Below are positions 1-64,000 of a stretch of 64,000 nucleotides of DNA, one piece after another. Positions within the stretch are counted from its first letter, which is position 1; every line of letters starts with the position of its first letter. The stretch is from Hyphomicrobiales bacterium (GTDB lineage Bacteria; Pseudomonadota; Alphaproteobacteria; Rhizobiales; Xanthobacteraceae), in NCBI GenBank assembly GCA_017305715.1, contig JAFKKG010000032.1:1-64000 (forward strand), written 5' to 3'. Under the pieces are notes generated by a model. It ran no database searches and was not told the origin of the DNA. It was given only the letters and a program-made list of their open reading frames with translations. Both the position numbers and the translations under genes were made by a program.

Positions 1-380
1 CCGCCCTCTTCGAATGGAGGGCGCAGGGAATGCCGGATGCGCGCTGCACCCGCGGTCTCATGTGCAATGTGCACAGAGAAGTGCGCACATGAGCATACAG
101 GGCAGCGGAGAACATCCGACATTCCCTGCGCGATGGCTTTACGGCTTATGGCGTGCTCTCCCCGGAGAACGGCTCTTTTGCCTCCGTTGCGCCCTGGAAA
201 GTCGAACGCCTCCAGGTGCATTGACGCCAGCAACGCGACGTCGGGACCACACGCTTTTGCCGTACGCTTCAGCCGCGCGCGTCAGGCGACAACCTCCACG
301 TCCACCGCTCCCCGCCCAACGTCCGTGACGACGGCCGACGCCCTTCTGACCAGGACGGGATGGGCAAGGTCGTAGCCCTG
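1..380. repeat. Bradyrhizobium-type dispersed intergenic repeat, no credible gene
   Basis: The first 510 bases hold no convincing gene. The segment reads, in a spurious frame, a peptide beginning MEGAGNAGCALHPRSHVQ. I recognise this from memory as a recurrent non-coding element that is often over-annotated in Bradyrhizobium genomes. Overlapping open frames on both strands lack ribosome sites and domains. The left end of the element may lie outside the window. Confidence 0.45.
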
Positions 381-513
381 ATTTGCCATTTCGGAAAAGC
401 GAAATATTTTTATTTTTGGGGCTTGACACGACTTCCGAAAATCCTAAGCACTTCCACCTCCGCTACGCCGGCCGGGTCAATTGTGACGGCTGGTCCATGA
501 TGGCGAAGGTGCG

Positions 514-1419
514 TTATTCGACCTGCGCCGTTGCCGGCCGCGGTTTCAGCATCGCGAGCGCCACCCCCGCCAAAGTGAGCGCCATCGCCAGGATCTCGCG
601 GAGGCCGAGCGGCTCGCCGAGCACGAGGGCAGCGGCGGTAACGCCGATGATCGGGACTGCCAGCGTTCCGATGGCCGCGGTGGCGGCGGGCAACCGGCGC
701 AAAGCGGCGAACCAGGCGAGATAGCAGACGCCCATCGGGCCGAGCACCATGTAGACCAGCACCGACAGACCACGGCCGGTGATCGCGACTGGATCGGGAT
801 GCTCGAACAGAAACCCGAAAAAAACCATCGGCAGGCACCCGAGCCCGACCTGCCAGGCCACCAGCGCGGTCGGGGCGATCGGCAATGGCGACTTCATCGT
901 CACGCTGCCGAAGGCAAACAGGATGGCCGAGGCGAGCGCCAGCGCGATCCCGATCCATTTATCCGGCCCGAGCGCAAGGCCGTGCGCGCTGAGCAGCACG
1001 ACCAGGCCGGAAACGCCGAGCAGCAACGCCATCACGTCACGCAAAGCCGGGCGCTGGCCGAGGACCGGCCAGGCGAACAGCATGGCCCAGATCGGCATGG
1101 TGTAGATCAGCAGCGTACCTTCGCTGACCGCGAGGTATTTCATCGACATGGTGCCGAAACCCATCCACGCAAACACGTTGGTGAAGGCCGCGAACAGCAG
1201 CGGTGCGACGGCCCCCCTCGGCACCTTCAGGCTTTCGCGAAACGCCAGCGCCACCGCGGCCATCAATATCCCGGCGGCCACGCCGGATATGCCGCGCGAA
1301 AACAGCGGCGGCCATTCCCGCAGCAGGATCTTGATGGCGACCCAGTTCGCCGCCCAGCCGGTCGTCGTGATCGCAAGGAACAGGAAGCCGGTCCATCTGG
1401 AGGGCAAATGGTCAGGCAT
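514..1419 (-). CDS. EamA/DMT-family transporter
   Basis: A 301-residue polytopic inner-membrane protein with the two tandem EamA halves and about ten hydrophobic helices of the drug/metabolite transporter superfamily. The first helix, from about residue 11, carries GWAANWVAIK, a usual opening for the family. It probably exports a small metabolite, but the substrate cannot be read from the sequence. Length matches the family norm of about 300. It ends in a hydrophilic tail rich in Pro and Arg. No partner gene is adjacent; the next gene is divergent and unrelated. A second EamA protein lies at 41260-42171 but is not close in sequence. Confidence 0.9.
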   Translation of the reverse strand: MPDHLPSRWTGFLFLAITTTGWAANWVAIKILLREWPPLFSRGISGVAAGILMAAVALAFRESLKVPRGAVAPLLFAAFTNVFAWMGFGTMSMKYLAVSEGTLLIYTMPIWAMLFAWPVLGQRPALRDVMALLLGVSGLVVLLSAHGLALGPDKWIGIALALASAILFAFGSVTMKSPLPIAPTALVAWQVGLGCLPMVFFGFLFEHPDPVAITGRGLSVLVYMVLGPMGVCYLAWFAALRRLPAATAAIGTLAVPIIGVTAAALVLGEPLGLREILAMALTLAGVALAMLKPRPATAQVE

Positions 1420-1675
1420 GGGTTTCCGGCATCAGCGTATCGATTCCATCGCGTAGCGCTTTTGCGACAAGCGCACTGTCCCAATTGCTTCCGGGACATC
1501 CGCTTCAAATTCGCTCCTGAATAGCCGGATTTGCACCACGCGGTGTCACAAATCGCCGCGTTCGCACAAAAAATCTCCATACAAATCAGATTGTGTTTAC
1601 CCCAGCGGCAACGCGGCGGGAACAATCCGGTCCCGCCGGGCTTATCGTCGACGGTTCGAATTCCGGGAGAAATCG

Positions 1676-2017
1676 ATGAAAACGGCAAGCATCATGTTGG
1701 CTGGATTGGCGGCCCTCACCCTCGTTTCGACGGCTTCTGCCCAACAGGCGATGACGGGAACGGTCACGCGCATTGACCGGCTCGACGGCACCATCGCCAT
1801 TCAGTTGCAGAAGACGCCGGCGCAAAGCGGCACCGTCGGCGTCAATACCGGTGGGGCCAAAGCAGACGGCGGCTCCAAGGCAGAAGGTCCTGCCGAAGAA
1901 CTCAAGACCAGGGTGCAGGGCAACCTGTTGAACGTCCTGCACGCCGGCGACCGGGTCAAATTCTCCCTGACCGAGTCGGGCGGGACCAAGACCATCAGCA
2001 ATGTCGAGCGGCAGTAA
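1676..2017 (+). CDS. Small secreted CusF-like protein
   Basis: A 113-residue protein with a clear Sec signal peptide (hydrophobic run to residue 18, predicted cleavage after ASA at residue 22), so the mature 91-residue domain is periplasmic. The start AMTGTVTRID and the later HAGDRVKFSLT segment resemble the small beta-barrel of CusF-type copper-binding proteins. The Met/His ligands of true CusF are not clearly present, so metal binding is uncertain. The ATG follows a good ribosome site (GGGAGAA, 8 bases upstream). A Gly/Lys/Ala-rich stretch near residues 55-70 looks like a flexible insertion. A decayed partial copy lies 2.3 kb downstream at 4303-4400. Confidence 0.8.
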   Translation: MKTASIMLAGLAALTLVSTASAQQAMTGTVTRIDRLDGTIAIQLQKTPAQSGTVGVNTGGAKADGGSKAEGPAEELKTRVQGNLLNVLHAGDRVKFSLTESGGTKTISNVERQ

Positions 2018-2091
2018 ACCATTGCAGGCAGAGTGGGTAAAAAGGCCCGCTTGCTCCGTCCTCACCAAAAGCCGGCATCCGGAGCGAAATC

Positions 2092-3006
2092 CTACCGGAT
2101 GCCTTTCTGCATTGACCGCGCCCACATGGAGAAGGCGCTGATCGCGCCAGCCTTCGGGTGTGCCGGCAGATGCACGATATAGAACCCGTAGCCGGGCAGC
2201 GTAAGGTTCGAAACTTGCACGAGTGCGCCGCTTGCAAGCTCCGGTGCCACCAACAGATCGCTGCAGATCGCAATGCCCTGACCCGATATCGCTGCTTCGA
2301 TGGCGTGCAGCTCTTCACGAAACGCCAGGCTCGGAAGCTGCGCGAGGTCGGGCACCCGCTTGTGGCGGCGGCGCGCCGCGGTTTGCCAGCGTTGCCAGGT
2401 CGGTGCATCCCGGTCGACGGATGACCACTCGATCTCGATGAGGGGAAACTTCGCCAGTTCAGCCGGACTGAGCGACTTGGCTTTCTTGCCGACGAGCTTT
2501 GGACTGGCAACGACGCGAAAAGTGTCGCGTGTCAGCTCAATCGATGGACCGCCCGGTGACCTGCGCGCATATCGGATCGCGATGTCGGCCTCACCCGCCG
2601 CAAGATCGAGGACGGCATCCGTACCGAGGACATCGAGCTTAAGCCGGGGATGGGCGGTGCGCCAGTTCGGCAGCCGCGGCACCAGCCATCGCGCGGCGAA
2701 CCCGTTCGTCGCGGTGATGCGCAGCCGTCCGCCGATCGCGCCCGCCCGCACCTTTGCCAGGGCATCCGCGAAGGTCTCGAAGCCATCGCGGACCACCGGA
2801 AAGAGCAGTTCGCCGGCCGCCGTCAGCTTGAGCGGACGCGGCCTTCGCCGGAACAGGGCATCGCCGCAATGGCGTTCGAGCAGTTTGATCTGATGGCTAA
2901 TGGCCGTGGGCGTCACATAAAGCTCGGCCGCCGCCATCTTGAAGCTCAGATGACGGGCCGCGGCCTCGAAAGCCCGCAGTTCGGTAAGGGGCGGCAGCTG
3001 GCGCAT
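2092..3006 (-). CDS. LysR-family regulator, GcvA type
   Basis: A 304-residue LysR-type regulator. An N-terminal winged helix-turn-helix covers about residues 5-65 (SFKMAAAELYVTPTAISHQI, then LLERHCGDALFRR). A type 2 periplasmic-binding-fold sensor domain starts near residue 92. The phrase ITATNGFAARWLVPRLP is typical of the GcvA subgroup. It is divergent from the acyl-CoA-dehydrogenase-like gene and probably controls it, as LysR regulators usually act on the divergent neighbour. A 6-5-6 inverted repeat at 3019-3035 between them fits the T-N11-A rule. The inducer is unknown. Confidence 0.92.
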   Translation of the reverse strand: MRQLPPLTELRAFEAAARHLSFKMAAAELYVTPTAISHQIKLLERHCGDALFRRRPRPLKLTAAGELLFPVVRDGFETFADALAKVRAGAIGGRLRITATNGFAARWLVPRLPNWRTAHPRLKLDVLGTDAVLDLAAGEADIAIRYARRSPGGPSIELTRDTFRVVASPKLVGKKAKSLSPAELAKFPLIEIEWSSVDRDAPTWQRWQTAARRRHKRVPDLAQLPSLAFREELHAIEAAISGQGIAICSDLLVAPELASGALVQVSNLTLPGYGFYIVHLPAHPKAGAISAFSMWARSMQKGIR

Positions 3007-3018
3007 GGACAGAGTGTA

Positions 3019-3035
3019 GATGAATTCAGTTCATC
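3019..3035. promoter_or_regulatory. Likely LysR operator (T-N11-A)
   Basis: The sequence is GATGAA-TTCAG-TTCATC, a perfect 6-bp inverted repeat with 5-bp spacer that contains T-N11-A. It lies 13 bp before the regulator start. Its position argues that the divergent enzyme gene starts at 3117, because starts at 3036 or 3042 would abut the operator. Confidence 0.5.
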
Positions 3036-3116
3036 TTGCACATGAAATATCCGAACTTGCCAGCGCCATGCGTTGCGGCCGAGAGTGAGGCCGCTCCTAG
3101 CTGGAATGATCGCAAA

Positions 3117-4274
3117 ATGCTGGCAAATTCCCCCGGCCGCATCGCAAACTATCTCGACGCGGTAGCGCGGCTTACGCCTTTGATCGCCGAACACCGCGCG
3201 GCATTCGACAACGAACGCCGGCTTCCGGATGCGGTTTTCAACGCGCTGGCGGACGCCGGGCTCTTCCGTCTGTGGCTGCCTGGCGCGCTCGGCGGTCCGG
3301 AGCTGTCGCCGGACGATTTCATGTCCGTCGTAGAAGCCGCGTCCGCGCTCGATGGTTCAGTCGGGTGGCTTGTCGGCAATGGCGCCGGCATGAGCCGTGT
3401 CGGCGGCTATCTGCCGATGCCGGTCGCGCGGGAAATCTTCTCCGATCCGCGCGCCTTCGTCACGAGCGCCACCGGCGCTGTCGGGATGGCGCAGAAGGTG
3501 GAAGGCGGCTATCGCGTCACCGGCCGCTGGCCGTTCGGCAGCGGCGCTCATCACGCGTCGCACTTCATGGGCCTCGCGGCCACGAAGGAAGCCAGCGGCA
3601 AGGATGCACCGCCGCTGTGTTGCTATTTCGAGCGACGCGATGTCATCGTCCACGACACGTGGCGGACGTCGGGGCTGCGTGCGACGGGAAGCTGCGACTT
3701 CGAAGTCCGCGACCGCTTTGTTCCCGAGCAGCGCACGCACGTTTTTGTGGGGGCTTGCCCGACGCAGAACGGGATCGTGTACCGTTTGCCCGCCGTGTCG
3801 GTGTTCGCCTGGACGGTTTCCGCAGTTCCGCTCGGAATCGCGCGCGGGGCGATGGACGCTTTTGTCGAGCTTGCGAGCCGCAAGGCCCGGCAGGGTATCA
3901 GCACGTTGCTGCGTGACCGTGAGATTGTGCAAAGCAATTACGGTCGGGCTGACGCGTTGCATCGCGCCGCGCGCGCTTTCTTGATCGAGGCGATGACCGA
4001 ATTGATGACCGCCACGGCTGAGCAGGGGCCGCGCCTCGTCAATGCCCGCGCGGTGTTCAGGACGGCCTGCACGCATGCCGCCGACAGCGCGGTACGAATC
4101 GTCGACATGCTCGCCGCGGAAGCGGGAGCTGCCGTGATTTTCGAAGCATCGCCGATCGAGCGCTACGTCCGTGACGTTCAGGCCGCGGTAAAGCACATCG
4201 CAATGAGTCCGAACAATTACGTGGTGTCGGGGCGGGTGGGGCTCGGCCTCGATCCCGGCACCTCGCGGTTTTGA
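3117..4274 (+). CDS. Acyl-CoA dehydrogenase-fold flavoprotein (possible group D monooxygenase)
   Basis: About 385 residues with the acyl-CoA dehydrogenase fold: a helical N-terminal domain (LFRLWLPGALGGPELSPDDF, about residues 50-70), a beta middle domain and a C-terminal helical domain. The C-terminal part (VRDVQAAVKHIAMSPNN) resembles the flavin-dependent monooxygenases of the HpaH/DszC group rather than fatty-acyl dehydrogenases, so it may be a reduced-flavin oxygenase; the substrate is unknown. The same frame is open to TTG at 3036 and ATG at 3042, but these abut the operator. The ATG at 3117 gives the usual N-terminal length. No reductase gene is adjacent, so FMNH2 would have to come from elsewhere. 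Confidence 0.8.
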   Translation: MLANSPGRIANYLDAVARLTPLIAEHRAAFDNERRLPDAVFNALADAGLFRLWLPGALGGPELSPDDFMSVVEAASALDGSVGWLVGNGAGMSRVGGYLPMPVAREIFSDPRAFVTSATGAVGMAQKVEGGYRVTGRWPFGSGAHHASHFMGLAATKEASGKDAPPLCCYFERRDVIVHDTWRTSGLRATGSCDFEVRDRFVPEQRTHVFVGACPTQNGIVYRLPAVSVFAWTVSAVPLGIARGAMDAFVELASRKARQGISTLLRDREIVQSNYGRADALHRAARAFLIEAMTELMTATAEQGPRLVNARAVFRTACTHAADSAVRIVDMLAAEAGAAVIFEASPIERYVRDVQAAVKHIAMSPNNYVVSGRVGLGLDPGTSRF

Positions 4275-4302
4275 GCCCCACTCCGAATTATGACGATGCC
4301 GC

Positions 4303-4400
4303 CAGCACCGTCGGCGCCGACACCGGTCGCCCCACCGAAGAACTCGCCATCACGGCATAGAGCAATCTGTTGAACCTCCTGCACACCGCTACTTCCGGCT
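4303..4400 (+). pseudogene. Decayed fragment of the CusF-like gene
   Basis: The stretch GCACCGTCGGCGCCGACACC and, 55 bases later, CAATCTGTTGAACCTCCTGC match the middle of the 1676-2017 gene (GTVG..TGG, then AEELKTRVQGNLLNVLHAGD). The aligned reading has lost the Lys/Gly-rich insertion and carries an in-frame TAG exactly where the intact gene encodes Gln. There is no start codon or signal peptide. It is best read as the remnant of a duplication that once flanked the LysR/flavoprotein pair. The opposite-strand frame through here is a shadow. Confidence 0.6.
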
Positions 4401-4488
4401 GCAATGTGTTTTCCGATATTGTCATCCGCTTTCCGCGCCGAGCCACACCATAGCCCGTTGAGGCCGCCAGTCTGCGTCACAAGGCGGA

Positions 4489-4518
4489 TTGACTAGGCTC
4501 GGACGCCACGCCCATAAT
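4489..4518 (+). promoter_or_regulatory. Sigma70-type promoter of the ABC importer operon
   Basis: TTGACT at 4489-4494 and CATAAT at 4513-4518 are separated by 18 bp, and lie 66 bp before the preferred permease start. It is one of the better housekeeping-type promoters in the window. Confidence 0.5.
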
Positions 4519-4583
4519 CCCGATCGAGGGGCTTTGTACAGGTAACGACCACAAGAGTCGTGACAGTCTGGTGCAAAGGTGGG

Positions 4584-5486
4584 GTGACAGACTTGTCGGC
4601 ATCGCGGCGTCCCATGTTCGGCGAGCAGCAGCGGTTCATGCTGTTTCTCATTGCGCCGGCAGCATTGTTGATGCTGCTGTTTCAGGTATTGCCGATCATG
4701 ATCGGCGCCAATGCCAGCTTCCGCAACTGGGCGCTCTACAATCCCAAGAAGACCTGGGTCGGCCTCGAACACTATTACGCCGTGCTGTCTGATCCGGCGT
4801 TTCTCTACGTGGTGCTGCCGAACACCTTCCTGTTCATGATCCTGAGCGTGGCCGGCGCGCTGGTGGCGGGACTGGCGCTGGCACTGCTGCTCAACCGCCC
4901 ATTCCGTGGGCAGAAGCTGGTGCAGACGATCCTGCTGGTGCCGCTGATGGTGGCTCCGGTCGTCGCCGCGATCATGATCCGCTGGATCTTCAACGACCAG
5001 TTCGGCATCGTCAACGTGGTGCTGGAAGCGATCGGGCTGGAAGGCCAGCCCTGGCTGGTGCAGCGCTGGAGCGCCTTCGGCATCATCCTTCTGACCGACA
5101 TCTGGCTGTGGACGCCATGGTTCACGCTGCTGCTGCTTGCCGGATTGCAGAGCCTGCCGAAGGAGCCGTTCGAGGCGGCCGCCATCGATGGCACCACGAC
5201 CTGGCGCGTGTTTCGCTATCTGACCCTGCCGATGCTGCGCTCCGTCATCGTGGTGTGCGTGGTGATCCGCGCCATCGACGCCTTCCGGACCTTCGACATC
5301 GTGTGGACGCTGACCGGCGGCGGGCCGGGCCGCTCGACCGAACTGTTCAGCCTCTATGCCTATGTGCACGCATTCCTGAACCTCGATCTCGGCCGCGGTT
5401 CGGCGGCCGCGATCATCGGTGGGCTCATCATCCTGGTGATCGGCGTGGCGCTCTATCGCCTCGTCGACCGCATCGCAAAGGCATAG
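4584..5486 (+). CDS. CUT1 sugar ABC transporter permease (MalF/UgpA type)
   Basis: About 300 residues with six predicted membrane helices of the binding-protein-dependent permease family. The cytoplasmic EAA loop is present (EAAAIDGTTTWRVFRYLTLP, in the last third); it docks the ATPase subunit. It forms the membrane channel together with the next gene, 3 bp downstream. The start is uncertain: the frame is open from GTG 4560, GTG 4584 gives MTDLSASRRPMFGEQQRF, and ATG 4614 is possible. GTG 4584 is preferred because it gives a normal short cytoplasmic N-terminus. The sugar or polyol transported cannot be told from the sequence. Confidence 0.93.
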   Translation: MTDLSASRRPMFGEQQRFMLFLIAPAALLMLLFQVLPIMIGANASFRNWALYNPKKTWVGLEHYYAVLSDPAFLYVVLPNTFLFMILSVAGALVAGLALALLLNRPFRGQKLVQTILLVPLMVAPVVAAIMIRWIFNDQFGIVNVVLEAIGLEGQPWLVQRWSAFGIILLTDIWLWTPWFTLLLLAGLQSLPKEPFEAAAIDGTTTWRVFRYLTLPMLRSVIVVCVVIRAIDAFRTFDIVWTLTGGGPGRSTELFSLYAYVHAFLNLDLGRGSAAAIIGGLIILVIGVALYRLVDRIAKA

Positions 5487-5489
5487 CCG

Positions 5490-6326
5490 ATGCCGATCGT
5501 CACCCGACCCGATTTCCTGCCCGGTCTGCCGAAATGGAGCCGCAAGACGCTGTTCGCGCTGGCGCTGTTCGGCATCTGTTTCGCGTTCGCCTTTCCGGTG
5601 CTGTGGCTGATCCTGACCTCGCTGCGTCCGGAATCCGGCGTCTATTACGTCCATCGCGGCACCGAATTCACGCTCAGCAGCTTTGCCGAGGTGCTGAGCG
5701 ACGAGCGGATCGTGCACGCCTTCATCAACAGCGCGCTGATCTCGACGCTGGCCACCTTCTTCTCGCTGCTGGTGACGGTCTCGAGCGGCTACATGCTGTC
5801 GCGCTTCACCGGGCCGGCGTCGCGGATCTGGTTCGGCACCATCTATGTGTTCCGCTGCGTGCCGTATATTTCCTGGGTGCTGCCGCTGTATTTCGTCACC
5901 CAGAGCTGGGGCCTGTACGACACCTATACCGGCCTGCTGCTGCCGCATGTCGCCGTCCACATCTGCTTCTTCTCCTGGTTGATGAAGGGATTTTTCGACG
6001 GCATCGACCCCAGCATGGAATACGCCGCGATGATCGACGGCTGCACGCGCTGGGGCGCCTTCATCCGCGTCGCGCTGCCCTCGGCATTGCCGGCGATTTC
6101 GGCGCTGGCCGTGCTATGCTGGCTGTTCACCTGGAACGAGTTTCTGTTCGCGCTGATCCTGACCGGCAACCACGTGCCGATGATCACGGTGGTCATGGCG
6201 CAGTTCGTCACCGAGATGGGATTGCGCTGGAACCTGATGGCGGCGACCGCCGTGATGGCGCTGGCGCCGGCGTTCCTGATCGCGCTGTTCGGGCAGAAAT
6301 ATGTGATCCGGGGGCTTCGAATCTAA
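5490..6326 (+). CDS. CUT1 sugar ABC transporter permease (MalG/UgpE type)
   Basis: A 278-residue second permease with six membrane helices and an EAA loop (EYAAMIDGCTRWGAFIRVALP, about residues 180-200). It starts 3 bp after the stop of the first permease, so the two are translationally linked. The ending GQKYVIRGLRI is the usual MalG-type C-terminus. It pairs with the MalF-type subunit, with the binding protein 47 bp downstream delivering substrate from the periplasm. Confidence 0.94.
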   Translation: MPIVTRPDFLPGLPKWSRKTLFALALFGICFAFAFPVLWLILTSLRPESGVYYVHRGTEFTLSSFAEVLSDERIVHAFINSALISTLATFFSLLVTVSSGYMLSRFTGPASRIWFGTIYVFRCVPYISWVLPLYFVTQSWGLYDTYTGLLLPHVAVHICFFSWLMKGFFDGIDPSMEYAAMIDGCTRWGAFIRVALPSALPAISALAVLCWLFTWNEFLFALILTGNHVPMITVVMAQFVTEMGLRWNLMAATAVMALAPAFLIALFGQKYVIRGLRI

Positions 6327-6373
6327 AAGCGGCAAGGCGAGGATACCGAGAACAAGAGCGAGGGAGGGAAGCA

Positions 6374-7675
6374 ATGACGCAACTGACGAAACTGGTGACG
6401 AAACTGGCTGTCGCAACGACGGTGGCGCTGTGGGCCGTCGCCGGCAGCGCAAGCGCCCAGCAGGTGACCGAACTGCGGATCGGCTACCAGCCGTCTCCGA
6501 TCCAGGACGCCTCGATCGCGATGTTCGAGACCTGGGGCGCCAAGAACGGCGTCAAGATCGTCAAGGTGCCGAATTCCTACGGCGTCTATGTCGAGAAGAT
6601 GACGGCGTCGCTGACCTCGAATTCGGATCAGTACGACGTGATCTGGCACAATGACGACTGGGGACAGACCTGGGCGCATTTGCTGGAGCCGACCGACGAC
6701 GTCGAGGCCAACAAGTTTGCCGAGAAGTGGGGCATGTCGCCGATCGTGTTCGGCAACGCGCAAGGGCAGAATACGGTCGTGCCGATGGGCCAGACCTTCA
6801 GCGTGTTCTTCTACCGCTCCGACCTCGTCAAGCCGGAGGATGTGCCGAAGACGCTGGAGCAATTGGTCACGACCAGCAAGAAGCTGCAGGCGGAAGGCAA
6901 GGTCAAGTTCGGCTATGTCGGCGGCATGTCGATGAACAACAGCTGGTTCAGCTGGTTCTGGTCGATGTGGGGCAACAATTGCGACGTGCTGTTGCCGGCC
7001 TATGAGCGCGACAACAAGAAGCTCGCGGAGGCCGGATGGAAATCCGGCATGACCGAGCCCTGCATGCAGCAGACCGTCGAATATTGGTGGGACGCCATCA
7101 ACACCCACAAGATCGTGCCGCGCGGCATGCCGGCCTATGACCGCAACGAGGCCAACGCCGTGTTCATGTCGGGCGACGCCGCATTCACCGTGGCGGACTC
7201 GCTGTGGTGGGGCACGTTCAATGATCCGGCCAAGTCGAAGATCGCCGGCAAGGTCGGCGCGACGCGCTTCCCGCTCGGCCCCAACCGCACCAGGCCGTTC
7301 GCCTGGGACGACATCTGGGGCTGGGCGATCCCGAAATCGATCGCACCGGAGCGCAAGAAGGCCGCCAAGGCGATGCTGAACGCGATGATGCTCGACAAGG
7401 AAGGCCAGAAGAAGCTGTTCAAGGCGACCGGCGCGCCGCCGCCCAACACCGAATTCTGGGCGGAGATCGCGGCGGAAGATTCCTTCATGAAGCTGCTCAA
7501 GGAATCGGTGCTGGATTCGCCGGACAAGGTGCGCGGCGCCTATTACTTCCCGCAATGGCCCGCCGTGCACAAGGCGTTCAACGACACGGTGACAAAAGCC
7601 GTCACCGGCAAGCGCGAGGATATCGCCAAAGTGCTGGCCGAAGGCGCGCCGCTGGTCAGCAAGGCGGCGCAATAG
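6374..7675 (+). CDS. Extracellular sugar-binding protein, family 1
   Basis: A 433-residue periplasmic solute-binding protein of the CUT1 family. A signal peptide spans residues 1-28 (cleavage after SASA). The mature domain opens QQVTELRIGYQ and includes the family hinge phrases (QYDVIWHNDDWGQTW and FMSGDAAFTVADS). Many Trp residues (FSWFWSMWG near 195-203) suggest aromatic stacking against a sugar or polyol. A strong ribosome site (GAGGGAGGG) precedes ATG 6374. The same frame stays open far upstream through the second permease, but that portion is a shadow. A strong terminator follows 14 bp after the stop. Confidence 0.94.
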   Translation: MTQLTKLVTKLAVATTVALWAVAGSASAQQVTELRIGYQPSPIQDASIAMFETWGAKNGVKIVKVPNSYGVYVEKMTASLTSNSDQYDVIWHNDDWGQTWAHLLEPTDDVEANKFAEKWGMSPIVFGNAQGQNTVVPMGQTFSVFFYRSDLVKPEDVPKTLEQLVTTSKKLQAEGKVKFGYVGGMSMNNSWFSWFWSMWGNNCDVLLPAYERDNKKLAEAGWKSGMTEPCMQQTVEYWWDAINTHKIVPRGMPAYDRNEANAVFMSGDAAFTVADSLWWGTFNDPAKSKIAGKVGATRFPLGPNRTRPFAWDDIWGWAIPKSIAPERKKAAKAMLNAMMLDKEGQKKLFKATGAPPPNTEFWAEIAAEDSFMKLLKESVLDSPDKVRGAYYFPQWPAVHKAFNDTVTKAVTGKREDIAKVLAEGAPLVSKAAQ

Positions 7676-7688
7676 ATCGATGAGCAAC

Positions 7689-7723
7689 ATCCCGCCGCGG
7701 GAAATCGCGGCGGGATCATTTTT
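7689..7723 (+). terminator. Rho-independent terminator after the binding protein
   Basis: A perfect 11-bp stem (ATCCCGCCGCG / CGCGGCGGGAT) with a 6-base loop is followed by CATTTTTGG. It sits between the binding protein and the ATPase gene, so the ATPase is either reached by readthrough or has its own promoter. Confidence 0.85.
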
Positions 7724-7740
7724 GGGTCAACAGTACCTTT

Positions 7741-7797
7741 ATTTGACGCGTTGCCTTCACGCGAACCGGTATCCACTTCGCTCGAAAACGCTCTAGT
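7741..7797. repeat. Short dispersed intergenic repeat
   Basis: The segment TTGACGCGTTGCCTTCACGC through ACTTCGCTCGAAAACGCTCT is a motif I recognise as recurrent between genes in Bradyrhizobium and relatives. It fills most of the gap between the terminator and the ATPase gene. Recognition is from memory. Confidence 0.5.
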
Positions 7798-7814
7798 ACA
7801 GTCACGGCGGGTCA

Positions 7815-8912
7815 ATGGCAGCGATCTCACTCCGCAAGCTCAACAAGCATTATGGCTCGCTGTTCCACGCCGTAAAGGACGTCGACCTGGAGATCGCCGA
7901 CAAGGAGTTCGTGGCCCTGGTCGGCCCGTCCGGCTGCGGCAAATCGACGACGCTGCGCATGATCGCAGGCCTGGAAGACATCACCAGCGGCGACATCCGG
8001 ATCGGCGACCGCATCGTCAACGACCTGCCGCCGCGCGACCGCGACATCGCGATGGTGTTCCAGAACTACGCGCTGTACCAGCACATGAGCGTCTACGACA
8101 ACCTCGCCTTCGGCCTGCGCAACAAGAAGACGTCGGAAGCCGAGATCAAGGCCGCGATCGATCGCGCCGCAGGGATGCTCGGCCTGCACGAACTGCTGGC
8201 CCGCAAGCCGAAGCAATTGTCCGGCGGCCAGCAGCAGCGCGTCGCGCTTGGCCGCTGCATCGTGCGCAATCCGGAAGTGTTTCTGTTCGACGAGCCGCTG
8301 TCGAACCTCGACGCCAAATTGCGCGCGCAGATGCGGATCGAGATCAAGCGGCTGCACGCCGCCATTCCCACCACCTCCGTATTCGTGACCCACGACCAGG
8401 TCGAGGCGATGACGCTGGGCGACCGCGTCGTGATCATGCGCGACGGCCGGGTGCAGCAGGTCGGCACGCCGCTACAGGTCTATGGCAAGCCGGCCAACAA
8501 ATTCGTCGCCGGTTTCATCGGCGCACCGGCGATGAATTTTGTCACCGCCACGGTGCGCAGCGACGGTGGCGCGACCACGGTCGAGGCTGCCGGGCTCAAA
8601 TTGTCGGTCGGGGACGCGGAAGCGCGCGCGCTCGGCGCTTACAACGGCAAATCCGTGATCATGGGCGCGCGGCCGGAGCATCTGGCGCTCGGCGAGGGCG
8701 CCTCCGGACTAGGCTTCGATGCCCGCGTCGAGGTGGTCGAGCAGCTCGGCTCCGAGATCCTGCTGGAGACCCGCGTCGGCAGCCACGGCATCACGGTGGC
8801 GCGGGTGCCGGCGGAAACCGTGATCGCCCGCGGCGATCAGGTGCGGATCTCGGCCCAGCCCGGGCGATTGCATTTCTTCGATCCGGACACGGAGCTGCCG
8901 ATTACGGGGTGA
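7815..8912 (+). CDS. Sugar ABC transporter ATPase (MalK/UgpC type)
   Basis: A 365-residue ATPase that powers the importer encoded upstream. Walker A is GPSGCGKST at residues 37-45, the Q-loop is VFQNYALYQH near 81-90, the signature LSGGQ is at 135-139, Walker B is VFLFDEP at 155-161 and the switch His is in VTHDQVEA. The C-terminal third (from about residue 240) is the regulatory TOBE/MOP-like domain of the MalK group. Length is normal. It is separated from the binding protein by a terminator and a dispersed repeat, which is unusual for such operons. Confidence 0.95.
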   Translation: MAAISLRKLNKHYGSLFHAVKDVDLEIADKEFVALVGPSGCGKSTTLRMIAGLEDITSGDIRIGDRIVNDLPPRDRDIAMVFQNYALYQHMSVYDNLAFGLRNKKTSEAEIKAAIDRAAGMLGLHELLARKPKQLSGGQQQRVALGRCIVRNPEVFLFDEPLSNLDAKLRAQMRIEIKRLHAAIPTTSVFVTHDQVEAMTLGDRVVIMRDGRVQQVGTPLQVYGKPANKFVAGFIGAPAMNFVTATVRSDGGATTVEAAGLKLSVGDAEARALGAYNGKSVIMGARPEHLALGEGASGLGFDARVEVVEQLGSEILLETRVGSHGITVARVPAETVIARGDQVRISAQPGRLHFFDPDTELPITG

Positions 8913-8925
8913 AGAATTTTCGCGC

Positions 8926-8953
8926 GTCATGGCCGGCTTGTCCCGGCCATGAC
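8926..8953. repeat. REP-type palindrome
   Basis: A perfect 11-bp inverted repeat (GTCATGGCCGG / CCGGCCATGAC) with a 6-base loop lies 13 bp after the ATPase stop and 19 bp before the convergent flavoprotein stop. It could serve as a bidirectional terminator. It belongs to the same sequence class as the element at 43919-44003. Confidence 0.7.
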
Positions 8954-8972
8954 GAAAGAGAATTTCAAATCC

Positions 8973-10148
8973 TCACCGCTTCACCGCGCCCGTCGGGCTG
9001 GCAAACCCCTCCATGGTGCGGATGCGCTTTTCCAGCCACCAGCCATATTCGGGCGCCCAATCCTCGAATTTGCGGTTGATGCCGAGATCATGCGCCCAGT
9101 GATGGGCGATGTTGGGATTGTATTGCGATTGCCGGCCGACCGCGATCAGGTCGGCCTGGCCCTTTTCCAGCACGGCTTCGGCCTGCTCGGCTTCGAGGAT
9201 GATGCCGACCGCCATGGTCGAAACGCCGACCTCCTTGCGGACCCGTTCAGCATACGGCACCTGGAAGCCGAGGCCGCGCGGCACTTGCGCCGCCGTCGCC
9301 GAGCCGGAAATGCCGCCGGAGGAGCAGTCGACCACATCGACGCCGCGCGCCTTCAATTCACGCGCCAGCACGACCGTGTCGTCCATGTTCCAGCCGTTCT
9401 GCGCGCCGTCGACCGAGGACACGCGCACGAACAGCGGCATCGAGTCCGGCATTTCGCGCCGGACCGCCTCGACGATGTCGAGCGGCAGCCGCATGCGCCC
9501 GTTGCGGTCGCCGCCATATTCGTCGTTGCGGGTGTTGGAGATCGGCGACAGGAATGACGCCAGCAGATAACCGTGCGCCATGTGGATTTCGATCACGTCG
9601 AAGCCCGCCTTGACGGCGTTCCTCGCCGCGTTCGCCCAGGTCTTCACCATGGCGCGGCAGTCTTCGGCGGTGAGCTGGCGCGGCGTCAGCCAGCCCGGGG
9701 CGACCGGTTCGCTGGTCGGGCCGACCGGCTGCCACACTTTCGCGCCCGCCTTGATCTCGTCCGGCGTCAGCGGGCCCATGCCGTCCATCGCGCGCTGCGA
9801 GGATGATTTGCGGCCGCCATGCGCGAGCTGGACGCCGATCGCGGTGTTCTCGCGCCGCATGAAGGCGATCAATGGCTTGAAGCTTTCGACCTGCGCCTCG
9901 TTCCAGAGGCCGAGGTCGAACTCGTTGATCAGCCCGGCTTCCTCGACGCCGGTGGCTTCGACGAACACCAGGCCAAAACCGCCGAGCGCGTAACGCCCGA
10001 GATGGACCTGATGAAACATGCCGCAGGTCGCACCGGGGTCGGCGCGGTAATGCACCATCGGCGGCACCACCAGGCGATTCTTCAGCGTGAGACCGCGGAT
10101 CTTGAACGGCTGGAACAGCAGGGGGCGTGCGGGCGCGGTGTCGGACAT
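8973..10148 (-). CDS. NADH:flavin oxidoreductase, Old Yellow Enzyme family (YqjM-like)
   Basis: A 391-residue FMN-dependent TIM-barrel ene-reductase. Family marks are the N-terminal PFKIRGLTLKNRLVVPPM (residues 12-29), LAHGGRKSS, the substrate/FMN region IEIHMAHGYLLASFLSPISN, and NDEYGGD. The late phrase DLIAVGRQ is the phosphate-binding part. Such enzymes reduce activated C=C bonds with NAD(P)H, or open xenobiotic degradation routes; the physiological substrate is unknown. ATG 10148 begins MSDTAPARPLLFQPF; the open frame extends further upstream but without family similarity. It lies 98 bp downstream of the SURF1 gene on the same strand. Confidence 0.93.
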   Translation of the reverse strand: MSDTAPARPLLFQPFKIRGLTLKNRLVVPPMVHYRADPGATCGMFHQVHLGRYALGGFGLVFVEATGVEEAGLINEFDLGLWNEAQVESFKPLIAFMRRENTAIGVQLAHGGRKSSSQRAMDGMGPLTPDEIKAGAKVWQPVGPTSEPVAPGWLTPRQLTAEDCRAMVKTWANAARNAVKAGFDVIEIHMAHGYLLASFLSPISNTRNDEYGGDRNGRMRLPLDIVEAVRREMPDSMPLFVRVSSVDGAQNGWNMDDTVVLARELKARGVDVVDCSSGGISGSATAAQVPRGLGFQVPYAERVRKEVGVSTMAVGIILEAEQAEAVLEKGQADLIAVGRQSQYNPNIAHHWAHDLGINRKFEDWAPEYGWWLEKRIRTMEGFASPTGAVKR

Positions 10149-10246
10149 GGACGGCCTGTGGCGTAAAATGCGGGCGGCAAATGATCCATCATTTGAAATC
10201 CGCGGTCCAGACGGCCGTTGCATGTCTCGCATGCGAGCGACGGCGG

Positions 10247-11008
10247 TTATGCCCGCCGCTGCGCGCGCCACCAGACGCCGAACGCGATCGCCATCGCGCC
10301 TGCGAGGCCAAACCAGGTGATGGCGTATTGCATGTGGTCGTCCTTGAGACGGACCTTCAGCGGCCCCGGCTTCGGGATGCCGCTCGCGGGCACGGGGGAT
10401 TCCAGATCGATATAGAACGGCGCGACGATCCTGCCGCCCTCGCCCCAACCGAGCGCGCGCGCCATCGCGAGGTGGTCGCGGCTGAACCACAGCCGCTTGC
10501 TGACATTTTCCGACGGCGTGAACGTGCCGGCGGTTTCGGGGAAGCGCAGATAGCCGGTCAGTTTCACCGGCTCGCCGGTGACGAGCCGGCCGGCGGCGCG
10601 GTCCTGCTGGGCGCGATCCTGCATGGTGTTCTGCACGAAGCCGGTATTGACCGCGACGATCGCGCCATCGGTTTGCGCCGGCAGGAACGCCCAGGTGCCG
10701 GGACCGGAGACATCGTCGCGGACGGCGGAGCCGGAGCTATAGACCATCACGTCGGGCGCCTTCGCGTAGGTCGCGGTGAACTGGACGCGGCGGAATTCGT
10801 CTTTCGCGGGTGTCAGCGCGCTCCACTGCGCGGGCGGCGGCAGCGCTACCGGCGCCGCCGTCAGCCGCTCATCAAGGGCTGCGATCAGCGTGTGCTTCTC
10901 GACGCGCCGCTGCAATTGCCAGAAGCCGAGCCCGAGGCAGGTTGCGACCATCAGCAGCGTGACGATGGCAAAGCCGAGCGAGCCGCGCCGCCGCGCAATG
11001 CCGGTCAT
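10247..11008 (-). CDS. surf1: SURF1-family cytochrome oxidase biogenesis protein
   Basis: A 253-residue protein with one membrane helix near residues 12-32 and a second near the C-terminus (ITWFGLAGAMAIAFGVWW), enclosing a soluble periplasmic domain: the SURF1/Shy1 layout. Typical features are GFWQLQRR after the first helix and the WFSRDHLAMARALG segment. SURF1 helps insert heme a into subunit I of aa3 oxidase. Its ATG overlaps the DUF983 stop by 4 bp (ATGA), so the two are co-translated. Longer open frame upstream is a shadow of DUF983. It belongs functionally to the cta operon just upstream. Confidence 0.93.
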   Translation of the reverse strand: MTGIARRRGSLGFAIVTLLMVATCLGLGFWQLQRRVEKHTLIAALDERLTAAPVALPPPAQWSALTPAKDEFRRVQFTATYAKAPDVMVYSSGSAVRDDVSGPGTWAFLPAQTDGAIVAVNTGFVQNTMQDRAQQDRAAGRLVTGEPVKLTGYLRFPETAGTFTPSENVSKRLWFSRDHLAMARALGWGEGGRIVAPFYIDLESPVPASGIPKPGPLKVRLKDDHMQYAITWFGLAGAMAIAFGVWWRAQRRA

Positions 11009-11394
11009 TTCGGCTCGCGGTCGATCAAGCGGCCGGGCGCGGCCTTGTGATGGTATTGCAGGGCGATCAACAGCGACTTCATCGCACGCAGCGGCAGCAG
11101 CGTGGTCGCCAATATCAGCGGCAGCCACAACGCGGCGTGCAGCCAGAACGGCGGCTGGTATTTGATCTCCACGATCAGCGCCGCGCCGACCACGATGGCG
11201 CCGGCGATCATGATGATGAAGATCGCCGGGCCGTCGCCGGCATCGATGAAGGCGTAGTCGAGCCCGCAGGCCTCGCAGCGCGGCCGCAGGTCGATGAAGC
11301 CGGCGTAAAGCTTGCCCTTGCCGCAGCGCGGGCAGCGGCAGGCGATGCCGCGCAGCGCGCTCTCGGTCAGGGTGGGCGGGGTCTCGTTCGGCAT
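11005..11394 (-). CDS. DUF983 zinc-ribbon membrane protein
   Basis: A 129-residue protein with an N-terminal four-cysteine zinc ribbon (CRCPRCGKGK, then CEACG, about residues 18-43) followed by two membrane helices (residues about 57-77 and 85-103). It matches DUF983, a family regularly found in alphaproteobacterial oxidase clusters between ctaE and surf1. The role is not established to my knowledge; the position suggests oxidase assembly. The stop overlaps the SURF1 start. A terminator separates it from ctaE. Confidence 0.9.
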   Translation of the reverse strand: MPNETPPTLTESALRGIACRCPRCGKGKLYAGFIDLRPRCEACGLDYAFIDAGDGPAIFIIMIAGAIVVGAALIVEIKYQPPFWLHAALWLPLILATTLLPLRAMKSLLIALQYHHKAAPGRLIDREPK

Positions 11395-11407
11395 GGCGTC
11401 ACTTCAT

Positions 11408-11442
11408 AAAAAGCAAAAGGGGCGGTCGCACGACCGCCCCTT
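11408..11442 (-). terminator. Rho-independent terminator after ctaE
   Basis: Read on the minus strand, a 12-bp perfect stem (AAGGGGCGGTCG / CGACCGCCCCTT) with a tiny loop is followed by TTGCTTTTTATG. It lies just after the ctaE stop, so DUF983 and surf1 are expressed at a lower level by readthrough or separately. Confidence 0.85.
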
Positions 11443-11462
11443 GTATCACGTCAGGTCTGCGA

Positions 11463-12359
11463 TCAATGCGCGGCGTGGCCGACGGCTTCGGCGCCGCGGA
11501 ACCAGACATAGATGCAGACGAACAGGAACAGCCACACCACGTCGACGAAGTGCCAGTACCAGGCGGCGAATTCGAAGCCGAGATGCTGGGTCGGGGTGAA
11601 GTGCCCGGCATAGGCGCGGAACAGGCAGACCAGCAGGAACACGGTGCCGACCAGCACGTGGAAACCGTGGAAGCCGGTCGCCATGAAGAAGGTCGCGCCG
11701 TACATGTTGCCGGAGAAGTGGAAGGTGGCGTGGGCGTATTCATAGGCCTGCACGCAGGTGAACAGGGCGCCGAGCACGACGGTGAGGATCAGGCCGTATT
11801 TCAGGCCCTTGCGGTCGCCTTCCAGCAGCGCGTGATGCGCCCAGGTGACTGTGGTGCCCGAGGTCAGCAGCAGCAGCGTATTGAGCAGCGGCAGATGCCA
11901 GGGGTCGAAGGTCTCGATGCCCTTCGGCGGCCAGGTGCCCGGCACGGCGCAGGCGCCCATCGCGGTGCCGGGGCCGCAGCCGAACACGGCGTCGCGGGTG
12001 GCGTGAACGGCATCGGCCGGGAACAGCGCGGAATTGAAGAAGGCCCAGAACCAGGCCACGAAGAACATCACCTCGGAGGCGATGAACAGGATCATGCCGT
12101 AGCGGTGGCTGATCTGCACCACGCGGGTGTGGTCGCCCTTGAACTGGGCTTCGCGGATCACGTCGCCCCACCAGCTCGCCATGGTGTAGAGCACGCCGAT
12201 GGTGCCGGCACCGAACACGATCGGTGCCGCCGCATACATATGGTGCATCCAGCCGATGGCGCCGACGGCCATGACGAAGGCCGAGATCGAGCCGACCACC
12301 GGCCACGGGCTCGGATCGACGAGATGGTAGTCGTGGTGCTTCGCTTGCGCCGTAGCCAT
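11463..12359 (-). CDS. ctaE: Cytochrome c oxidase subunit III
   Basis: A 298-residue polytopic membrane protein with about seven helices. Family phrases are HHDYHLVDPSPWPVVGS at the start, SEVMFFVAWFWAFF mid-protein (the conserved Glu of subunit III), GFHGFHVLVGT, and WYWHFVDVVWLFLF near the end. Subunit III stabilises the aa3 oxidase and proton entry. ATG 12359 gives MATAQAKHHDYH; upstream open frame lacks similarity. Last gene before the terminator in the cta transcript, 91 bp after ctaG. Confidence 0.96.
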   Translation of the reverse strand: MATAQAKHHDYHLVDPSPWPVVGSISAFVMAVGAIGWMHHMYAAAPIVFGAGTIGVLYTMASWWGDVIREAQFKGDHTRVVQISHRYGMILFIASEVMFFVAWFWAFFNSALFPADAVHATRDAVFGCGPGTAMGACAVPGTWPPKGIETFDPWHLPLLNTLLLLTSGTTVTWAHHALLEGDRKGLKYGLILTVVLGALFTCVQAYEYAHATFHFSGNMYGATFFMATGFHGFHVLVGTVFLLVCLFRAYAGHFTPTQHLGFEFAAWYWHFVDVVWLFLFVCIYVWFRGAEAVGHAAH

Positions 12360-12450
12360 TGCGGTCTCTCCGTTAGCGGTGCCGTATTCGTCGGCACATC
12401 TTCGTCTCAAAAATTCCCATTCGGAATGCCGGTCGCCCGGCACTCGGAGC

Positions 12451-13089
12451 TCAGCTTCCCTTGCGCTTGTCCGGCTCGCCTGCCGCCACGGGCCTCGGCG
12501 CCGGATCGCGCACGGGATAGAATGTATAGGACAGCGTGATGGTGTTCAGGCTGTCGTTCTCGCTGTCGGCGACCAGCGCCGGATCGACGTAGAACACCAC
12601 GGGCATCTCGCGCTTTTCGCCCGGCGCCATGGTCTGTTCGGTGAAGCAGAAGCAGTTGATCTTCTGGAAATAGGCGCCGACCGTCAGCGGCGTCACATTA
12701 TAGGCCGCCTGGCCGACCGTGGTCCGCGCCGCCTGGTTGGTCACGGTATAGAACACGGTGACGACCTCGCCGATCCTGACCTCGATCTCGTTCTGCTCGG
12801 ACTCGAACTTCCAGGGCAGGCCGGGGCCGACATTGGCGTCGAAGCGGACCGAGATCTTGCGCGCCAGCGGACCTTCCGTCGGTACCGAAGTCGCGACCTG
12901 GGTGGTGCCGTTGAAGCCGGTGGCGCGGCAGAACCAGTCGTAGAACGGCACGGCCGCATAGGCCGCGCCGACCATGAACACCACGACGAAACCGCAGATC
13001 GACGCCACCATCGCATCGCGCGTCAGGCCGCGTCGCGCAGCCTTGCCGCTGGCCGCCGGTTCCTCGCGCATGGTCGGTTCGTCTGCCAT
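12451..13089 (-). CDS. ctaG: Cytochrome c oxidase assembly protein CtaG/Cox11
   Basis: A 212-residue copper chaperone. A single N-terminal membrane helix (about residues 26-48, ending [16 protein letters not shown]) anchors a periplasmic immunoglobulin-like domain. The copper-binding pair is in NCFCFTEQ near residue 145, and PVVFYVDP follows. Cox11/CtaG delivers copper to the CuB site of subunit I. It lies between coxF and ctaE in the standard alphaproteobacterial order. Length is typical. Confidence 0.96.
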
Positions 13090-13106
13090 TGCCTACCTAT
13101 ACCCGT

Positions 13107-13271
13107 CTAGATGGGCCGCACGAGAACGGCCGGCCCCTTGACCAGGGTGACTGCGAAAAACAACACGACGAGCACGCCGAGCGCGAGCGCGATCGCGATC
13201 GAGCGCTGACGGCGGCTTCTCTTCTGCGCCTCGGTGAGGACGATTCCATCTGGCATGCGCTTTTCGTCCAT
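13107..13271 (-). CDS. coxF: Small oxidase operon protein CoxF
   Basis: A 54-residue protein: a basic N-terminus (MDEKRMPDGIVLTEAQKRSR), one membrane helix (IAIALALGVLVVLFFAVTLV) and a short tail. It sits between ctaB and ctaG, 17 bp before the ctaG start. This is the place and size of the small CoxF protein of Bradyrhizobium/Rhizobium cox operons. Its role in assembly or stability is not known to me. It is too short for many gene finders. A second Met six codons in is an alternative start. Confidence 0.82.
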   Translation of the reverse strand: MDEKRMPDGIVLTEAQKRSRRQRSIAIALALGVLVVLFFAVTLVKGPAVLVRPI

Positions 13272-13289
13272 CCGCGTCCCATGCGCCCC

Positions 13290-14225
13290 CTACCCGATCG
13301 CCGCCATGACGGCGCGCACGACAACCTCGAGCAGCAGCGTCGCGAACAGCGCGAACAGATAAAGGATCGAGAAAGCGAACAGCCGCCGCGTCGCACGCAG
13401 CGCCGCGGAGCCTTCGCGGCGGCGGTAAACGTCGACCGCAAGCCACATCATGCCGGCGCCGAGCACCAGCGAGGTGATGCCATAGATCGCGTCGAAATAG
13501 CCGAGCGGCCAGGGGGCCACGGCGATCGCGACCAGCACGACGGTGTAGAGCAAAATCTGCAGCCGCGTCGCGTCGGGGCCGGCGACCACGGGCAGCATCG
13601 GTATGCCGGCGCGGGCATAATCGTCGCTGCGGAACAGCGCCAACGCCCAGAAATGCGGCGGGGTCCAGAAGAAGATGATCAGGAACAGCAGCACCGGCTC
13701 CATCGACAACGAGCCGGTCGCCGCAGCCCACGCCACCACCGGCGGCAGCGCCCCGGCGGCACCGCCGATCACGATGTTCTGCGCGGTCCAGCGCTTCAGC
13801 AGCATGGTGTAGATCACGACATAGAAGAAGATCGTGAACGCCAGCAGTCCGCCCGCCAGCCAGTTGACGAGGATGCCGAGCGTCATCACCGAGAAGAAGG
13901 CGAGGATCAGCCCGAACGCGGTGGCTTCCTCGCGCGTGATGCGGCCGCGCGGGATCGGCCGGTTGGCCGTGCGCGACATCAGGGCGTCGATATCGCCCTC
14001 ATAGGCCATGTTCAGTGCGCCCGAGGCGCCGGCGCCGACCGCGATGCACAGGATGGAGGTGAAGGCGAGAACGGGATGAATATGGCCGGGGGCGATGAAA
14101 AGGCCGACCAGCGCGGTGAAGATCACCAGCGACATCACCCGCGGCTTCAGCAGGGCGATATAATCGCCGACCTCAGCCTCCGAGATCCGGGGCAATTCGA
14201 TGGCGTTGTGATCGACGACCGACAA
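13290..14225 (-). CDS. ctaB: Protoheme IX farnesyltransferase (heme O synthase)
   Basis: A 311-residue UbiA-family prenyltransferase with about nine membrane helices that adds the farnesyl chain to heme b to make heme o, the precursor of heme a. The first Asp-rich site lies in [19 protein letters not shown] (about residues 73-91). The conserved [17 protein letters not shown] segment is near residues 26-42. It follows ctaD with a strong hairpin between them and precedes coxF by 18 bp. Confidence 0.96.
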
Positions 14226-14250
14226 GATTTATCTCACTTGGTTCAAGGCC

Positions 14251-14275
14251 GCGGCGCGCCCGAGGGGCGCGCCGC
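14251..14275 (-). other. Strong intercistronic stem-loop between ctaD and ctaB
   Basis: A perfect 10-bp GC-only stem (GCGGCGCGCC / GGCGCGCCGC) with a 5-base loop and no T-run on either strand. This fits an RNA-processing or attenuating hairpin better than a terminator. It would let ctaC/ctaD subunit messages outnumber those of the assembly factors. That role is inferred. Confidence 0.7.
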
Positions 14276-14286
14276 GAATTGAAGGA

Positions 14287-15972
<1,686 letters not shown>

Positions 15973-15980
15973 CTAACCGC

Positions 15981-16823
15981 TTACTGCGCCACCGCGCCAC
16001 CCGCCGAGGCGTATGAATTCGCCGGGTTGGTCGCGTATTTCTTCTTCGCGGTTTCCACCCAGGCCGCGAATTCCTGATCGCTCACGACCCGCACCGCGAT
16101 CGGCATGAAGGCGTGATCCTTGCCGCACAGTTCCGAGCACTGGCCGTAGAACATGCCGGTCTTGGTCGCCTTGAACCAGGTCTCGTTGAGACGGCCGGGG
16201 ATGGCGTCGATCTTGATACCGAAGGCCGGCACCGCGAAGGCATGGATCACGTCCGCGCCTGTGGTCAGCACCCGGACCACCTTGTTGACCGGAACGACCA
16301 TTTCATTGTCGACGCCGAGCAGCCGCGGCTTCTTGTCCGCCGCCATCAGCGAATCGAATTCGAACTTGCCATGATCGGGATAGGCATAGCTCCAGTACCA
16401 CTGCTTGCCGGTCGCCTTGATGGTGAGGTCGGCCTTGGGAACGTCGAGCTGCAGGAACAGCAGCCGGAACGACGGCACCGCGATCGCCACCAGGATCAGC
16501 ACCGGGATCAGGGTCCAGGCCACTTCGATCAGCGTGTTGTGGGTGGTCTTGGAGGGAACCGGGTTGGCCCTGGCGTTGAACTTCACAACGACCGCGATCA
16601 AAAGCCCCAGCACGAACAGCGTGATCAGCGTGATGGTGACGAACAGCCAGTTATGGAACCAGATGATGTAGTCCATCACCGGCGAGGCCGATTCCTGCAG
16701 GGTCCATTCCCACGGCGCGGGCTGCCCCAATTCGGCCGATGCCGTACCGCCGGCGACAAGGGCCATGCCCGCCACCGCTAATCCCAGCAACTGCCGGCCC
16801 ATCTGGCCCTTCGACATCTTCAT
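15981..16823 (-). CDS. ctaC: Cytochrome c oxidase subunit II with CuA site
   Basis: A 280-residue protein: signal peptide to about residue 30 (GGTASA), two membrane helices (about 48-79 and 94-115), then a periplasmic cupredoxin domain. CuA ligands are His194, Cys229, Glu231, Cys233, His237 and Met240 (CSELCGKDHAFM). The aromatic electron-entry stretch KQWYWSYAYPD is at 140-150. There is no C-terminal cytochrome c domain. It accepts electrons from cytochrome c and is the first gene of the operon. ATG 16823 follows an AAGGGAGC ribosome site; longer frame upstream is not homologous. Confidence 0.97.
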   Translation of the reverse strand: MKMSKGQMGRQLLGLAVAGMALVAGGTASAELGQPAPWEWTLQESASPVMDYIIWFHNWLFVTITLITLFVLGLLIAVVVKFNARANPVPSKTTHNTLIEVAWTLIPVLILVAIAVPSFRLLFLQLDVPKADLTIKATGKQWYWSYAYPDHGKFEFDSLMAADKKPRLLGVDNEMVVPVNKVVRVLTTGADVIHAFAVPAFGIKIDAIPGRLNETWFKATKTGMFYGQCSELCGKDHAFMPIAVRVVSDQEFAAWVETAKKKYATNPANSYASAGGAVAQ

Positions 16824-17295
16824 GCCGCTCGCGCTCCCTTGATAAATCCCCAAAGCATCTCCGCCGGACGGCTGGAAATGCTGCACGATCCGCCCCCACA
16901 AACCGCCCGCCGAAGGTACCTTGGAAGTACGCCTCAAAAGCACCCGGACCAGATCGCTAGAACGCTTCGAAATCCAGCCTCTCAAACCATAATTCGCAGG
17001 CTCTCGCAATGCAGTAGTGGGGAGCAAAGCCATGCGTCACCGCCTAATCTCTGCATGTCAGGTTTTCCCGCTGAATCAAGCAAAACCCGCCTTTTTGTCA
17101 CCCCACGCCGCTTGACAGGCGGATTACCGGATGTACGCACAGGCAGGGTGCGCCGCAGGACCCTGATTCGCTGCCGGCGAACCCTTCCCGGCTCGGGAAT
17201 TGCTTCGAGATTTAGCCAAAGACCGCCTTCAAGGCGCCGTCATTGCGTATCAGTCCGAGTAGATACCCCAAGTCAATATCAGAGGATCGACCCGG

Positions 17296-17835
17296 ATGGG
17301 GCGTTCGAGACTTAAGGCTAGACGCAAAGCAGGGCCGGCCGGCTGGCTGCGCGGATTCCTCGTCGCCGCCTCATTGCTGCTCGGCCTCACCCAGGCGGCA
17401 AGCGCGCAAGGCGCCGTGCGCTCGGTCCATGGCGACTGGCAGATCCGCTGCGATACCCCGCCGGGCGCCCAGGGCGAGCAATGCGCCCTGATCCAGAGCG
17501 TGGTAGCCGAAGACCGCTCCAACGCCGGCCTCACCGTGATCGTGCTGAAGACCGCCGACCAGAAGAGCAAGCTGATGCGGGTGGTGGCGCCGCTCGGCGT
17601 GCTGCTGCCCTCCGGTCTCGGCCTGAAACTGGACAATCAGGACGTCGGCCGCGCCGGTTTTGTCCGTTGCCTGCCCAATGGCTGCGTTGCCGAAGTCGTG
17701 ATGGACGAAAAATTGCTTGGTCAGCTCCGCACCGCCAAGACCGCGACCTTTATTATCTTCGAGACCCCGGAAGAAGGCATCGGCTTTCCGCTGAGCCTGA
17801 ACGGGATCGGCGAGGGCTATGATAAGCTGCCGTGA
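17296..17835 (+). CDS. Invasion-associated locus B (IalB) family protein
   Basis: A 179-residue secreted protein: basic N-terminus, hydrophobic signal (about residues 18-37, ending ASA), then the IalB domain with the opening VHGDWQIRCDTPPGA and two cysteine pairs (DTPPGAQGEQCAL and FVRCLPNGCVAEV). The family is named for a Bartonella invasion factor but is widespread in free-living Rhizobiales, so no virulence role should be read into it. It is divergent from ctaC; the 470-bp gap between them holds no other gene I can support. Confidence 0.9.
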   Translation: MGRSRLKARRKAGPAGWLRGFLVAASLLLGLTQAASAQGAVRSVHGDWQIRCDTPPGAQGEQCALIQSVVAEDRSNAGLTVIVLKTADQKSKLMRVVAPLGVLLPSGLGLKLDNQDVGRAGFVRCLPNGCVAEVVMDEKLLGQLRTAKTATFIIFETPEEGIGFPLSLNGIGEGYDKLP

Positions 17836-17949
17836 GCCGGCGGTTCATCAGGGCCATGGCGCGGACCAGCGCCGCATAAGCCAAGACGACAGCTTCATGT
17901 GCAGCGGCCGGCTGGGAGCGCATGCACAAGCCGTCCTGAGGCCTGCGGC

Positions 17950-18444
17950 CTAAAACAGCAGCCCCATCAGGATCAGGTTCTCGTAGCTGCCATCGACCAG
18001 GATGGCCTCGCGCTGCACGCCTTCGATCTCGAAGCCGACCTTCTTATAGAGCGCGATCGCATTGGTGTTGTTTTCCCGGACCGTCAGTTCGACCCGCTGC
18101 AGCCCGAACGCCCTTGCGGCGTCCAGCGCCTGCGCGATCAGGCGCTTGCCGATGCCCCGCCCCCGAAATTGCGGCAACAGGCCCATGCCGAGCACGCCAT
18201 TATGGGCATAAATCGGCCTCGGCTTCGGGGTCACGTCGCACCAGCCGACCACCTCGCCGCCCGACAATGCGACAAATTGCGGATAACCCTGCTCGATAAT
18301 GTCCAGGATGAACGCCCGCGTCGCTTCCAGCGGCGGGGCTTCCATGAAGGACAGATAGCGCCGTTCCCGCGCCACGATATCGAGGGTCCGGTGAAAGCCG
18401 TCGATATGGCCTTGCGCTATCGGAACAATTTCGATCGTAGCCAT
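17950..18444 (-). CDS. GNAT-family N-acetyltransferase
   Basis: A 164-residue acetyltransferase. The acetyl-CoA-binding motif A is visible (GMGLLPQFRGRGIGKRLI, about residues 85-102), followed by GLQRVELTVRENNTNAIALYKKVGFE of motif B. The layout matches the RimI/PhnO-like single-domain enzymes, acting on an amine or a protein N-terminus that cannot be identified here. It is divergent from tldD with an 88-bp gap. Confidence 0.92.
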   Translation of the reverse strand: MATIEIVPIAQGHIDGFHRTLDIVARERRYLSFMEAPPLEATRAFILDIIEQGYPQFVALSGGEVVGWCDVTPKPRPIYAHNGVLGMGLLPQFRGRGIGKRLIAQALDAARAFGLQRVELTVRENNTNAIALYKKVGFEIEGVQREAILVDGSYENLILMGLLF

Positions 18445-18532
18445 CGTCCCTGCAACGTGTTGATCCAGCCCCTCGCGAAACTACGAGGAAACAACTATCT
18501 TGGTTGCACCCCTCCGACAACGGACAGATGTA

Positions 18533-19960
18533 ATGACCAATCCCGTCGCCACAACCTCCCTGATCGAACGCGCCAATCTCGACCGTGACGCCGTCCGCCG
18601 CGAGATTACGCGGGGGCTCGAAGGCGCCGACGACGGTGAATTGTTCCTGGAATATGGCCAGACCGAAGCCTTGATGTTCGACAACGGCCGGCTGAAGCAG
18701 GCCACCTACGACACTTCGCAGGGTTTTGGGCTGCGCGCGGTGAAGGATGACGCGGTCGGCTATGCGCATTCCTCCGACGTCTCGCTGCCGGCGCTGATCC
18801 GCGCCGCGGATGCGGTCGCAGCGGTCCGCGGCGGCTATTCCGGCAGCTTTGCGGCGGCGCCCGCTCACACCAATGTGAGACTCTATGGCGACGACAATCC
18901 GCTGGATGCGCCGGGCTTCGAAGCCAAGGTCAAACTGCTCGCTGAAATCGACGCCTATGTGCGCGACAAGGACCCGCGGGTGCGGCAGGTGACGGCCAGC
19001 CTCTCGGCCACCTGGCAGGTGGTGGAAATCCTGCGGCCCGACGGCGAGAGCTATCGCGACATCCGCCCGCTGGTGCGGGTCAATATTTCGGTGGTTGCCG
19101 GACAGGGCGACCGCCAGGAAAGCGGCAGCAAGGGCTATGGCGGCCGCGAGGGCTATGCGCGCTTCATCGAGACCAAAGCCTGGCGCGATGCCGCCGACGG
19201 CGCGCTCCGCGAAGCACTGGTCAATCTGGAATCGGTTCCCGCCCCCGCCGGTGAAATGGACGTGGTGCTGGGCGCCGGCTGGCCCGGCGTGATGTTGCAT
19301 GAAGCGGTCGGCCACGGGCTGGAAGGCGATTTCAACCGCAAGCAGACGTCGGCGTTCGCAGGGTTGATGGGCAAGCAGGTCGCCGCCAAGGGCGTCACCG
19401 TCGTCGATGACGGCACCATGGCCTCGCGGCGTGGCTCTCTTTCTATTGACGACGAGGGCACGCCGACCAACCGCACCGTGCTGATCGAGGACGGCATCCT
19501 GGTCGGCTACATGCAGGACCGCCAGAACGCCCGGCTGATGAACATGAAGCCGACCGGCAACGGCCGGCGCCAGAGCTACGCCCATGTGCCGATGCCGCGC
19601 ATGACCAACACCTACATGCTGGCGGGGCAACGTGATCCGGCGGAAATTTTGGCGTCGGTGAAGAACGGCATCTATGCCGCGAATTTCGGCGGCGGCCAGG
19701 TCGACATCACCTCGGGCAAATATGTGTTCCAGTGCACCGAGGCCTACAAGATCGAAAACGGCAAGATCGGCGCACCCCTGAAGGGCGCGATGCTGATCGG
19801 CAACGGGCCGACCGACCTGCATCGCATCACCATGGTCGGCAACGACCTCTCGCTCGACACCGGCATCGGCACCTGCGGCAAGAACGGCCAGGGCGTGCCG
19901 GTCGGCGTCGGCCAACCGACGCTGCGGATGGAACGCATCACGGTCGGAGGAACGGGCTAG
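18533..19960 (+). CDS. tldD: Metalloprotease TldD
   Basis: A 475-residue TldD, subunit of the TldD/TldE(PmbA) heterodimeric zinc protease. The zinc motif is HEAVGH at residues 256-261, with the following GLEGDFNRK stretch. The glycine-rich C-terminal part (NFGGGQVDITSGKYVF, then GTCGKNGQGVPVGVGQPT) is typical. The protease unfolds and cleaves flexible peptides, for example in antitoxin turnover or peptide maturation. PmbA is not in this window. ATG 18533 fits the family N-terminus. The signal peptidase gene starts on its stop codon. Confidence 0.95.
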   Translation: MTNPVATTSLIERANLDRDAVRREITRGLEGADDGELFLEYGQTEALMFDNGRLKQATYDTSQGFGLRAVKDDAVGYAHSSDVSLPALIRAADAVAAVRGGYSGSFAAAPAHTNVRLYGDDNPLDAPGFEAKVKLLAEIDAYVRDKDPRVRQVTASLSATWQVVEILRPDGESYRDIRPLVRVNISVVAGQGDRQESGSKGYGGREGYARFIETKAWRDAADGALREALVNLESVPAPAGEMDVVLGAGWPGVMLHEAVGHGLEGDFNRKQTSAFAGLMGKQVAAKGVTVVDDGTMASRRGSLSIDDEGTPTNRTVLIEDGILVGYMQDRQNARLMNMKPTGNGRRQSYAHVPMPRMTNTYMLAGQRDPAEILASVKNGIYAANFGGGQVDITSGKYVFQCTEAYKIENGKIGAPLKGAMLIGNGPTDLHRITMVGNDLSLDTGIGTCGKNGQGVPVGVGQPTLRMERITVGGTG

Positions 19961-20754
19961 TGACCAGCGAAAGCGAAACCACGTCGCAAAAATCTGCTGC
20001 GTCAAAACCGTTGGCAAGTTCTTCCTGGCGCGCGCAGGCCGCGCAACTGGCCGCCATCGTCATGGTGGTGTTCGTCGCCAAGGGCGCGCTGGCCGAGCCG
20101 TTCTATGTGCCGTCCGGCTCGATGGAGCCGACGCTGCTGATCGGCGACGCGCTGCTGGCGTCGAAATTCCCCTATGGCTATGGCGCGGCGTCCCTGCCGA
20201 TCCAGATCACGCTGCCGGAAACCGGCCGCCTGTTCGGCGATACGCCCAAGCGCGGCGACGTCGTCGTGTTCCGCTGGCCCGGCGACCGCTCGCAGGCCTG
20301 GGTCAAGCGCGTGGTGGGCCTGCCTGGCGACCGGATCCAGATGCGGCAGGGCCAGCTCTTCATCAACGACCATGCCGCCACGCTGAAGCCGGATGGCACC
20401 GGTGAAGCCGAGGACGATCGCGGCGGCAACGAAAAGGCCTATCGCTATGTCGAGACGCTGCCGAACGGCGTGACGCATGCGATCTTCAAGATGCGCGACA
20501 ATGGCAGGCTCGACAACACGCCGGAGGTGACGGTGCCGGCCGGAAAGCTGTTCGTGCTCGGCGACAACCGGGACAATTCCGCCGACAGCCGCGTCTCCGT
20601 GCGCGACGGCGGCGTCGGACTGCTGCCGATCGACAATCTGATCGGCCGCGCCGACGCGGTGGTCGGCTCCTGGGATCTGGGCATCCGCAGCCAGCCGGTA
20701 TGGACCTGGCTGTCCGGTTTCCGCATGGCGCGGTTTTTCACGTCGGTGCATTGA
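19960..20754 (+). CDS. lepB: Signal peptidase I
   Basis: A 264-residue type I signal peptidase. One membrane helix (about residues 26-46) is followed by the catalytic Ser54 in VPSGSMEPTL and the general base Lys116 in AWVKRVVGLPGD. The later GDNRDNSADSR box is the third family signature. It cleaves signal peptides on the outer face of the inner membrane. The GTG start overlaps the last base of the tldD stop and has a GGAGGA ribosome site, so the two are co-translated. Other lepB copies may exist elsewhere in the genome. Confidence 0.95.
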   Translation: MTSESETTSQKSAASKPLASSSWRAQAAQLAAIVMVVFVAKGALAEPFYVPSGSMEPTLLIGDALLASKFPYGYGAASLPIQITLPETGRLFGDTPKRGDVVVFRWPGDRSQAWVKRVVGLPGDRIQMRQGQLFINDHAATLKPDGTGEAEDDRGGNEKAYRYVETLPNGVTHAIFKMRDNGRLDNTPEVTVPAGKLFVLGDNRDNSADSRVSVRDGGVGLLPIDNLIGRADAVVGSWDLGIRSQPVWTWLSGFRMARFFTSVH

Positions 20755-20762
20755 TGGTCGAC

Positions 20763-20862
20763 CTCATGGTGAGGAGGCGCGAAGCGCCATCTCGAACCAT
20801 GAGGCCACGGACGGGCCTGCATCCTTCGAGACGCGCGCAAGAGCGCGCTCCTCAGGATGAGG
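20763..20862. repeat. Dispersed palindromic repeat pair
   Basis: CTCATGGTGAGGAGGCGCGA pairs with the later TCGAACCATGAGGC; the second half CTTCGAGACGCGCGCAAGAG pairs with CTCCTCAGGATGAGGAG. It fills the gap between lepB and the YjbR gene. The CTCATGGTGAGG class is common in Bradyrhizobium intergenic DNA. Confidence 0.65.
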
Positions 20863-20872
20863 AGAGAGAGCC

Positions 20873-21211
20873 GTGACCTTCGACGACATCCGGAAATTCG
20901 CGCTGCTTTGGCCGGAGGTCGAAGACGGCACCTCCTATGGGACGCCGGCGCTGAAGGTGCGCAAGAAGCTGCTGGCGCGGCTCAAGGAGGATAACGACAG
21001 CCTTGTCTTGTTCGGCATTCCCTTCGACGAACGCGAAATGCTGATCGAGCGCCGGCCCAAGGTCTTCTACTTCACCGATCACTACCGCGATTATCCGATG
21101 GTGCTGGTCCGCCTGTCGAAGGCCAGCCGCGCCATTGTCGAGCCGCTGCTGCGCCGGCACTGGCGCACGCTGGCCTCGAAGAAGGCGGTGAAGGCATTCG
21201 ACGAATCATAG
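20873..21211 (+). CDS. MmcQ/YjbR-family protein
   Basis: A 112-residue single-domain protein of the MmcQ/YjbR family (double-wing DNA-binding fold). The opening FDDIRKFALLWPEVEDGTSYGTPALKV and the later YRDYPMVLVRLS are typical of the family. The biochemical role is not established. The GTG start has an AGGAGAG ribosome site supplied by the end of the upstream repeat. The neighbours give no functional hint. Confidence 0.88.
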   Translation: MTFDDIRKFALLWPEVEDGTSYGTPALKVRKKLLARLKEDNDSLVLFGIPFDEREMLIERRPKVFYFTDHYRDYPMVLVRLSKASRAIVEPLLRRHWRTLASKKAVKAFDES

Positions 21212-21216
21212 GCCGC

Positions 21217-21301
21217 CGTCATTGCGAGCGACGCGACGCAGTCCATGGTGCGACATAAAGGGTAGATGGATTGCTTCGTCGCTTCGCTCTTCGCGATGAC
21301 G
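21217..21301. repeat. Dispersed palindromic repeat
   Basis: CGTCATTGCGAGCGACGCGA at one end pairs with the reversed TCGCTTCGCTCTTCGCGATG at the other. It lies between the YjbR gene and the nucleotidyltransferase gene and ends 13 bp before the latter's start, so it also shapes its 5' leader. Confidence 0.65.
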
Positions 21302-21314
21302 TGGAAAGAGCTTC

Positions 21315-21920
21315 ATGACCCAGGACGAATTCCTCAGCCTTACGCTGCGCAATCCCGCCAACAAGATCATCGCCGACACGCTGCTCGAGCAGGCGCTGCC
21401 GGATGCCTGGATCGTGTCGGGCTGCCTGGTGCAGACGGTGTGGAACGGGCTGACCGGACGCGCGGTGGATTACGGCATCCATGACTACGACGTGTTCTAT
21501 TTCGATCCTGATACGTCATGGGCGGCGGAGGACGCCGTCATCCGGCGGCTGCACGGCGTGCTCGGCTATCTCGGCGTCAAGGTCGAGGCGCGCAACCAGG
21601 CGCGGGTTCACCTCTGGTACGGCGAAAAACACGGCCTGCCCTATCCGCCGCTGCGTTGCTCGACCGAAGGCATCGATCGCTTTTTGACGAAGAACACGCG
21701 GATCGGCATCCGCCGCACACCGGATGGTTACGAGGTCTATGCGCCCGATGGATTTGGCGACGCCGCCGGCCTGATCGTGCGGCCCAATCCGGGGCCGAAT
21801 TTTTCCGCGGCAAATTATGACGTGAAGGCGAAGCGATGGAAGGCGCTATGGCCGGAGATCACGGTGCTGGCGGCAGAGGCTTCGCCCGATCGCCATCCCG
21901 GCGCAGGCCAGGATCCATAA
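21315..21920 (+). CDS. Nucleotidyltransferase-like protein (COG3575/PF06042 type)
   Basis: A 201-residue protein similar to the small nucleotidyltransferase-fold family COG3575: IVSGCLVQTVWNGLTG near residues 33-48, then an acidic DYGIHDYDVFYFD (about 52-64) that supplies the metal-binding Asp pair. The middle holds RVHLWYGEKHG and a late Lys-rich KAKRWKALWPEI. Substrate is unknown. The last twelve residues, from SPDRHPGAGQDP, are encoded by a dispersed repeat that begins at about 21891, so the natural C-terminus appears to have been replaced by repeat sequence. Confidence 0.85.
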   Translation: MTQDEFLSLTLRNPANKIIADTLLEQALPDAWIVSGCLVQTVWNGLTGRAVDYGIHDYDVFYFDPDTSWAAEDAVIRRLHGVLGYLGVKVEARNQARVHLWYGEKHGLPYPPLRCSTEGIDRFLTKNTRIGIRRTPDGYEVYAPDGFGDAAGLIVRPNPGPNFSAANYDVKAKRWKALWPEITVLAAEASPDRHPGAGQDP

Positions 21921-22012
21921 CCACAATGCATGTGGCTTGTGTTGCTGGGGCGCCAGCACGTCGCAACATCAGCGACGGTAGCTATGGCTCCGGCCCAAGG
22001 CCGGGGCGACGG
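21891..22012. repeat. Dispersed repeat overlapping the nucleotidyltransferase 3' end
   Basis: CATCCCGGCGCAGGCCAGGATCC at the left and GGCCCAAGGCCGGGGCGACGG at the right share the CCATAACCACAA core and layout of the element at 26342-26455. The left 30 bases are coding for the upstream protein; the right end reaches to within 5 bp of the next convergent stop. Confidence 0.6.
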
Positions 22013-22016
22013 AAAG

Positions 22017-22571
22017 CTACCGCACCACGCCGGACGTGAAGCCGGCCTTGCGCCGCGGCGGCTTGATGTCTTTTTTCAGGAAGCAGTGAGCTTCCTTGCC
22101 GGCATAGCCGGGCCGCGCATAGGTCCAGGCCCGGCATTTGTTGTCGGCGGTGCAGGCGGCCTTGCAGGCTTCGTCGCTGTCGTCGCCCTTGACGTCGAAA
22201 TTCTTGTAGTCGCCGCCGAAGCGGTCGATCGAGGTTTCGACCGCGCTGTTTTTCGGCTCGACCACGCCGGCGCCGCGCACGCCGGAAACGCAGCAATTAT
22301 TCTGGACGCGCGCCGGCACGTTGCTCTTGAGCCAGCACACCGCCCCGTTGGTGATGTCGGTCGGATAGCTGAAGGTCCACGACCGGCAACGCCGGTCGCG
22401 CTCGCACACCAGCGCGCAATCGGCCGGATCGCCCGAGGTCACCGGCGCGCTCAGATAATCGCCGCCGGGCCGGTCGAAATTGGCCTGCGCGACGGCCTCG
22501 CGCGCAGGCACAAGCGCCGCCAGGCAGGCGAGCGTCAAAAAACACGCCCTGACGAGGCGGCCTATCCCCAT
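22017..22571 (-). CDS. Secreted PAN/apple-domain protein
   Basis: About 184 residues: a signal peptide (hydrophobic to about residue 29 from ATG 22571), then two tandem PAN-type domains. Each begins F-D/R-x-P/G-GDY (FDRPGGDYLSAPV and IDRFGGDYKNFDV) and carries a CxxxC plus later cysteines (CALVCERDRRCRSWTF; ACKAACTADNKCRAWTY), the disulfide knuckle of the fold. PAN domains bind proteins or carbohydrates; the target is unknown. An upstream ATG at 22595 would add eight residues. It is downstream of gshA but separated by 91 bp. Confidence 0.85.
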   Translation of the reverse strand: MGIGRLVRACFLTLACLAALVPAREAVAQANFDRPGGDYLSAPVTSGDPADCALVCERDRRCRSWTFSYPTDITNGAVCWLKSNVPARVQNNCCVSGVRGAGVVEPKNSAVETSIDRFGGDYKNFDVKGDDSDEACKAACTADNKCRAWTYARPGYAGKEAHCFLKKDIKPPRRKAGFTSGVVR

Positions 22572-22662
22572 GTGATTGCTTTCGAATGAGCGCATTGTCC
22601 GAAGACGGCCATTTGAACGCCATCAACCTGTACGGCGGATGAACGGCGGCTAATGCGCTGAA

Positions 22663-24033
22663 TTAGAAAGCATATTCCTGGTAGGCCGGCTCCACGGAGC
22701 CGCCCCAGGCACCGTTGAATTTCTCCAGCATCTCCTCCGCCGGGGTCTTTCCGGATTCGAGGATCCGCTCCAGCGGCTCGAGGTGGCGGCTTTCGTCGCG
22801 GCCGAGATGGTCGATGCGGCCGCGCCGGCGCAGGCCGGCATGCGACAGCTTCAGGCATTCGCGCGCGATCTCGAACAGATAGCGGTTGCGGATCCGGGCC
22901 TTGAAGCCGAAGCGCGGCACGTCGTCGCGCAGCGCCTGGCGCTCGGCGGCCGTCCAGTGCCGTGCGATATCCCAGGCGGCGTCCAGCGTGTCGTCGTCGT
23001 AGAGCAGGCCCACCCAGAACGCCGGCAGCGCCGGCAGCCGTCCCCACGGCACGCCATCGGCGCCGCGCATTTCCAGGTAACGCTTCAGACGCACTTCCGG
23101 GAAAATCGTCGAGAGATGATTGGCCCAGTCCGACAGCGTCGGCCGCTCGCCGGGCAATGAATTGTTGCGTCCGTCGAAAAAGGCGCGGAACGACGAACCG
23201 GAGACGTCGATATAGTTCTCGCCGCGCTTGACGAAATACATGGGAACGTCGAGCGCGTAGTCGACATAGCGCTCGAACCCCATGCCGTCCTCGAACGCCC
23301 AGGGGATCATGCCCGAACGCGCATTGTCGGTATCGCGCCAGATTTCGGAGCGGAACGACAGGAAGCCGTTCGGCTTGCCTTCGGTGAACGGCGAATTGGC
23401 GAACAGAGCGGTCGCGATCGGCTGCAGCGCCACCGACACGCGCAGCTTCTTGACCATGTCGGCTTCGGAGCAGAAGTCGAGATTGGTCTGCACGGTGCAG
23501 GTCCGGTACATCATGTCGAGGCCGTATTGGCCGACCTTCGGCATGTAATTGGTCATGATGTTGTAGCGGCCCTTCGGCATCACCGGGATTTGCGAGCGCG
23601 ACCAGGACGGCGTCATGCCGAGGCCGAGGAAGCCGATCCCCAGGGGCGTTGCGATCTCGCGGACCTGCGCCAGATGCGCCATCAGCTCCGATTGGGTCTG
23701 GTGCACGGTCTCGACCGGCGCGCCCGACAATTCGAACTGCCCGCCCGGCTCCAGCGAAATCGCGCCGCCGCCGGTGACGTCATAGAGCCCGATGATGTTG
23801 CCGCGCTCCATGATCGGCTCCCAGCCGAGCAGGAGCTGCATGCCCTCCAGCAGCGCGCCGATGCCACGCGCGCCCTCGTACGGCACCGGGTGATGGCCCT
23901 CGAGCGTGAACGGGGTTTTCTCGTGCTCGGTGCCGATGCGGAACTCCGACGGCGGCTTTGCGCCCGCCTCGAACCACGCCACGAGCTCGTCGCGCGATTG
24001 CAACGGCGTCATATCGATTTGGTCACGCGCCAT
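22663..24033 (-). CDS. gshA: Glutamate--cysteine ligase
   Basis: A 456-residue plant/alphaproteobacterial-type (GCS2) gamma-glutamylcysteine synthetase, the first step of glutathione synthesis. Family marks are FRIGTEHEK near residues 31-39, the GGAISLEPGGQFELSGAP substrate/ATP region, GMTPSWSRSQIPVMPKGRY, and the cysteine-containing NLDFCSEADMVKK. The C-terminus EPAYQEYAF is normal. ATG 24033 begins MARDQIDMTP; longer open frame upstream has no similarity. It is near a glutathione transferase (24774-25388), a fitting functional neighbour. Confidence 0.95.
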   Translation of the reverse strand: MARDQIDMTPLQSRDELVAWFEAGAKPPSEFRIGTEHEKTPFTLEGHHPVPYEGARGIGALLEGMQLLLGWEPIMERGNIIGLYDVTGGGAISLEPGGQFELSGAPVETVHQTQSELMAHLAQVREIATPLGIGFLGLGMTPSWSRSQIPVMPKGRYNIMTNYMPKVGQYGLDMMYRTCTVQTNLDFCSEADMVKKLRVSVALQPIATALFANSPFTEGKPNGFLSFRSEIWRDTDNARSGMIPWAFEDGMGFERYVDYALDVPMYFVKRGENYIDVSGSSFRAFFDGRNNSLPGERPTLSDWANHLSTIFPEVRLKRYLEMRGADGVPWGRLPALPAFWVGLLYDDDTLDAAWDIARHWTAAERQALRDDVPRFGFKARIRNRYLFEIARECLKLSHAGLRRRGRIDHLGRDESRHLEPLERILESGKTPAEEMLEKFNGAWGGSVEPAYQEYAF

Positions 24034-24129
24034 AAAAAACCCGGTTCTTTGGCGATTCGACCGAACGCGCCGTGTGGCAGGGAAGATTGCGGACAACGCC
24101 GTCCGCAAGAACGATGGGGTGAAGTCGTA

Positions 24130-24618
24130 TCATCGGGCGGGAACGCCGTCTCGCGCGGCGACCGCCTTGACTTCACTGCAGGAACAGCCCAGCCGGTCCA
24201 ACAGACCGCAGAGCTTCATGGCGTCGGCATCGGACAGTTTCGAACCGACATGCTTTTCGATCGCGGCCGAATAGGCGCTCCACATTTTCTTCTGCAGCTC
24301 GCGCCCGGTCTCGGTGATCTCGACGAACTGGCCGCGCTTGTCGATCTTGCATTCGCGCCGCGCCGCCAGCCCCTCATCGACCAGCCGGTCGATCAGTCGC
24401 GAGGTCGAGTATTGCGGGATCAGCATCTGCTTCTCGAGCTCGACGGGGCGCAGCTCGCCGGACGGCGCGCGCGACAATTCGAGCAGCGCGTCATACCAGG
24501 CGAGCGGCGGGAAGCCGGCCTTCTTCAGATCCTGTTCGACGCAGTCCAGCACCCGGCTCTGCACGCGCATCAGGCGGATCCAGGCGTTGGTCGCCTCGGT
24601 CGATGGTTTGCGTTTCAT
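24130..24618 (-). CDS. MarR-family regulator
   Basis: A 162-residue winged-helix regulator of the MarR family. The recognition region LEKQMLIPQYSTSRLIDRLVDEGLAAR (about 62-88) is followed by the wing CKIDKRGQFVEITETGREL. The C-terminus has a Cys pair (CGLLDRLGCSCSE) that might be redox-sensitive. It is divergent from a glutathione transferase gene and two matching palindromes lie in the 155-bp gap, so it very likely represses itself and the transferase. Confidence 0.93.
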   Translation of the reverse strand: MKRKPSTEATNAWIRLMRVQSRVLDCVEQDLKKAGFPPLAWYDALLELSRAPSGELRPVELEKQMLIPQYSTSRLIDRLVDEGLAARRECKIDKRGQFVEITETGRELQKKMWSAYSAAIEKHVGSKLSDADAMKLCGLLDRLGCSCSEVKAVAARDGVPAR

Positions 24619-24656
24619 GGTTTAGTCCATAGCTGTCACGGGTGAGTGTACCGCAC

Positions 24657-24674
24657 TAAATGCAGCTGCATCAA
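24657..24674. promoter_or_regulatory. MarR operator box 1
   Basis: TAAATGCAGCTGCATCAA contains the perfect 12-bp palindrome ATGCAGCTGCAT. On the minus strand it lies between a TTGATG -35 and a TACACT -10 (18-bp spacing) of the marR promoter, a position for autorepression. Confidence 0.7.
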
Positions 24675-24685
24675 TCTTGACTATT

Positions 24686-24702
24686 TCATGCAGATGCATT
24701 TA
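24686..24702. promoter_or_regulatory. MarR operator box 2
   Basis: TCATGCAGATGCATTTA is, on the opposite strand, a near copy of box 1 (TAAATGCATCTGCATGA). It lies right after TTGACT at 24677-24682, a likely -35 for the transferase gene. The centre-to-centre distance of about 28 bp places both boxes close to one face of the helix. Confidence 0.65.
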
Positions 24703-24773
24703 GTCGTTCCATCGCCCAAAGCCAAGATTGCCAGGGAACGAAACAAGAGACGGAAAAAGGGAAGGAAAACCCC

Positions 24774-25388
24774 ATGAAATTGTATTATTCGCCAGGCGCC
24801 TGCTCGCTCTCCCCCCATATCGCGCTGCTGGAGGCCGGCCTCCCCTACGACCTCGTCAAGGTCGACCTTCGCGCCAAGAAGCTGGAAAACGGCGACGACT
24901 ATCTGAAGGTCAACCCGAAGGGCCAGGTGCCGGCGCTCGCACTGGAGTCCGGCGAACTGGTCACCGAGGGCCCGGTCATCGTCCAGATAATCGCCGACAA
25001 GGCCGCGGACAAGAATCTTGCTCCCAGCCGCGATCATGCCGATCGCTACAAGCTGCAGGCCTGGCTCACCTATATCAACAGCGAGCTGCACAAGAACATC
25101 GGCCCGCAGTTCAGCCCCGTGCTGTCGGACGACGCCAAGGCTTTCTTCAAGGACCGCGCGATGGGCAAGTTCAAATATGTCGACGGCGAACTCGCCGGGA
25201 AAGACTATTTGATGGGCAAGCAGTTCTCGGTGGCCGACGGCTACATGTTCACGATGCTGTCATGGGCCGAACGGATGAAATGGGATCTCTCCGGCCTCTC
25301 CAACCTGATGGCCTACAAGGCCCGCGTCGGCGCGCGCCCGAAGGTGCAGGAAGCGCTGACCAAGGAAGGCCTGCTGAAGGCGGCGTGA
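24774..25388 (+). CDS. Beta-class glutathione S-transferase
   Basis: A 204-residue cytosolic transferase. The thioredoxin-like N-terminal domain begins MKLYYSPGACSLSPHIAL with the beta-class catalytic Cys10. The helical C-terminal domain contains His106 (INSELHKNIGP), the second hallmark residue, and the SVADGYMFTML helix-capping box. It conjugates or reduces electrophiles and oxidised thiols with glutathione. A GGAAGG ribosome site precedes the ATG. It is divergent from and probably repressed by the MarR regulator. Confidence 0.95.
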   Translation: MKLYYSPGACSLSPHIALLEAGLPYDLVKVDLRAKKLENGDDYLKVNPKGQVPALALESGELVTEGPVIVQIIADKAADKNLAPSRDHADRYKLQAWLTYINSELHKNIGPQFSPVLSDDAKAFFKDRAMGKFKYVDGELAGKDYLMGKQFSVADGYMFTMLSWAERMKWDLSGLSNLMAYKARVGARPKVQEALTKEGLLKAA

Positions 25389-25411
25389 GCGGCCTCATAA
25401 TCGGAGTAACG

Positions 25412-25445
25412 AAGGGCCGGGTCGATGATCCGGCCCTTTATATTT
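25412..25445 (+). terminator. Rho-independent terminator after the glutathione transferase
   Basis: A 9-bp stem AAGGGCCGG / CCGGCCCTT with a 9-base loop is followed by TATATTTG, 24 bp after the stop codon. The rest of the gap to 25677 holds no gene I can support. Confidence 0.75.
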
Positions 25446-25677
25446 GCGAAGAGCGCAGCGAAGGCGGATCGACGGAATTTTCCCGACCATTCGATGCAAA
25501 TTTTATTTGGGTTGGCGCGGTTAACATTATCCCGGGGTTCTCCGGGCATGCGGCAACAGCGTCCTTGTTCGTACGGTCCGTTTGGCGAAGTATGGATCTC
25601 ATCCACGGCGAGAACGCCTGCCCGCTCTTTCTCACCTGATCGATCGAGCAGCGGCCTTCCCCAATACAGCATCGAAC

Positions 25678-25992
25678 GTGACGATTACCCTCACCCTACT
25701 CATCGCGAGCGCGGCGCTCGGATTGGCAACCAGCTTTGTCTTCAGCGTCTGGGCCATCGTTCCGGTTTCGCTGGTGATCGCGATCGCTTCGGCGATACTC
25801 CTTCACGACCATGATTTTGAATTTGCCCAAGGCGTGTCGGTCATCGTCGGATGTCTCGTCACCAGTCAGATCGCTTACTTCGCCGGGTCCCTGGCGTTCC
25901 ATCTGTATGGCGCGGCAAGTTCAACGCATGAAGAAATCGACGGCGACCCAGGCGACGACGGCGAGCAGAATGTCCGCGGCAAGGACAAGTAA
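25678..25992 (+). CDS. Small membrane protein, function unknown
   Basis: About 104 residues from GTG 25678 (the frame is open from 25582 but the added part has no hydrophobic or family character). Three hydrophobic segments are visible: ITLTLLIASAALGLATSFVF, WAIVPVSLVIAIASAIL and GVSVIVGCLVTSQIAYFAGSLAF, then an acidic hydrophilic tail (EEIDGDPGDDGE). It looks like a small hypothetical membrane protein of the kind common in Bradyrhizobium. The tail overlaps the end of a convergent small frame and may not be native. No ribosome site is strong. Confidence 0.55.
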   Translation: MTITLTLLIASAALGLATSFVFSVWAIVPVSLVIAIASAILLHDHDFEFAQGVSVIVGCLVTSQIAYFAGSLAFHLYGAASSTHEEIDGDPGDDGEQNVRGKDK

Positions 25993-26169
25993 GGCCAGTC
26001 CGGCCCAATGAGGGGACTTCCAGCGCAGACGGCGGATCCTCGAGCGTCGCGATGAACGGCTGAGCGAAGCGCGCCTGAGGAGGTTGACCAGGCCTCCTAT
26101 GCCGGCCGTACTCTTTTGGGACAAGGCGAGCGTCATCGCGGGACACCTTTTGATGCTGATGGCTGTCAT
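25921..26169 (-). CDS. Possible single-helix membrane protein
   Basis: An 82-residue frame with a basic, Arg/Ser-rich first half and one strong C-terminal membrane helix (WAGLALLVLAADILLAVVAWVAVDFFM). The helix composition looks like a real protein; the N-terminal part is less convincing. It overlaps the 3' end of the plus-strand small gene by 72 bp, tail to tail. The region from 26170 to 26340 holds nothing I can support. Confidence 0.4.
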   Translation of the reverse strand: MTAISIKRCPAMTLALSQKSTAGIGGLVNLLRRASLSRSSRRSRIRRLRWKSPHWAGLALLVLAADILLAVVAWVAVDFFMR

Positions 26170-26341
26170 GAAGAGAAATCAGCAAGGGCGATGCCACCGG
26201 GGCCGTACCGAACCGGCATGCTTCCAGCGCGACGCCAGCCGCCGCCCGCAAGTCAAATGCTGTCGTGAGGAATGCAGGCGCCGGCCTCAGCGAACGCGCG
26301 GCCGATGATTCTTGCGGTTTTGTTACTCAAACCTATCCACA

Positions 26342-26455
26342 CGTCGTCCCGGCCTTGACCCATAACCACAAACGCGCGTGGTGAAGGAAGGTAGCTGCCA
26401 TTGTGCCCATTCGATGGGACACGGCGTATAGGTCCCGGCCTTCGCCGGGACGACG
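26342..26455. repeat. Dispersed palindromic repeat
   Basis: CGTCGTCCCGGCCTTGACCC at the left end pairs with GGTCCCGGCCTTCGCCGGGACGACG at the right. The centre holds ATAACCACAAACGCGCGTGG. It ends 7 bp before the stop of the bifunctional beta-oxidation gene and may stabilise or end that transcript. Confidence 0.7.
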
Positions 26456-26462
26456 ATAGACT

Positions 26463-28679
26463 TTACGCTGCCGCCTGCTTCTTCGGCGGGAAGCGGCCGT
26501 AGAACGTCTCGTCCTTGGCCGCCATATCTTCCAGCAGTTTCGGCGGCGTGAAGCGGGAGCCGTATTTGGCTTCCAGCCTGTGGCAGAGCGCGACGAACTT
26601 CTTGGTGCCCATGAAGTCGATATAGGACAGCGTGCCGCCGGTGAACGGCGCGAAGCCGAAGCCGAGGATCGAGCCGACGTCGGCCTCGCGCATGTCGGTG
26701 ATGACGTGATCTTCCACCGTGCGCGCGGCTTCCACCGCCTGCACCACCAGGAAACGCTGCTTCAGCTCCTCGATGTCGAGCGTGTCGGGGTCGAGCTTCT
26801 TCGGCTGAAGGTCGGCCAATCCGCTCCACAGGCTCTTCTGGCCCTTGCCCTTCTCGGGATAGTCGTAAAAGCCCTTGCTGTTCTTGCGGCCGAGACGGCC
26901 CTGCTTCTCGACCAGCTCCACCATCAGCTTCTTCTGATCGGGGTTGATCGAGTTCGGTCCGAGATCGGCCTCGGTCGCCTTCATCACCTTGAGTCCGAGG
27001 TCGAGCGCGACCTCGTCTGACAGCGACAGCGGGCCGACCGGCATGCCGGCCATCTTGGCCGTGTTCTCGATCATCGCCGGCGGCACGCCTTCGAGGAACA
27101 TCTCGTTGCCCTCGGCGATGTAGCGGCCGACGCAGCGGTTGGCGTAGAAGCCCCTGGAGTCATTGACCACGATCGGCGTCTTGCCGATCATCCGCGTGTA
27201 ATCGAGCGCGGTGGCGAGCGCGGCATCGCCGGTGTTCTTGCCGACGATGATCTCGACCAGCATCATCTTCTCGACCGGCGAGAAGAAGTGGATGCCGATG
27301 AACTTGCCCTGGTCCTTGAACTCTTCGGCCAGCGAATTGATCGGCAGCGTCGAGGTGTTGGAGGCGAAGATCGCGCCGTCCTTCAACAGCGGCTGCGCCT
27401 TGGCATAGGTCTCGGCCTTGACCTTGCGATCCTCGAACACGGCCTCGATGACGAGGTCGCAATCGCTGAGCGCGCCGTACTCGGCGGTGGCGCTGATCCG
27501 CGACATGACAGCGTCGCGGTCGCTGTCCTTGGCGCGGCCCTTCTTGATGAGGTCGTCGATCACGGTCTGCGCATGGGCCTTGCCCTTGTCGGCGCTGGCC
27601 TGGTCGCGGTCGACAAGCACCACATCGATGCCGGCGCGCGCCGAGACGTAGCCGACGCTGGCGCCCATGAAGCCGGCGCCGATCACGGCAAGCTTCTTGA
27701 TCTTCGTCGGCGGCACGTTGGCCGGACGGCGTGCACCCTTGTTCAGTTCCTGCATCGACAGGAACAGGCTGCGGATCATCGCGGCGGCTTCGTTGGAGCG
27801 CAGGATCTGCGTGAAATAGCGCGACTCGACGCGCAAGCCCGCATCGATCGGCAACTGCAACCCTTCATAGACGCAGCTCATGATGGCGCGCGCCGCCGGA
27901 TAATTGTCGTAGGTCTCGCGGCGGTAGATCGCATTGCCCGCCGGGAACATCTGCATGCCCGCCTTGGAGAACACCGGGCCGCCGGGGAGCTTGAAACCCT
28001 TCTCGTCCCACGGCGCGACGGCCTTGCCGCCGCCCTTGATCCAGTCCTTGGCGGCCGTGATCATGTCGGCGGCCGGGACGATGGCGTGAATGAGGTTCAG
28101 CGCCTTGGCGCGCGTCAGGTTGACCGCTTCGCCCTTCAGCAGCAGTTGCATCGCATCGGCGGCCTGCACGATGCGCGGCACGCGCTGGGTGCCGCCGGCG
28201 CCGGGGAACAGGCCGACCTTCACTTCGGGCAATCCGAGCCGGGTCTTGGGATTGTCGGCGGCGACGCGGTAGTGGCAGGCCAGCGTCAGCTCAAAACCAC
28301 CGCCGAGCGCAAGCCCGTTGATCGCGGCGACCCACGGCTTGCCGGAAATTTCGATGTTGCGGAACACCTGCGAGAAGCGGCGGCTCTGGTCGAACAGATA
28401 CTGATTGGCCGCGACCTCGCCCTTGGCCTTGAGCATGTCGGCATATTGATGGGCCATGCCTTCGAGCATCGACAGATCAGCGCCCGCGCACAGCGCTTCC
28501 TTGCCCGAGGTGATGACGACGCCCTTCACGGCTGCGTCTGCGGTGGTCTGCTTGACGATTTCTTCCAGTTCGGTGACCGAGGTCTCGTCGAGCACGTTCA
28601 TCGAACGGCCGAGCGTGTCCCAGGTGACGAGCACGATGCCGTCGGCGTCGGTTTCCAGCTTGAAATTCTTGAAGGCCAT
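26463..28679 (-). CDS. Bifunctional enoyl-CoA hydratase / 3-hydroxyacyl-CoA dehydrogenase
   Basis: A 738-residue FadB/FadJ-type enzyme for steps two and three of beta-oxidation. The N-terminal crotonase domain has the catalytic pair Glu130 (GGGFELTLACHY) and Glu152 (LPEVKVGLFPGAGGTQR). The NAD-binding domain opens with GAGFMGASVGYVSARAG and is followed by the HFFSPVEKMMLVEI segment with the dehydrogenase His. Two C-terminal helical 3HCDH domains follow. ATG 28679 (MAFKNFKLE) is the family start. It is the last of three same-strand genes after an acyl-CoA dehydrogenase and a thiolase. Confidence 0.95.
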   Translation of the reverse strand: MAFKNFKLETDADGIVLVTWDTLGRSMNVLDETSVTELEEIVKQTTADAAVKGVVITSGKEALCAGADLSMLEGMAHQYADMLKAKGEVAANQYLFDQSRRFSQVFRNIEISGKPWVAAINGLALGGGFELTLACHYRVAADNPKTRLGLPEVKVGLFPGAGGTQRVPRIVQAADAMQLLLKGEAVNLTRAKALNLIHAIVPAADMITAAKDWIKGGGKAVAPWDEKGFKLPGGPVFSKAGMQMFPAGNAIYRRETYDNYPAARAIMSCVYEGLQLPIDAGLRVESRYFTQILRSNEAAAMIRSLFLSMQELNKGARRPANVPPTKIKKLAVIGAGFMGASVGYVSARAGIDVVLVDRDQASADKGKAHAQTVIDDLIKKGRAKDSDRDAVMSRISATAEYGALSDCDLVIEAVFEDRKVKAETYAKAQPLLKDGAIFASNTSTLPINSLAEEFKDQGKFIGIHFFSPVEKMMLVEIIVGKNTGDAALATALDYTRMIGKTPIVVNDSRGFYANRCVGRYIAEGNEMFLEGVPPAMIENTAKMAGMPVGPLSLSDEVALDLGLKVMKATEADLGPNSINPDQKKLMVELVEKQGRLGRKNSKGFYDYPEKGKGQKSLWSGLADLQPKKLDPDTLDIEELKQRFLVVQAVEAARTVEDHVITDMREADVGSILGFGFAPFTGGTLSYIDFMGTKKFVALCHRLEAKYGSRFTPPKLLEDMAAKDETFYGRFPPKKQAAA

Positions 28680-28705
28680 GTTGGTCGCTCCCAATGCGTT
28701 CGCTA

Positions 28706-28797
28706 CGTAGGGTGGGCAAAGGCGCGCTTCGCGCCGTGCCCACCATTTTCATTCGGTGCTTGTGAAGGTGGGCACGCTTCGCTTTGCCCACCCTACG
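28706..28797. repeat. Dispersed long inverted repeat
   Basis: CGTAGGGTGGGCAAAG is inverted as CTTTGCCCACCCTACG about 75 bases later, with an inner pair GTGCCCACC / GGTGGGCAC. It lies between the thiolase and the bifunctional enzyme. The same family recurs at 60274-60365. Confidence 0.8.
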
Positions 28798-28806
28798 GAT
28801 TACGCG

Positions 28807-30015
<1,209 letters not shown>

Positions 30016-30089
30016 GACGCTCTCCTTATATGAGGATCATAATATATAGCTGGAAGATGTGCGTGTCTCGCAGAAACGGCGAAGCGATG

Positions 30090-31880
30090 TCAGAACGCTT
30101 CCGCCGCCAATTCCATGGTGGTCGCGCAGCCGGTCTGGATGCGCGCGAGGTGTACCGAGGTTTCCGGCAGCATCCGCTCCATGAAGAAGCGGCCGGTCAC
30201 GAGCTTGGTGGAGAGGTAGGGCGTGGCCCCGCCGGACGCAATCTTGTCCTGCGCCACCTTGGCCATCCGTGCCCACATATAGGCGAAGGTGACGAGGCCG
30301 AACAATTGCATGTAGTCGGTGGCGGCGGCCCCGGCATTGTCCGGCTTGGTCAGCGCGTTCTGCATCAGCCAGCCGGTGGCCTGCTGCAGATGGCCGAGCG
30401 CGGTCGAGAGCGGCGTCACGAACGGCTTCATGGCCTCGTTGCCGCCGTGCTCCTTCGCAAAAGCACCGACTTCGCCGAAGAACGCCATCACGGCGCGGCC
30501 GCCGTCGCGCGGCAGTTTGCGCCCGACGAGATCCAGCGCCTGAATGCCGTTGGCGCCCTCATAGAGCATGGCGATGCGGGCATCGCGCACGAACTGCTCC
30601 ATGCCGTGCTCGGCGATATAGCCGTGGCCGCCATACATCTGCTGCGCCAGCACCGAATTGGAGAATCCGACATCGGTCATCACGCCCTTCATGACCGGCG
30701 TCATCAGGCCCATGTGATCGTCGGCTTCCTGGCGGTCCTTCGGATCGGGCGAGCGGTGCGCGACGTCGCTCTTCAGCGCGGTCCACACCACCATGGCGCG
30801 GGCCGCCTCGTTGAAGGCCCGGATCGTCAGCAGCACGCGGCGCACGTCGGGATGGACGATGATGGGATCGGCCGGCTTGTCCGGATCCTTGGCGCCGGTC
30901 AGCGAACGGCCCTGCAAGCGCTCGCGCGCATAATTGACCGCGTTCTGGTAGGCGACCTCGGACTGCGCGAGGCCCTGCACGGCGACGCCGAGGCGGGCCT
31001 CGTTCATCATCACGAACATGCCCTGCATGCCCTTGTTCTCCTCACCGATCAGCCAGCCGGTGGCGCCGTCGTAATTCATCACGCAGGTGGCGTTGCCGTG
31101 GATGCCCATCTTGTGCTCGATCGAGCCGCAGGACACGCCGTTGCGCTGCCCCAGCGAGCCATCGGCATTGACCAGCACCTTGGGCACCACGAACAGCGAG
31201 ACGCCCTTGATGCCCGCTGGCGCCCCCTCGATGCGCGCCAGCACGAGATGGATGATGTTCTCGGCAAGGTCGTGCTCGCCGGCCGAGATGAAGATCTTGG
31301 TGCCCGTGATCTTGTAGCTGCCGTCGGCCTGCTTGACGGCCTTGGTGCGGAGCAGGCCGAGATCGGTGCCGCATTGCGGCTCGGTGAGGTTCATGGTGCC
31401 GGTCCATTCTCCGGCCACCATCTTCGGCACGAACATCTTCTTCTGTTCGGGCTTGCCGTGCACCATCAAGGCTGCGGTCGCGCCCATGGTCAGGCCGCCA
31501 TACATCGAAAACGCCATGTTGGCCGCGCTCTGAAACTCGGTCACGACCTGGCTCAGCGTGACCGGCAGCCCCTGCCCGCCATATTCCGCCGGAGCTGACA
31601 GCCCGAGCCAGCCGCCCTCGGCGACCTGCTTGAAGGCTTCCTTGAAGCCCTTCGGCGTGGTGACGCTTCCGTCGTCGTGGCGAACGCAGCCTTCGAGATC
31701 GCCGACGCGGTTCAGCGGCTGCAGCACCTGCTCGGACAGTTTGGCCGCTTCCCCGATGATCGCTTCCCGGACATCGGCCGAGGCATCGCTAAAACCCGGA
31801 AGATTGTCGTAGCGGTCGATCTGGAACACGTCGTTGAGCAGGAAGGTGACGTCTTCAACGGGGGCTTTGTAGGTCGGCAT
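30090..31880 (-). CDS. Acyl-CoA dehydrogenase (long form)
   Basis: A 596-residue FAD enzyme for the first step of beta-oxidation. It has the N-terminal extension typical of this long class (YKAPVEDVTFLLNDVFQIDRY), the flavin/substrate phrases MNLTEPQCGTDLGLLRTKA and KIFISAGEHDL, the C-terminal helical domain with YGGHGYIAEHGMEQFVRDARI, and an extra C-terminal acetyl-CoA-dehydrogenase-type domain after about residue 470. It is the first gene of the set with thiolase 74 bp downstream. Electron acceptor would be ETF. Confidence 0.95.
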   Translation of the reverse strand: MPTYKAPVEDVTFLLNDVFQIDRYDNLPGFSDASADVREAIIGEAAKLSEQVLQPLNRVGDLEGCVRHDDGSVTTPKGFKEAFKQVAEGGWLGLSAPAEYGGQGLPVTLSQVVTEFQSAANMAFSMYGGLTMGATAALMVHGKPEQKKMFVPKMVAGEWTGTMNLTEPQCGTDLGLLRTKAVKQADGSYKITGTKIFISAGEHDLAENIIHLVLARIEGAPAGIKGVSLFVVPKVLVNADGSLGQRNGVSCGSIEHKMGIHGNATCVMNYDGATGWLIGEENKGMQGMFVMMNEARLGVAVQGLAQSEVAYQNAVNYARERLQGRSLTGAKDPDKPADPIIVHPDVRRVLLTIRAFNEAARAMVVWTALKSDVAHRSPDPKDRQEADDHMGLMTPVMKGVMTDVGFSNSVLAQQMYGGHGYIAEHGMEQFVRDARIAMLYEGANGIQALDLVGRKLPRDGGRAVMAFFGEVGAFAKEHGGNEAMKPFVTPLSTALGHLQQATGWLMQNALTKPDNAGAAATDYMQLFGLVTFAYMWARMAKVAQDKIASGGATPYLSTKLVTGRFFMERMLPETSVHLARIQTGCATTMELAAEAF

Positions 31881-32042
31881 GGTGTTCTCCCGGCAGGGCA
31901 GACTGAATTGGCTGATACGTTTCGGATGAAGGTTGGCAGGCCAGCGGGCGCTTTGTTCCAGAAATGGACCTTATCCGGTTCCGGGGGTCCGAGGGAGGGA
32001 TCGACGCAGCAAATATCGCGGCAGCGGCGTAACGACGCCGCC

Positions 32043-32426
32043 TCACGGTTTGGCGAGTTGCGCGCCCATCAGCTGATGCAGCAGGTTCATGGCCTTGAGC
32101 GGCCGCGCCATCACCTTGAAGTGCGTGATCTTGCCGTCCGCGAAGCGGATGATGTCGACGCCGTTGATCACGATGCCGTCGATTTCTTTTTCGAATTCGA
32201 GCACGGCGCCATTGTCGCTGCGCCATTCGCCGACATATTTGAATCCCGGGCCGCCCAGCACTTTCTCGGCGCTCGACAGATATTTGAAGGTGATGTCACG
32301 CCCGCGCTGCGGCGTGTGGACCACGGGACTCTCGAACACCGCGTCGGGGTGGAGCAGATCCCAAAGCGCCGCGGCGTCGTGCGACTTCATGTAGCCGTAC
32401 CATTTATCGAGGGCAGTCGCGGTCAT
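32043..32426 (-). CDS. NTF2-like (SnoaL-type) protein
   Basis: A 127-residue cone-fold protein of the NTF2/SnoaL superfamily: LDKWYGYMKSHDAAALWDLLHPDAVFESPV at the start and GAVLEFEKEIDGIVINGVDIIRFADGKI in the beta sheet. Similar proteins are small-ligand isomerases or binding proteins; no catalytic assignment is possible. It is divergent from a PadR regulator across a 163-bp gap containing an elaborate inverted repeat, and is its likely target. A long overlapping frame on the same strand is a shadow. Confidence 0.88.
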   Translation of the reverse strand: MTATALDKWYGYMKSHDAAALWDLLHPDAVFESPVVHTPQRGRDITFKYLSSAEKVLGGPGFKYVGEWRSDNGAVLEFEKEIDGIVINGVDIIRFADGKITHFKVMARPLKAMNLLHQLMGAQLAKP

Positions 32427-32472
32427 GATGCGTCTCCGATCGGCTCAAAACGGGTTCCGGCACAATCTTATG

Positions 32473-32513
32473 CACGTTGACGCATATGCAACTTTATGCA
32501 TAAAGTCAACGTG
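32473..32513. promoter_or_regulatory. Overlapping divergent promoters with PadR-type operator
   Basis: CACGTTGAC (32473-32481) is inverted as GTCAACGTG (32505-32513). Between them lies the perfect palindrome TTTATGCATAAA (32493-32504). On the plus strand TTGACG-N18-TAAAGT forms a promoter for padR; on the minus strand TTGACT-N17-TATGCG forms one for the NTF2-like gene. One regulator bound here would block both. Confidence 0.6.
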
Positions 32514-32589
32514 ACAATTTGATCGGGAATCTGGGTCCCCCTCTTTCCTTGCATCGGGTTGTTTTCGCGATTTTTGGGGGATCGGCGGT

Positions 32590-33171
32590 TTGGCGCTCGG
32601 TGACGCAATCCTGGCTTGTCTGACGGAACGGCCGATGTCGGGCTACGAACTCGCCAAGACATTCGACTCCTCGATCGGCTTCTTCTGGAAGGCCGACCAC
32701 CAGCAGATCTATCGCGAGCTCTCGAAACTGCGGGATCGCGGCCACATCGAGGGCCATGAGGTGGTCCAGTCCGGCAAGCCGAACAAGCTGGTCTATACGC
32801 TGACGGCCGATGGCCGGGCCGCGCTGCGGCACTGGGGCGCCCGGCCGAGCACCCCGCCGATGATCAAGGATGACCTCCTGGTACGGCTGTGCGCGCTCGA
32901 CAGCTTCGATGTCGAGCCGTTGCGCGCCGACCTGATGGCGCGGCTCGAACACCACCGCGACCGCTTCGCCCATTACGAGCGCATCCTCAACAAGCTGTTC
33001 CCCGATGGGGTGGCCACCACCGTCGCCGATACCGGCAAGCTGCTCGGCCTGCGCATCGGGCTGCGCCATGAACGCATGGTGGCGGAATGGTGCGAGGAGG
33101 CGCTGTCCGCGATCTCGAAGCCGCCCGGCGTGCTGCTGCTGGAAGACTGCCGGCGCGAAAACAACGGCTGA
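32590..33171 (+). CDS. PadR-family regulator
   Basis: A 193-residue regulator with an N-terminal PadR winged helix (LGDAILACLTERPMSGYELAKTF, then IYRELSKLRDRGHI, residues 2-60) and a C-terminal helical dimerisation region of the Vir_act_alpha_C type. The start is TTG at 32590, the position that gives the normal PadR N-terminus; no ATG or GTG is available nearby. Weak start and operator in its promoter suggest low, self-controlled expression. Effector unknown. Confidence 0.9.
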   Translation: MALGDAILACLTERPMSGYELAKTFDSSIGFFWKADHQQIYRELSKLRDRGHIEGHEVVQSGKPNKLVYTLTADGRAALRHWGARPSTPPMIKDDLLVRLCALDSFDVEPLRADLMARLEHHRDRFAHYERILNKLFPDGVATTVADTGKLLGLRIGLRHERMVAEWCEEALSAISKPPGVLLLEDCRRENNG

Positions 33172-33233
33172 ACGGCGCCCGGGGCGCCCGGGCCGGGTTC
33201 CAAGGTTAACTTTTAGCTACCCGGCCGCATTCC

Positions 33234-33248
33234 TTAACCCGTTATTTA
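33234..33248. promoter_or_regulatory. Possible CtrA box upstream of the PodJ-like gene
   Basis: TTAACCCGTTATTTA fits TTAA-N7-TTAA with one mismatch in the second half. It lies 125 bp before the PodJ-like ATG. A GANTC (CcrM methylation) site follows at 33352-33356. Both features are usual for cell-cycle genes in Alphaproteobacteria, but each also occurs by chance. Confidence 0.35.
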
Positions 33249-33372
33249 CCGTAACGCGAAAAAGTCAGGATCTGAGGCAGACGACCCGCGCGAAATTCGA
33301 TTGTCTCCAGGGTTGGGACGCGCGGGGAGGCTGCAGGCGCAGGAAGCGCCGGAGTCGGAACCGGACGAGAGC

Positions 33373-36300
33373 ATGAATTCGCGCGTATCGTGGAGTGTAG
33401 AGGGCATCGATCCATCCGTCCGCGAAAGGGCCGAGGCGGCCGCGCGGCGTGCCGGCATGTCGCTCAGCGACTGGCTCAATTCCACCCTCGGCGAATCGAC
33501 GCCGCCCAATTTCCGGGGCGCTTACGAAGCACCGCCGGCCAGGGAACAGCCGGCAATGCCGAGCCAGGAAAGCCGCGACGTTGCGGATATTCACCAGCGG
33601 CTCGATGCAATCACCCGGCAAATCGATCAGATCTCGCGCCCTGCCCCGCGCCCCGATGCGCCCCGCGCCGAAGCGCCCCGTCCCGAGCCGACCGTCGCGC
33701 GGCAGTTGAACGACGCCATCTCGCGCCTCGATGCCCGGCTGTCGCAGATTTCCAATCACGCCCCGCACCCGCCGGCGATGCAGGACAGGCAGCGCCAGGC
33801 CGAGATGGTCGAGCGCGCCGCCGCGCAAGTCTATCGTCCCTCGCCGCCGCTGAGCCCGGTGTCGTTCGATTCGGCGATCGCCGAAATCGCCGCGCGCCAG
33901 AGCGAACTGGACGGCGTGCCGGCGCGGCAGACGCCGCCGCGCAGCGCGCCGCCGATGGCACCGGGCGCCCCTGCCATGGCTTATGCGCCGCCGGTGCAGC
34001 AGCCCGCACCTGCTCCCATGCCCGCAGGTCCGGATTTCACCTCGCTGGAACGGCATCTGCTCAAGATCACCAGCCAGATCGAGTCGCTGCAACGTCCCGA
34101 CCATGTCGAGCAATCGATTGCGGCCTTCCGCACCGAGCTTGCCGACATCCGCCGCGCTATCACCGAGGCGATGCCGCGCCAGGCGATCGATTCGATCGAG
34201 ACCGAAATCCGCTCGCTGTCGCGCCGGATCGACGAGACCCGCCAGAACGGCACCGACGCGCAGGTGCTGGCCAACCTCGAGCGCGCGCTCGGCGAAATCT
34301 ACGACGCGCTGCGTGCGCTCAAGCCGGCAGAACAGCTCACCGGCTATGACGACGCGATCCGCAATCTCGGCACCAAGCTCGACCTGATCCTGCGTTCGAA
34401 CGACGATCCGTCGACGGTGCGCCAGCTCGAAGAAGCGATCTCGGCGATGCGCGGCATCGCCGCCAACGTCGCGTCCAACGACGCGCTGACACGGGTTTCC
34501 GAGGATCTGCACGCGCTGTCGGCCAAGGTCGACCAATTGTCGCGCGCCGGCGACAACAGCGATTCGCTTGCCAGCATCGAAGCGCGTATTGCGGCGCTGA
34601 CCTCGTCGATCGAAACCCGCGAGCGGCCGGCCCCGAGCGACAATTCCGAATATATCGAAGGCGCGCTGCGCTCGCTGTCCGAACGGCTGGATCGCATCCC
34701 GGCCGGCAACGACAACGCGTCGGCCTTCGCCCATCTCGAACAGCGCGTGACCTATCTGCTGGAGCGGCTGGAGAACTCCGCCGGCGCGGCCGGTTCCGGC
34801 GGCGGCAATCTCGGCCGGGTCGAGGAAGGCCTGCAGGACATCCTGCGCCACCTCGAACACCAGCACGCCAATCTGGCGCGGCTCGCCGACAACACCAGCA
34901 GCTACAGCGCGCCGCAGCCGATGGATTCCGGCATCGTCGAAGCCGTCAAGCGCGAATTGTCCGATCTCCGCTTCAGCCAGTCGGAAACCGACCGCCGCAC
35001 GCAGGATTCGCTGGAAACCGTTCACTCCACGCTCGGGCATGTGGTCGATCGCCTCGCGATGATCGAAGGCGACCTGCGCGCGGTTCGCGCCGCGCCGCCT
35101 GCGGCAGCTCCTGCCCCCGCAACGATCGACGCCCGCGAAGAGGCGCCGCGCGCGATGATGCCGCCGCCGAGCTCCGCAGCGCCGGCCCAGAACTTTGCGC
35201 CGCAGGCCTATGCACCCCAGCCGAAGCCGGAGCTGCCGAATCCCGCAGCCTCCCAGGAACATTTCGCCGCCGCGCCGCGCGAATTCCATGCCGCCGAGCC
35301 GCTGACGCCACCGACCCTGCCGCCGGTGACGCCGCGCGCCATCAGCGAAATCCTCGAACCGCACACCACGGCGCCGCGCACCGCGATCGCGCCGGAATTG
35401 CCGCCGGATCATCCGCTGGAACCGGGCACACGGCCCACCGGGCGGGTGTCGTCGCCATCGGAGCGGATCGCCGCGTCCGAAAGCGTGATCAATGAAATCT
35501 CCGCCGTCGCCAAGGAGCCGGTGAGTTCGTCGAGCTTCATCGCCGCCGCCCGCCGCGCCGCACAGGCCGCTGCCGCAGCCCCTGCCAACGAGAAGGCGGC
35601 GAAGGCGGCTGCGAAGGCCGGCGCCAAGGCCAGCGCCAAGGCTGCCGCGGTCGACAAGAACAAGAGCGCGGACGGCAAGACAGCCACCAACATCACCTCC
35701 AGGATCCGTTCGCTGCTGGTCGGCGCGAGCGTGGTCGTGATCGTGCTCGGCACCTTCAAGATGGCGATGACGCTGCTCGACACCGGCAGCGCGCCGCCGA
35801 TGCCGCAGATGGAATCCACCGATCCCGCGCCGTCGGCCCAGGCGCCGACGGACAGCGCCAAGCCCGCGATGCCGGCACCCGCCGCGCCCTCGATGATCTC
35901 GCCGGCGCCGATCGGCCGGCAATCGAACGGCGGTTCGGCCCCGAACCTGCTGGACAGCGCGCAAATCGCGATCCCGCAGGCGACCATTCCGCAAATCACG
36001 CCCGTCACGCTTCCGCCGCAGGCGGCGCTGTCCGTTCCGCCGCAGACGGTGATCTCGCCGGGCAATGCGAGCGACGTCACCGGTGCGATCTCGGCGGCAA
36101 CCGTCTCCGGCAAGCTTGGAACGGTGCAGATCCCCGCAGGCGAGAAACTGCCCGATGGCATCGGCGGACCGGTGCTGCGCGCGGCCGCGCTGAAGGGCGA
36201 TCCGGCCGCGGCCTACGAAGTCGGCGTGCGGTTTGCCGAGGGCAAGGGCGTTGCGGCCAATCTCGATGAAGCCGCCAAATGGTATGACCGCGCGGCGCAG

Positions 36301-36876
36301 GCCGGCGTGGTGCCCGCGATCTTCCGGCTCGGCACCTTCTACGAGAAGGGCATGAGCGTGAAAAAGGACGTCGAAATCGCCCGCCGTTACTATCTGCAGG
36401 CCGCCGAGCGCGGCAACGCCAAGGCGATGCATAATCTGGCCGTGCTCGACGCCGATGGCGGCGGCAAGGGCGCCAATTACAAGAGCGCGTCGCAATGGTT
36501 CCGCAAGGCCGCCGATCGCGGCGTCGCCGACAGCCAGTTCAACCTCGGCATCCTCTATGCCCGCGGCATCGGCGTCGAACAGAACCTCGCCGAATCCTTC
36601 AAATGGTTCAGCCTCGCGGCCGCCCAGGGCGATGCGGATTCCGGCCGCAAGCGCGACGATATCGCCAAGCGCCTCGACGCCCAGTCGCTGGCCGCGGCCA
36701 AGCTTGCGATCCAGACCTTTACACCGGAGCCGCAGCCGGATGCCGCCGTCAATGCGGCGGCCCCGGCCGGCGGTTGGGATCCGGCGCCCGCGCCGGCAGC
36801 CGCGACCAAACCTGCCGCCAAGCAGGCCGCGACCAAGCGCGCCGCGGCGGCGCTGCCGCTGGCATCGCCCCGATAA
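33373..36876 (+). CDS. PodJ-like polar protein with Sel1 repeats
   Basis: A 1167-residue protein. It opens MNSRVSWSVEGIDPSVRERA and a Ser-Asp-Trp-Leu box typical of this rhizobial family. A long cytoplasmic region follows, with Pro/Ala-rich linkers and heptad stretches (about residues 220-500) predicted as coiled coil. One membrane helix lies near residues 780-797 (LLVGASVVVIVLGTFKMAM). The periplasmic part carries about four Sel1 repeats (about 930-1105: AAYEVGVRFAEGKGVAANLDEA and following). This matches PodJ-type polar organisers. The terminal peptidoglycan-binding domain is replaced by an Ala/Pro tail. ATG 33373 is preferred to TTG 33301. The fully open antisense frame is a GC-bias artefact. 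Confidence 0.85.
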   Translation: MNSRVSWSVEGIDPSVRERAEAAARRAGMSLSDWLNSTLGESTPPNFRGAYEAPPAREQPAMPSQESRDVADIHQRLDAITRQIDQISRPAPRPDAPRAEAPRPEPTVARQLNDAISRLDARLSQISNHAPHPPAMQDRQRQAEMVERAAAQVYRPSPPLSPVSFDSAIAEIAARQSELDGVPARQTPPRSAPPMAPGAPAMAYAPPVQQPAPAPMPAGPDFTSLERHLLKITSQIESLQRPDHVEQSIAAFRTELADIRRAITEAMPRQAIDSIETEIRSLSRRIDETRQNGTDAQVLANLERALGEIYDALRALKPAEQLTGYDDAIRNLGTKLDLILRSNDDPSTVRQLEEAISAMRGIAANVASNDALTRVSEDLHALSAKVDQLSRAGDNSDSLASIEARIAALTSSIETRERPAPSDNSEYIEGALRSLSERLDRIPAGNDNASAFAHLEQRVTYLLERLENSAGAAGSGGGNLGRVEEGLQDILRHLEHQHANLARLADNTSSYSAPQPMDSGIVEAVKRELSDLRFSQSETDRRTQDSLETVHSTLGHVVDRLAMIEGDLRAVRAAPPAAAPAPATIDAREEAPRAMMPPPSSAAPAQNFAPQAYAPQPKPELPNPAASQEHFAAAPREFHAAEPLTPPTLPPVTPRAISEILEPHTTAPRTAIAPELPPDHPLEPGTRPTGRVSSPSERIAASESVINEISAVAKEPVSSSSFIAAARRAAQAAAAAPANEKAAKAAAKAGAKASAKAAAVDKNKSADGKTATNITSRIRSLLVGASVVVIVLGTFKMAMTLLDTGSAPPMPQMESTDPAPSAQAPTDSAKPAMPAPAAPSMISPAPIGRQSNGGSAPNLLDSAQIAIPQATIPQITPVTLPPQAALSVPPQTVISPGNASDVTGAISAATVSGKLGTVQIPAGEKLPDGIGGPVLRAAALKGDPAAAYEVGVRFAEGKGVAANLDEAAKWYDRAAQAGVVPAIFRLGTFYEKGMSVKKDVEIARRYYLQAAERGNAKAMHNLAVLDADGGGKGANYKSASQWFRKAADRGVADSQFNLGILYARGIGVEQNLAESFKWFSLAAAQGDADSGRKRDDIAKRLDAQSLAAAKLAIQTFTPEPQPDAAVNAAAPAGGWDPAPAPAAATKPAAKQAATKRAAAALPLASPR

Positions 36877-36947
36877 TCCTCCCATATTAGAGACGCATCA
36901 TCGCGCGGGGCCGGAATGGCCTCGCACGACTTTGGCGTGAGGATCGA

Positions 36948-37784
36948 GTGTCTCTCGAAGAGGGTCAGGACAGGGAAAGGCGTTTTCGCAGGTCGCCGAC
37001 CGGGCCTTCGGTCGCCCCGCGCAAACTCACCGGGCAGCCGCCACCTCCGCCGGCTCCGCCGTCTGCATGGTCGCCTCCGCCGCAGCCGCCGCAAGCGGCC
37101 CGCAGCAAATGGCCGCTGGCGTCGGTCGCCATCTTCGTGCTGCTGGTCGCCAGCATCGGCATTCAGGCCTATCGCGATCTGTCGCGGCCCGATGCCTGGG
37201 ATTACTGGAAGGACCAGTATGTCTCGCCCAGCCTGACCTCCACCCTGATCCCCAAGCTCGAACTTGGCGGCGCCGCGCGCGGCAAGCGGACCTTGTCCAT
37301 CAAGGGAGGAATCGGCCCCGCGGCGGCGAAATGGTTCCGCGACCGGCTGGACGAAGCACAACTTGCCGCAGGCGACGTGATCCTGATGTCGTCGCCCGGC
37401 GGCGATTTGAGTCAGGCCGCGATCATGGGCGAGATCATCCGGTCGCGGGGCCTCGTGACCGCGGTCGGCACCGCCGATGCCGCCGGCAACGTCAAACCGT
37501 CTTCGTGCGCCAGCGCCTGCGTGCTGGTCTATGCCGGCGGCAAGACCCGCATCGGCGTGCCGGGCTCGGGGCTGGGCGTGCACCGGTTCACCACCACGAA
37601 GGAGATCGCGGACCCGCTCGCCGAAGCCCAGAAGATCTCGGGCGCGGTGCTCGGCTACATGACCAAAATGGGGGTCTCGTCGTCGATCGTGCAGGCGATG
37701 TCCGAGACCAAGGAAATCCGCTGGCTCGCGCCCAAGGAGGCGCTGGCGATGAACCTGATCACCGATCCGATCGCAAAGCGCTGA
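36948..37784 (+). CDS. Membrane-anchored ClpP/crotonase-fold protein (COG3904-like)
   Basis: A 278-residue protein: Pro-rich cytoplasmic N-terminus (residues 1-52), one membrane helix (about 54-72), then a periplasmic domain with the ClpP-like fold. Visible marks are VILMSSPGGDLSQAAIMGEIIRS (oxyanion-type glycine pair) and PSSCASACVLVYAGGKTRIG (position of the ClpP nucleophile, here in a Cys-Ala-Ser-Ala-Cys box), then GVHRF with a candidate catalytic His. Protease activity is plausible but unproven. GTG 36948 is the likely start. A shorter relative lies at 62299-62769. Confidence 0.75.
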   Translation: MSLEEGQDRERRFRRSPTGPSVAPRKLTGQPPPPPAPPSAWSPPPQPPQAARSKWPLASVAIFVLLVASIGIQAYRDLSRPDAWDYWKDQYVSPSLTSTLIPKLELGGAARGKRTLSIKGGIGPAAAKWFRDRLDEAQLAAGDVILMSSPGGDLSQAAIMGEIIRSRGLVTAVGTADAAGNVKPSSCASACVLVYAGGKTRIGVPGSGLGVHRFTTTKEIADPLAEAQKISGAVLGYMTKMGVSSSIVQAMSETKEIRWLAPKEALAMNLITDPIAKR

Positions 37785-38041
37785 ATCCGAAGGTCGGCGC
37801 ATGCGCGCGGGTTATTCACCGCGCCGCCGGGCAATTGGGCCGGTGCGGCAAAAAATTGCCGCCCGGGGCATTCTTTAGTCCCCCCTGTCACTGATCTGGG
37901 TTATGCAAAGACGCGGCAACCGGTCCGCGCGCGCTGACATCAGGCGCGCCAATCGGATTCCACTGCCGGCAAAAATGCTCGAAACCATGCCCTGAGCGGC
38001 CTTGAGGCCATTTCAGCGCAGACAGCAAGAAGCAGACGCGC

Positions 38042-38968
38042 GTGCAGCTCTACCTTCCGATCGCGGACATTCCGGTCAATGTTTTCCTCATCCTGGCGAT
38101 GGGCGCGGCGGTTGGTTTCGTCTCCGGCATGTTCGGCATCGGCGGCGGCTTCCTGATGACGCCGCTGCTCATCTTTGTCGGCATCGCGCCCGCGGTTGCG
38201 GTCGCCTCGGTCGCGAGCCACATCGCGGCCTCGTCCTTTTCAGGCGCGATATCCTATTGGAGGCGGCGATCGATCGATCCCCTGTTGGCCGCCGTGTTGC
38301 TGACCGGCGGCACGATCGGCACCGCGCTCGGGGTCTGGACCTTCACGCTGCTGCGGTCGCTCGGCCAGCTCGATCTGCTGATCGCAACGTCCTACGTCAT
38401 CCTGCTGACCACGGTCGGCGGGCTGATGTTCTGGGAAGGTTTGCGCGCGCTGCTGCGGGCCCGGCGCGGCGGTGCGGCCACGATACGCCGCCCCGGCAGC
38501 CATGGCTGGATCCACGGCCTGCCGCTGAAGATGCGCTTCAAGCGCTCGAAGATCTATCTGTCCGTGATCCCCGTCGTCGTGATCGGCCTGATCATCGGCT
38601 TCATCGGCGCCGTCATGGGCATCGGCGGCGGCTTCATCCTGGTGCCGCTGATGATCTATGTGCTGCGGGTGCCGACCTCGACCGTGGTCGGCACCTCGAT
38701 GGTGCTGACGCTGGTGACGATGGTGTTCGCCACCATGCTGCATGCGGTGACCAACCACCTGGTCGACGCCGTGCTGGCGCTGATCCTGATGGTCGGCGGC
38801 GTCACCGGCGCGCAGTTCGGCGCCCGCGCCGGCCAGAAGATCCGCGGCGAACATCTGCGGCTGCTGCTCGGGCTGCTGGTTCTCTCCGTCGGCGTCCGCT
38901 TTGCCATCGAATTGGGCGTCCGGCCGAACGATCTCTTCACGGTCCGGGAAACCGGAGGCGGCGGATGA
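38042..38968 (+). CDS. TauE/SafE-family anion exporter
   Basis: A 308-residue membrane protein with the two-fold repeat of the TauE/SafE family. Each half contains the glycine motif G-x-G-G-G-F (GMFGIGGGFLMTPLL near 31-45 and VMGIGGGFILVPLM near 192-205). The family exports sulfite, sulfoacetate or other small anions. The GTG start lies in a poor context. The stop overlaps the start of the TIGR02186 gene (ATGA), marking a fixed two-gene unit. The 257 bp before it hold only a weak hairpin (GCGGCAA / TTGCCGC at 37845-37862). Confidence 0.93.
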   Translation: MQLYLPIADIPVNVFLILAMGAAVGFVSGMFGIGGGFLMTPLLIFVGIAPAVAVASVASHIAASSFSGAISYWRRRSIDPLLAAVLLTGGTIGTALGVWTFTLLRSLGQLDLLIATSYVILLTTVGGLMFWEGLRALLRARRGGAATIRRPGSHGWIHGLPLKMRFKRSKIYLSVIPVVVIGLIIGFIGAVMGIGGGFILVPLMIYVLRVPTSTVVGTSMVLTLVTMVFATMLHAVTNHLVDAVLALILMVGGVTGAQFGARAGQKIRGEHLRLLLGLLVLSVGVRFAIELGVRPNDLFTVRETGGGG

Positions 38969-39747
38969 TCGCGCGCGCCTCGCTCATTCTCGCAAGCCTC
39001 TTGCTGGGCGTCGGGCTCGCCGCCTCGCCGGCCGGCGCCGAGCGGCTGATCGTGTCGGTGTCGAACCACCGCGTCACGGTGACGCCGAATTATTCCGGCG
39101 AGGAGCTGGTGCTGTTCGGCTCGGTCGAAAAGGACGCGACGACCCCGGCGGGCCGCACTTACGACCTGGTCGTGACCGTCAGCGGCCCGCGCGCCGACAT
39201 GGTGACGCGGCGCAAGGAGCGCAAATTCGGCATCTGGATCAACACCGATTCCCGGCAATTCCTCAAAGTGCCGACGTATCTCGCGCTGTTCTCCAACCGC
39301 CCGTTCGACGTCATCGCGCCGCCCGAGGTGCAGCGGCGGCAGCAGCTCGGATTGAAGAATGTGCTGCTGACCCAGCGCGTCGGCCCTGATTATGCCGACG
39401 TCGTGCCCGACGATCCGTTCCGCAGCGCCTTCGTGCGGCTGCGCACCGAACACGGGCTCTACCGGGAGGCGCAATCGGCCGTGACGTTCCTGACGCCGAC
39501 GCTGTTCCGCACCGGGATTCCGCTGCCGGGCGAAGTGCCGATCGGTACCTATGACGTCGAGATCAAACTGTTCGCCGACGGGGCGCTGGTGACGCGCACC
39601 GAGACCGCATTCGAGATCGTCAAGGTCGGCTTCGAACAATTCATCGCCAACGCCGCCCGCAACAATGGCTTCACCTACGGGCTCGTCACCGCCTTCATGG
39701 CGCTGATGACGGGCTGGATGGCGTCGATCGTGTTCCGGAAGGATTAG
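38965..39747 (+). CDS. TIGR02186-family membrane-anchored periplasmic protein
   Basis: A 260-residue protein with a signal peptide (cleavage near AGA, residue 25), a periplasmic beta-rich domain opening ERLIVSVSNHRVTVTPNYSGEELVLFG, and a C-terminal membrane helix (YGLVTAFMALMTGWMASIVF). The family (TIGR02186) is encoded next to TauE-like exporters in Rhizobiales. Function is not established; an accessory or substrate-handling role for the exporter is inferred from the 4-bp overlap and conserved pairing. Confidence 0.85.
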   Translation: MIARASLILASLLLGVGLAASPAGAERLIVSVSNHRVTVTPNYSGEELVLFGSVEKDATTPAGRTYDLVVTVSGPRADMVTRRKERKFGIWINTDSRQFLKVPTYLALFSNRPFDVIAPPEVQRRQQLGLKNVLLTQRVGPDYADVVPDDPFRSAFVRLRTEHGLYREAQSAVTFLTPTLFRTGIPLPGEVPIGTYDVEIKLFADGALVTRTETAFEIVKVGFEQFIANAARNNGFTYGLVTAFMALMTGWMASIVFRKD

Positions 39748-39750
39748 GAA

Positions 39751-39802
39751 GCGAATGGCGAGTGGTGAATAGCGAGTAGTTAGGTGAATCCATTCGCTAT
39801 TC
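39751..39802. repeat. Inverted repeat between convergent genes
   Basis: GAATAGCGA at 39767-39775 is inverted as TCGCTATTC at 39794-39802, with further GCGAATGGCGAG copies to the left. The right arm overlaps the last codons of the Nramp-like gene. It can act as a bidirectional terminator. Confidence 0.6.
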
Positions 39803-41152
39803 GCCCACAAAGAATCCCGCCGCCATCGCCAGCACGCTGAGCAGCATCACCATCGTCGACAGCCATCCGAGCCAATACAGCGGGCCGCCGATGACGAAGC
39901 GGCCCATCACATCCTTGCGGCGCGCCATGAACATCAACAGCACCATCACGGGCACCGCGAGCACGCCGTTGATGACGGCGCTCCAGTACAGCGCCGAGAT
40001 CGGATTGATCGGGGTGAAATTGAGCGCGATGCCGAGCGCGCCGGACAGCGCCAGCACGGCGTAGAACGCAGCCGCCTCCTTAGGCTTGCGCGCGAGCCCG
40101 ACGGGCCAACGGCGCCCTTCACCGACCGCGTAGGCGGTGGCGCCGGCAAGCACCGGGATCGCGAGCAATCCGGTGCCGACGATGCCGAGCGCGAAGATCA
40201 CTTCGGCGAAAGCGCCGGCGATCGGCTTCAGGGCTTCGGCCGCCTGCGCCGAGGTCTGGATGTCGGTCTTGCCCGCGGCGTGCAGCGTCGCGGCGGCCAT
40301 AACGATGATCGACAACGCGATCAGATTGGAGAACGCCATGCCGACGATGGTGTCGGCGCGGATGCGATGGAATTCCTTTTGCGCGCCGTAATGTTTTTCG
40401 ATCAGCGGCTGCTTGTGCACGTCGACGCGCTGGTCTTCGGCCTCCTGCGAGGCCTGCCAGAAGAACAGATAGGGCGAGATCGTGGTGCCGAAGATGGCGA
40501 CGATGGTGGTGAAGTAATCGGCGCTCCAGGTGACCCTTGGAATCAACGCGCCGGCGAGCGCCTCGCCCCATGACACCTTTGCAAAGGCAAGGGCTGCAAC
40601 ATAGGCGAACAGGCTGAGCGTCAGCCATTTCAGCACCGAGACATAGCGTTTGTAGTCGAGGAAGATCTGCGCCACGACCGAGATCACGCCAAAGATCACG
40701 ACATAGAGGATGCCGTGCCCGCCGATCAGCAATTTGGTGGCATCCGCCATGGCGCCGAGATCTGCGGCGATGTTGATCGTGTTGGCGATGAACAGCAGCA
40801 TAACCACCACATTGAGCAGCGATGCCGGGTAATGACGGCACACATTGCCCGATATGCCATGCCCGGTGACGCGGCCGACCCGCGCCGAGATTTCCTGGAT
40901 CGCGGCCATCAGTGGAAAGGTCAGCAGCATGGTCCAGCCGACGCCATACCCAAGCTGCGCGCCGGCCTGGCTGTAGGTGCCGATCCCCGACGGATCGTCG
41001 TCGGATGCGCCGGTGATCAGGCCGGGACCGAGCGCCTTTGCAATATCGCGCAGGCGAAATGGCTGATGCGGCTCGGTCTTCGATGCCGGCTTGCCGCCGC
41101 CGGAATCCTTGTGCGCGTGACGTTTTGAATTCGACTTGTTGCGATCTGCCAT
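39797..41152 (-). CDS. Nramp-related metal transporter
   Basis: A 451-residue membrane protein of the Nramp superfamily with about eleven helices. The helix 1 motif is ASDDDPSGIGTYSQAG instead of the canonical DPGN, so the metal-binding Asn is absent. In helix 6 the canonical Met-Pro-His run is replaced by GTTISPYLFFWQASQEAED, so the Met ligand is also absent. This places it in an Nramp-related branch; Mg2+ or another hard cation is more likely than Mn2+ or Fe2+, but that is inferred. ATG 41152 begins MADRNKSNSKRHAHKD, a basic tail. Confidence 0.88.
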   Translation of the reverse strand: MADRNKSNSKRHAHKDSGGGKPASKTEPHQPFRLRDIAKALGPGLITGASDDDPSGIGTYSQAGAQLGYGVGWTMLLTFPLMAAIQEISARVGRVTGHGISGNVCRHYPASLLNVVVMLLFIANTINIAADLGAMADATKLLIGGHGILYVVIFGVISVVAQIFLDYKRYVSVLKWLTLSLFAYVAALAFAKVSWGEALAGALIPRVTWSADYFTTIVAIFGTTISPYLFFWQASQEAEDQRVDVHKQPLIEKHYGAQKEFHRIRADTIVGMAFSNLIALSIIVMAAATLHAAGKTDIQTSAQAAEALKPIAGAFAEVIFALGIVGTGLLAIPVLAGATAYAVGEGRRWPVGLARKPKEAAAFYAVLALSGALGIALNFTPINPISALYWSAVINGVLAVPVMVLLMFMARRKDVMGRFVIGGPLYWLGWLSTMVMLLSVLAMAAGFFVGE

Positions 41153-41259
41153 GCGCGAGTCCAGCCGCCGCGACAACGAACCGGATCGTGTTCGGTTCCG
41201 GATACGAAACCTGCCTCAGGACCTCATCGCAGACAAGCCGGCGCACCCATGAAGCAACC

Positions 41260-42171
41260 TCAAACCGCGACTTTGGCGGGCCGCGTCACCAGATAAATCC
41301 CGAGCGCGACCGGAACGATCCCGAGCAGGTCGCGGAATTCGACGTGCTCGCCGAGCACGAGGAAGGCGAACAGCATCCCAAGCGGCGGCATCAGGAAGTG
41401 ATAGGCGCTGGCGGCGGTGGCGCCGCAGACCTTCAGCAGGTGAAACCACAGCAGATAGCCGAGGATCGATCCACCGAACACCAGGAACGCGAACGCCCCC
41501 AACAGCCGCGCACTCGGCACGATATCCCCGACGCTGGACAGCGTGAAGGCGAACGGCAGCAGCGCCAGTCCGCCGGCCAGATTCTGCACGCCGTTGCCGA
41601 TCCACAGACTGCCCTTCGGCGCCAGCACCTTGAACAGGATGGTGCCGACCACGATCGAGGCGAGCGACGCCAGCGTGTAGACGATGCCGTCCAGGCTGTC
41701 GGTCCCGACCGAGATGCGGTGCCAGACGATGAAGGTAACGCCGGCGATGCCGAGCAGCAGCCCGATCACCTTGCGCCAGGTCAGCGCCTCGCCGAGCAGC
41801 AGCGCTGCCAGCATCGCGGTGAACACCGGATTGGCGCTGACGATCAGGCCGCCGAGCCCGGCCGATACCGTCTTCAACCCGGTATAGCCGAGTCCGAGAT
41901 AGAGCGCGTTGTTGGCGACGCCGAGAATGGCGAACACGGCCGCATCGCGCCAGCTGAGCTGCCAGGCTTCGCTGCGCATGGCGGAAATGCCGAGGATCAG
42001 GACGCCCGCGAGCGAAAACCGCGCCGTCAGCAGGATCAGCGGCGGACAATCGGTAACGCCGATCTTGCCGGCGACGAAGGCAAAGCTCCAGAGCAGGCAG
42101 AACAGGGCGATGGTGAGCGGCAGCCAGTTGAAACCGGCGCGGGGAACGGGAATCGAGGGCGCGAGCGACAT
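41260..42171 (-). CDS. EamA/DMT-family transporter
   Basis: A 303-residue exporter with ten helices and two EamA halves. The first helix contains ALFCLLWSFAFVAGKIGV, and the C-terminal half starts near PKGSLWIGNGVQNLAGG. Substrate unknown. It is divergent from a LysR regulator across 114 bp with a T-N11-A box, the classic layout for regulator-controlled metabolite exporters. Overlapping frames are shadows. Confidence 0.92.
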   Translation of the reverse strand: MSLAPSIPVPRAGFNWLPLTIALFCLLWSFAFVAGKIGVTDCPPLILLTARFSLAGVLILGISAMRSEAWQLSWRDAAVFAILGVANNALYLGLGYTGLKTVSAGLGGLIVSANPVFTAMLAALLLGEALTWRKVIGLLLGIAGVTFIVWHRISVGTDSLDGIVYTLASLASIVVGTILFKVLAPKGSLWIGNGVQNLAGGLALLPFAFTLSSVGDIVPSARLLGAFAFLVFGGSILGYLLWFHLLKVCGATAASAYHFLMPPLGMLFAFLVLGEHVEFRDLLGIVPVALGIYLVTRPAKVAV

Positions 42172-42211
42172 GAGAAGTCTCCTTTGCCATGATGTAGGCC
42201 CTCGCCTTGAT

Positions 42212-42226
42212 ATTTAGAAATTAAAT
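42212..42226. promoter_or_regulatory. Likely LysR operator between the EamA and LysR genes
   Basis: ATTTA-GAAAT-TAAAT is an inverted repeat with 5-bp arms and contains T-N11-A. It lies 41 bp before the exporter start and 60 bp before the LysR start, in an AT-rich island. Confidence 0.45.
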
Positions 42227-42285
42227 GATAAGCTGGTATCCAGTGGATTTGTGAATAGCCCATGCGTGAATGATGGAGACGCGCC

Positions 42286-43155
42286 ATGGCGATGCTCGAT
42301 CTTGAGCTGCTGCGCAGTTTCGTCTCGGTGGTGGACGCCGGCGGTTTTACCCGCGCCGGCCAGCGCGTTCACCGCACCCAGTCGACGGTCAGTCAGCAGA
42401 TCAAGCGGCTGGAGGAGGATGTCGGCCAGCCGCTGCTCAACCGTAACGGCAAGGAGGTCACGCCGACCGAGGCCGGCGAGCGGTTGTTGTCCTATGCGCG
42501 GCGGCTGCTGTCGCTGGCGGAGGAAGCCCGCGACGTGCTGACGCGCCCCGGCAGCGAAGGCGCCATCCGGCTCGGCGTGCCCGAGGATTTCGCCGCCTAT
42601 CGGCTGGCGAAATTGCTCGCGGCGTTTTCACGCTCGCATCCGCAATTGCGGATGGACGTCCGCTCCGACCAAAGCGCTTACCTGAAGCGCGATCTCGAAC
42701 GCGGCGAACTCGACCTCGCGCTGTTCAAGCGCGCGGCGGGAGAAAAGACCGGAATCGCGGTGTGGCCCGAGCGCGTGCACTGGGTCACCAGCAAGAGCCG
42801 GCCGCGCGACACCTCCACAGGCTCGGTGCCGCTGATCGGCTTTCCGACCGGCTGTCTCTATCGCTCACGCGCAATCCACGCGCTGGAAAGCGCCGGCCGC
42901 ACCTGGCACATGGCCTACACCTCTTCCAGCCTCTCCGGCATCCAGGCCGCGGTCGCCGCCGGCATGGGGCTCAGCATCCTGTCCGAGATGGCGATCCAGG
43001 CCGACCACCGCGTACTGACGGCGAAAGATGGCTTCGCGCCGATCGACCGGACGGAAGTGGCGCTGGTTGCGTCACCGGATGCCAGCCCCGCAACGCTGCG
43101 GCTCGCGGAGCGGCTGGCGGAGTTTTGCAACAATGTGCAGGCGAAGGCGGCGTAG
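42286..43155 (+). CDS. LysR-family regulator
   Basis: A 289-residue LysR regulator. The helix-turn-helix is in LLRSFVSVVDAGGFTRAGQRVHRTQSTVSQQIKRLEEDVG (about residues 6-45). The sensor domain starts near residue 88 (GAIRLGVPEDFAAYRLAKLL). It probably controls the divergent EamA exporter. The ATG has a GGAGAC ribosome site. Its effector is unknown. A 70-bp gap with a fragment of dispersed repeat (43172-43205) separates it from the convergent pdeM stop. Confidence 0.93.
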   Translation: MAMLDLELLRSFVSVVDAGGFTRAGQRVHRTQSTVSQQIKRLEEDVGQPLLNRNGKEVTPTEAGERLLSYARRLLSLAEEARDVLTRPGSEGAIRLGVPEDFAAYRLAKLLAAFSRSHPQLRMDVRSDQSAYLKRDLERGELDLALFKRAAGEKTGIAVWPERVHWVTSKSRPRDTSTGSVPLIGFPTGCLYRSRAIHALESAGRTWHMAYTSSSLSGIQAAVAAGMGLSILSEMAIQADHRVLTAKDGFAPIDRTEVALVASPDASPATLRLAERLAEFCNNVQAKAA

Positions 43156-43225
43156 CTGGCGAACTCGGCGCGCTCCCTGCCCCGCAAGCGAGGCGAGGTC
43201 AGGAAGGCCGCCCAGGCACGTGATC

Positions 43226-43924
43226 CTAATAACACCTTGCCGCTGATATCGCGTGCAGCTTGTTGTCGCCCAGCACATGCGCCATCAGGCCGGGGTTACG
43301 AAAAATCCTTGTGAACGCCGGATCGCGGATACTGAGGCCGCCGGCATAGGCGCCGAAGGCCGGCATCACCGCGCGTTCGCCGTCGCAGGCGAAACAACGG
43401 CGCTCCATCGCGCGGCCGCGGGTGGCGATTCGGGCCTTGGGATGCAGATGGCCGGCGATTTCGCCGGACGCACCGGTGGGCTCATGGCGGAACATGATGC
43501 TGCCGATCGCGACTTCGCTGGCGACCACGCCGCCCAGATCCGACGGCAAGGCCGGATCGTGATTGCCCGCGATCCAGATCCAGTCGCGCCTCGCCTGCAT
43601 GGCGGAGAGCGCATCGCGGTCGGGCGCGGACAATCGTTCATGGGCGTCGCGGTCGTGAAAGCTGTCGCCAAGTGCAATCACCATGCGCGGATCGTGGCAC
43701 GCGATCACGGCGGCGAGCCGGCTCAGCGTCGCAACGGTGTCGTAGGGCGGCAGCAGCACGCCGCGCGTCGCAAAACTGGAGCCTTTTTCCAGATGCAGGT
43801 CGGAGACGACGAGCAGGCGCTGCTCCTGCCAGAACAATGCACCCGAGAGATCGGCGAGGAGAGAAACTCCAGCAACATCCAGCACGCTGTTGGTAACAAC
43901 AGAAAGAGCCACACTCTCCGTCAT
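43226..43924 (-). CDS. pdeM: Ligase-associated DNA endonuclease PdeM (metallophosphoesterase)
   Basis: About 232 residues. Metallophosphoesterase motifs are complete: VSDLHLEKGS (D-x-H), GDSFHD, GNHDP and GHLHPK. The family (PdeM/MPE) is a manganese-dependent single-strand DNA endonuclease encoded with an Lhr-type helicase, an MBL exonuclease and an ATP-dependent ligase. The helicase gene lies 112 bp upstream on the same strand. ATG 43924 (MTESVALSVV) falls inside a dispersed palindromic repeat, and the same frame stays open through the whole repeat. A GTG 14 codons further in, at NSVLDVAGVSLL, is an alternative start at the true family border. Confidence 0.9.
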   Translation of the reverse strand: MTESVALSVVTNSVLDVAGVSLLADLSGALFWQEQRLLVVSDLHLEKGSSFATRGVLLPPYDTVATLSRLAAVIACHDPRMVIALGDSFHDRDAHERLSAPDRDALSAMQARRDWIWIAGNHDPALPSDLGGVVASEVAIGSIMFRHEPTGASGEIAGHLHPKARIATRGRAMERRCFACDGERAVMPAFGAYAGGLSIRDPAFTRIFRNPGLMAHVLGDNKLHAISAARCY

Positions 43925-44003
43925 GGCCGGGCTTGTCCCGGCCATCCACGTCGTGGCCACGCAAAGAAAGACGTGGATGCCCGGGACAACCCCGGGCATG
44001 ACG
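43919..44003. repeat. Dispersed long inverted repeat at the pdeM start
   Basis: CGTCATGGCCGGGCTTGTCC is inverted as the terminal GGACAACCCCGGGCATGACG, with an inner pair CCACGT / ACGTGG. It fills the helicase-pdeM gap and overlaps the pdeM start codon. In a shadow reading it gives the peptide MPGVVPGIHVF...MAGTSPAMT, frequent in over-annotated Bradyrhizobium genomes. Confidence 0.8.
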
Positions 44004-44036
44004 ATGTGGATATAGTTGAGCGCAACAAATTCATTT

Positions 44037-46682
44037 CTAAGAGGTCGCTTCCCTGACCAATTCCTCGGCGGCTTCCGCCAACAGCTCGTCGGCCGCTTCG
44101 CCATAAACTGACTCGCGGCCGATTTCCAGCATCACCGGCACCGCCAGCGGCGAAACACGGTCGAGTTCCCGGTGGATGATTCGCCCGTGAATGCGCGAGA
44201 GCATATCACCGAGCCGCTTGAGGTCGAGCAGCCCGGTGGCGGCATCGGCGCGCGCGGCGCGCAGCAGCACATGATCGGCCTGGTGCTTGCGCAGCACGTC
44301 GTAGATCAGGTCGGTCGAGAACAGCACCTGGCGGCGGGATTTTTCCTCGCCGGTGAAGCGCCGCGCGATCAGGCCCGAGATGACAGCGCAGGTGCGGAAG
44401 GTTCGCTTCATCAGGGCGGATTCGGCGAGCCACGCCTCGAGATCGTCGCCCAGCATGTCCGGATCGAACAGCGCGTTGAGATCGAGCTTGCCCTGGCGGA
44501 CCATGAACGACATGTCGCCGAGTGCCCATACCGCAACCGCATATTCGTTGGCGACGAAGCCGAGCGGCCGCACCCGCGCGCGCTCCATCCGCCGCGTCAG
44601 CAGCATGCCGAGCGTCTGGTGCGCCAGCCGCCCCTCGAAGGGATAGCAGATCAGATAATGCTTGTTGCCGCGCGGAAAGGTTTCGACCAAGAGCTCGCGC
44701 ACCGCCGGCACGCGCGAAAAATGCCGTTGCAGCGACAGCCATTCGCGGACCTGATCCGGCAATGCGTTCCATGCACGCTTGTCGTCGAGCAGCTTGCGGA
44801 CGCGTTCGGCGAGATAGGTCGACAGCGGAAACTTGCCGCCCATATAGGACGGAACTTTTGCATCCTTGTCGTTGGCGCGGGAGACGTAGACCTGATCCTC
44901 GGCGAGCGCCTCATAGCGCACCACCTCGCCACCAAACGCAAAGGTGTCGCCGACCACCAAGCCTTCGATGAAATATTCCTCGACCTCGCCGAGCATGCGT
45001 CCGCCGCGCCCGAGCACGCCGGTCGAACCCGAACCGCCGCCGCGCGAGCGCACCAGGCGCACTTTCAGCATCGGCTCCTCGACGATGGTGCCGACATTGA
45101 GGCGGTAGCTCTGCCGCACGCGGGGATTGGCGACACGCCAGCGGCCTTGTTTGTCCTGCTTGATGCGCGCAAAGCGCTCATAGGTTTTCAGCGCATAGCC
45201 GCCGGTGGCGACGAAATCGACGACATCGTCGAAATCGGTTCGGCTGAGCGTCGAATAGGGCGCCGATGTCAGCACTTCCTCGTAGAGTTCATCGGATAGA
45301 AACGGCTCGCCGCAGGCGCAGCCCAGCACATGCTGCGCCAGCACGTCGAGCGCGCCGGTCCGCAAGGGCGGCGTATCCTGCGCATTCTCCGCAATGGCAT
45401 CGATCGCGACCGCGCATTCCAGCACCTCGAAGCGGTTGGCCGGCACCAGCACCGCGCGAGAAGGTTCGTCGAGCCGGTGATTGGCGCGGCCGATCCGTTG
45501 CATCAGCCGCGAGGAGCCCTTGGGCGCGCCGACATTGATGACGAGATCGATGTCGCCCCAATCGATACCGAGGTCGAGCGAAGACGTGCAGACCACGCCG
45601 CGCAGCTTGCCGGCCGCCATCGCATCCTCGACCTTGCGGCGTTGGGCGACGTCGAGCGAACCGTGATGCAGCGCGATGGCGAGGCCATCGTCGTTCATGC
45701 GCCAGAAATCCTGGAACAGCATTTCGGCCTGGCTGCGGGTGTTGACGAAGATCAGCGTGGTCTTGTTGCGCTTGATCAGTTCGTACATTTCGCCGAGCGC
45801 ATGGCGTGCGCTGTGACCGGCCCAGGGCAGGCGCTCGCGCGTATCGAGCATCTCGACCACGGGTGCGGCGGCGTCGCCGGCGACAACGATATCGGCGGAT
45901 TCCATTTTGCGGCCGCGCTGCGGCACCAGGAACCGCGCCAGTGATTCCGGTTCGGCGACGGTTGCCGACAGACCGATGCCGCGCATGTCAGGCGCCAACT
46001 TCCATAGCCGCGCCAGACCGAGCGACAACAAATCGCCGCGCTTGGAGGTGACCAGCGCATGCAATTCGTCGAGTACGATGCGTTTCAGCGAGCCGAACAG
46101 AAACGGCGCATCGTCGGAGGACAGCAGCAGCGCCAGTTGCTCGGGCGTGGTCAGCAGAATATCCGGCGGATAGCGCCGCTGCCGCTGCCGGCGCGACACC
46201 GGCGTGTCGCCGGTGCGGGTCTCGACCTTGATCGGCAAGCCCATCTCGGCGATCGGCGTCTCAAGGTTGCGCGCAATATCGACGGCCAGCGCCTTCAGGG
46301 GGGAGATGTAGAGGGTGTGGAGACCGCCGCTGCGCTTGACGCTGCGGCCGGTGGAGATGACGTTTTGCCGTGCTGGTTGGGCTCCCTCCCCGCTTGCGGG
46401 GTCCGAGGCGAGCAAAGCTCGCTCTCGAGGTCGGGGAGAAGCGTAAGCCGGATCGTTCGGCTTACCGCTCAGTTCCACCAGCGTCGGCAGAAATCCCGCC
46501 AGCGTCTTGCCGGCGCCGGTCGGTGCGATCAGCAGGGCCGAGCGATCTTCCCGGGCCTTCGCCAGCAGTTCCAGTTGGTGCGCACGCGGCGACCAGCCGC
46601 GCGACACGAACCATTGAAGGAAGCGCTCGGGCAGCAGCGCGGCCGGCTCGGCCGGGTTGGCGGGTAGGATTCGGGGCGGCAC
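44037..46682 (-). CDS. Ligase-associated DEXH-box DNA helicase (Lhr core type)
   Basis: An 881-residue superfamily 2 helicase. Walker A is APTGAGKT (residues 53-60), the DEXH box is DELH in IVLDELHALVTSKRG, motif III is GLSATV, and motif VI lies in LMQRIGRANHR. A winged helix and the Lhr core domain follow. It matches the ligase-associated helicase that translocates 3'-5' on DNA. Residues 74-120 (from KPNDPAYASP to SVKRSGG) have no place in the family: this is where a palindromic repeat (46381-46465) is inserted in-frame between motif I and motif Ia (LHTLYISPLKAL). The start is GTG 46682. pdeM follows 112 bp downstream. Confidence 0.93.
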   Translation of the reverse strand: MPPRILPANPAEPAALLPERFLQWFVSRGWSPRAHQLELLAKAREDRSALLIAPTGAGKTLAGFLPTLVELSGKPNDPAYASPRPRERALLASDPASGEGAQPARQNVISTGRSVKRSGGLHTLYISPLKALAVDIARNLETPIAEMGLPIKVETRTGDTPVSRRQRQRRYPPDILLTTPEQLALLLSSDDAPFLFGSLKRIVLDELHALVTSKRGDLLSLGLARLWKLAPDMRGIGLSATVAEPESLARFLVPQRGRKMESADIVVAGDAAAPVVEMLDTRERLPWAGHSARHALGEMYELIKRNKTTLIFVNTRSQAEMLFQDFWRMNDDGLAIALHHGSLDVAQRRKVEDAMAAGKLRGVVCTSSLDLGIDWGDIDLVINVGAPKGSSRLMQRIGRANHRLDEPSRAVLVPANRFEVLECAVAIDAIAENAQDTPPLRTGALDVLAQHVLGCACGEPFLSDELYEEVLTSAPYSTLSRTDFDDVVDFVATGGYALKTYERFARIKQDKQGRWRVANPRVRQSYRLNVGTIVEEPMLKVRLVRSRGGGSGSTGVLGRGGRMLGEVEEYFIEGLVVGDTFAFGGEVVRYEALAEDQVYVSRANDKDAKVPSYMGGKFPLSTYLAERVRKLLDDKRAWNALPDQVREWLSLQRHFSRVPAVRELLVETFPRGNKHYLICYPFEGRLAHQTLGMLLTRRMERARVRPLGFVANEYAVAVWALGDMSFMVRQGKLDLNALFDPDMLGDDLEAWLAESALMKRTFRTCAVISGLIARRFTGEEKSRRQVLFSTDLIYDVLRKHQADHVLLRAARADAATGLLDLKRLGDMLSRIHGRIIHRELDRVSPLAVPVMLEIGRESVYGEAADELLAEAAEELVREATS
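46381..46465. repeat. Palindromic repeat inserted in-frame in the helicase gene
   Basis: CTCCCTCCCCGCTTGCGGGG with the flanking AGGCGAGCAAAGCTCGCTCT hairpin is of the same class as intergenic repeats nearby. An adjacent perfect inverted repeat GTAAGCCG / CGGCTTAC spans 46443-46465. Together with about 55 bp on the left they account for the 47 extra codons. Confidence 0.7.
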
Positions 46683-46737
46683 AAAACAAGAACTAAGCCG
46701 TTCTGGCCGCCACGTCGAGGGTTGATCGTAGGCTCAC

Positions 46738-46817
46738 CGTCATTCCGGGGCGATGCGCAGCATCGAACCCGGAAGCTCGAGGTTCCGGGTTCGCGCTATG
46801 CGCGCCCCGGAACGACA
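46738..46817. repeat. Dispersed long inverted repeat
   Basis: CGTCATTCCGGGGCG at the left pairs with CGCCCCGGAACGAC at the right, with an inner pair GAACCCGGAA / TTCCGGGTTC. It lies between the binding-protein stop and the helicase start on the same strand. Confidence 0.75.
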
Positions 46818-46825
46818 CCAGTCGC

Positions 46826-48055
46826 CTACTCCGTCACCGCCTTTTCGGAAATCTGCCAGTCCTTGCCGTCGAACACCGAAATGTGCAGCGTCTTCATCGG
46901 CGTGTAGTCGTCGGGCGTGTAGCTGTAGTTGATGTCGTCGAGGAAAAACGGCGAGTGGAAGCCGGCCAGCGTCGTGGCGTGCTTCAGGACGTTGGCGCGG
47001 GTCAAATCGTCGCCGCAGCGGCGCAGGATTTCCGCCATCGTCGCCACTTGGCCGTAGCCGGCATAGGCGATGGTGTTGTCGGGATCGACGGTCGGCAGAT
47101 ATTTCTTGCGCAACTCCTCGAATGCCAGCACGTCCTTGTCCTTTTCCCAGCGCCCGGGGCCGGCCTCCTTGGAATAGCGGATCGCGACGATGCCGGCGGC
47201 GTTCTCGAGGCCGGCGGCGCTGAGGATCGAACGCCCCGTCGATCCCGCCGACAGCAATTGCAGCGGCTTCCAGCCAAGTTCGGTGACCTTGCGGATCGAC
47301 TGCGACGTCGCCTTGCCAGTGGTGATGTTGTAAAAAGTGTCCGCGCCCGATTTCGAGAGATTGATGAGCTGCGAATCGACCGTCGGCTCGGTCAGGTCGT
47401 AGGTCTGCTCCATGATCACCTTGGCGGTGCCGCCGGCATCTTCCAGCACTTTCTTGAAGGGCCCGAGGAAATCGCGGCCGAAATCATCGTTCTGGTAGAG
47501 GATGCCGATTTTCGCATTCGGCTTCACCGACACGACGTGCTTGGCGAGGATGCGCGCCTCGGTCGGATACAGCGGCAGGCCCGCCATGGTCCATTTGAAA
47601 TTCTTCGGATCGTTCCATTTCGATGCGCCGGTATTGAGCAGCAGTTGCGGCACGCCCTTGGAATTGAGATATTTATGCACGGCGGTCTGCGGTGCTGTGC
47701 CGAGAGAGCCGAACAGCGCCAGCACTTCGTCCTGCTCGACCAGCCGCCGCGTCGCTTCCACGCATTTCGGCGCGCTGTAGGCGTCGTCCATGGTCAGGAA
47801 CTTGACCTTGCGGCCATTGATGCCGCCCTTTTCGTTCAGCATCTGGAAATAGGCTTCGCCGACCCGGCCGAGCACGCCATAGATCGAGCCGGGACCGGAA
47901 TGCGGCACGGTCTGGCCGAGCTTGATCTCGGTATCGCTGGAGCCCGGATCGTATTTCTTGTCGGCGGCCCATAAATAAGGCGCGGGCAAAACGGAAGCTG
48001 CGAGGGCGGATAGCGCGGTGGCGCCGAATTCGCGCCTGGTCTGTTTCTTGTTCAT
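46826..48055 (-). CDS. Branched-chain amino acid-type ABC substrate-binding protein
   Basis: A 409-residue periplasmic-binding protein of the LivJ/family 5 type. The N-terminus MNKKQTRREFGATALSALAASVLP carries a twin-arginine-like motif, so export may be by Tat. The domain opens DTEIKLGQTVPHSGPGSIYG, with the hinge phrase FGSLGTAPQTAVHKYLNSKGVPQLLLNTGAS. The ligand could be an amino acid, aromatic acid or amide. No permease or ATPase gene is adjacent. It sits inside the DNA repair cluster and looks like an unrelated insertion there. Confidence 0.92.
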   Translation of the reverse strand: MNKKQTRREFGATALSALAASVLPAPYLWAADKKYDPGSSDTEIKLGQTVPHSGPGSIYGVLGRVGEAYFQMLNEKGGINGRKVKFLTMDDAYSAPKCVEATRRLVEQDEVLALFGSLGTAPQTAVHKYLNSKGVPQLLLNTGASKWNDPKNFKWTMAGLPLYPTEARILAKHVVSVKPNAKIGILYQNDDFGRDFLGPFKKVLEDAGGTAKVIMEQTYDLTEPTVDSQLINLSKSGADTFYNITTGKATSQSIRKVTELGWKPLQLLSAGSTGRSILSAAGLENAAGIVAIRYSKEAGPGRWEKDKDVLAFEELRKKYLPTVDPDNTIAYAGYGQVATMAEILRRCGDDLTRANVLKHATTLAGFHSPFFLDDINYSYTPDDYTPMKTLHISVFDGKDWQISEKAVTE

Positions 48056-48186
48056 TGTTGTTCTCCCTTGAGCGCGCCATGATCTACATTCCCGCGGGCG
48101 CGGCAATAGCGAACTGAAGCGTTCGCAGCGCAATGCCGCCCGCCAAGCAGGCCCCATTTCCGCGAGGCGGAAATCGCAGCGCTGGA

Positions 48187-48264
48187 TGAGGGGTCTCGAA
48201 GAAGCAATCCCTCACCCGTCTTCGCTTCGCGAAGCCACCCTCGTCCACAAGGGGAGAGGGGAAG
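48187..48264. repeat. Dispersed palindromic repeat
   Basis: ATGAGGGGTCTCGAAGAAGC through CACAAGGGGAGAGGGGAAG shares the GGATGAGGGGT...CCACAAGGGGAGA layout of the large element at 58438-58577. It ends 6 bp before the methyltransferase stop. Confidence 0.6.
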
Positions 48265-48269
48265 CGGAC

Positions 48270-49196
48270 TCACGTTTTTGACGCCACCGCCACGAGGCCC
48301 GGCACCGGGATGTTGTCTTCGGTGCGCGCCGAGCGATCTTCGAGCAGCGATAATGTGAGGCCGGCCGCCTCCACCGACGCACGAACATGCGCGGCGGCAT
48401 GGGCATAGCGCAGGCCCGCGCCGAGAATCACGCCGTCGCCGCCATGCGTCTCGGTCGTGAAGGCGAACAGGCCGCCGGCGGACAGCACGCGTTGTGCCTC
48501 GATCAGCACCGGCGCGAGATCGGCGACATAGATCATCACGTCGGCCGCCAGGATGAGATCGGCGCTGGCGTCCAGCCTGCCGCGCAGGCCCTGCACGATA
48601 TCGGCGACTTCAAGCTCCGCGTAGAAGCCGGACAGCCGCGCCTTCTCGATCATGCGCGGCGACAGGTCGATGCCGATGAAATGATCGACCTCCCGGGCGA
48701 AGGCGGTCGCGACAAGTCCCGTGCCGCAGCCAAGATCGATCGCACGGTTGAAGAAGGCAGGCTTGCGGGAGGCGGCGCGCACCGACAGCACCGCGCGGAA
48801 CAGCAGTTCCGGGCCGCGGTAACCGAGATCGTCCACCAGTGCGGATTCGAATCGTTTCGCGTACTGATCGAACAGCACCTTCACATATCCTTGCGGCATC
48901 TCGGCCAATGGTTCGGCGCCGAGCCGCATCAGTCGCAGGCTGGCGCCATGGCGGTCGTCGGGATCGCCGGCCCAGGCCTTGCGAAACGCCGCGATCGCCG
49001 CATCGCGTTCACCGAGCGTTTCGCGGATATCGCCGAGCGTGAACCAGGCCGTGACGAAATTGGGCGCCAGTTCCGTTGCCTGCAGCAGCAGGTCGGCTGC
49101 CCCGGCCAGATCGCCTTTCAATTGCAGGTCGCGCGCAAAATCATAGCGGCGATCGGCCATCAGATCGCCGGAGGTCAGGAATATTCGCGTGGGCAT
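48270..49196 (-). CDS. TPR-containing SAM-dependent methyltransferase
   Basis: A 308-residue protein. The N-terminal third has tetratricopeptide-like helices (LQLKGDLAGAADLLLQATELAPNFVTAW and LGERDAAIAAFRKAWAGDPDD, residues about 20-75). The class I methyltransferase domain follows, with motif I AIDLGCGTGLVATAF (about 155-170), acidic FIGIDLSPRMIEKA and ILAADVMIYVADL. Substrate unknown. It starts 51 bp from the divergent exonuclease gene, so the two share a promoter region, but a repair role cannot be concluded. Confidence 0.9.
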   Translation of the reverse strand: MPTRIFLTSGDLMADRRYDFARDLQLKGDLAGAADLLLQATELAPNFVTAWFTLGDIRETLGERDAAIAAFRKAWAGDPDDRHGASLRLMRLGAEPLAEMPQGYVKVLFDQYAKRFESALVDDLGYRGPELLFRAVLSVRAASRKPAFFNRAIDLGCGTGLVATAFAREVDHFIGIDLSPRMIEKARLSGFYAELEVADIVQGLRGRLDASADLILAADVMIYVADLAPVLIEAQRVLSAGGLFAFTTETHGGDGVILGAGLRYAHAAAHVRASVEAAGLTLSLLEDRSARTEDNIPVPGLVAVASKT

Positions 49197-49247
49197 GGGT
49201 TCTATGTGACGGGTAAAAATTGGAGCAATACGTCCTATATAACGAAA

Positions 49248-50285
49248 ATGCGTCCGCAAGACATCCTGCTGCCAGCTCCCGCCGGTTTGTGCTGCAAACC
49301 GGGCGGCTTCCATATCGACCCGGTTCGATCAGTCGAGCGCGCGTTGATCACCCACGGTCATTCCGACCACGCCCGTCCCGGCCATGGCGCGGTGCTGGCG
49401 ACGCAAGAGACGCTCGACATGATGCGGCTGCGCTATGGCGAGAATTTCGCCGGATCGACGCAGGCGATCGCCTATGGCGAGGAAATCAGGCTCGGCGACG
49501 TCACCGTCAAATTCCATCCCGCCGGCCATGTGCTGGGCTCGGCGCAAATCGCCGTCACCTGCAAGAACACCTGCATCGTCGCCTCGGGCGACTACAAGGA
49601 CGCAACCGATCCGACCTGCAAGCCGTTCGAAGTGATGCCCTGCGACGTCTTCATCACCGAAGCAACGTTCGGCTTGCCGGTGTTCCGCCATGGCAACGCC
49701 GCGGATGAGGTGAAGAAGCTGCTGGCCTCGGTGGCGCTGTTCCCGGAACGCGCGCATCTGGTCGGCGCCTATTCGCTCGGCAAGGGGCAGCGCGTCATCG
49801 CGCTGCTGCGCGAGGCCGGTTACGACGCGCCGATCTATTTGCACGGCGCGATGGAAGAGATCACCTATTATTATCAAAGCCGCGGCATCACCCTCGGCGA
49901 GCTGCGCCCGGCGAAGGGCATGAAGAAGGCCGATCTCGCCGGCACCATCACGCTGGCGCCGCCGTCGGCGACATCCGACATCTGGACGCGGCGTTTTCCC
50001 GATCCGGTCACCGCGTTTGCCTCGGGCTGGATGCGGGTGCGGGCCCGTGCCCGGCAGCGCGGCATCGAATTGCCGCTGGTGATTTCCGACCACGCCGACT
50101 GGGACGGCCTGACCGCGACCATCGAAGCCACCGGCGCCGGCGAAATCTGGGTCACGCACGGCCAGGAGGATGCGCTGGTGCATTGGTGCAAGACAAAAGG
50201 TCTTGCCGCACGGCCGCTCGATCTCGTCGGTTACGGCGATGAGGACGAGCACGAGGCCCCGCAAAAAGGTGAGGCCGAGGCATGA
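49248..50285 (+). CDS. Ligase-associated DNA repair exonuclease (MBL/beta-CASP)
   Basis: A 345-residue nuclease of the metallo-beta-lactamase/beta-CASP group. The metal motif is ITHGHSDHARPGH (His36, His38, Asp40, His41). Further ligands lie in PAGHVLGSAQI and ASGDYKD, and VISDHADWDGL is the beta-CASP end. It matches the ligase-associated exonuclease (TIGR04122 type) that processes DNA ends before sealing by the ligase. Its stop overlaps the ligase start by 4 bp (ATGA), so the pair is co-translated. The helicase and PdeM partners are 3-6 kb upstream on the other strand. Confidence 0.93.
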   Translation: MRPQDILLPAPAGLCCKPGGFHIDPVRSVERALITHGHSDHARPGHGAVLATQETLDMMRLRYGENFAGSTQAIAYGEEIRLGDVTVKFHPAGHVLGSAQIAVTCKNTCIVASGDYKDATDPTCKPFEVMPCDVFITEATFGLPVFRHGNAADEVKKLLASVALFPERAHLVGAYSLGKGQRVIALLREAGYDAPIYLHGAMEEITYYYQSRGITLGELRPAKGMKKADLAGTITLAPPSATSDIWTRRFPDPVTAFASGWMRVRARARQRGIELPLVISDHADWDGLTATIEATGAGEIWVTHGQEDALVHWCKTKGLAARPLDLVGYGDEDEHEAPQKGEAEA

Positions 50286-52144
50286 ACCGCTTCGCCGAAC
50301 TATTGGATCGACTCGCCTATGAGCCCGGCCGCAACAACAAGCTGCGGCTGATCACGGCGTATTTTCGCGACACACCCGATCCCGACCGCGGCTACGCGCT
50401 GGCGGCACTGACCGGCGCGCTGTCGTTCAAGCACGCCAAGCCCGGCTTGATCCGCGACCTGATCACCGATCGCACCGATCCCGTGCTGTTCGGGTTGTCG
50501 TATGATTATGTCGGGGATCTCTCGGAGACGGTGGCGCTGATGTGGCCGAAGGGCGCGGTCCATCGTGATGAACCTTTGCTGGGCCACCCCTCTCCCCGGC
50601 CCTCCCCCGCAAGGGGGGAGGGAGCCGAGCGGAATGCGGGGCAATCATCTCGAACAGAATCTAAAGCCGCCGCAACAACTCTCGCCGTTCCCTCCCCCCT
50701 TGCGGGGGAGGGTCAGGGAGAGGGGTATCACACGGGTGGCGCCGATGATGATCCACGCCGCTCCGGCCACAACAACCCTCCGCCGCCTACACTCACCGAA
50801 GTCGTCACCACCCTCCGCACGCTCGGCAAGACCGAACTGCCAAAACAGCTCGCGCGCTGGCTTGATGAGCTCGACGAGACCGGCCGCTGGGCGCTGCTAA
50901 AGCTCGTCACCGGCGCGATGCGGATCGGGGTTTCGGCGCGGCTGGCCAAGACCGCCGCGGCCCATCTCGGCGACAAGGACGCCCACGACATCGAGCTGAT
51001 GTGGCCGGGATTGAGTCCGCCCTATCTCGACCTGTTCGCCTGGCTGGAAGGCCGCAGTGAAAAGCCCGTCAATCGCGATCCGACCCCGTTCCGCCCGGTG
51101 ATGCTGGCGCACGCGATCGAGGAGGCGGATTTTGCGGGCCTCGACGCTGCCGACTTCATCGCCGAATGGAAATGGGACGGCATCCGCGTGCAGGCGGTCG
51201 CCGGCCGTGACGAACGCGGCCATATCCAGGCGCGGCTCTATTCGCGTACGGGGGAAGACATCACCAAGAGTTTTCCCGACCTCGTACCGTCGCTGCATCT
51301 CCCCGGCGCCATCGACGGCGAATTGCTGGTGCTGCGCGAGGGCCGTGTGCAGACCTTCAACGTGCTGCAACAGCGCCTCAACCGCAAAGTGGTGTCGCCC
51401 AAACTGATCAAGGAGTACCCGATCCACTTGCGCGCCTATGATCTGCTCGGCGACGACGAGAACGATCTGCGCGAGCTGCCGTTCATCGAACGCCGCGCGC
51501 GGCTGGAAGCCTTCGTCAAGAAGCTCGACGATGTCAGGATCGATCTGTCGCCGACGGTCGCCTTCGACAGTTGGGAGCAGCTCGCCGGCGCGCGCGCCAA
51601 TCCGGCCCAGGCCGGCGCGGGCGCGGATGCCGACGCCGTCGAGGGCGTGATGCTCAAGCGCCGCGACGCGGCGTATCTGCCGGGCCGGCCCAAGGGGCAA
51701 TGGTGGAAGTGGAAGCGCGACCCGCATCTGATCGATGCGGTCCTGATGTATGCGCAGCGCGGCCACGGCAAGCGCTCGTCCTATTATTCGGACTACACGT
51801 TCGGCGTCTGGACCTCCGGCGAGGGCGGCGAGGAGCTGGTGCCGGTCGGCAAGGCCTATTTCGGCTTCACCGACGAGGAGCTGCTGCAGATCGACCGCTT
51901 CGTCCGCCGCAACACGACCGAGAAATTCGGCCCCGTGCGCCATGTCGTGCACGAGCCCGACCAGGGGCTGGTGCTGGAAGTCGCCTTCGAGGGGCTGGCG
52001 CGCTCGCCGCGGCACAAATCCGGCGTCGCGATGCGGTTCCCGCGAATCAGCCGGCTGCGCTGGGACAAGCCGCCGCGCGAGGCCGACCGGCTGGAAACGC
52101 TGGAACGCATGCTGAAAAGCGACGCCAGTATTACCGCGCCTTAA
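50282..52144 (+). CDS. ATP-dependent DNA ligase of the ligase-associated repair module
   Basis: A 620-residue ligase. Adenylation motif I is EWKWDGIRV with nucleophile Lys297. Motif III lies in LPGAIDGELLVL, and motif V is in EGVMLKRRDAAY followed by KGQWWKWKR. An N-terminal DNA-binding domain and a C-terminal OB domain flank it. Residues about 93-160 (from AVHRDEPLLGHPSPRPSP) do not fit the family; 47 codons of them (50586-50726) are a complete inverted pair of palindromic repeats. The insertion is in a surface linker of the DNA-binding domain, so activity may survive. Co-translated with the exonuclease. Confidence 0.93.
   Translation: MNRFAELLDRLAYEPGRNNKLRLITAYFRDTPDPDRGYALAALTGALSFKHAKPGLIRDLITDRTDPVLFGLSYDYVGDLSETVALMWPKGAVHRDEPLLGHPSPRPSPARGEGAERNAGQSSRTESKAAATTLAVPSPLAGEGQGEGYHTGGADDDPRRSGHNNPPPPTLTEVVTTLRTLGKTELPKQLARWLDELDETGRWALLKLVTGAMRIGVSARLAKTAAAHLGDKDAHDIELMWPGLSPPYLDLFAWLEGRSEKPVNRDPTPFRPVMLAHAIEEADFAGLDAADFIAEWKWDGIRVQAVAGRDERGHIQARLYSRTGEDITKSFPDLVPSLHLPGAIDGELLVLREGRVQTFNVLQQRLNRKVVSPKLIKEYPIHLRAYDLLGDDENDLRELPFIERRARLEAFVKKLDDVRIDLSPTVAFDSWEQLAGARANPAQAGAGADADAVEGVMLKRRDAAYLPGRPKGQWWKWKRDPHLIDAVLMYAQRGHGKRSSYYSDYTFGVWTSGEGGEELVPVGKAYFGFTDEELLQIDRFVRRNTTEKFGPVRHVVHEPDQGLVLEVAFEGLARSPRHKSGVAMRFPRISRLRWDKPPREADRLETLERMLKSDASITAP
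50586..50726. repeat. Inverted repeat pair (BIME-like) inside the ligase gene
   Basis: The 38-base unit at 50586-50623 (ACCCCTCTCCCCGGCCCTCC and on) recurs inverted at 50689-50726 with only three mismatches. Each unit also has its own CCTCCCCCGCAAGGGGGGAGG hairpin. The whole is 141 bp, exactly 47 codons, with no stop in the ligase frame. Confidence 0.85.
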
Positions 52145-52230
52145 TCTGACCCGCCATTGACGCGCCGAGATAGGTTCCCCATCTGCTGTCCGCTGTAGTA
52201 GAATACGGGCGTGACCCGCAGGAGAGATCG

Positions 52231-52527
52231 ATGCCCAACGACGTCAGAGATTTGCCGGCCAGCAATGACGGCTTGTCCCGCTTTCTCGGCGGCTCGCCGC
52301 TGGCGGTGGCGTTCCGGCTGGTCCTGCTCTCCGTGCTGGTCGGCGTCGTGCTCGCCGCCATCGGCTTCGATCCCTGGAACATCCTGCACAGCATCCGGGT
52401 GCTGTTCCAGCGGCTGTGGGATCTCGGCTTCGACGCGGTGAACTGGCTGTGGCGCTACTTCCTGCTCGGCGCCGTGATCGTGATCCCGATCTGGTTTCTG
52501 TCGCGGCTGTTCGGCAACAAGCGCTGA
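52231..52527 (+). CDS. DUF6460-type small membrane protein
   Basis: A 98-residue protein with a short acidic N-terminus and two or three hydrophobic segments (VAFRLVLLSVLVGVVLAAIGF, and YFLLGAVIVIPIWFLSRLF), separated by an amphipathic ILHSIRVLFQRLWDLGFDAVNWLW stretch. It resembles the small DUF6460 membrane proteins of Rhizobiales. Function unknown. It lies between the ligase and an MBL hydrolase on the same strand. Confidence 0.85.
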   Translation: MPNDVRDLPASNDGLSRFLGGSPLAVAFRLVLLSVLVGVVLAAIGFDPWNILHSIRVLFQRLWDLGFDAVNWLWRYFLLGAVIVIPIWFLSRLFGNKR

Positions 52528-52554
52528 CGGTTTCGCCAACACGGGCGGCAGCCG

Positions 52555-53289
52555 ATGCAATTGCGATTTATCGGCTGCGGTGACGCGCTCGGCTCCGGTG
52601 GCCGCGCCAACACCTGCTTCCACGTCACCGGCGATCGCGTCAATTTCCTGATCGATTGCGGCGCCTCGTCGCTGCCGGCGCTGAAGCGGTGCGATGTCAT
52701 CAGCGATAGCATCGACCTGATCCTGATCACCCATTTCCATGGCGACCATTTTGCCGGGCTGCCGTTCTTCCTGCTCGATGCGCAGTTTTCGCGGCGCACG
52801 CGTCCGCTCGTCATCGCCGGGCCGCAAGGGATCGAAGCCCGGCTGGCGCAGGTGATGGAAGCGCTGTTCGAACATTCCTCGGGAACAAAGCAGCGCTTCG
52901 ACCTCTCCGTCGTCGCGCTGAACCCTGAGGAAAGCTGCAACTTTGGTGCGGTCAAGGTCACGCCCTATCCGGTCGTGCATGGCGGGTCCGGCGGACCATT
53001 CCTGGCCTACCGCATCGAAGCCGAAGGCCGCGTCATCGCCTACAGCGCCGACACCGAATGGACCGACATGCTGATTCCGGCGGCGCGCGAAGCCGACCTG
53101 TTCATTGCCGAGGCTTACTATTACGACAGGATCGTGAAAAACCATCTCAGCCTGACGACGCTGGAAGCGCATCTGCCCGAGATCAACGCCAAACGGCTGA
53201 TCCTGACCCATATGAGCGACGACATGCTGGGGCGGCTCGCCTCCCTGCCCTACACCCCCGCGAGCGATGGCCTCGTGGTCGAGCTGTAA
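52555..53289 (+). CDS. MBL-fold metallo-hydrolase (RNase Z-like)
   Basis: A 244-residue metallo-beta-lactamase-fold enzyme. The metal motif is LITHFHGDHFAGLPFF (His-x-His-x-Asp-His, about residues 60-66), with YPVVHGGSGG, SADTEW and a late LTHMSDD. The fold is that of RNase Z/ElaC relatives, but the long exosite arm of true RNase Z is not evident. The substrate may be a nucleic acid or a phosphodiester. It starts 27 bp after the DUF6460 gene and 2 bp separate it from the MATE gene. Confidence 0.9.
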   Translation: MQLRFIGCGDALGSGGRANTCFHVTGDRVNFLIDCGASSLPALKRCDVISDSIDLILITHFHGDHFAGLPFFLLDAQFSRRTRPLVIAGPQGIEARLAQVMEALFEHSSGTKQRFDLSVVALNPEESCNFGAVKVTPYPVVHGGSGGPFLAYRIEAEGRVIAYSADTEWTDMLIPAAREADLFIAEAYYYDRIVKNHLSLTTLEAHLPEINAKRLILTHMSDDMLGRLASLPYTPASDGLVVEL

Positions 53290-53291
53290 GC

Positions 53292-54614
53292 ATGCATTCG
53301 CCGGCCGCTCCCGCCAAAGTCACGACGGCGCAGGTGTTTGCCATCGCCGGTCCCGCGATGGTCGCGAACCTGACGACGCCGCTGATCGGCATCGTCTCGA
53401 CCATGGCGATCGGCCGGCTCGGCGACGCCACGCTGCTCGGCGGCGTGGCCGTCGCCTCCGTGCTGTTCGACTGCATGTTCTGGCTGTTCGCATTCCTGCG
53501 CATGAGCACGGTGGCGTTCACCGCGCAATCGCTCGGCGCCGGCGAGACCGCCGAATTGCGCGTGATCCTGGTTCGCGGCTTCATCGTGGCGGCGGTCATC
53601 GGCCTGGCGCTGATCCTGTTGCAGATCCCGCTCTCGGCGGTCCTGCTCGGCATGATGGGCGGCAGCGAGGGCGTCACGCAGGCCGCAAAAACCTATTTCA
53701 CGATCCGGATCTGGTCGGCGCCGATGGCGCTCGGCAATTACGTCGTGCTGGGCTGGCTGATCGGGCAGGCGCGCGCCAAGCTGGCGCTCGGCACCCAGAT
53801 CACGATCAATCTGATCAACGCGGCAGCGACCGCGCTGTTGGTGCTGGTGCTCAATCTCGGCATTGCGGGTGCCGCGGTTGCGGCCGTGATCGCGGAAACC
53901 GCCGGGCTCGTGCTGGGCATCCTGATCGCGGGCCGGCTGACCCATTGGAAACTCGCCATCGACTTCACCACGCTGTTCGACCGCGCCAAACTGATGCGCA
54001 TGCTGTCGGTCAACCGCGACATCATGCTCCGCACCGCCTCACTGATCGCGGTGTGGCTGTTCTTCGCAGCCCAGGGCGCCCGCGCCGGCGACACCGCGCT
54101 CGCCGCCAATGCGGTGCTCAACAACTTCCTCCTGATCAGCGCCTTCTTCCTCGATGGTCTTGCCAATGCCGCCGAACAGCTCTGCGGCCGCGCCCTCGGC
54201 GCGCGCGACCGGGAGGGATTCGCCGGCGCGGTCAGATTGGTCATGATCTGGGGCTTCGGCTTTGCGCTTGTGGTCGCCGCCGTGTTCGCGCTGTTCGGCC
54301 CGGCGCTGATCGAACTGATGACGGCAAGCGCGGATGTGCGGCGGCTGGCCCGCGAATTTCTGCCGTTCGTGATCTTCGCGCCCTTGCCCGGCGTGTTCGC
54401 CTTCGGCTTTGACGGGGTCTATATCGGCGCCACCTGGGCGCGCGACATGCGCAATTTGATGATGCTGTCGCTGTTGATCTTCCTCACGGCCTGGTTCGCG
54501 CTGCAGTCGTTCGGCAATGCCGGCCTGTGGGGCGCGCTACTGGTGCATTACGCGGCCCGCGGCGGGCTGGAAGCGCTGCGCTATCCGGTGCTGTTGCGGA
54601 AGTCGTTTGGGTAG
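53292..54614 (+). CDS. MATE-family efflux transporter
   Basis: A 440-residue twelve-helix exporter of the MATE family (DinF branch by length). It opens VFAIAGPAMVANLTTPLIGIVSTMAIGRLGD; the two halves are related, the second starting near SVNRDIMLRTASLIAVWLFF. It would expel cationic drugs or metabolites using Na+ or H+. The ATG lies 2 bp after the hydrolase stop, so expression is coupled. The following 24 bp separate it from the convergent pyrD. Confidence 0.94.
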   Translation: MHSPAAPAKVTTAQVFAIAGPAMVANLTTPLIGIVSTMAIGRLGDATLLGGVAVASVLFDCMFWLFAFLRMSTVAFTAQSLGAGETAELRVILVRGFIVAAVIGLALILLQIPLSAVLLGMMGGSEGVTQAAKTYFTIRIWSAPMALGNYVVLGWLIGQARAKLALGTQITINLINAAATALLVLVLNLGIAGAAVAAVIAETAGLVLGILIAGRLTHWKLAIDFTTLFDRAKLMRMLSVNRDIMLRTASLIAVWLFFAAQGARAGDTALAANAVLNNFLLISAFFLDGLANAAEQLCGRALGARDREGFAGAVRLVMIWGFGFALVVAAVFALFGPALIELMTASADVRRLAREFLPFVIFAPLPGVFAFGFDGVYIGATWARDMRNLMMLSLLIFLTAWFALQSFGNAGLWGALLVHYAARGGLEALRYPVLLRKSFG

Positions 54615-54638
54615 CTCTCGTGTCCGGGGCACGAGACC

Positions 54639-55736
54639 CTACTGCACCGGCCAATCCTCGGCGGTGATCGCGGCTGCATCGGCGCCGACGATTTCCGACA
54701 GCGAGTCGCGGCCGGTTCGCAGCAGGGTCGAGGACAGGTCGTTCTTGATGTCCTCGACCAGCCCGAGGCCCTTGTAGATCAGCGACGAATAAAGCTGGAT
54801 CAGGCTGGCGCCGGCGCGGATCTTTGTCAGCGCCGCGCCGCCCGAGTCGATGCCGCCGACGCCGATCAAGGGGAAGGCGCCCTCGGCGCGCACATAGGTT
54901 TCCGCCACCATGCGTGTCGACAGCCGGAACAGCGGCCGGCCTGACAATCCGCCCTGCTCCTTGGCGCGGCTCGATTCGCGCAAGCTCGAAGGCCGCGCCA
55001 GCGTGGTGTTGGCCACGATCATGCCGTCGACGCGGCGCGAGCGCGCGATGTGCACGACGTCGTCGAGTTCGGTGAGACTCAAGTCCGGCGCGATTTTCAG
55101 CAGCACCGGCGAATCGCCGGCGTTCTTGCGCACCCGCTCGCGCGCATCGATCACCTTGGCGAGGAGATCGTCGAGCGCTGCCGATTGCTGCAGATTGCGC
55201 AGGCCCGGCGTGTTCGGCGAGGAGACGTTAACGGTGAAATAGCTCGCGACCGGCGCAAAAGTTTCGATCAGCTTGACGTAATCGGCGGTGCGATCGGCCG
55301 AGTCCTTGTTGGCCCCGACATTGACGCCGACGATACCGCCAAGATGCGCGCGCGAGGCGAGGCGCCGCAACACCGCCTCCGCGCCGTCATTGTTGAAGCC
55401 CATGCGGTTGATCACGGCCTCGTCGCGTTCCATCCGGAACAGCCGTGGCCGCGGATTGCCAATTTGCGGCTTTGGAGTCACCGAGCCGATCTCGACGAAT
55501 CCAAAACCCAGCCGGAGCAGCGCATCGGGCGCCTCCGCGCTCTTGTCGAAACCCGCCGCCATGCCGATCGGGTTGGGGAAGTTGAGGCCGAAGGCGCGCA
55601 CCGCCAGTTTCGGATCGTCCTGCTTGGCGCGGATCGGCGGCAGCAGCCGCAGGCCCTGGATCGCCATGCGATGGGCATCCTCCGGGTCGAACCAGCGCAG
55701 CAGCGGCAGCGAGAAGGCATCAAAGGCGCGGATCAC
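54639..55736 (-). CDS. pyrD: Dihydroorotate dehydrogenase (quinone)
   Basis: A 365-residue class 2 enzyme that oxidises dihydroorotate to orotate with quinone as acceptor. The N-terminal amphipathic membrane-docking helices precede GLNFPNPIGMAAGFDKSAEAP. The FMN/substrate phrases are NRMGFNNDGAEAV and FTVNVSSPNTPGLRNLQ, in which the Ser (VSSPNT) is the class 2 catalytic base, and VANTTLARP. The GTG start overlaps the DUF952 stop by 4 bp. It is a pyrimidine biosynthesis gene without other pyr genes nearby, which is usual. Confidence 0.95.
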   Translation of the reverse strand: MIRAFDAFSLPLLRWFDPEDAHRMAIQGLRLLPPIRAKQDDPKLAVRAFGLNFPNPIGMAAGFDKSAEAPDALLRLGFGFVEIGSVTPKPQIGNPRPRLFRMERDEAVINRMGFNNDGAEAVLRRLASRAHLGGIVGVNVGANKDSADRTADYVKLIETFAPVASYFTVNVSSPNTPGLRNLQQSAALDDLLAKVIDARERVRKNAGDSPVLLKIAPDLSLTELDDVVHIARSRRVDGMIVANTTLARPSSLRESSRAKEQGGLSGRPLFRLSTRMVAETYVRAEGAFPLIGVGGIDSGGAALTKIRAGASLIQLYSSLIYKGLGLVEDIKNDLSSTLLRTGRDSLSEIVGADAAAITAEDWPVQ

Positions 55737-56077
55737 GGCGCAAGCTCCGGAATATCGTGGTAGCCGTCGGACCGCGCCCGCATGTCGAGTATCCCGGTGA
55801 CGGCGCCGAGGTCTAGTTCGCCGTAGAGATGCGGGAACAATTCGCCGTTGCGGGAGGGCTCCCAGCGCAATTCATCCCCGAGCGCATCGGCATCGACCGC
55901 GATCAAGAACAGCCCGGTCTGCCCGAAATAATGTTTGCGCGCGGTCTCGGCGACCTGGGCGGCGGTGGAGAAATGGATATAGCCGTCGCGCAGATCGTCG
56001 GCGCTGCCCTTGTAGACCCCCTGCCGCTCGGCCTCGCGCCAAGCCGAGGCGGGGCTGATTTTGTAGATCGTAGGCAC
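55733..56077 (-). CDS. DUF952-family protein
   Basis: A 114-residue protein of DUF952: IYKISPASAWREAERQGVYKGSADDLRDGYIHFST at the start and ELFPHLYGELDLGAVTG near the end. The fold resembles ADP-ribosyltransferase/RNA 2'-phosphotransferase-like domains, but function is not established. The start is GTG 56077. It is co-translated with pyrD through a 4-bp overlap, an association often seen in Bradyrhizobium-type genomes. Confidence 0.9.
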   Translation of the reverse strand: MPTIYKISPASAWREAERQGVYKGSADDLRDGYIHFSTAAQVAETARKHYFGQTGLFLIAVDADALGDELRWEPSRNGELFPHLYGELDLGAVTGILDMRARSDGYHDIPELAP

Positions 56078-56195
56078 TCGCCGGCGTTCCCTGCTTGTTG
56101 TTGAGTCTCATGGGATTTTTCCCGGGATTCGGGGTCGGGCGCCGACCGTAAAGGCGGCCGGGGCGTAACTCAAGCGCCGCCGCGCCGCCCGGGAT

Positions 56196-56225
56196 TTGCA
56201 GAAACCGCCGATTAAGGCAATAATT
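56196..56225 (+). promoter_or_regulatory. Possible promoter of the S24 regulator gene
   Basis: TTGCAG at 56196-56201 and ATAATT at 56220-56225 are separated by 18 bp, 27 bp before the ATG. This would give a very short leader. Confidence 0.4.
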
Positions 56226-56251
56226 CCTAAACTACGAATCCGGGTGGTCCC

Positions 56252-56902
56252 ATGGCCAAGCAATCCAAAGCCCGCGTTCTGACCCACGGCCAGGTCTGGA
56301 CCGCGCTCGACCGGCTCGCCGAACGCGCCGGGCTGTCGCCGTCAGGCCTCGCCAAGCGCTCCGGCCTCGACCCCACCACGTTCAACAAGTCCAAGCGCAT
56401 TACCGGCGACGGCCGGGAGCGCTGGCCTTCGACCGAATCCGTCTCCAAGGCGCTCGCCGCCACCAACGCCTCGATCGAGACCTTCGTGCAACTGATCGGC
56501 GACGGCGCGCGCAGCCAGCAATCGATACCGCTGCTCGGCCTCGCGCAGGCCGGCGGCAGCGGCTATTTCGACGACAGCGGCTTTCCCTCCGGCAAGGGCT
56601 GGGACGAGGTGGCGCTGCCCGGCGCCAACGACGAGCACGCCTATGCGCTGGAAATATCCGGCGATTCGATGAAGCCGGCCTATCGCGACGGCGACATCAT
56701 CATGGTGTCGCCGGGCACGCCGATCCGTCGCGGCGACCGCGTGGTGGTGAAGATGTCCGATGGCGAGGTGATGGTGAAGGAACTGAAGCGCCGAACCGCC
56801 AAGATGCTCGAACTGGCCTCGCTCAGTCCGCCGCATGCCGACCGTACGCTTGATGCCGATGACGTCGAGTGGATCGCGCGAATCGTGTGGGCGAGCCAGT
56901 AA
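56252..56902 (+). CDS. LexA/CI-like S24 peptidase-domain transcriptional regulator
   Basis: A 216-residue regulator. A helix-turn-helix lies in residues 13-72 (LAERAGLSPSGLAKRSGLDPTTFNKSKR). The S24 domain has Ser139 (ISGDSMKPAY) and Lys176 (GEVMVKELKR); their 37-residue spacing equals that of LexA Ser119/Lys156. An Ala100-Gly101 bond (GLAQAGGSG) sits where the LexA/CI self-cleavage bond is expected. Self-cleavage on DNA damage is plausible but untested. The glycosylase gene follows with an overlap or a 12-bp gap. Confidence 0.9.
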   Translation: MAKQSKARVLTHGQVWTALDRLAERAGLSPSGLAKRSGLDPTTFNKSKRITGDGRERWPSTESVSKALAATNASIETFVQLIGDGARSQQSIPLLGLAQAGGSGYFDDSGFPSGKGWDEVALPGANDEHAYALEISGDSMKPAYRDGDIIMVSPGTPIRRGDRVVVKMSDGEVMVKELKRRTAKMLELASLSPPHADRTLDADDVEWIARIVWASQ

Positions 56903-57414
56903 AGCCTTCCGACGTGCCGGATATCCTGCAGGATGTGCTGGAAGATTCCCTCGACATCGTTCTGTGCGGGATGGCCGCGGGAACGGCGTCAGCCATGGCC
57001 AAGGCCTATTACGCGCACAAGCAGAACAAGTTCTGGACAATCCTGCACGAGACCGGACTGACCCCCGCGCTGCTGCGGCCGCATCAGTACCGCGACCTGC
57101 TGCGGCACCGGATCGGCCTCACCGATCTCGTGAAGACGCATTCGGGAATGGATCACCAGATCCCGCTGTCGAAACTGAGATTGGATGCACGATCCCGCCT
57201 GCACAGTTCGATCGCGCTGTACCGGCCGAAATTCCTCGCCTTCACCAGCAAGGCCGCCGGGCAGGGATTTCTTGGCGGCAAACGCGCTTATGGCGAGCAG
57301 ACAGAGCGGATCGCCGACACGCGAATCTGGATTTTGCCATCGACATCGGGTGCGGCCAATGGAAGCTGGCGGCCGGAGGTGTGGCACGCGTTCGCGGATG
57401 AGGTGCGGGCGTAG
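56869..57414 (+). CDS. MUG/TDG-type uracil-DNA glycosylase, atypical
   Basis: Up to 181 residues, similar to the mismatch-specific uracil-DNA glycosylase family: LDIVLCGMAAGTASAMAKAYYAHKQNKFW aligns with the active-site start of MUG, and GLTPALLRPHQYRDLLRHRIGLTDLVK follows. The canonical GINPG loop is GMAAG here, so the catalytic Asn is an Ala; the second motif NPSG is STSG. From memory, a MUG-related class with a changed motif and broad activity was described from Bradyrhizobium (BdiUNG); this may be its homologue. Starts: GTG 56869, 56887 or 56914, the last fitting the family N-terminus and avoiding overlap. Confidence 0.8.
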   Translation: MDRANRVGEPVKPSDVPDILQDVLEDSLDIVLCGMAAGTASAMAKAYYAHKQNKFWTILHETGLTPALLRPHQYRDLLRHRIGLTDLVKTHSGMDHQIPLSKLRLDARSRLHSSIALYRPKFLAFTSKAAGQGFLGGKRAYGEQTERIADTRIWILPSTSGAANGSWRPEVWHAFADEVRA

Positions 57415-57418
57415 ATGT

Positions 57419-57504
57419 TGTCATTGCCGGGCTTGACCCGGCAATCCATCAAACAAGGACTCTTGCGAAGCAAGATGGATGCGCGCGTCAAGCCCGCGCA
57501 TGAC
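57419..57504. repeat. Dispersed long inverted repeat
   Basis: TGTCATTGCCGGGCTTGACC at the left pairs loosely with GTCAAGCCCGCGCATGACG at the right; inner pair AATCCATC / GATGGATG. It lies between the glycosylase and the convergent aldolase gene. Confidence 0.7.
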
Positions 57505-57512
57505 GAGACGGG

Positions 57513-58295
57513 CTACGTCGCGTAGTCGGGCTCCTTGCGGTCGAGCATGCGCTTCAACGCATCGAAGTGGCGCTGCGACGGGGTCGGCCCCTTGTAGTAG
57601 TTCTCATCCTTGTATTCGCGCTTGGTCTTCTCGACCACGGGTGCCGGAAGCTGCTTCAGCTTCTGCCCGGTCCACATCGCATAAATCTGCACCTGCGCGG
57701 CGCGCTCGACGTAATAGAGCATGTCGTAGGCGTCAGCGACGGTGGCGCCGACCGTCGAGATGCCGTGATTGGCCATGAACAGCACCTGCTTGTCGCCGAT
57801 CACCCTCGCCAGGCGGGCGCCTTCGGCGGGATCGACCGCCGGGCCGGTATATTCATCGTCGTAGGCGATGGCGCCGGACAGACCGACCTCGGTCTGGCCG
57901 ATTTCCTTGATGCGCGGGTCGTCGAGGCGCGTCAGCGCGCTCGCATAGGGCATGTGGGTGTGAAACACCGCCTTGGCCTGCGGCAGCGCCTTGTGGATCG
58001 GCGCGTGGATGCAATAGCAGGAGCGTTCGACCTCGCCCTCGCCGCGCTTGACCTCGCCGTCATCGATACCGACTTCCATGAAGGAGGAGGCCGTGACTTC
58101 GGACCAATGCATGCCGAACGGGATCTGGTAGTAGCGATCGGTGCGGCCCGGCACCGTATAGGTCAGATGGTTGAAGATGCCTTCGGAAAAACCCTGGTTG
58201 AACGCGAGACGATGCGCGGCCGCTAGGTCAACCCGCGCCTGCCATTCCTCGGCGCTGCTGTCATTGAGCAAGTTCGGCGTAACCCTGAATTGCAT
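57513..58295 (-). CDS. Class II aldolase/adducin-family protein
   Basis: A 260-residue protein of the class II (zinc) aldolase/adducin fold. Marks are GMHWSEVTASSFMEVG near residue 80, the zinc His pair in VFHTHMPYASALTRL and the third His in FMANHGISTVGATVADAYDMLYYVE. Length and sequence resemble the variants that act on short hydroxy-acid or sugar-phosphate substrates; the exact reaction is unknown. The 260 bp upstream, to 58577, hold a large inverted repeat and no gene. Confidence 0.92.
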   Translation of the reverse strand: MQFRVTPNLLNDSSAEEWQARVDLAAAHRLAFNQGFSEGIFNHLTYTVPGRTDRYYQIPFGMHWSEVTASSFMEVGIDDGEVKRGEGEVERSCYCIHAPIHKALPQAKAVFHTHMPYASALTRLDDPRIKEIGQTEVGLSGAIAYDDEYTGPAVDPAEGARLARVIGDKQVLFMANHGISTVGATVADAYDMLYYVERAAQVQIYAMWTGQKLKQLPAPVVEKTKREYKDENYYKGPTPSQRHFDALKRMLDRKEPDYAT

Positions 58296-58437
58296 GCGTC
58301 CGCTCCCACTATGGCCTGCCCCTCGACGGGGGCTTGATGGTGGAGTGTAGCGTAATTTGCCACCGGCCGCGGCTGAAATTGCCGTAGGCCTGCCATGAGG
58401 ATTTGCGGCTCAGGGTCGCAGGAGGGGACGCTACCGC

Positions 58438-58577
58438 TTCTTCCCTTCTCCCCTTGTGGGAGAAGGTGGATCGCCGACGCGAAGCGGCGGCGAGACGGAT
58501 GAGGGGTATGTCTCCGCGGATAGAGACCCCTCATCCGGCGCTTCGCGCCACCTTCTCCCACAAGGGGAGAAGGAAGA
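58438..58577. repeat. Large inverted repeat pair (BIME-like)
   Basis: CTTCCCTTCTCCCCTTGTGG with GGATGAGGGGTATGTCTCCG on the left is inverted as the ACCCCTCATCC and CACAAGGGGAGAAGGAAG on the right. It ends 4 bp before the lysyl-tRNA synthetase stop. This is the family seen in part at 48187-48264. Confidence 0.85.
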
Positions 58578-58580
58578 AAG

Positions 58581-60224
58581 CTACGCACTCCTCGCCAGCG
58601 CGCCGTCGATCATCGCGACCGCGTTGGCGAGACCATACACCGCGACGAACGAGCCGAAGCGCGGGCCTTTTTCCTGGCCGAGCAGCACCTGGTATAGCAT
58701 GTTGAACCAGTCGAGCGAGACGCCGGGACGGCCGTCCTTGCCCTTCTTGACGGGATCGAGGAACGGCTCGCGACGGCCTATCTCGTAGACCACGTTCTGG
58801 ATGTCTTCCGCCGTCGCGGCCGCGGGCAGTTGCGACAGTGCATCGCGCAGATCCTGCAAGGCGGCGCGCTCGCCGTCGGTCGGCTCGCGGAATTTTTTCG
58901 TCGGCGCCACGAAGTCGCGATAATAATTGATGGCGTAGCCGACCAGGGCGTCGAGCTTCGGGTGCGTCTGCGGCGTGACGCCGGGCCGGTAGCGGCCGAT
59001 AAAGCCCCACAGCGTTTCGGCATTCTCCGCATTCGACGACGACACCAGCGTCAGCAGCAACTGGAACGTGACCGGCATGTCGCCCTTCGGCGGCCGGCCG
59101 GCATGCATGTGCCAGACCGGATTGGCGAGCTGCTGCTTGGCGTCCTGGCGCGGGAATCCGTCGAGGAATTGCTGATAGTCGTCGACGTTGCGCGGGATCA
59201 CGTCGAAATGCAGCCGCTTGGCCGCCTTCGGCTCGCGGTACATGAACAGCGACAGCGATTCCGGCGAGGCATAGCGCAGCCATTCGTCGATCGTGAGCCC
59301 GTTGCCCTTCGACTTCGAAATCTTCTGGCCGTTCTCGTCGAGGAACAGTTCGTAGTTGAATCCTTCCGGCGGCGTGCCGCCGAGCGCCCTGGCGATCGGG
59401 CCCGAAAGCTTCACCGAGTCGATCAGGTCCTTGCCCGCCATCTCGTAGTCGACGCCGAGCGCGACCCAGCGCATCGCCCAGTCGGCCTTCCACTGGCACT
59501 TCACATGGCCGCCTGTCACCGGGGTTTCGACCTCCGCGCCGGTGTCCGGATCAATATAGGTGATGGTGCCGGCAGCGACGTCGCGCCGGATCATCGGCAC
59601 CTGCAGCACGACACCGGTGGTCGGGCTGATGGGAAGGAACGGCGAATAGGTCGCGCGCCGGTCCGGCCCCAGTGTCGGCAGGATGATCGCCATCACCTTG
59701 TCGTAGACGGCGAGCATCTTGAGCAGCGTCGCGTCGAAGCGGCCTGACGTGTAGTAATCGGTCGCGCTGGCGAATTCATAGTCGAAGCCGAAATGATCGA
59801 GGAACGCGCGAAGGCGCGCGTTGTTGGCCGCACCGAACGACGGATATTCGTTCGAGAACGGATCCGGCACGCGCGTCAGCGGCTTGCCGAGATGGGCCGC
59901 CATCATGTCGCGGTTGGGCACGTTATCAGGCACCTTGCGCAGCCCATCCATGTCGTCGGAGAACGCCAGCAGCCTGGTCTTGATCTTGTCCTCGGTCAGC
60001 ACGCGAAACGCATGGCGCACCATGGTGGTGCGCGCGACCTCGCCGAACGTGCCGATATGCGGCAGCCCCGACGGACCGTAGCCGGTCTCGAACAGCACCT
60101 CGTCCTTTGGCGCCTTTTTCAGCCGCGCGACAATCGCCTTCGCCTGCTCGAACGGCCAGGCGTTGGATTGTTCGGCGAGCGCACGTAGATCGCTCGGGTT
60201 CGCAGCAAGGTCGGTGGTGGACAT
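58581..60224 (-). CDS. lysK: Lysyl-tRNA synthetase, class I
   Basis: A 547-residue class I LysRS, the archaeal-type enzyme also found in many Alphaproteobacteria in place of class II. The HIGH box is HIGT at residues 56-59 ([11 protein letters not shown]). The KMSKS box is [10 protein letters not shown] near residue 300, and a C-terminal helical anticodon-binding cage follows. It charges tRNA-Lys in the cytoplasm. ATG 60224 is the family start. Its stop abuts the large inverted repeat. Confidence 0.96.
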
Positions 60225-60273
60225 TTAAACGAGCTTTCTCCGAAGGGCCGGGAAATGGGCCCAGTAGTATAGA

Positions 60274-60365
60274 TCGTAGGGTGGGCAAAGCGAAGCGTGC
60301 CCACCACGACGTTCAGCGAGTAAGGTGGTGGGCACGGCGCAGCTGCGCCTTTGCCCACCCTACGA
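60274..60365. repeat. Dispersed long inverted repeat
   Basis: TCGTAGGGTGGGCAAAGCGA at the left and TTTGCCCACCCTACGA at the right, with inner GTGCCCACCA / TGGTGGGCAC. Same family as 28706-28797. It fills the gap between the binding protein and lysK. Confidence 0.85.
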
Positions 60366-60368
60366 ATC

Positions 60369-61292
60369 CTAAAACGGGCTGATCGAGAAATAGCGCAGCC
60401 ACAGGTCGGTGTAGCGGCCTTTTTCCCAAAGCCGGAACAGCGCCCAGTTCAACGACTGCCGCAGCAGATCATTGCCCTTGCGGACCGCGATGCCGATGCC
60501 CTCGCCGAAATAACGGCTTTCGACGAACGGCCCGCCCGAGAAGGCGCAGCATTCGGCTGAATCCGTACCGTTGATCCAGAACGCCAGCGCGATCGCATCG
60601 CCAAAGATGAAGTCGACCTCGCCCCGCCTGAGCGCCAGCCGCAGCGCTTCGTCGTTGGGGTACGATTTGATCTCAGCGTCGGTAAACATCGCCTTCAGAT
60701 AGGCTTCATGCGAGGTGCCGGCGATGGCGCCGATTTTCTTGCCTTCGAGATATTCAGGACGAATCTCCGGCATCACGGCGTCGCGCCGCGACACGAAGCG
60801 CGCCGGCGCGCGGTAATAGGGATCGGTGAAATCGATCCTGGCGCGCAGTTCCGGCGTCACCGCCATCGATGCGATGATGGCGTCGCCGCGGTTGCTGGTG
60901 ATGGCGTCGATCAGCGTCTCGAACCGGCGCATCTGGACGGTGCAGGTGACCTTGATCTCCTCGCACAGCGCGCGCGCCAGATCGACATTGAAGCCGGCCG
61001 GATTGCCGTCGGCACCGGTGAAATTGAACGGCGGATAATCCGTCTCGGTCAGGAACCGGATCACGGTCAGGCGCGACAGATCCGGCCGGTCCGGACGCCG
61101 CCGCGGGTCCCAGAAGCCGGGCACCGCCTGCGGCGCGGCCTCGACCGCGGGCCGCGGTGCGGTTTGCGCGACGGCCGTCCCGCCGGACAAGGCCAGCGCA
61201 GCCGCGATCGACAACCCCGCCAGCAAGCTGCGGACGGTCTTGTGCAATCTGTTGGGCGACCTGGCGTCGGATCGGGCGGACTGATGGGGCAT
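60369..61292 (-). CDS. Family 3 solute-binding protein
   Basis: A 307-residue periplasmic protein of the amino-acid-type (family 3) binding-protein fold. The signal peptide ends near ALSGGTAVAQ (about residue 44). The domain starts near TVIRFLTETDYPPFNFTGADGNPAGFNVDLARALCEEI, with MAVTPELRARIDFTDPYY. Arg in the SMAVTPELRARIDF region is the usual carboxylate ligand. The linker has an unusual Pro/Arg-rich stretch (PGFWDPRRRPDRPD). ATG 61292 gives MPHQSARSDARSPNR. No permease is adjacent. Confidence 0.9.
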   Translation of the reverse strand: MPHQSARSDARSPNRLHKTVRSLLAGLSIAAALALSGGTAVAQTAPRPAVEAAPQAVPGFWDPRRRPDRPDLSRLTVIRFLTETDYPPFNFTGADGNPAGFNVDLARALCEEIKVTCTVQMRRFETLIDAITSNRGDAIIASMAVTPELRARIDFTDPYYRAPARFVSRRDAVMPEIRPEYLEGKKIGAIAGTSHEAYLKAMFTDAEIKSYPNDEALRLALRRGEVDFIFGDAIALAFWINGTDSAECCAFSGGPFVESRYFGEGIGIAVRKGNDLLRQSLNWALFRLWEKGRYTDLWLRYFSISPF

Positions 61293-61385
61293 TGCCGGCG
61301 ATTTGTTACGGAATTGGAGGGCCTTATAGACCATCCGGCCCCCGATGCGAGACCGTTTTGAGGCGTTTGGGCCTGTGACGACGCC

Positions 61386-61976
61386 TCAGAGATACTTCTT
61401 CAGGTCAGCCGCGGCTTCCTGGGGTGTCCGTTTCAGGTTGAACGGCGACACGAACCGGCCGTCGCGATCCATCAGATAGATCAGCGCGGTGTGGTCCATG
61501 GTGTAGTCGCCGTCCTTGAGCGGGACTTTCTTGGAATAGACCCGGTAGGCCGACAGCACTTTCGCGACCGCTTCCGGATTGCCGGTCAGCCCTTTCAGAT
61601 GCGGATCGAAGCTGGAGAGATAATCCTTCATCGCCGCCGCCGTATCGCGCTCCGGATCGACCGAGACGAAGAAGGCGTTGACGCGGTCGGCGTCCTTGCC
61701 CATCGCCTTCAGCACTTCGGAAATCTCGAACAGCGAGGTCGGGCACACGTCCGGGCAATGGGTAAAGCCGAAGAAGATCAGCGTCGGCTTGCCCTTGAGG
61801 TTCTGGTCGGTGACGGTCTGGCCGGCCTGGTCGGTCAGTTGAAACGGCCCGCCGATCGCGGCCGGCGCTGTGACGCCGCGCATGCCGCCGACGGCCCAGA
61901 ACATGACCAGGAGGCCAACCAACAGGCTGGCGGCAAAGGAGGCGACGATCACCAGCGGGCGGATGCTCCGGTCCAT
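61386..61976 (-). CDS. SCO1/SenC-family copper chaperone
   Basis: A 196-residue protein: one N-terminal membrane helix (about 8-29), then a thioredoxin-like periplasmic domain with the copper pair Cys74-Cys78 (FTHCPDVCPTS) and the later His in GDYTMDHTALIYLMD. SCO proteins mature the CuA site of oxidase subunit II and manage its thiols. It is 45 kb from the cta operon but serves the same enzyme. It lies 22 bp after a small membrane-protein gene. Confidence 0.94.
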   Translation of the reverse strand: MDRSIRPLVIVASFAASLLVGLLVMFWAVGGMRGVTAPAAIGGPFQLTDQAGQTVTDQNLKGKPTLIFFGFTHCPDVCPTSLFEISEVLKAMGKDADRVNAFFVSVDPERDTAAAMKDYLSSFDPHLKGLTGNPEAVAKVLSAYRVYSKKVPLKDGDYTMDHTALIYLMDRDGRFVSPFNLKRTPQEAAADLKKYL

Positions 61977-61998
61977 GCGAGAATTCCTTATGTCCGGA

Positions 61999-62193
61999 TC
62001 AGAAGCAGGCCGAGATGCCGGCGGCGATCATTTCAAAGAACACCGCGGTCCCGTAGTGGAACCACAGCGCCGCGGCGCCGCACACGGACAGCGCGCCAAG
62101 GCCGGCGGCACCCCAGACGATCGCGGACGCCACCCTGCCCTGCGGCCGGGCTGCCGCTGAAATCCCGTGCTGGGCGGAAATCGGCTGAACCAT
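61999..62193 (-). CDS. Small single-helix membrane protein upstream of SCO
   Basis: A 64-residue protein with a polar N-terminus and one long hydrophobic stretch (AIVWGAAGLGALSVCGAAALW, then YGTAVFFEMIAAGISACF, perhaps two helices). It is immediately upstream of the SCO gene on the same strand and likely co-transcribed. The position and end phrase suggest a conserved small protein of this neighbourhood, but I cannot assign a function. Existence is moderately supported. Confidence 0.6.
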   Translation of the reverse strand: MVQPISAQHGISAAARPQGRVASAIVWGAAGLGALSVCGAAALWFHYGTAVFFEMIAAGISACF

Positions 62194-62298
62194 AGGGGTT
62201 CAGATAGAGCCAGTTCCAGGGCCAGGCAAGCGCCATGGCCGCGCGGCCGATCACGTGATGATGAGGGAAACCGCAGTCTAGCGAGACGCCGGGCGATC

Positions 62299-62769
62299 TC
62301 AGCGAGACGCCGGCTTGATCGCGGAGGCCTGGGCGTCGAGGTAGCAGGGCTTGTACAGCGCCTGCAATTGCTTGCCGCGCAGGAAGATCATGCGCGGGGT
62401 CAGGCCGCCACGCTGGGCGATCCAGCGCTTCACCGGCGTCGGATACATCGAGTACAGCATCTGGGTGGCTTCGGCATTGGTCACCGCGCGGCCATTGGCG
62501 CCGAAATCCCAGGCGGCATGGAAGCCGAGATTGGCGTGCGAGGTCACGCAGATCTTGTCGTGGGGGACGGCGCCGAGAATGATGGTGCAGGCCGAAGCGC
62601 AGAGGCCGTCGATGATGACCGTCTCGCCCGAGGTACGCAGCCCCTGGTATTTGTCGACATAGGTGCCGATCCGGCCGCCGCGGTCATCGGCAATCCGGAC
62701 CACCGCCTGGCTCGATACAACCCCTGCCAACAGCAGCACCGCCGCGAGCAACCCCGTCACCAGCTTCAT
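62299..62769 (-). CDS. Secreted ClpP-like protein (COG3904-like)
   Basis: A 156-residue protein with a signal peptide (about residues 1-22, ending SSQA). The mature part opens VVRIADDRGGRIGTYVDKYQGL and contains VIIDGLCASACTIILGAVP, the same Cys-Ala-Ser-Ala-Cys box as the 36948-37784 protein, then LGFHAAWDF with a candidate His and MYPTPVKRWIAQRGGL. This resembles a compact ClpP/crotonase-fold domain. Peptidase activity is possible but not shown. It is transcribed away from the flavoprotein gene. Confidence 0.75.
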   Translation of the reverse strand: MKLVTGLLAAVLLLAGVVSSQAVVRIADDRGGRIGTYVDKYQGLRTSGETVIIDGLCASACTIILGAVPHDKICVTSHANLGFHAAWDFGANGRAVTNAEATQMLYSMYPTPVKRWIAQRGGLTPRMIFLRGKQLQALYKPCYLDAQASAIKPASR

Positions 62770-63000
62770 ATCCCAGCCCCAGTCCTTAACCGCCGAACCC
62801 GAATCTGATCGTCTTGGTGATGCAAGACGTCACGAGGGTCGTTCGAGACCGTGATTTTGTCTAGGCGGCCAAGGCCGTTCAAAACAAATTCAAATTAAGT
62901 GTTGCAACGGCGCTGCACCCTGGATGCGAAAAGGTCCCAAACTGGAACAGCTTAACATGGCCACGGTGGCCGCCCTGCCACAGGCAAGCGGCATTTGCCG

Positions 63001-63030
63001 TTGACCGCGTCGGACCGTGCAGTCTTGAAT
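63001..63030 (+). promoter_or_regulatory. Possible promoter of the flavoprotein gene
   Basis: TTGACC and TTGAAT are separated by 18 bp, ending 26 bp before the ATG. The remaining upstream gap (62770-63000) contains an AT-rich patch near 62880-62900 and nothing else I can support. Confidence 0.35.
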
Positions 63031-63056
63031 TAAAAAAGGGTTAGGGGGAGGACGCG

Positions 63057-64000
63057 ATGGCTGAGGACGCAGACGTAATCGTGGTCGGCGGCGGACTGGC
63101 GGGGCTGGTCGCGGCCTGCGAGATCGCCGACGCCGGCAAGCGCGTCATCGTGGTCGACCAGGAAGGCGAGCAAAACCTCGGCGGCCAGGCCTTCTGGTCG
63201 TTTGGCGGCCTGTTCCTGGTGGATAGTCCCGAACAGCGCCGGCTCGGCATCAGGGACAGTGTTGACCTCGCGCTGCAGGACTGGATGGGCACCGCCGGCT
63301 TCGACCGCGAGGAGGATCACTGGCCGAAGAAATGGGCCGAAGCCTATGTCGGCTTTGCGGCGGGCGAAAAGCGCGACTGGCTGCGCGCGATGGGCCACCG
63401 CATTTTTCCCGTGGTCGGCTGGGCCGAACGCGGCGGCTATGACGCGATGGGCCACGGCAATTCGGTGCCGCGCTTTCACGTCACCTGGGGCACCGGTCCC
63501 GGCATCGTCGAACCGTTCGAGCGGCGGGCGCGCGAGGCGCAGAATAGCGGCCGGCTGACCTTCAAGTTCCGCCACCGCGTCGACGCACTCATGATCAGCA
63601 ACGGCACGGTCGAGGGCGTCAGCGGCGCGATCCTCGAACCTGATAGCGTCGAGCGCGGCCAGAGCAGCTCGCGAAAGGTCTCCGGCGACTTCACCCTGCG
63701 CGCGCAAGCCGTGATCGTCGCCTCCGGCGGCATTGGGGGCAATCATGACCTGGTGCGGCAGAACTGGCCGAAGCGGCTCGGCGCGCCGCCGAAGTTCATG
63801 ATCTCGGGCGTGCCCGAACATGTCGACGGCCGGATGATCGGGATCACGGAGGCGGCCGGCGCGCGGCTGATCAACCGTGACCGGATGTGGCATTACGTCG
63901 AGGGCATCCGCAACTGGTCGCCGATCTGGCCGCGCCACGGCATCCGCATCCTGCCCGGCCCGTCATCGCTGTGGTTCGACGCCACGGGCAAACGGCTGCC
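63057..64000 (+). CDS. FAD-binding dehydrogenase, truncated by window end
   Basis: The first 314 codons of a flavoprotein resembling COG3573 / fumarate-reductase-type FAD dehydrogenases. The Rossmann motif VVGGGLAGLVAACE is at residues 10-23, followed by GGQAFWSFGGLFLVDS, the FAD-contacting segment, and AVIVASGGIGGNHDLVR near 218-235. Such proteins oxidise steroids, lipids or small acids; the substrate domain is incomplete here. The ATG has a strong GGGGGAGG ribosome site. The frame is open to base 64000 without a stop. Confidence 0.9.
   Translation, partial: MAEDADVIVVGGGLAGLVAACEIADAGKRVIVVDQEGEQNLGGQAFWSFGGLFLVDSPEQRRLGIRDSVDLALQDWMGTAGFDREEDHWPKKWAEAYVGFAAGEKRDWLRAMGHRIFPVVGWAERGGYDAMGHGNSVPRFHVTWGTGPGIVEPFERRAREAQNSGRLTFKFRHRVDALMISNGTVEGVSGAILEPDSVERGQSSSRKVSGDFTLRAQAVIVASGGIGGNHDLVRQNWPKRLGAPPKFMISGVPEHVDGRMIGITEAAGARLINRDRMWHYVEGIRNWSPIWPRHGIRILPGPSSLWFDATGKRL

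What the first reader, a model, noticed from the sequence alone, without database searches (positions are those of the whole stretch)
50586..50726. A 141-bp inverted pair of palindromic repeats lies in-frame inside the DNA ligase gene
Two 38-base units in inverted orientation, each with its own hairpin, form a full BIME-like element of the class normally found between genes. It is exactly 47 codons with no stop and adds a Pro/Gly/Arg-rich segment to the N-terminal DNA-binding domain, before catalytic Lys297. This recalls Rickettsia palindromic elements, but in a free-living alphaproteobacterium.
Basis: seen in the sequence. Interest (0 to 1): 0.75.

Follow-up and report, generated by a model that had tools for sequence, protein, structure and literature searches.

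The report
Recurrent palindromic repeats inside DNA ligase
A floppy loop in a bacterial DNA-repair ligase has repeatedly been colonised, in frame, by different short palindromic repeats that normally sit between genes, so part of this protein seems to be spelled out by parasitic DNA rather than by the protein's own history.

Summary
In detail: window 50586-50726 is two 38-nt units, 36/38 complementary, stop-free, inside a LigB-type ATP-dependent DNA ligase. The unit is a genomic REP (29 exact cores in this genome). The net insert is 201 nt: one sister species lacks it, another carries a different pair in the same loop. Of 128 readable family ligases, 69 loops are empty, 54 hold repeat-like inserts (seven types by eye, four BLAST groups) and 5 are other; 52 of the 54 are in frame. 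With weak branches collapsed the tree still needs 13 presence changes and 18 group changes. The ligase's repeat variant matches the genome's majority variant in 15 of 15 informative genomes, altering encoded residues. The loop is predicted disordered; both flanks are constrained. An ImuB-like repair protein has a second such loop. In-frame REPs in repair genes, a DNA ligase included, were published in 2013 (PMC3733652). One loop recolonised this often was not listed by searches. Best reading: tolerated selfish DNA.

The parts
50282..52144 (+). ATP-dependent DNA ligase gene (LigB type; TIGR04120 'cisplatin damage response ATP-dependent DNA ligase'), 620 aa
   Evidence: TIGR04120 810 bits over residues 3-611; Pfam DNA_ligase_A_M and A_C above cut-off, A_N below its cut-off
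50555..50764 (+). variable linker that holds the insert (about residues 92-161, borders approximate); net 201 nt more than the empty-site orthologue
   Evidence: linker after residue 95 is 210 nt in the window; in G243 (L112) it is 15 nt after residue 93; residues 93-164 pLDDT < 50
50586..50623 (+). REP unit 1 (38 nt), read as PSPRPSPARGEG
50624..50688 (+). 65-nt spacer between the two units
50689..50726 (-). REP unit 2 (inverted copy of unit 1), read on + as PSPLAGEGQGEG
48387..50285 (+). ORF whose residues 295-619 match the ligase-associated DNA damage response exonuclease (TIGR04122), directly upstream; its stop overlaps the ligase start (true start of the gene not determined)

Best explanation
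The 141-nt pair is a copy of a mobile or copying REP (BIME-like) element that landed in frame in a disordered loop of the helical DNA-binding domain of a LigB-type repair ligase. The loop tolerates extra residues, so stop-free insertions whose length keeps the frame survive there and the rest are mostly lost. The same loop has therefore been filled, emptied and refilled many times by REP families present in each lineage, and resident copies keep changing with the genome's REP population (new insertion or gene conversion). The Pro/Gly/Arg segment is a by-product of the DNA element. Shown: repeat identity, multicopy state, in-frame state, recurrence at one loop, match to the genome's REP variant, purifying selection on both flanks. 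Inferred: movement by a REP transposase or conversion, that the protein is made with the segment, and that the segment is close to neutral for the enzyme.
For: Multicopy at home: 83 matches (both strands of a palindrome counted) at about 26 places grouped by hand (40 of 41 candidates scored), 29 exact cores with the ligase's two included. Empty site: 69 of 128 readable family ligases have a linker of 39 nt or less. Different elements at one loop: 54 of 128, by eye A 23, E 11, B 10, D 4, C 3, F 2, G 1; 5 other. Own genome v comparison, counts including the query place and both strands: B 13 v 3 in the window's genome, E 58 v 20, D 10 v 0, F 65 v 11; C 15 in G184 v 2 and 1 in two other Bradyrhizobium. 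Window (A), G184 (C), G243 (empty) form a 97-supported clade. Tree changes: 27 presence/33 type; with branches under 95 collapsed 13/21, and 18 for the four BLAST groups. Ligase and genome REP variant agree in 15 of 15 informative of 16 genomes (Fisher 1.6e-4 ignoring kinship). Flanks: w 0.035-0.095 in 21 listed pairs, 0-0.146 upstream in 13. Residues 93-164 pLDDT < 50.
Against: No protein or RNA data. Type A starts 38-42 nt into the linker in all 23, so within Bradyrhizobium it may be one old insertion with losses and concerted change rather than many insertions. BLAST clustering at 50% coverage merged A with B, and C with D and E, so the eye-made types are partly related; short cores of type C also match 4 to 37 times in six genomes of other genera. 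Gains and losses are not separated, and recombination of the linker alone would inflate the tree counts. Pooled pN/pS upstream is higher in carriers (0.25 v 0.15) and so is median w overall (0.152 v 0.120); carriers span more genera, but some relaxation cannot be excluded. 13 of 54 inserts do not beat all 50 shuffles for inverted repeats. No REP transposase was looked for.
Confidence: 0.85

Rival explanations
1. Exaptation: the Pro/Gly/Arg linker is kept because it changes the reach or partners of the ligase's DNA-binding domain, perhaps altering repair or mutation rate, as PMC3733652 speculates for REP-tagged repair proteins.
For: Many inserts in one loop, and a second repair protein (ImuB-like) with the same habit; repair genes stand out among published intragenic REPs.
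Against: Encoded peptides differ in type, frame and length (linkers of carriers 57-318 nt); residues follow the genome's REP variant; 69 of 128 family ligases do without; the segment is predicted disordered.
Confidence: 0.12
2. The nucleic-acid hairpin, not the peptide, is selected: a stable mRNA or DNA structure inside the gene slows translation or tunes expression of the ligase.
For: z -9 fold; the two units of one gene are better matched than units of different genes (63 of 10,000 shuffles reach the observed mean; 15 of 23 type A used); the loop letters of the two units agree in 14 of 15.
Against: Matched units are also expected from insertion of whole matched pairs or from conversion with genomic copies; single-unit or remnant linkers exist (L150, L201, L220, L230).
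Confidence: 0.12
3. Sequence-targeted hot spot: the element's transposase prefers this DNA site, rather than selection filtering out other sites.
For: High recurrence at one loop; C-rich native codons near the site.
Against: By a simple pattern the first C-run of the insert begins anywhere from 3 to 89 nt into the linker, except type A at 38-42; repeats of four BLAST groups use it; a different loop in the ImuB-like protein is used too.
Confidence: 0.1
4. Ancestral protein sequence, or an assembly or annotation artefact.
For: Similar-looking Pro/Gly segments occur in several genera.
Against: Segments are multicopy DNA repeats, absent from close orthologues, and present in many separate assemblies.
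Confidence: 0.02

Closest known systems
Intragenic REPs of the 2013 survey of GTAG- and CGTC-tagged repeats (PMC3733652)
   Same: REP dimers in frame inside genes of free-living bacteria, many in DNA repair genes, a DNA ligase of Opitutus terrae named; different REPs at about the same site of recB in two Xanthomonas species (sections 11, 15, 17 part 1 and passages read)
   Different: Their families carry a GTAG or CGTC tag, not seen beside this unit; the main text has 'ligase' once (O. terrae) and 'ImuB' not at all; no many-fold recolonisation of one loop, or match to the genome's variant, in the text read (Additional file 3 not seen)
Rickettsia palindromic elements (RPE)
   Same: Multicopy palindromic element of about 150 bp, in frame in unrelated genes (passages of review PMC10969869; original papers recalled, not read; PMC186582 not held)
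   Different: Soil bacterium, not an obligate intracellular one; GC-rich REP pair; no sequence relationship to RPE tested
REPIN / BIME
   Same: Two REP units in inverted orientation, dispersed and multicopy
   Different: No associated RAYT transposase was sought; by hand count at least 10 of about 26 genomic places hold the opposite dimer with about 26 nt between units, while two others share the ligase's order with 74-81 nt
Enterobacterial RU-1/2/3 intragenic repeat units (PMC2759123, abstract and outline seen)
   Same: Small mobile repeats whose open frames are part of proteins
   Different: Other sequences and hosts; no recurrent loop mentioned in the abstract

Membership tests
REP/BIME-type repeat | short palindromic unit, multicopy, dispersed | tested here: met
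   29 exact cores, about 26 places in the genome
REP/BIME-type repeat | units paired in inverted orientation | tested here: met
   genomic pairs
REP/BIME-type repeat | mostly between genes | tested here: inconclusive
   About 26 places: 2 shown inside a conserved gene (ligase, ImuB-like). Of 19 long covering ORFs chosen by hand and scanned, the rest had no Pfam family or a domain only beyond the repeat; not every covering ORF was scanned
GTAG/CGTC superfamilies (PMC3733652) | GTAG or CGTC tag at one end of the unit | tested here: not met
   No GTAG or CGTC adjoins either unit (read by eye)
REPIN | mobilised by a RAYT transposase | not tested
Rickettsia palindromic element | in-frame insertion that leaves the host gene open | tested here: met
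Rickettsia palindromic element | sequence of a Rickettsia RPE family | not tested
   no RPE sequence compared; Rfam gave only matches far below the gathering scores
LigB-type repair ligase | TIGR04120 equivalog above cut-off, with associated exonuclease next to it | tested here: met
   810 v cut-off 400; TIGR04122 upstream 472 v 325

The most novel reading that the evidence does not exclude
Palindromic REP pairs are an exchangeable, recurrently selected module of accessory DNA-damage genes: in the LigB ligase and in an ImuB-like polymerase homologue the same loops are refilled again and again because a hairpin-forming element inside the gene (as DNA or mRNA) makes its expression sensitive to the genome's REP machinery or to DNA damage, while the peptide itself is irrelevant.
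Probability: 0.1. Interest if true: 0.85.

Novelty: new variant of a known kind. Interest (0 to 1): 0.62.

Why it matters
It gives a natural, replicated experiment on how selfish palindromes become protein sequence: one loop, many insertions, losses and replacements, close relatives with the empty site, and a genus that can be cultured. It indicates that residues inside a conserved enzyme can be dictated by the evolution of a genomic repeat population. It also makes testable why repair genes turn up so often among REP-carrying genes.

Tried and rejected
Rfam: only eukaryotic miRNA and frameshift-element models far below their gathering scores. Ancestral protein segment: rejected. Target-site duplication: GGCCAC stands before unit 1 and before the native HNN codons, but GCCAC precedes the unit at other genomic copies too, so it is not claimed. 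One exact insertion point for all types: rejected except within type A. BLAST clustering as a type definition: coarser than the eye-made types, so tree counts are given both ways. Pooled selection measures: confounded by sampling, told under evidence against. That survey: 130 of 249 matching genomes of 291 searched; 128 readable, L117 and L227 dropped for a missing N-terminal part; among other genera I chose rows by hand from the listed ones, so the share there is not a random estimate.

Full report
Observation. The two 38-nt units, their inverted orientation, the 65-nt spacer and the open frame are as described. The pair folds back on itself as one long hairpin with a z-score of -9. The gene is a LigB-type ATP-dependent DNA ligase (TIGR04120, 810 bits) directly after a ligase-associated exonuclease (TIGR04122). 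[quoted passage not shown]

The unit is a genomic repeat. In the window's genome (G000, 7.45 Mb, 51 contigs) the pair gives 83 matches at E <= 0.01, with both strands of a palindrome counted (40 of 41 candidates scored). I grouped them by hand into about 26 places. Its 23-nt core occurs 29 times exactly, the two ligase copies included. By hand count at least 10 places hold the opposite dimer with about 26 nt between units; two others (C36 and C28:40.4 kb) have the ligase's order with 74-81 nt. Two of the places lie inside a conserved gene: the ligase, and an ORF with Pfam IMS domains whose N-terminal motif is shared by relatives. I call that protein ImuB-like; the name is my inference from Pfam IMS and a recalled motif, and NCBIfam gives only sub-threshold DNA polymerase IV hits. 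Nineteen long ORFs over repeats, chosen by hand, were scanned; apart from the IMS one they had no Pfam family or a domain only beyond the repeat, so they are not shown to be coding across it.

Empty and refilled sites. A family survey searched 291 genomes; 249 had the ligase. I took 130 loci (30 by default, 100 chosen by hand) and 128 had both halves readable. The linker between ALMWPK and HNNPPPPTL is 39 nt or shorter in 69; 54 carry repeat-like inserts, 5 are other. In the window's genus 30 of 72 carry one (A 23, B 5, C 2); in other genera 24 of 56, with 5 other and 27 empty. Type labels are mine, from peptide and DNA; BLAST at 50% coverage gives four groups among them (A+B, C+D+E, F, G). 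Three of the 128 are out of frame: L134, L216 and L233, the last with runs of N; L216 is in the 'other' class, so 52 of 54 inserts are in frame. L206 has an internal stop outside the linker. The window (type A), G184 (type C) and G243 (empty) form one clade with 97% support, and one search shows the three linkers side by side.

The inserts are repeats at home. Type C has near-full copies in G184 (89, 87, 83% over 144-152 nt, among 15 matches that include the ligase place and both strands) and only 2 and 1 matches in two other Bradyrhizobium; its short core also matches 4 to 37 times in six genomes of other genera, so the cores are shared more widely than the whole elements. Types B, E, D and F give 13, 58, 10 and 65 matches in their own genomes and 3, 20, 0 and 11 in the window's genome (in three of these calls only 40 candidates were scored, so counts are lower bounds). 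Type G and the 5 'other' linkers were not tested. Some inserts carry a further palindrome nested inside a unit: the same one in L120, L122, L125 and L126, others in L122, L134 and L177; the shared one also sits in genomic copies L012, L019 and L029.

How often. On a quick tree of the ligase without its linker (128 rows, 540 columns, LG+G4) presence changes 27 times and type 33 times, the 5 'other' rows not counted; with branches under 80, 90 or 95 collapsed the minima are 24/31, 15/23 and 13/21. With the four BLAST groups in place of my types they are 30 uncollapsed and 29, 20 and 18 collapsed. Leaving out L134, L233 and L206 gives 17 group and 13 presence changes at 95. This is one gene tree, gains and losses are not separated, and recombination of the linker alone could inflate the counts. 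Type A begins 38-42 nt into the linker in all 23 while the other types begin at 3-89 nt, so A may be one old insertion with repeated loss, whereas the others need separate events.

Concerted evolution. Type A units come with loop GCAA (encoding Ala in both units) or ACAA (encoding Thr and Val). In 14 of 15 pairs with unambiguous arms the two units agree; L147 does not (8 of 23 type A rows were dropped because my pattern did not match them cleanly). I then counted exact cores of both kinds in 16 of the 23 type A genomes, chosen by hand. ACAA/GCAA counts in ACAA-ligase genomes: G255 29/0, G225 18/2, G278 16/0, G276 7/0, G254 12/0, G237 12/3, G257 27/0, G263 0/0. In GCAA-ligase genomes: G000 0/29, G109 0/24, G228 13/27, G282 0/25, G261 1/22, G268 0/6, G284 0/2, G247 0/4. 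The majority variant agrees with the ligase in 15 of 15 informative genomes. The counts include the ligase's own units, so the small numbers (G284, G247, G276, G268) are weak. Kinship makes the Fisher value of 1.6e-4 optimistic. The point stands: the coding copy follows the genomic repeat population although that changes amino acids.

The protein. AlphaFold2 on a 40-row alignment gives mean pLDDT 80.3; residues 93-164 are the only long stretch under 50, between helices 80-87 and 171-180 of the N-terminal helical domain. The best Foldseek matches are ATP-dependent DNA ligases of archaea and human. For 21 listed near pairs dN/dS outside the linker is 0.035-0.095 with or without insert; for 84 codons upstream it is 0-0.146 in 13 listed pairs, 0.017 for window against the empty sister. 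So sequence on both sides of the insert is under selection as protein, which argues that the insert is read through. Pooled figures are less tidy: 0.25 against 0.15 upstream and median 0.152 against 0.120 overall for carriers and non-carriers; the groups differ in genera, and mild relaxation is possible.

Wider sampling. Outside the family, 3 of 22 loci among the best of an order-level search (L277, L281, L286) have palindromic pairs in the same loop and L283 a partial one; whether these are multicopy at home was not tested. One ligase from each of 20 further families gave 0 of 20 with a linker over 45 nt. In the ImuB-like protein, repeat-type inserts sit in the loop after LPRLPxDR in 5 of 30 family loci and in 22 of 29 best-scoring genus loci (biased towards the window's relatives, L343 partly N; judged by peptide, with inverted-repeat scores). 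Multicopy origin was shown there only for the window's own genome.

Known and new. PMC3733652 (abstract passages, sections 11, 15 and 17 part 1 read; supplement not seen) reports in-frame REPs in many species, a bias to replication and repair genes, a REP in a DNA ligase of Opitutus terrae, and different REPs at about the same site of recB in two Xanthomonas. PMC10969869 (passages) reviews Rickettsia elements; PMC2759123 (abstract and outline) reports enterobacterial cases; PMC5082802 (passages) describes other Bradyrhizobium REPs; PMC8266576 (passages) treats REP recognition by TnpA-REP. Searches listed no paper whose title or abstract start concerns this ligase loop or an ImuB loop; the library holds open-licence papers only. 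I therefore rate it a new variant of a known kind: the same class of event, but recurrent at one loop on a family scale and changing in concert with the genome's repeats.

Noticed in passing
L016 / G000:C1:180956-181062 (minus-strand ORF): A second in-frame REP pair in the same genome, in an ImuB-like Y-family polymerase homologue; many Bradyrhizobium relatives carry various repeat pairs in the same loop.
   Followed up: partly
L120, L122, L125, L126 (others in L122, L134, L177), ligase linkers: Further short palindromes nested inside a REP unit, still in frame except in L134; the piece shared by the first four occurs in genomic copies L012, L019, L029.
   Followed up: partly
L134, L216, L233, L206: Four family ligases are not intact as read: three with the linker out of frame (L233 with runs of N) and L206 with an internal stop outside the linker; sequencing error or decay not separated.
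   Followed up: no
L245 and L250, ImuB-like linker: A different repeat-like peptide (AFSSEVGxGSREENAS) sits in the same loop in a Bradyrhizobium and in another genus; whether its DNA is multicopy was not tested.
   Followed up: no
window 58436-58469 and 58548-58581: Another inverted palindromic pair (34 nt, 91% complementary, 78 nt apart) ending at the stop end of the ORF 58581-60224 on the minus strand.
   Followed up: partly
window 28767-28797 and 60275-60305: A 31-nt repeat with perfectly complementary copies 31 kb apart, a different repeat family.
   Followed up: no
L277, L281, L286 (other families of the order): Palindromic pairs in the same ligase loop outside the window's family; L281 appears to hold three units.
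   Followed up: partly
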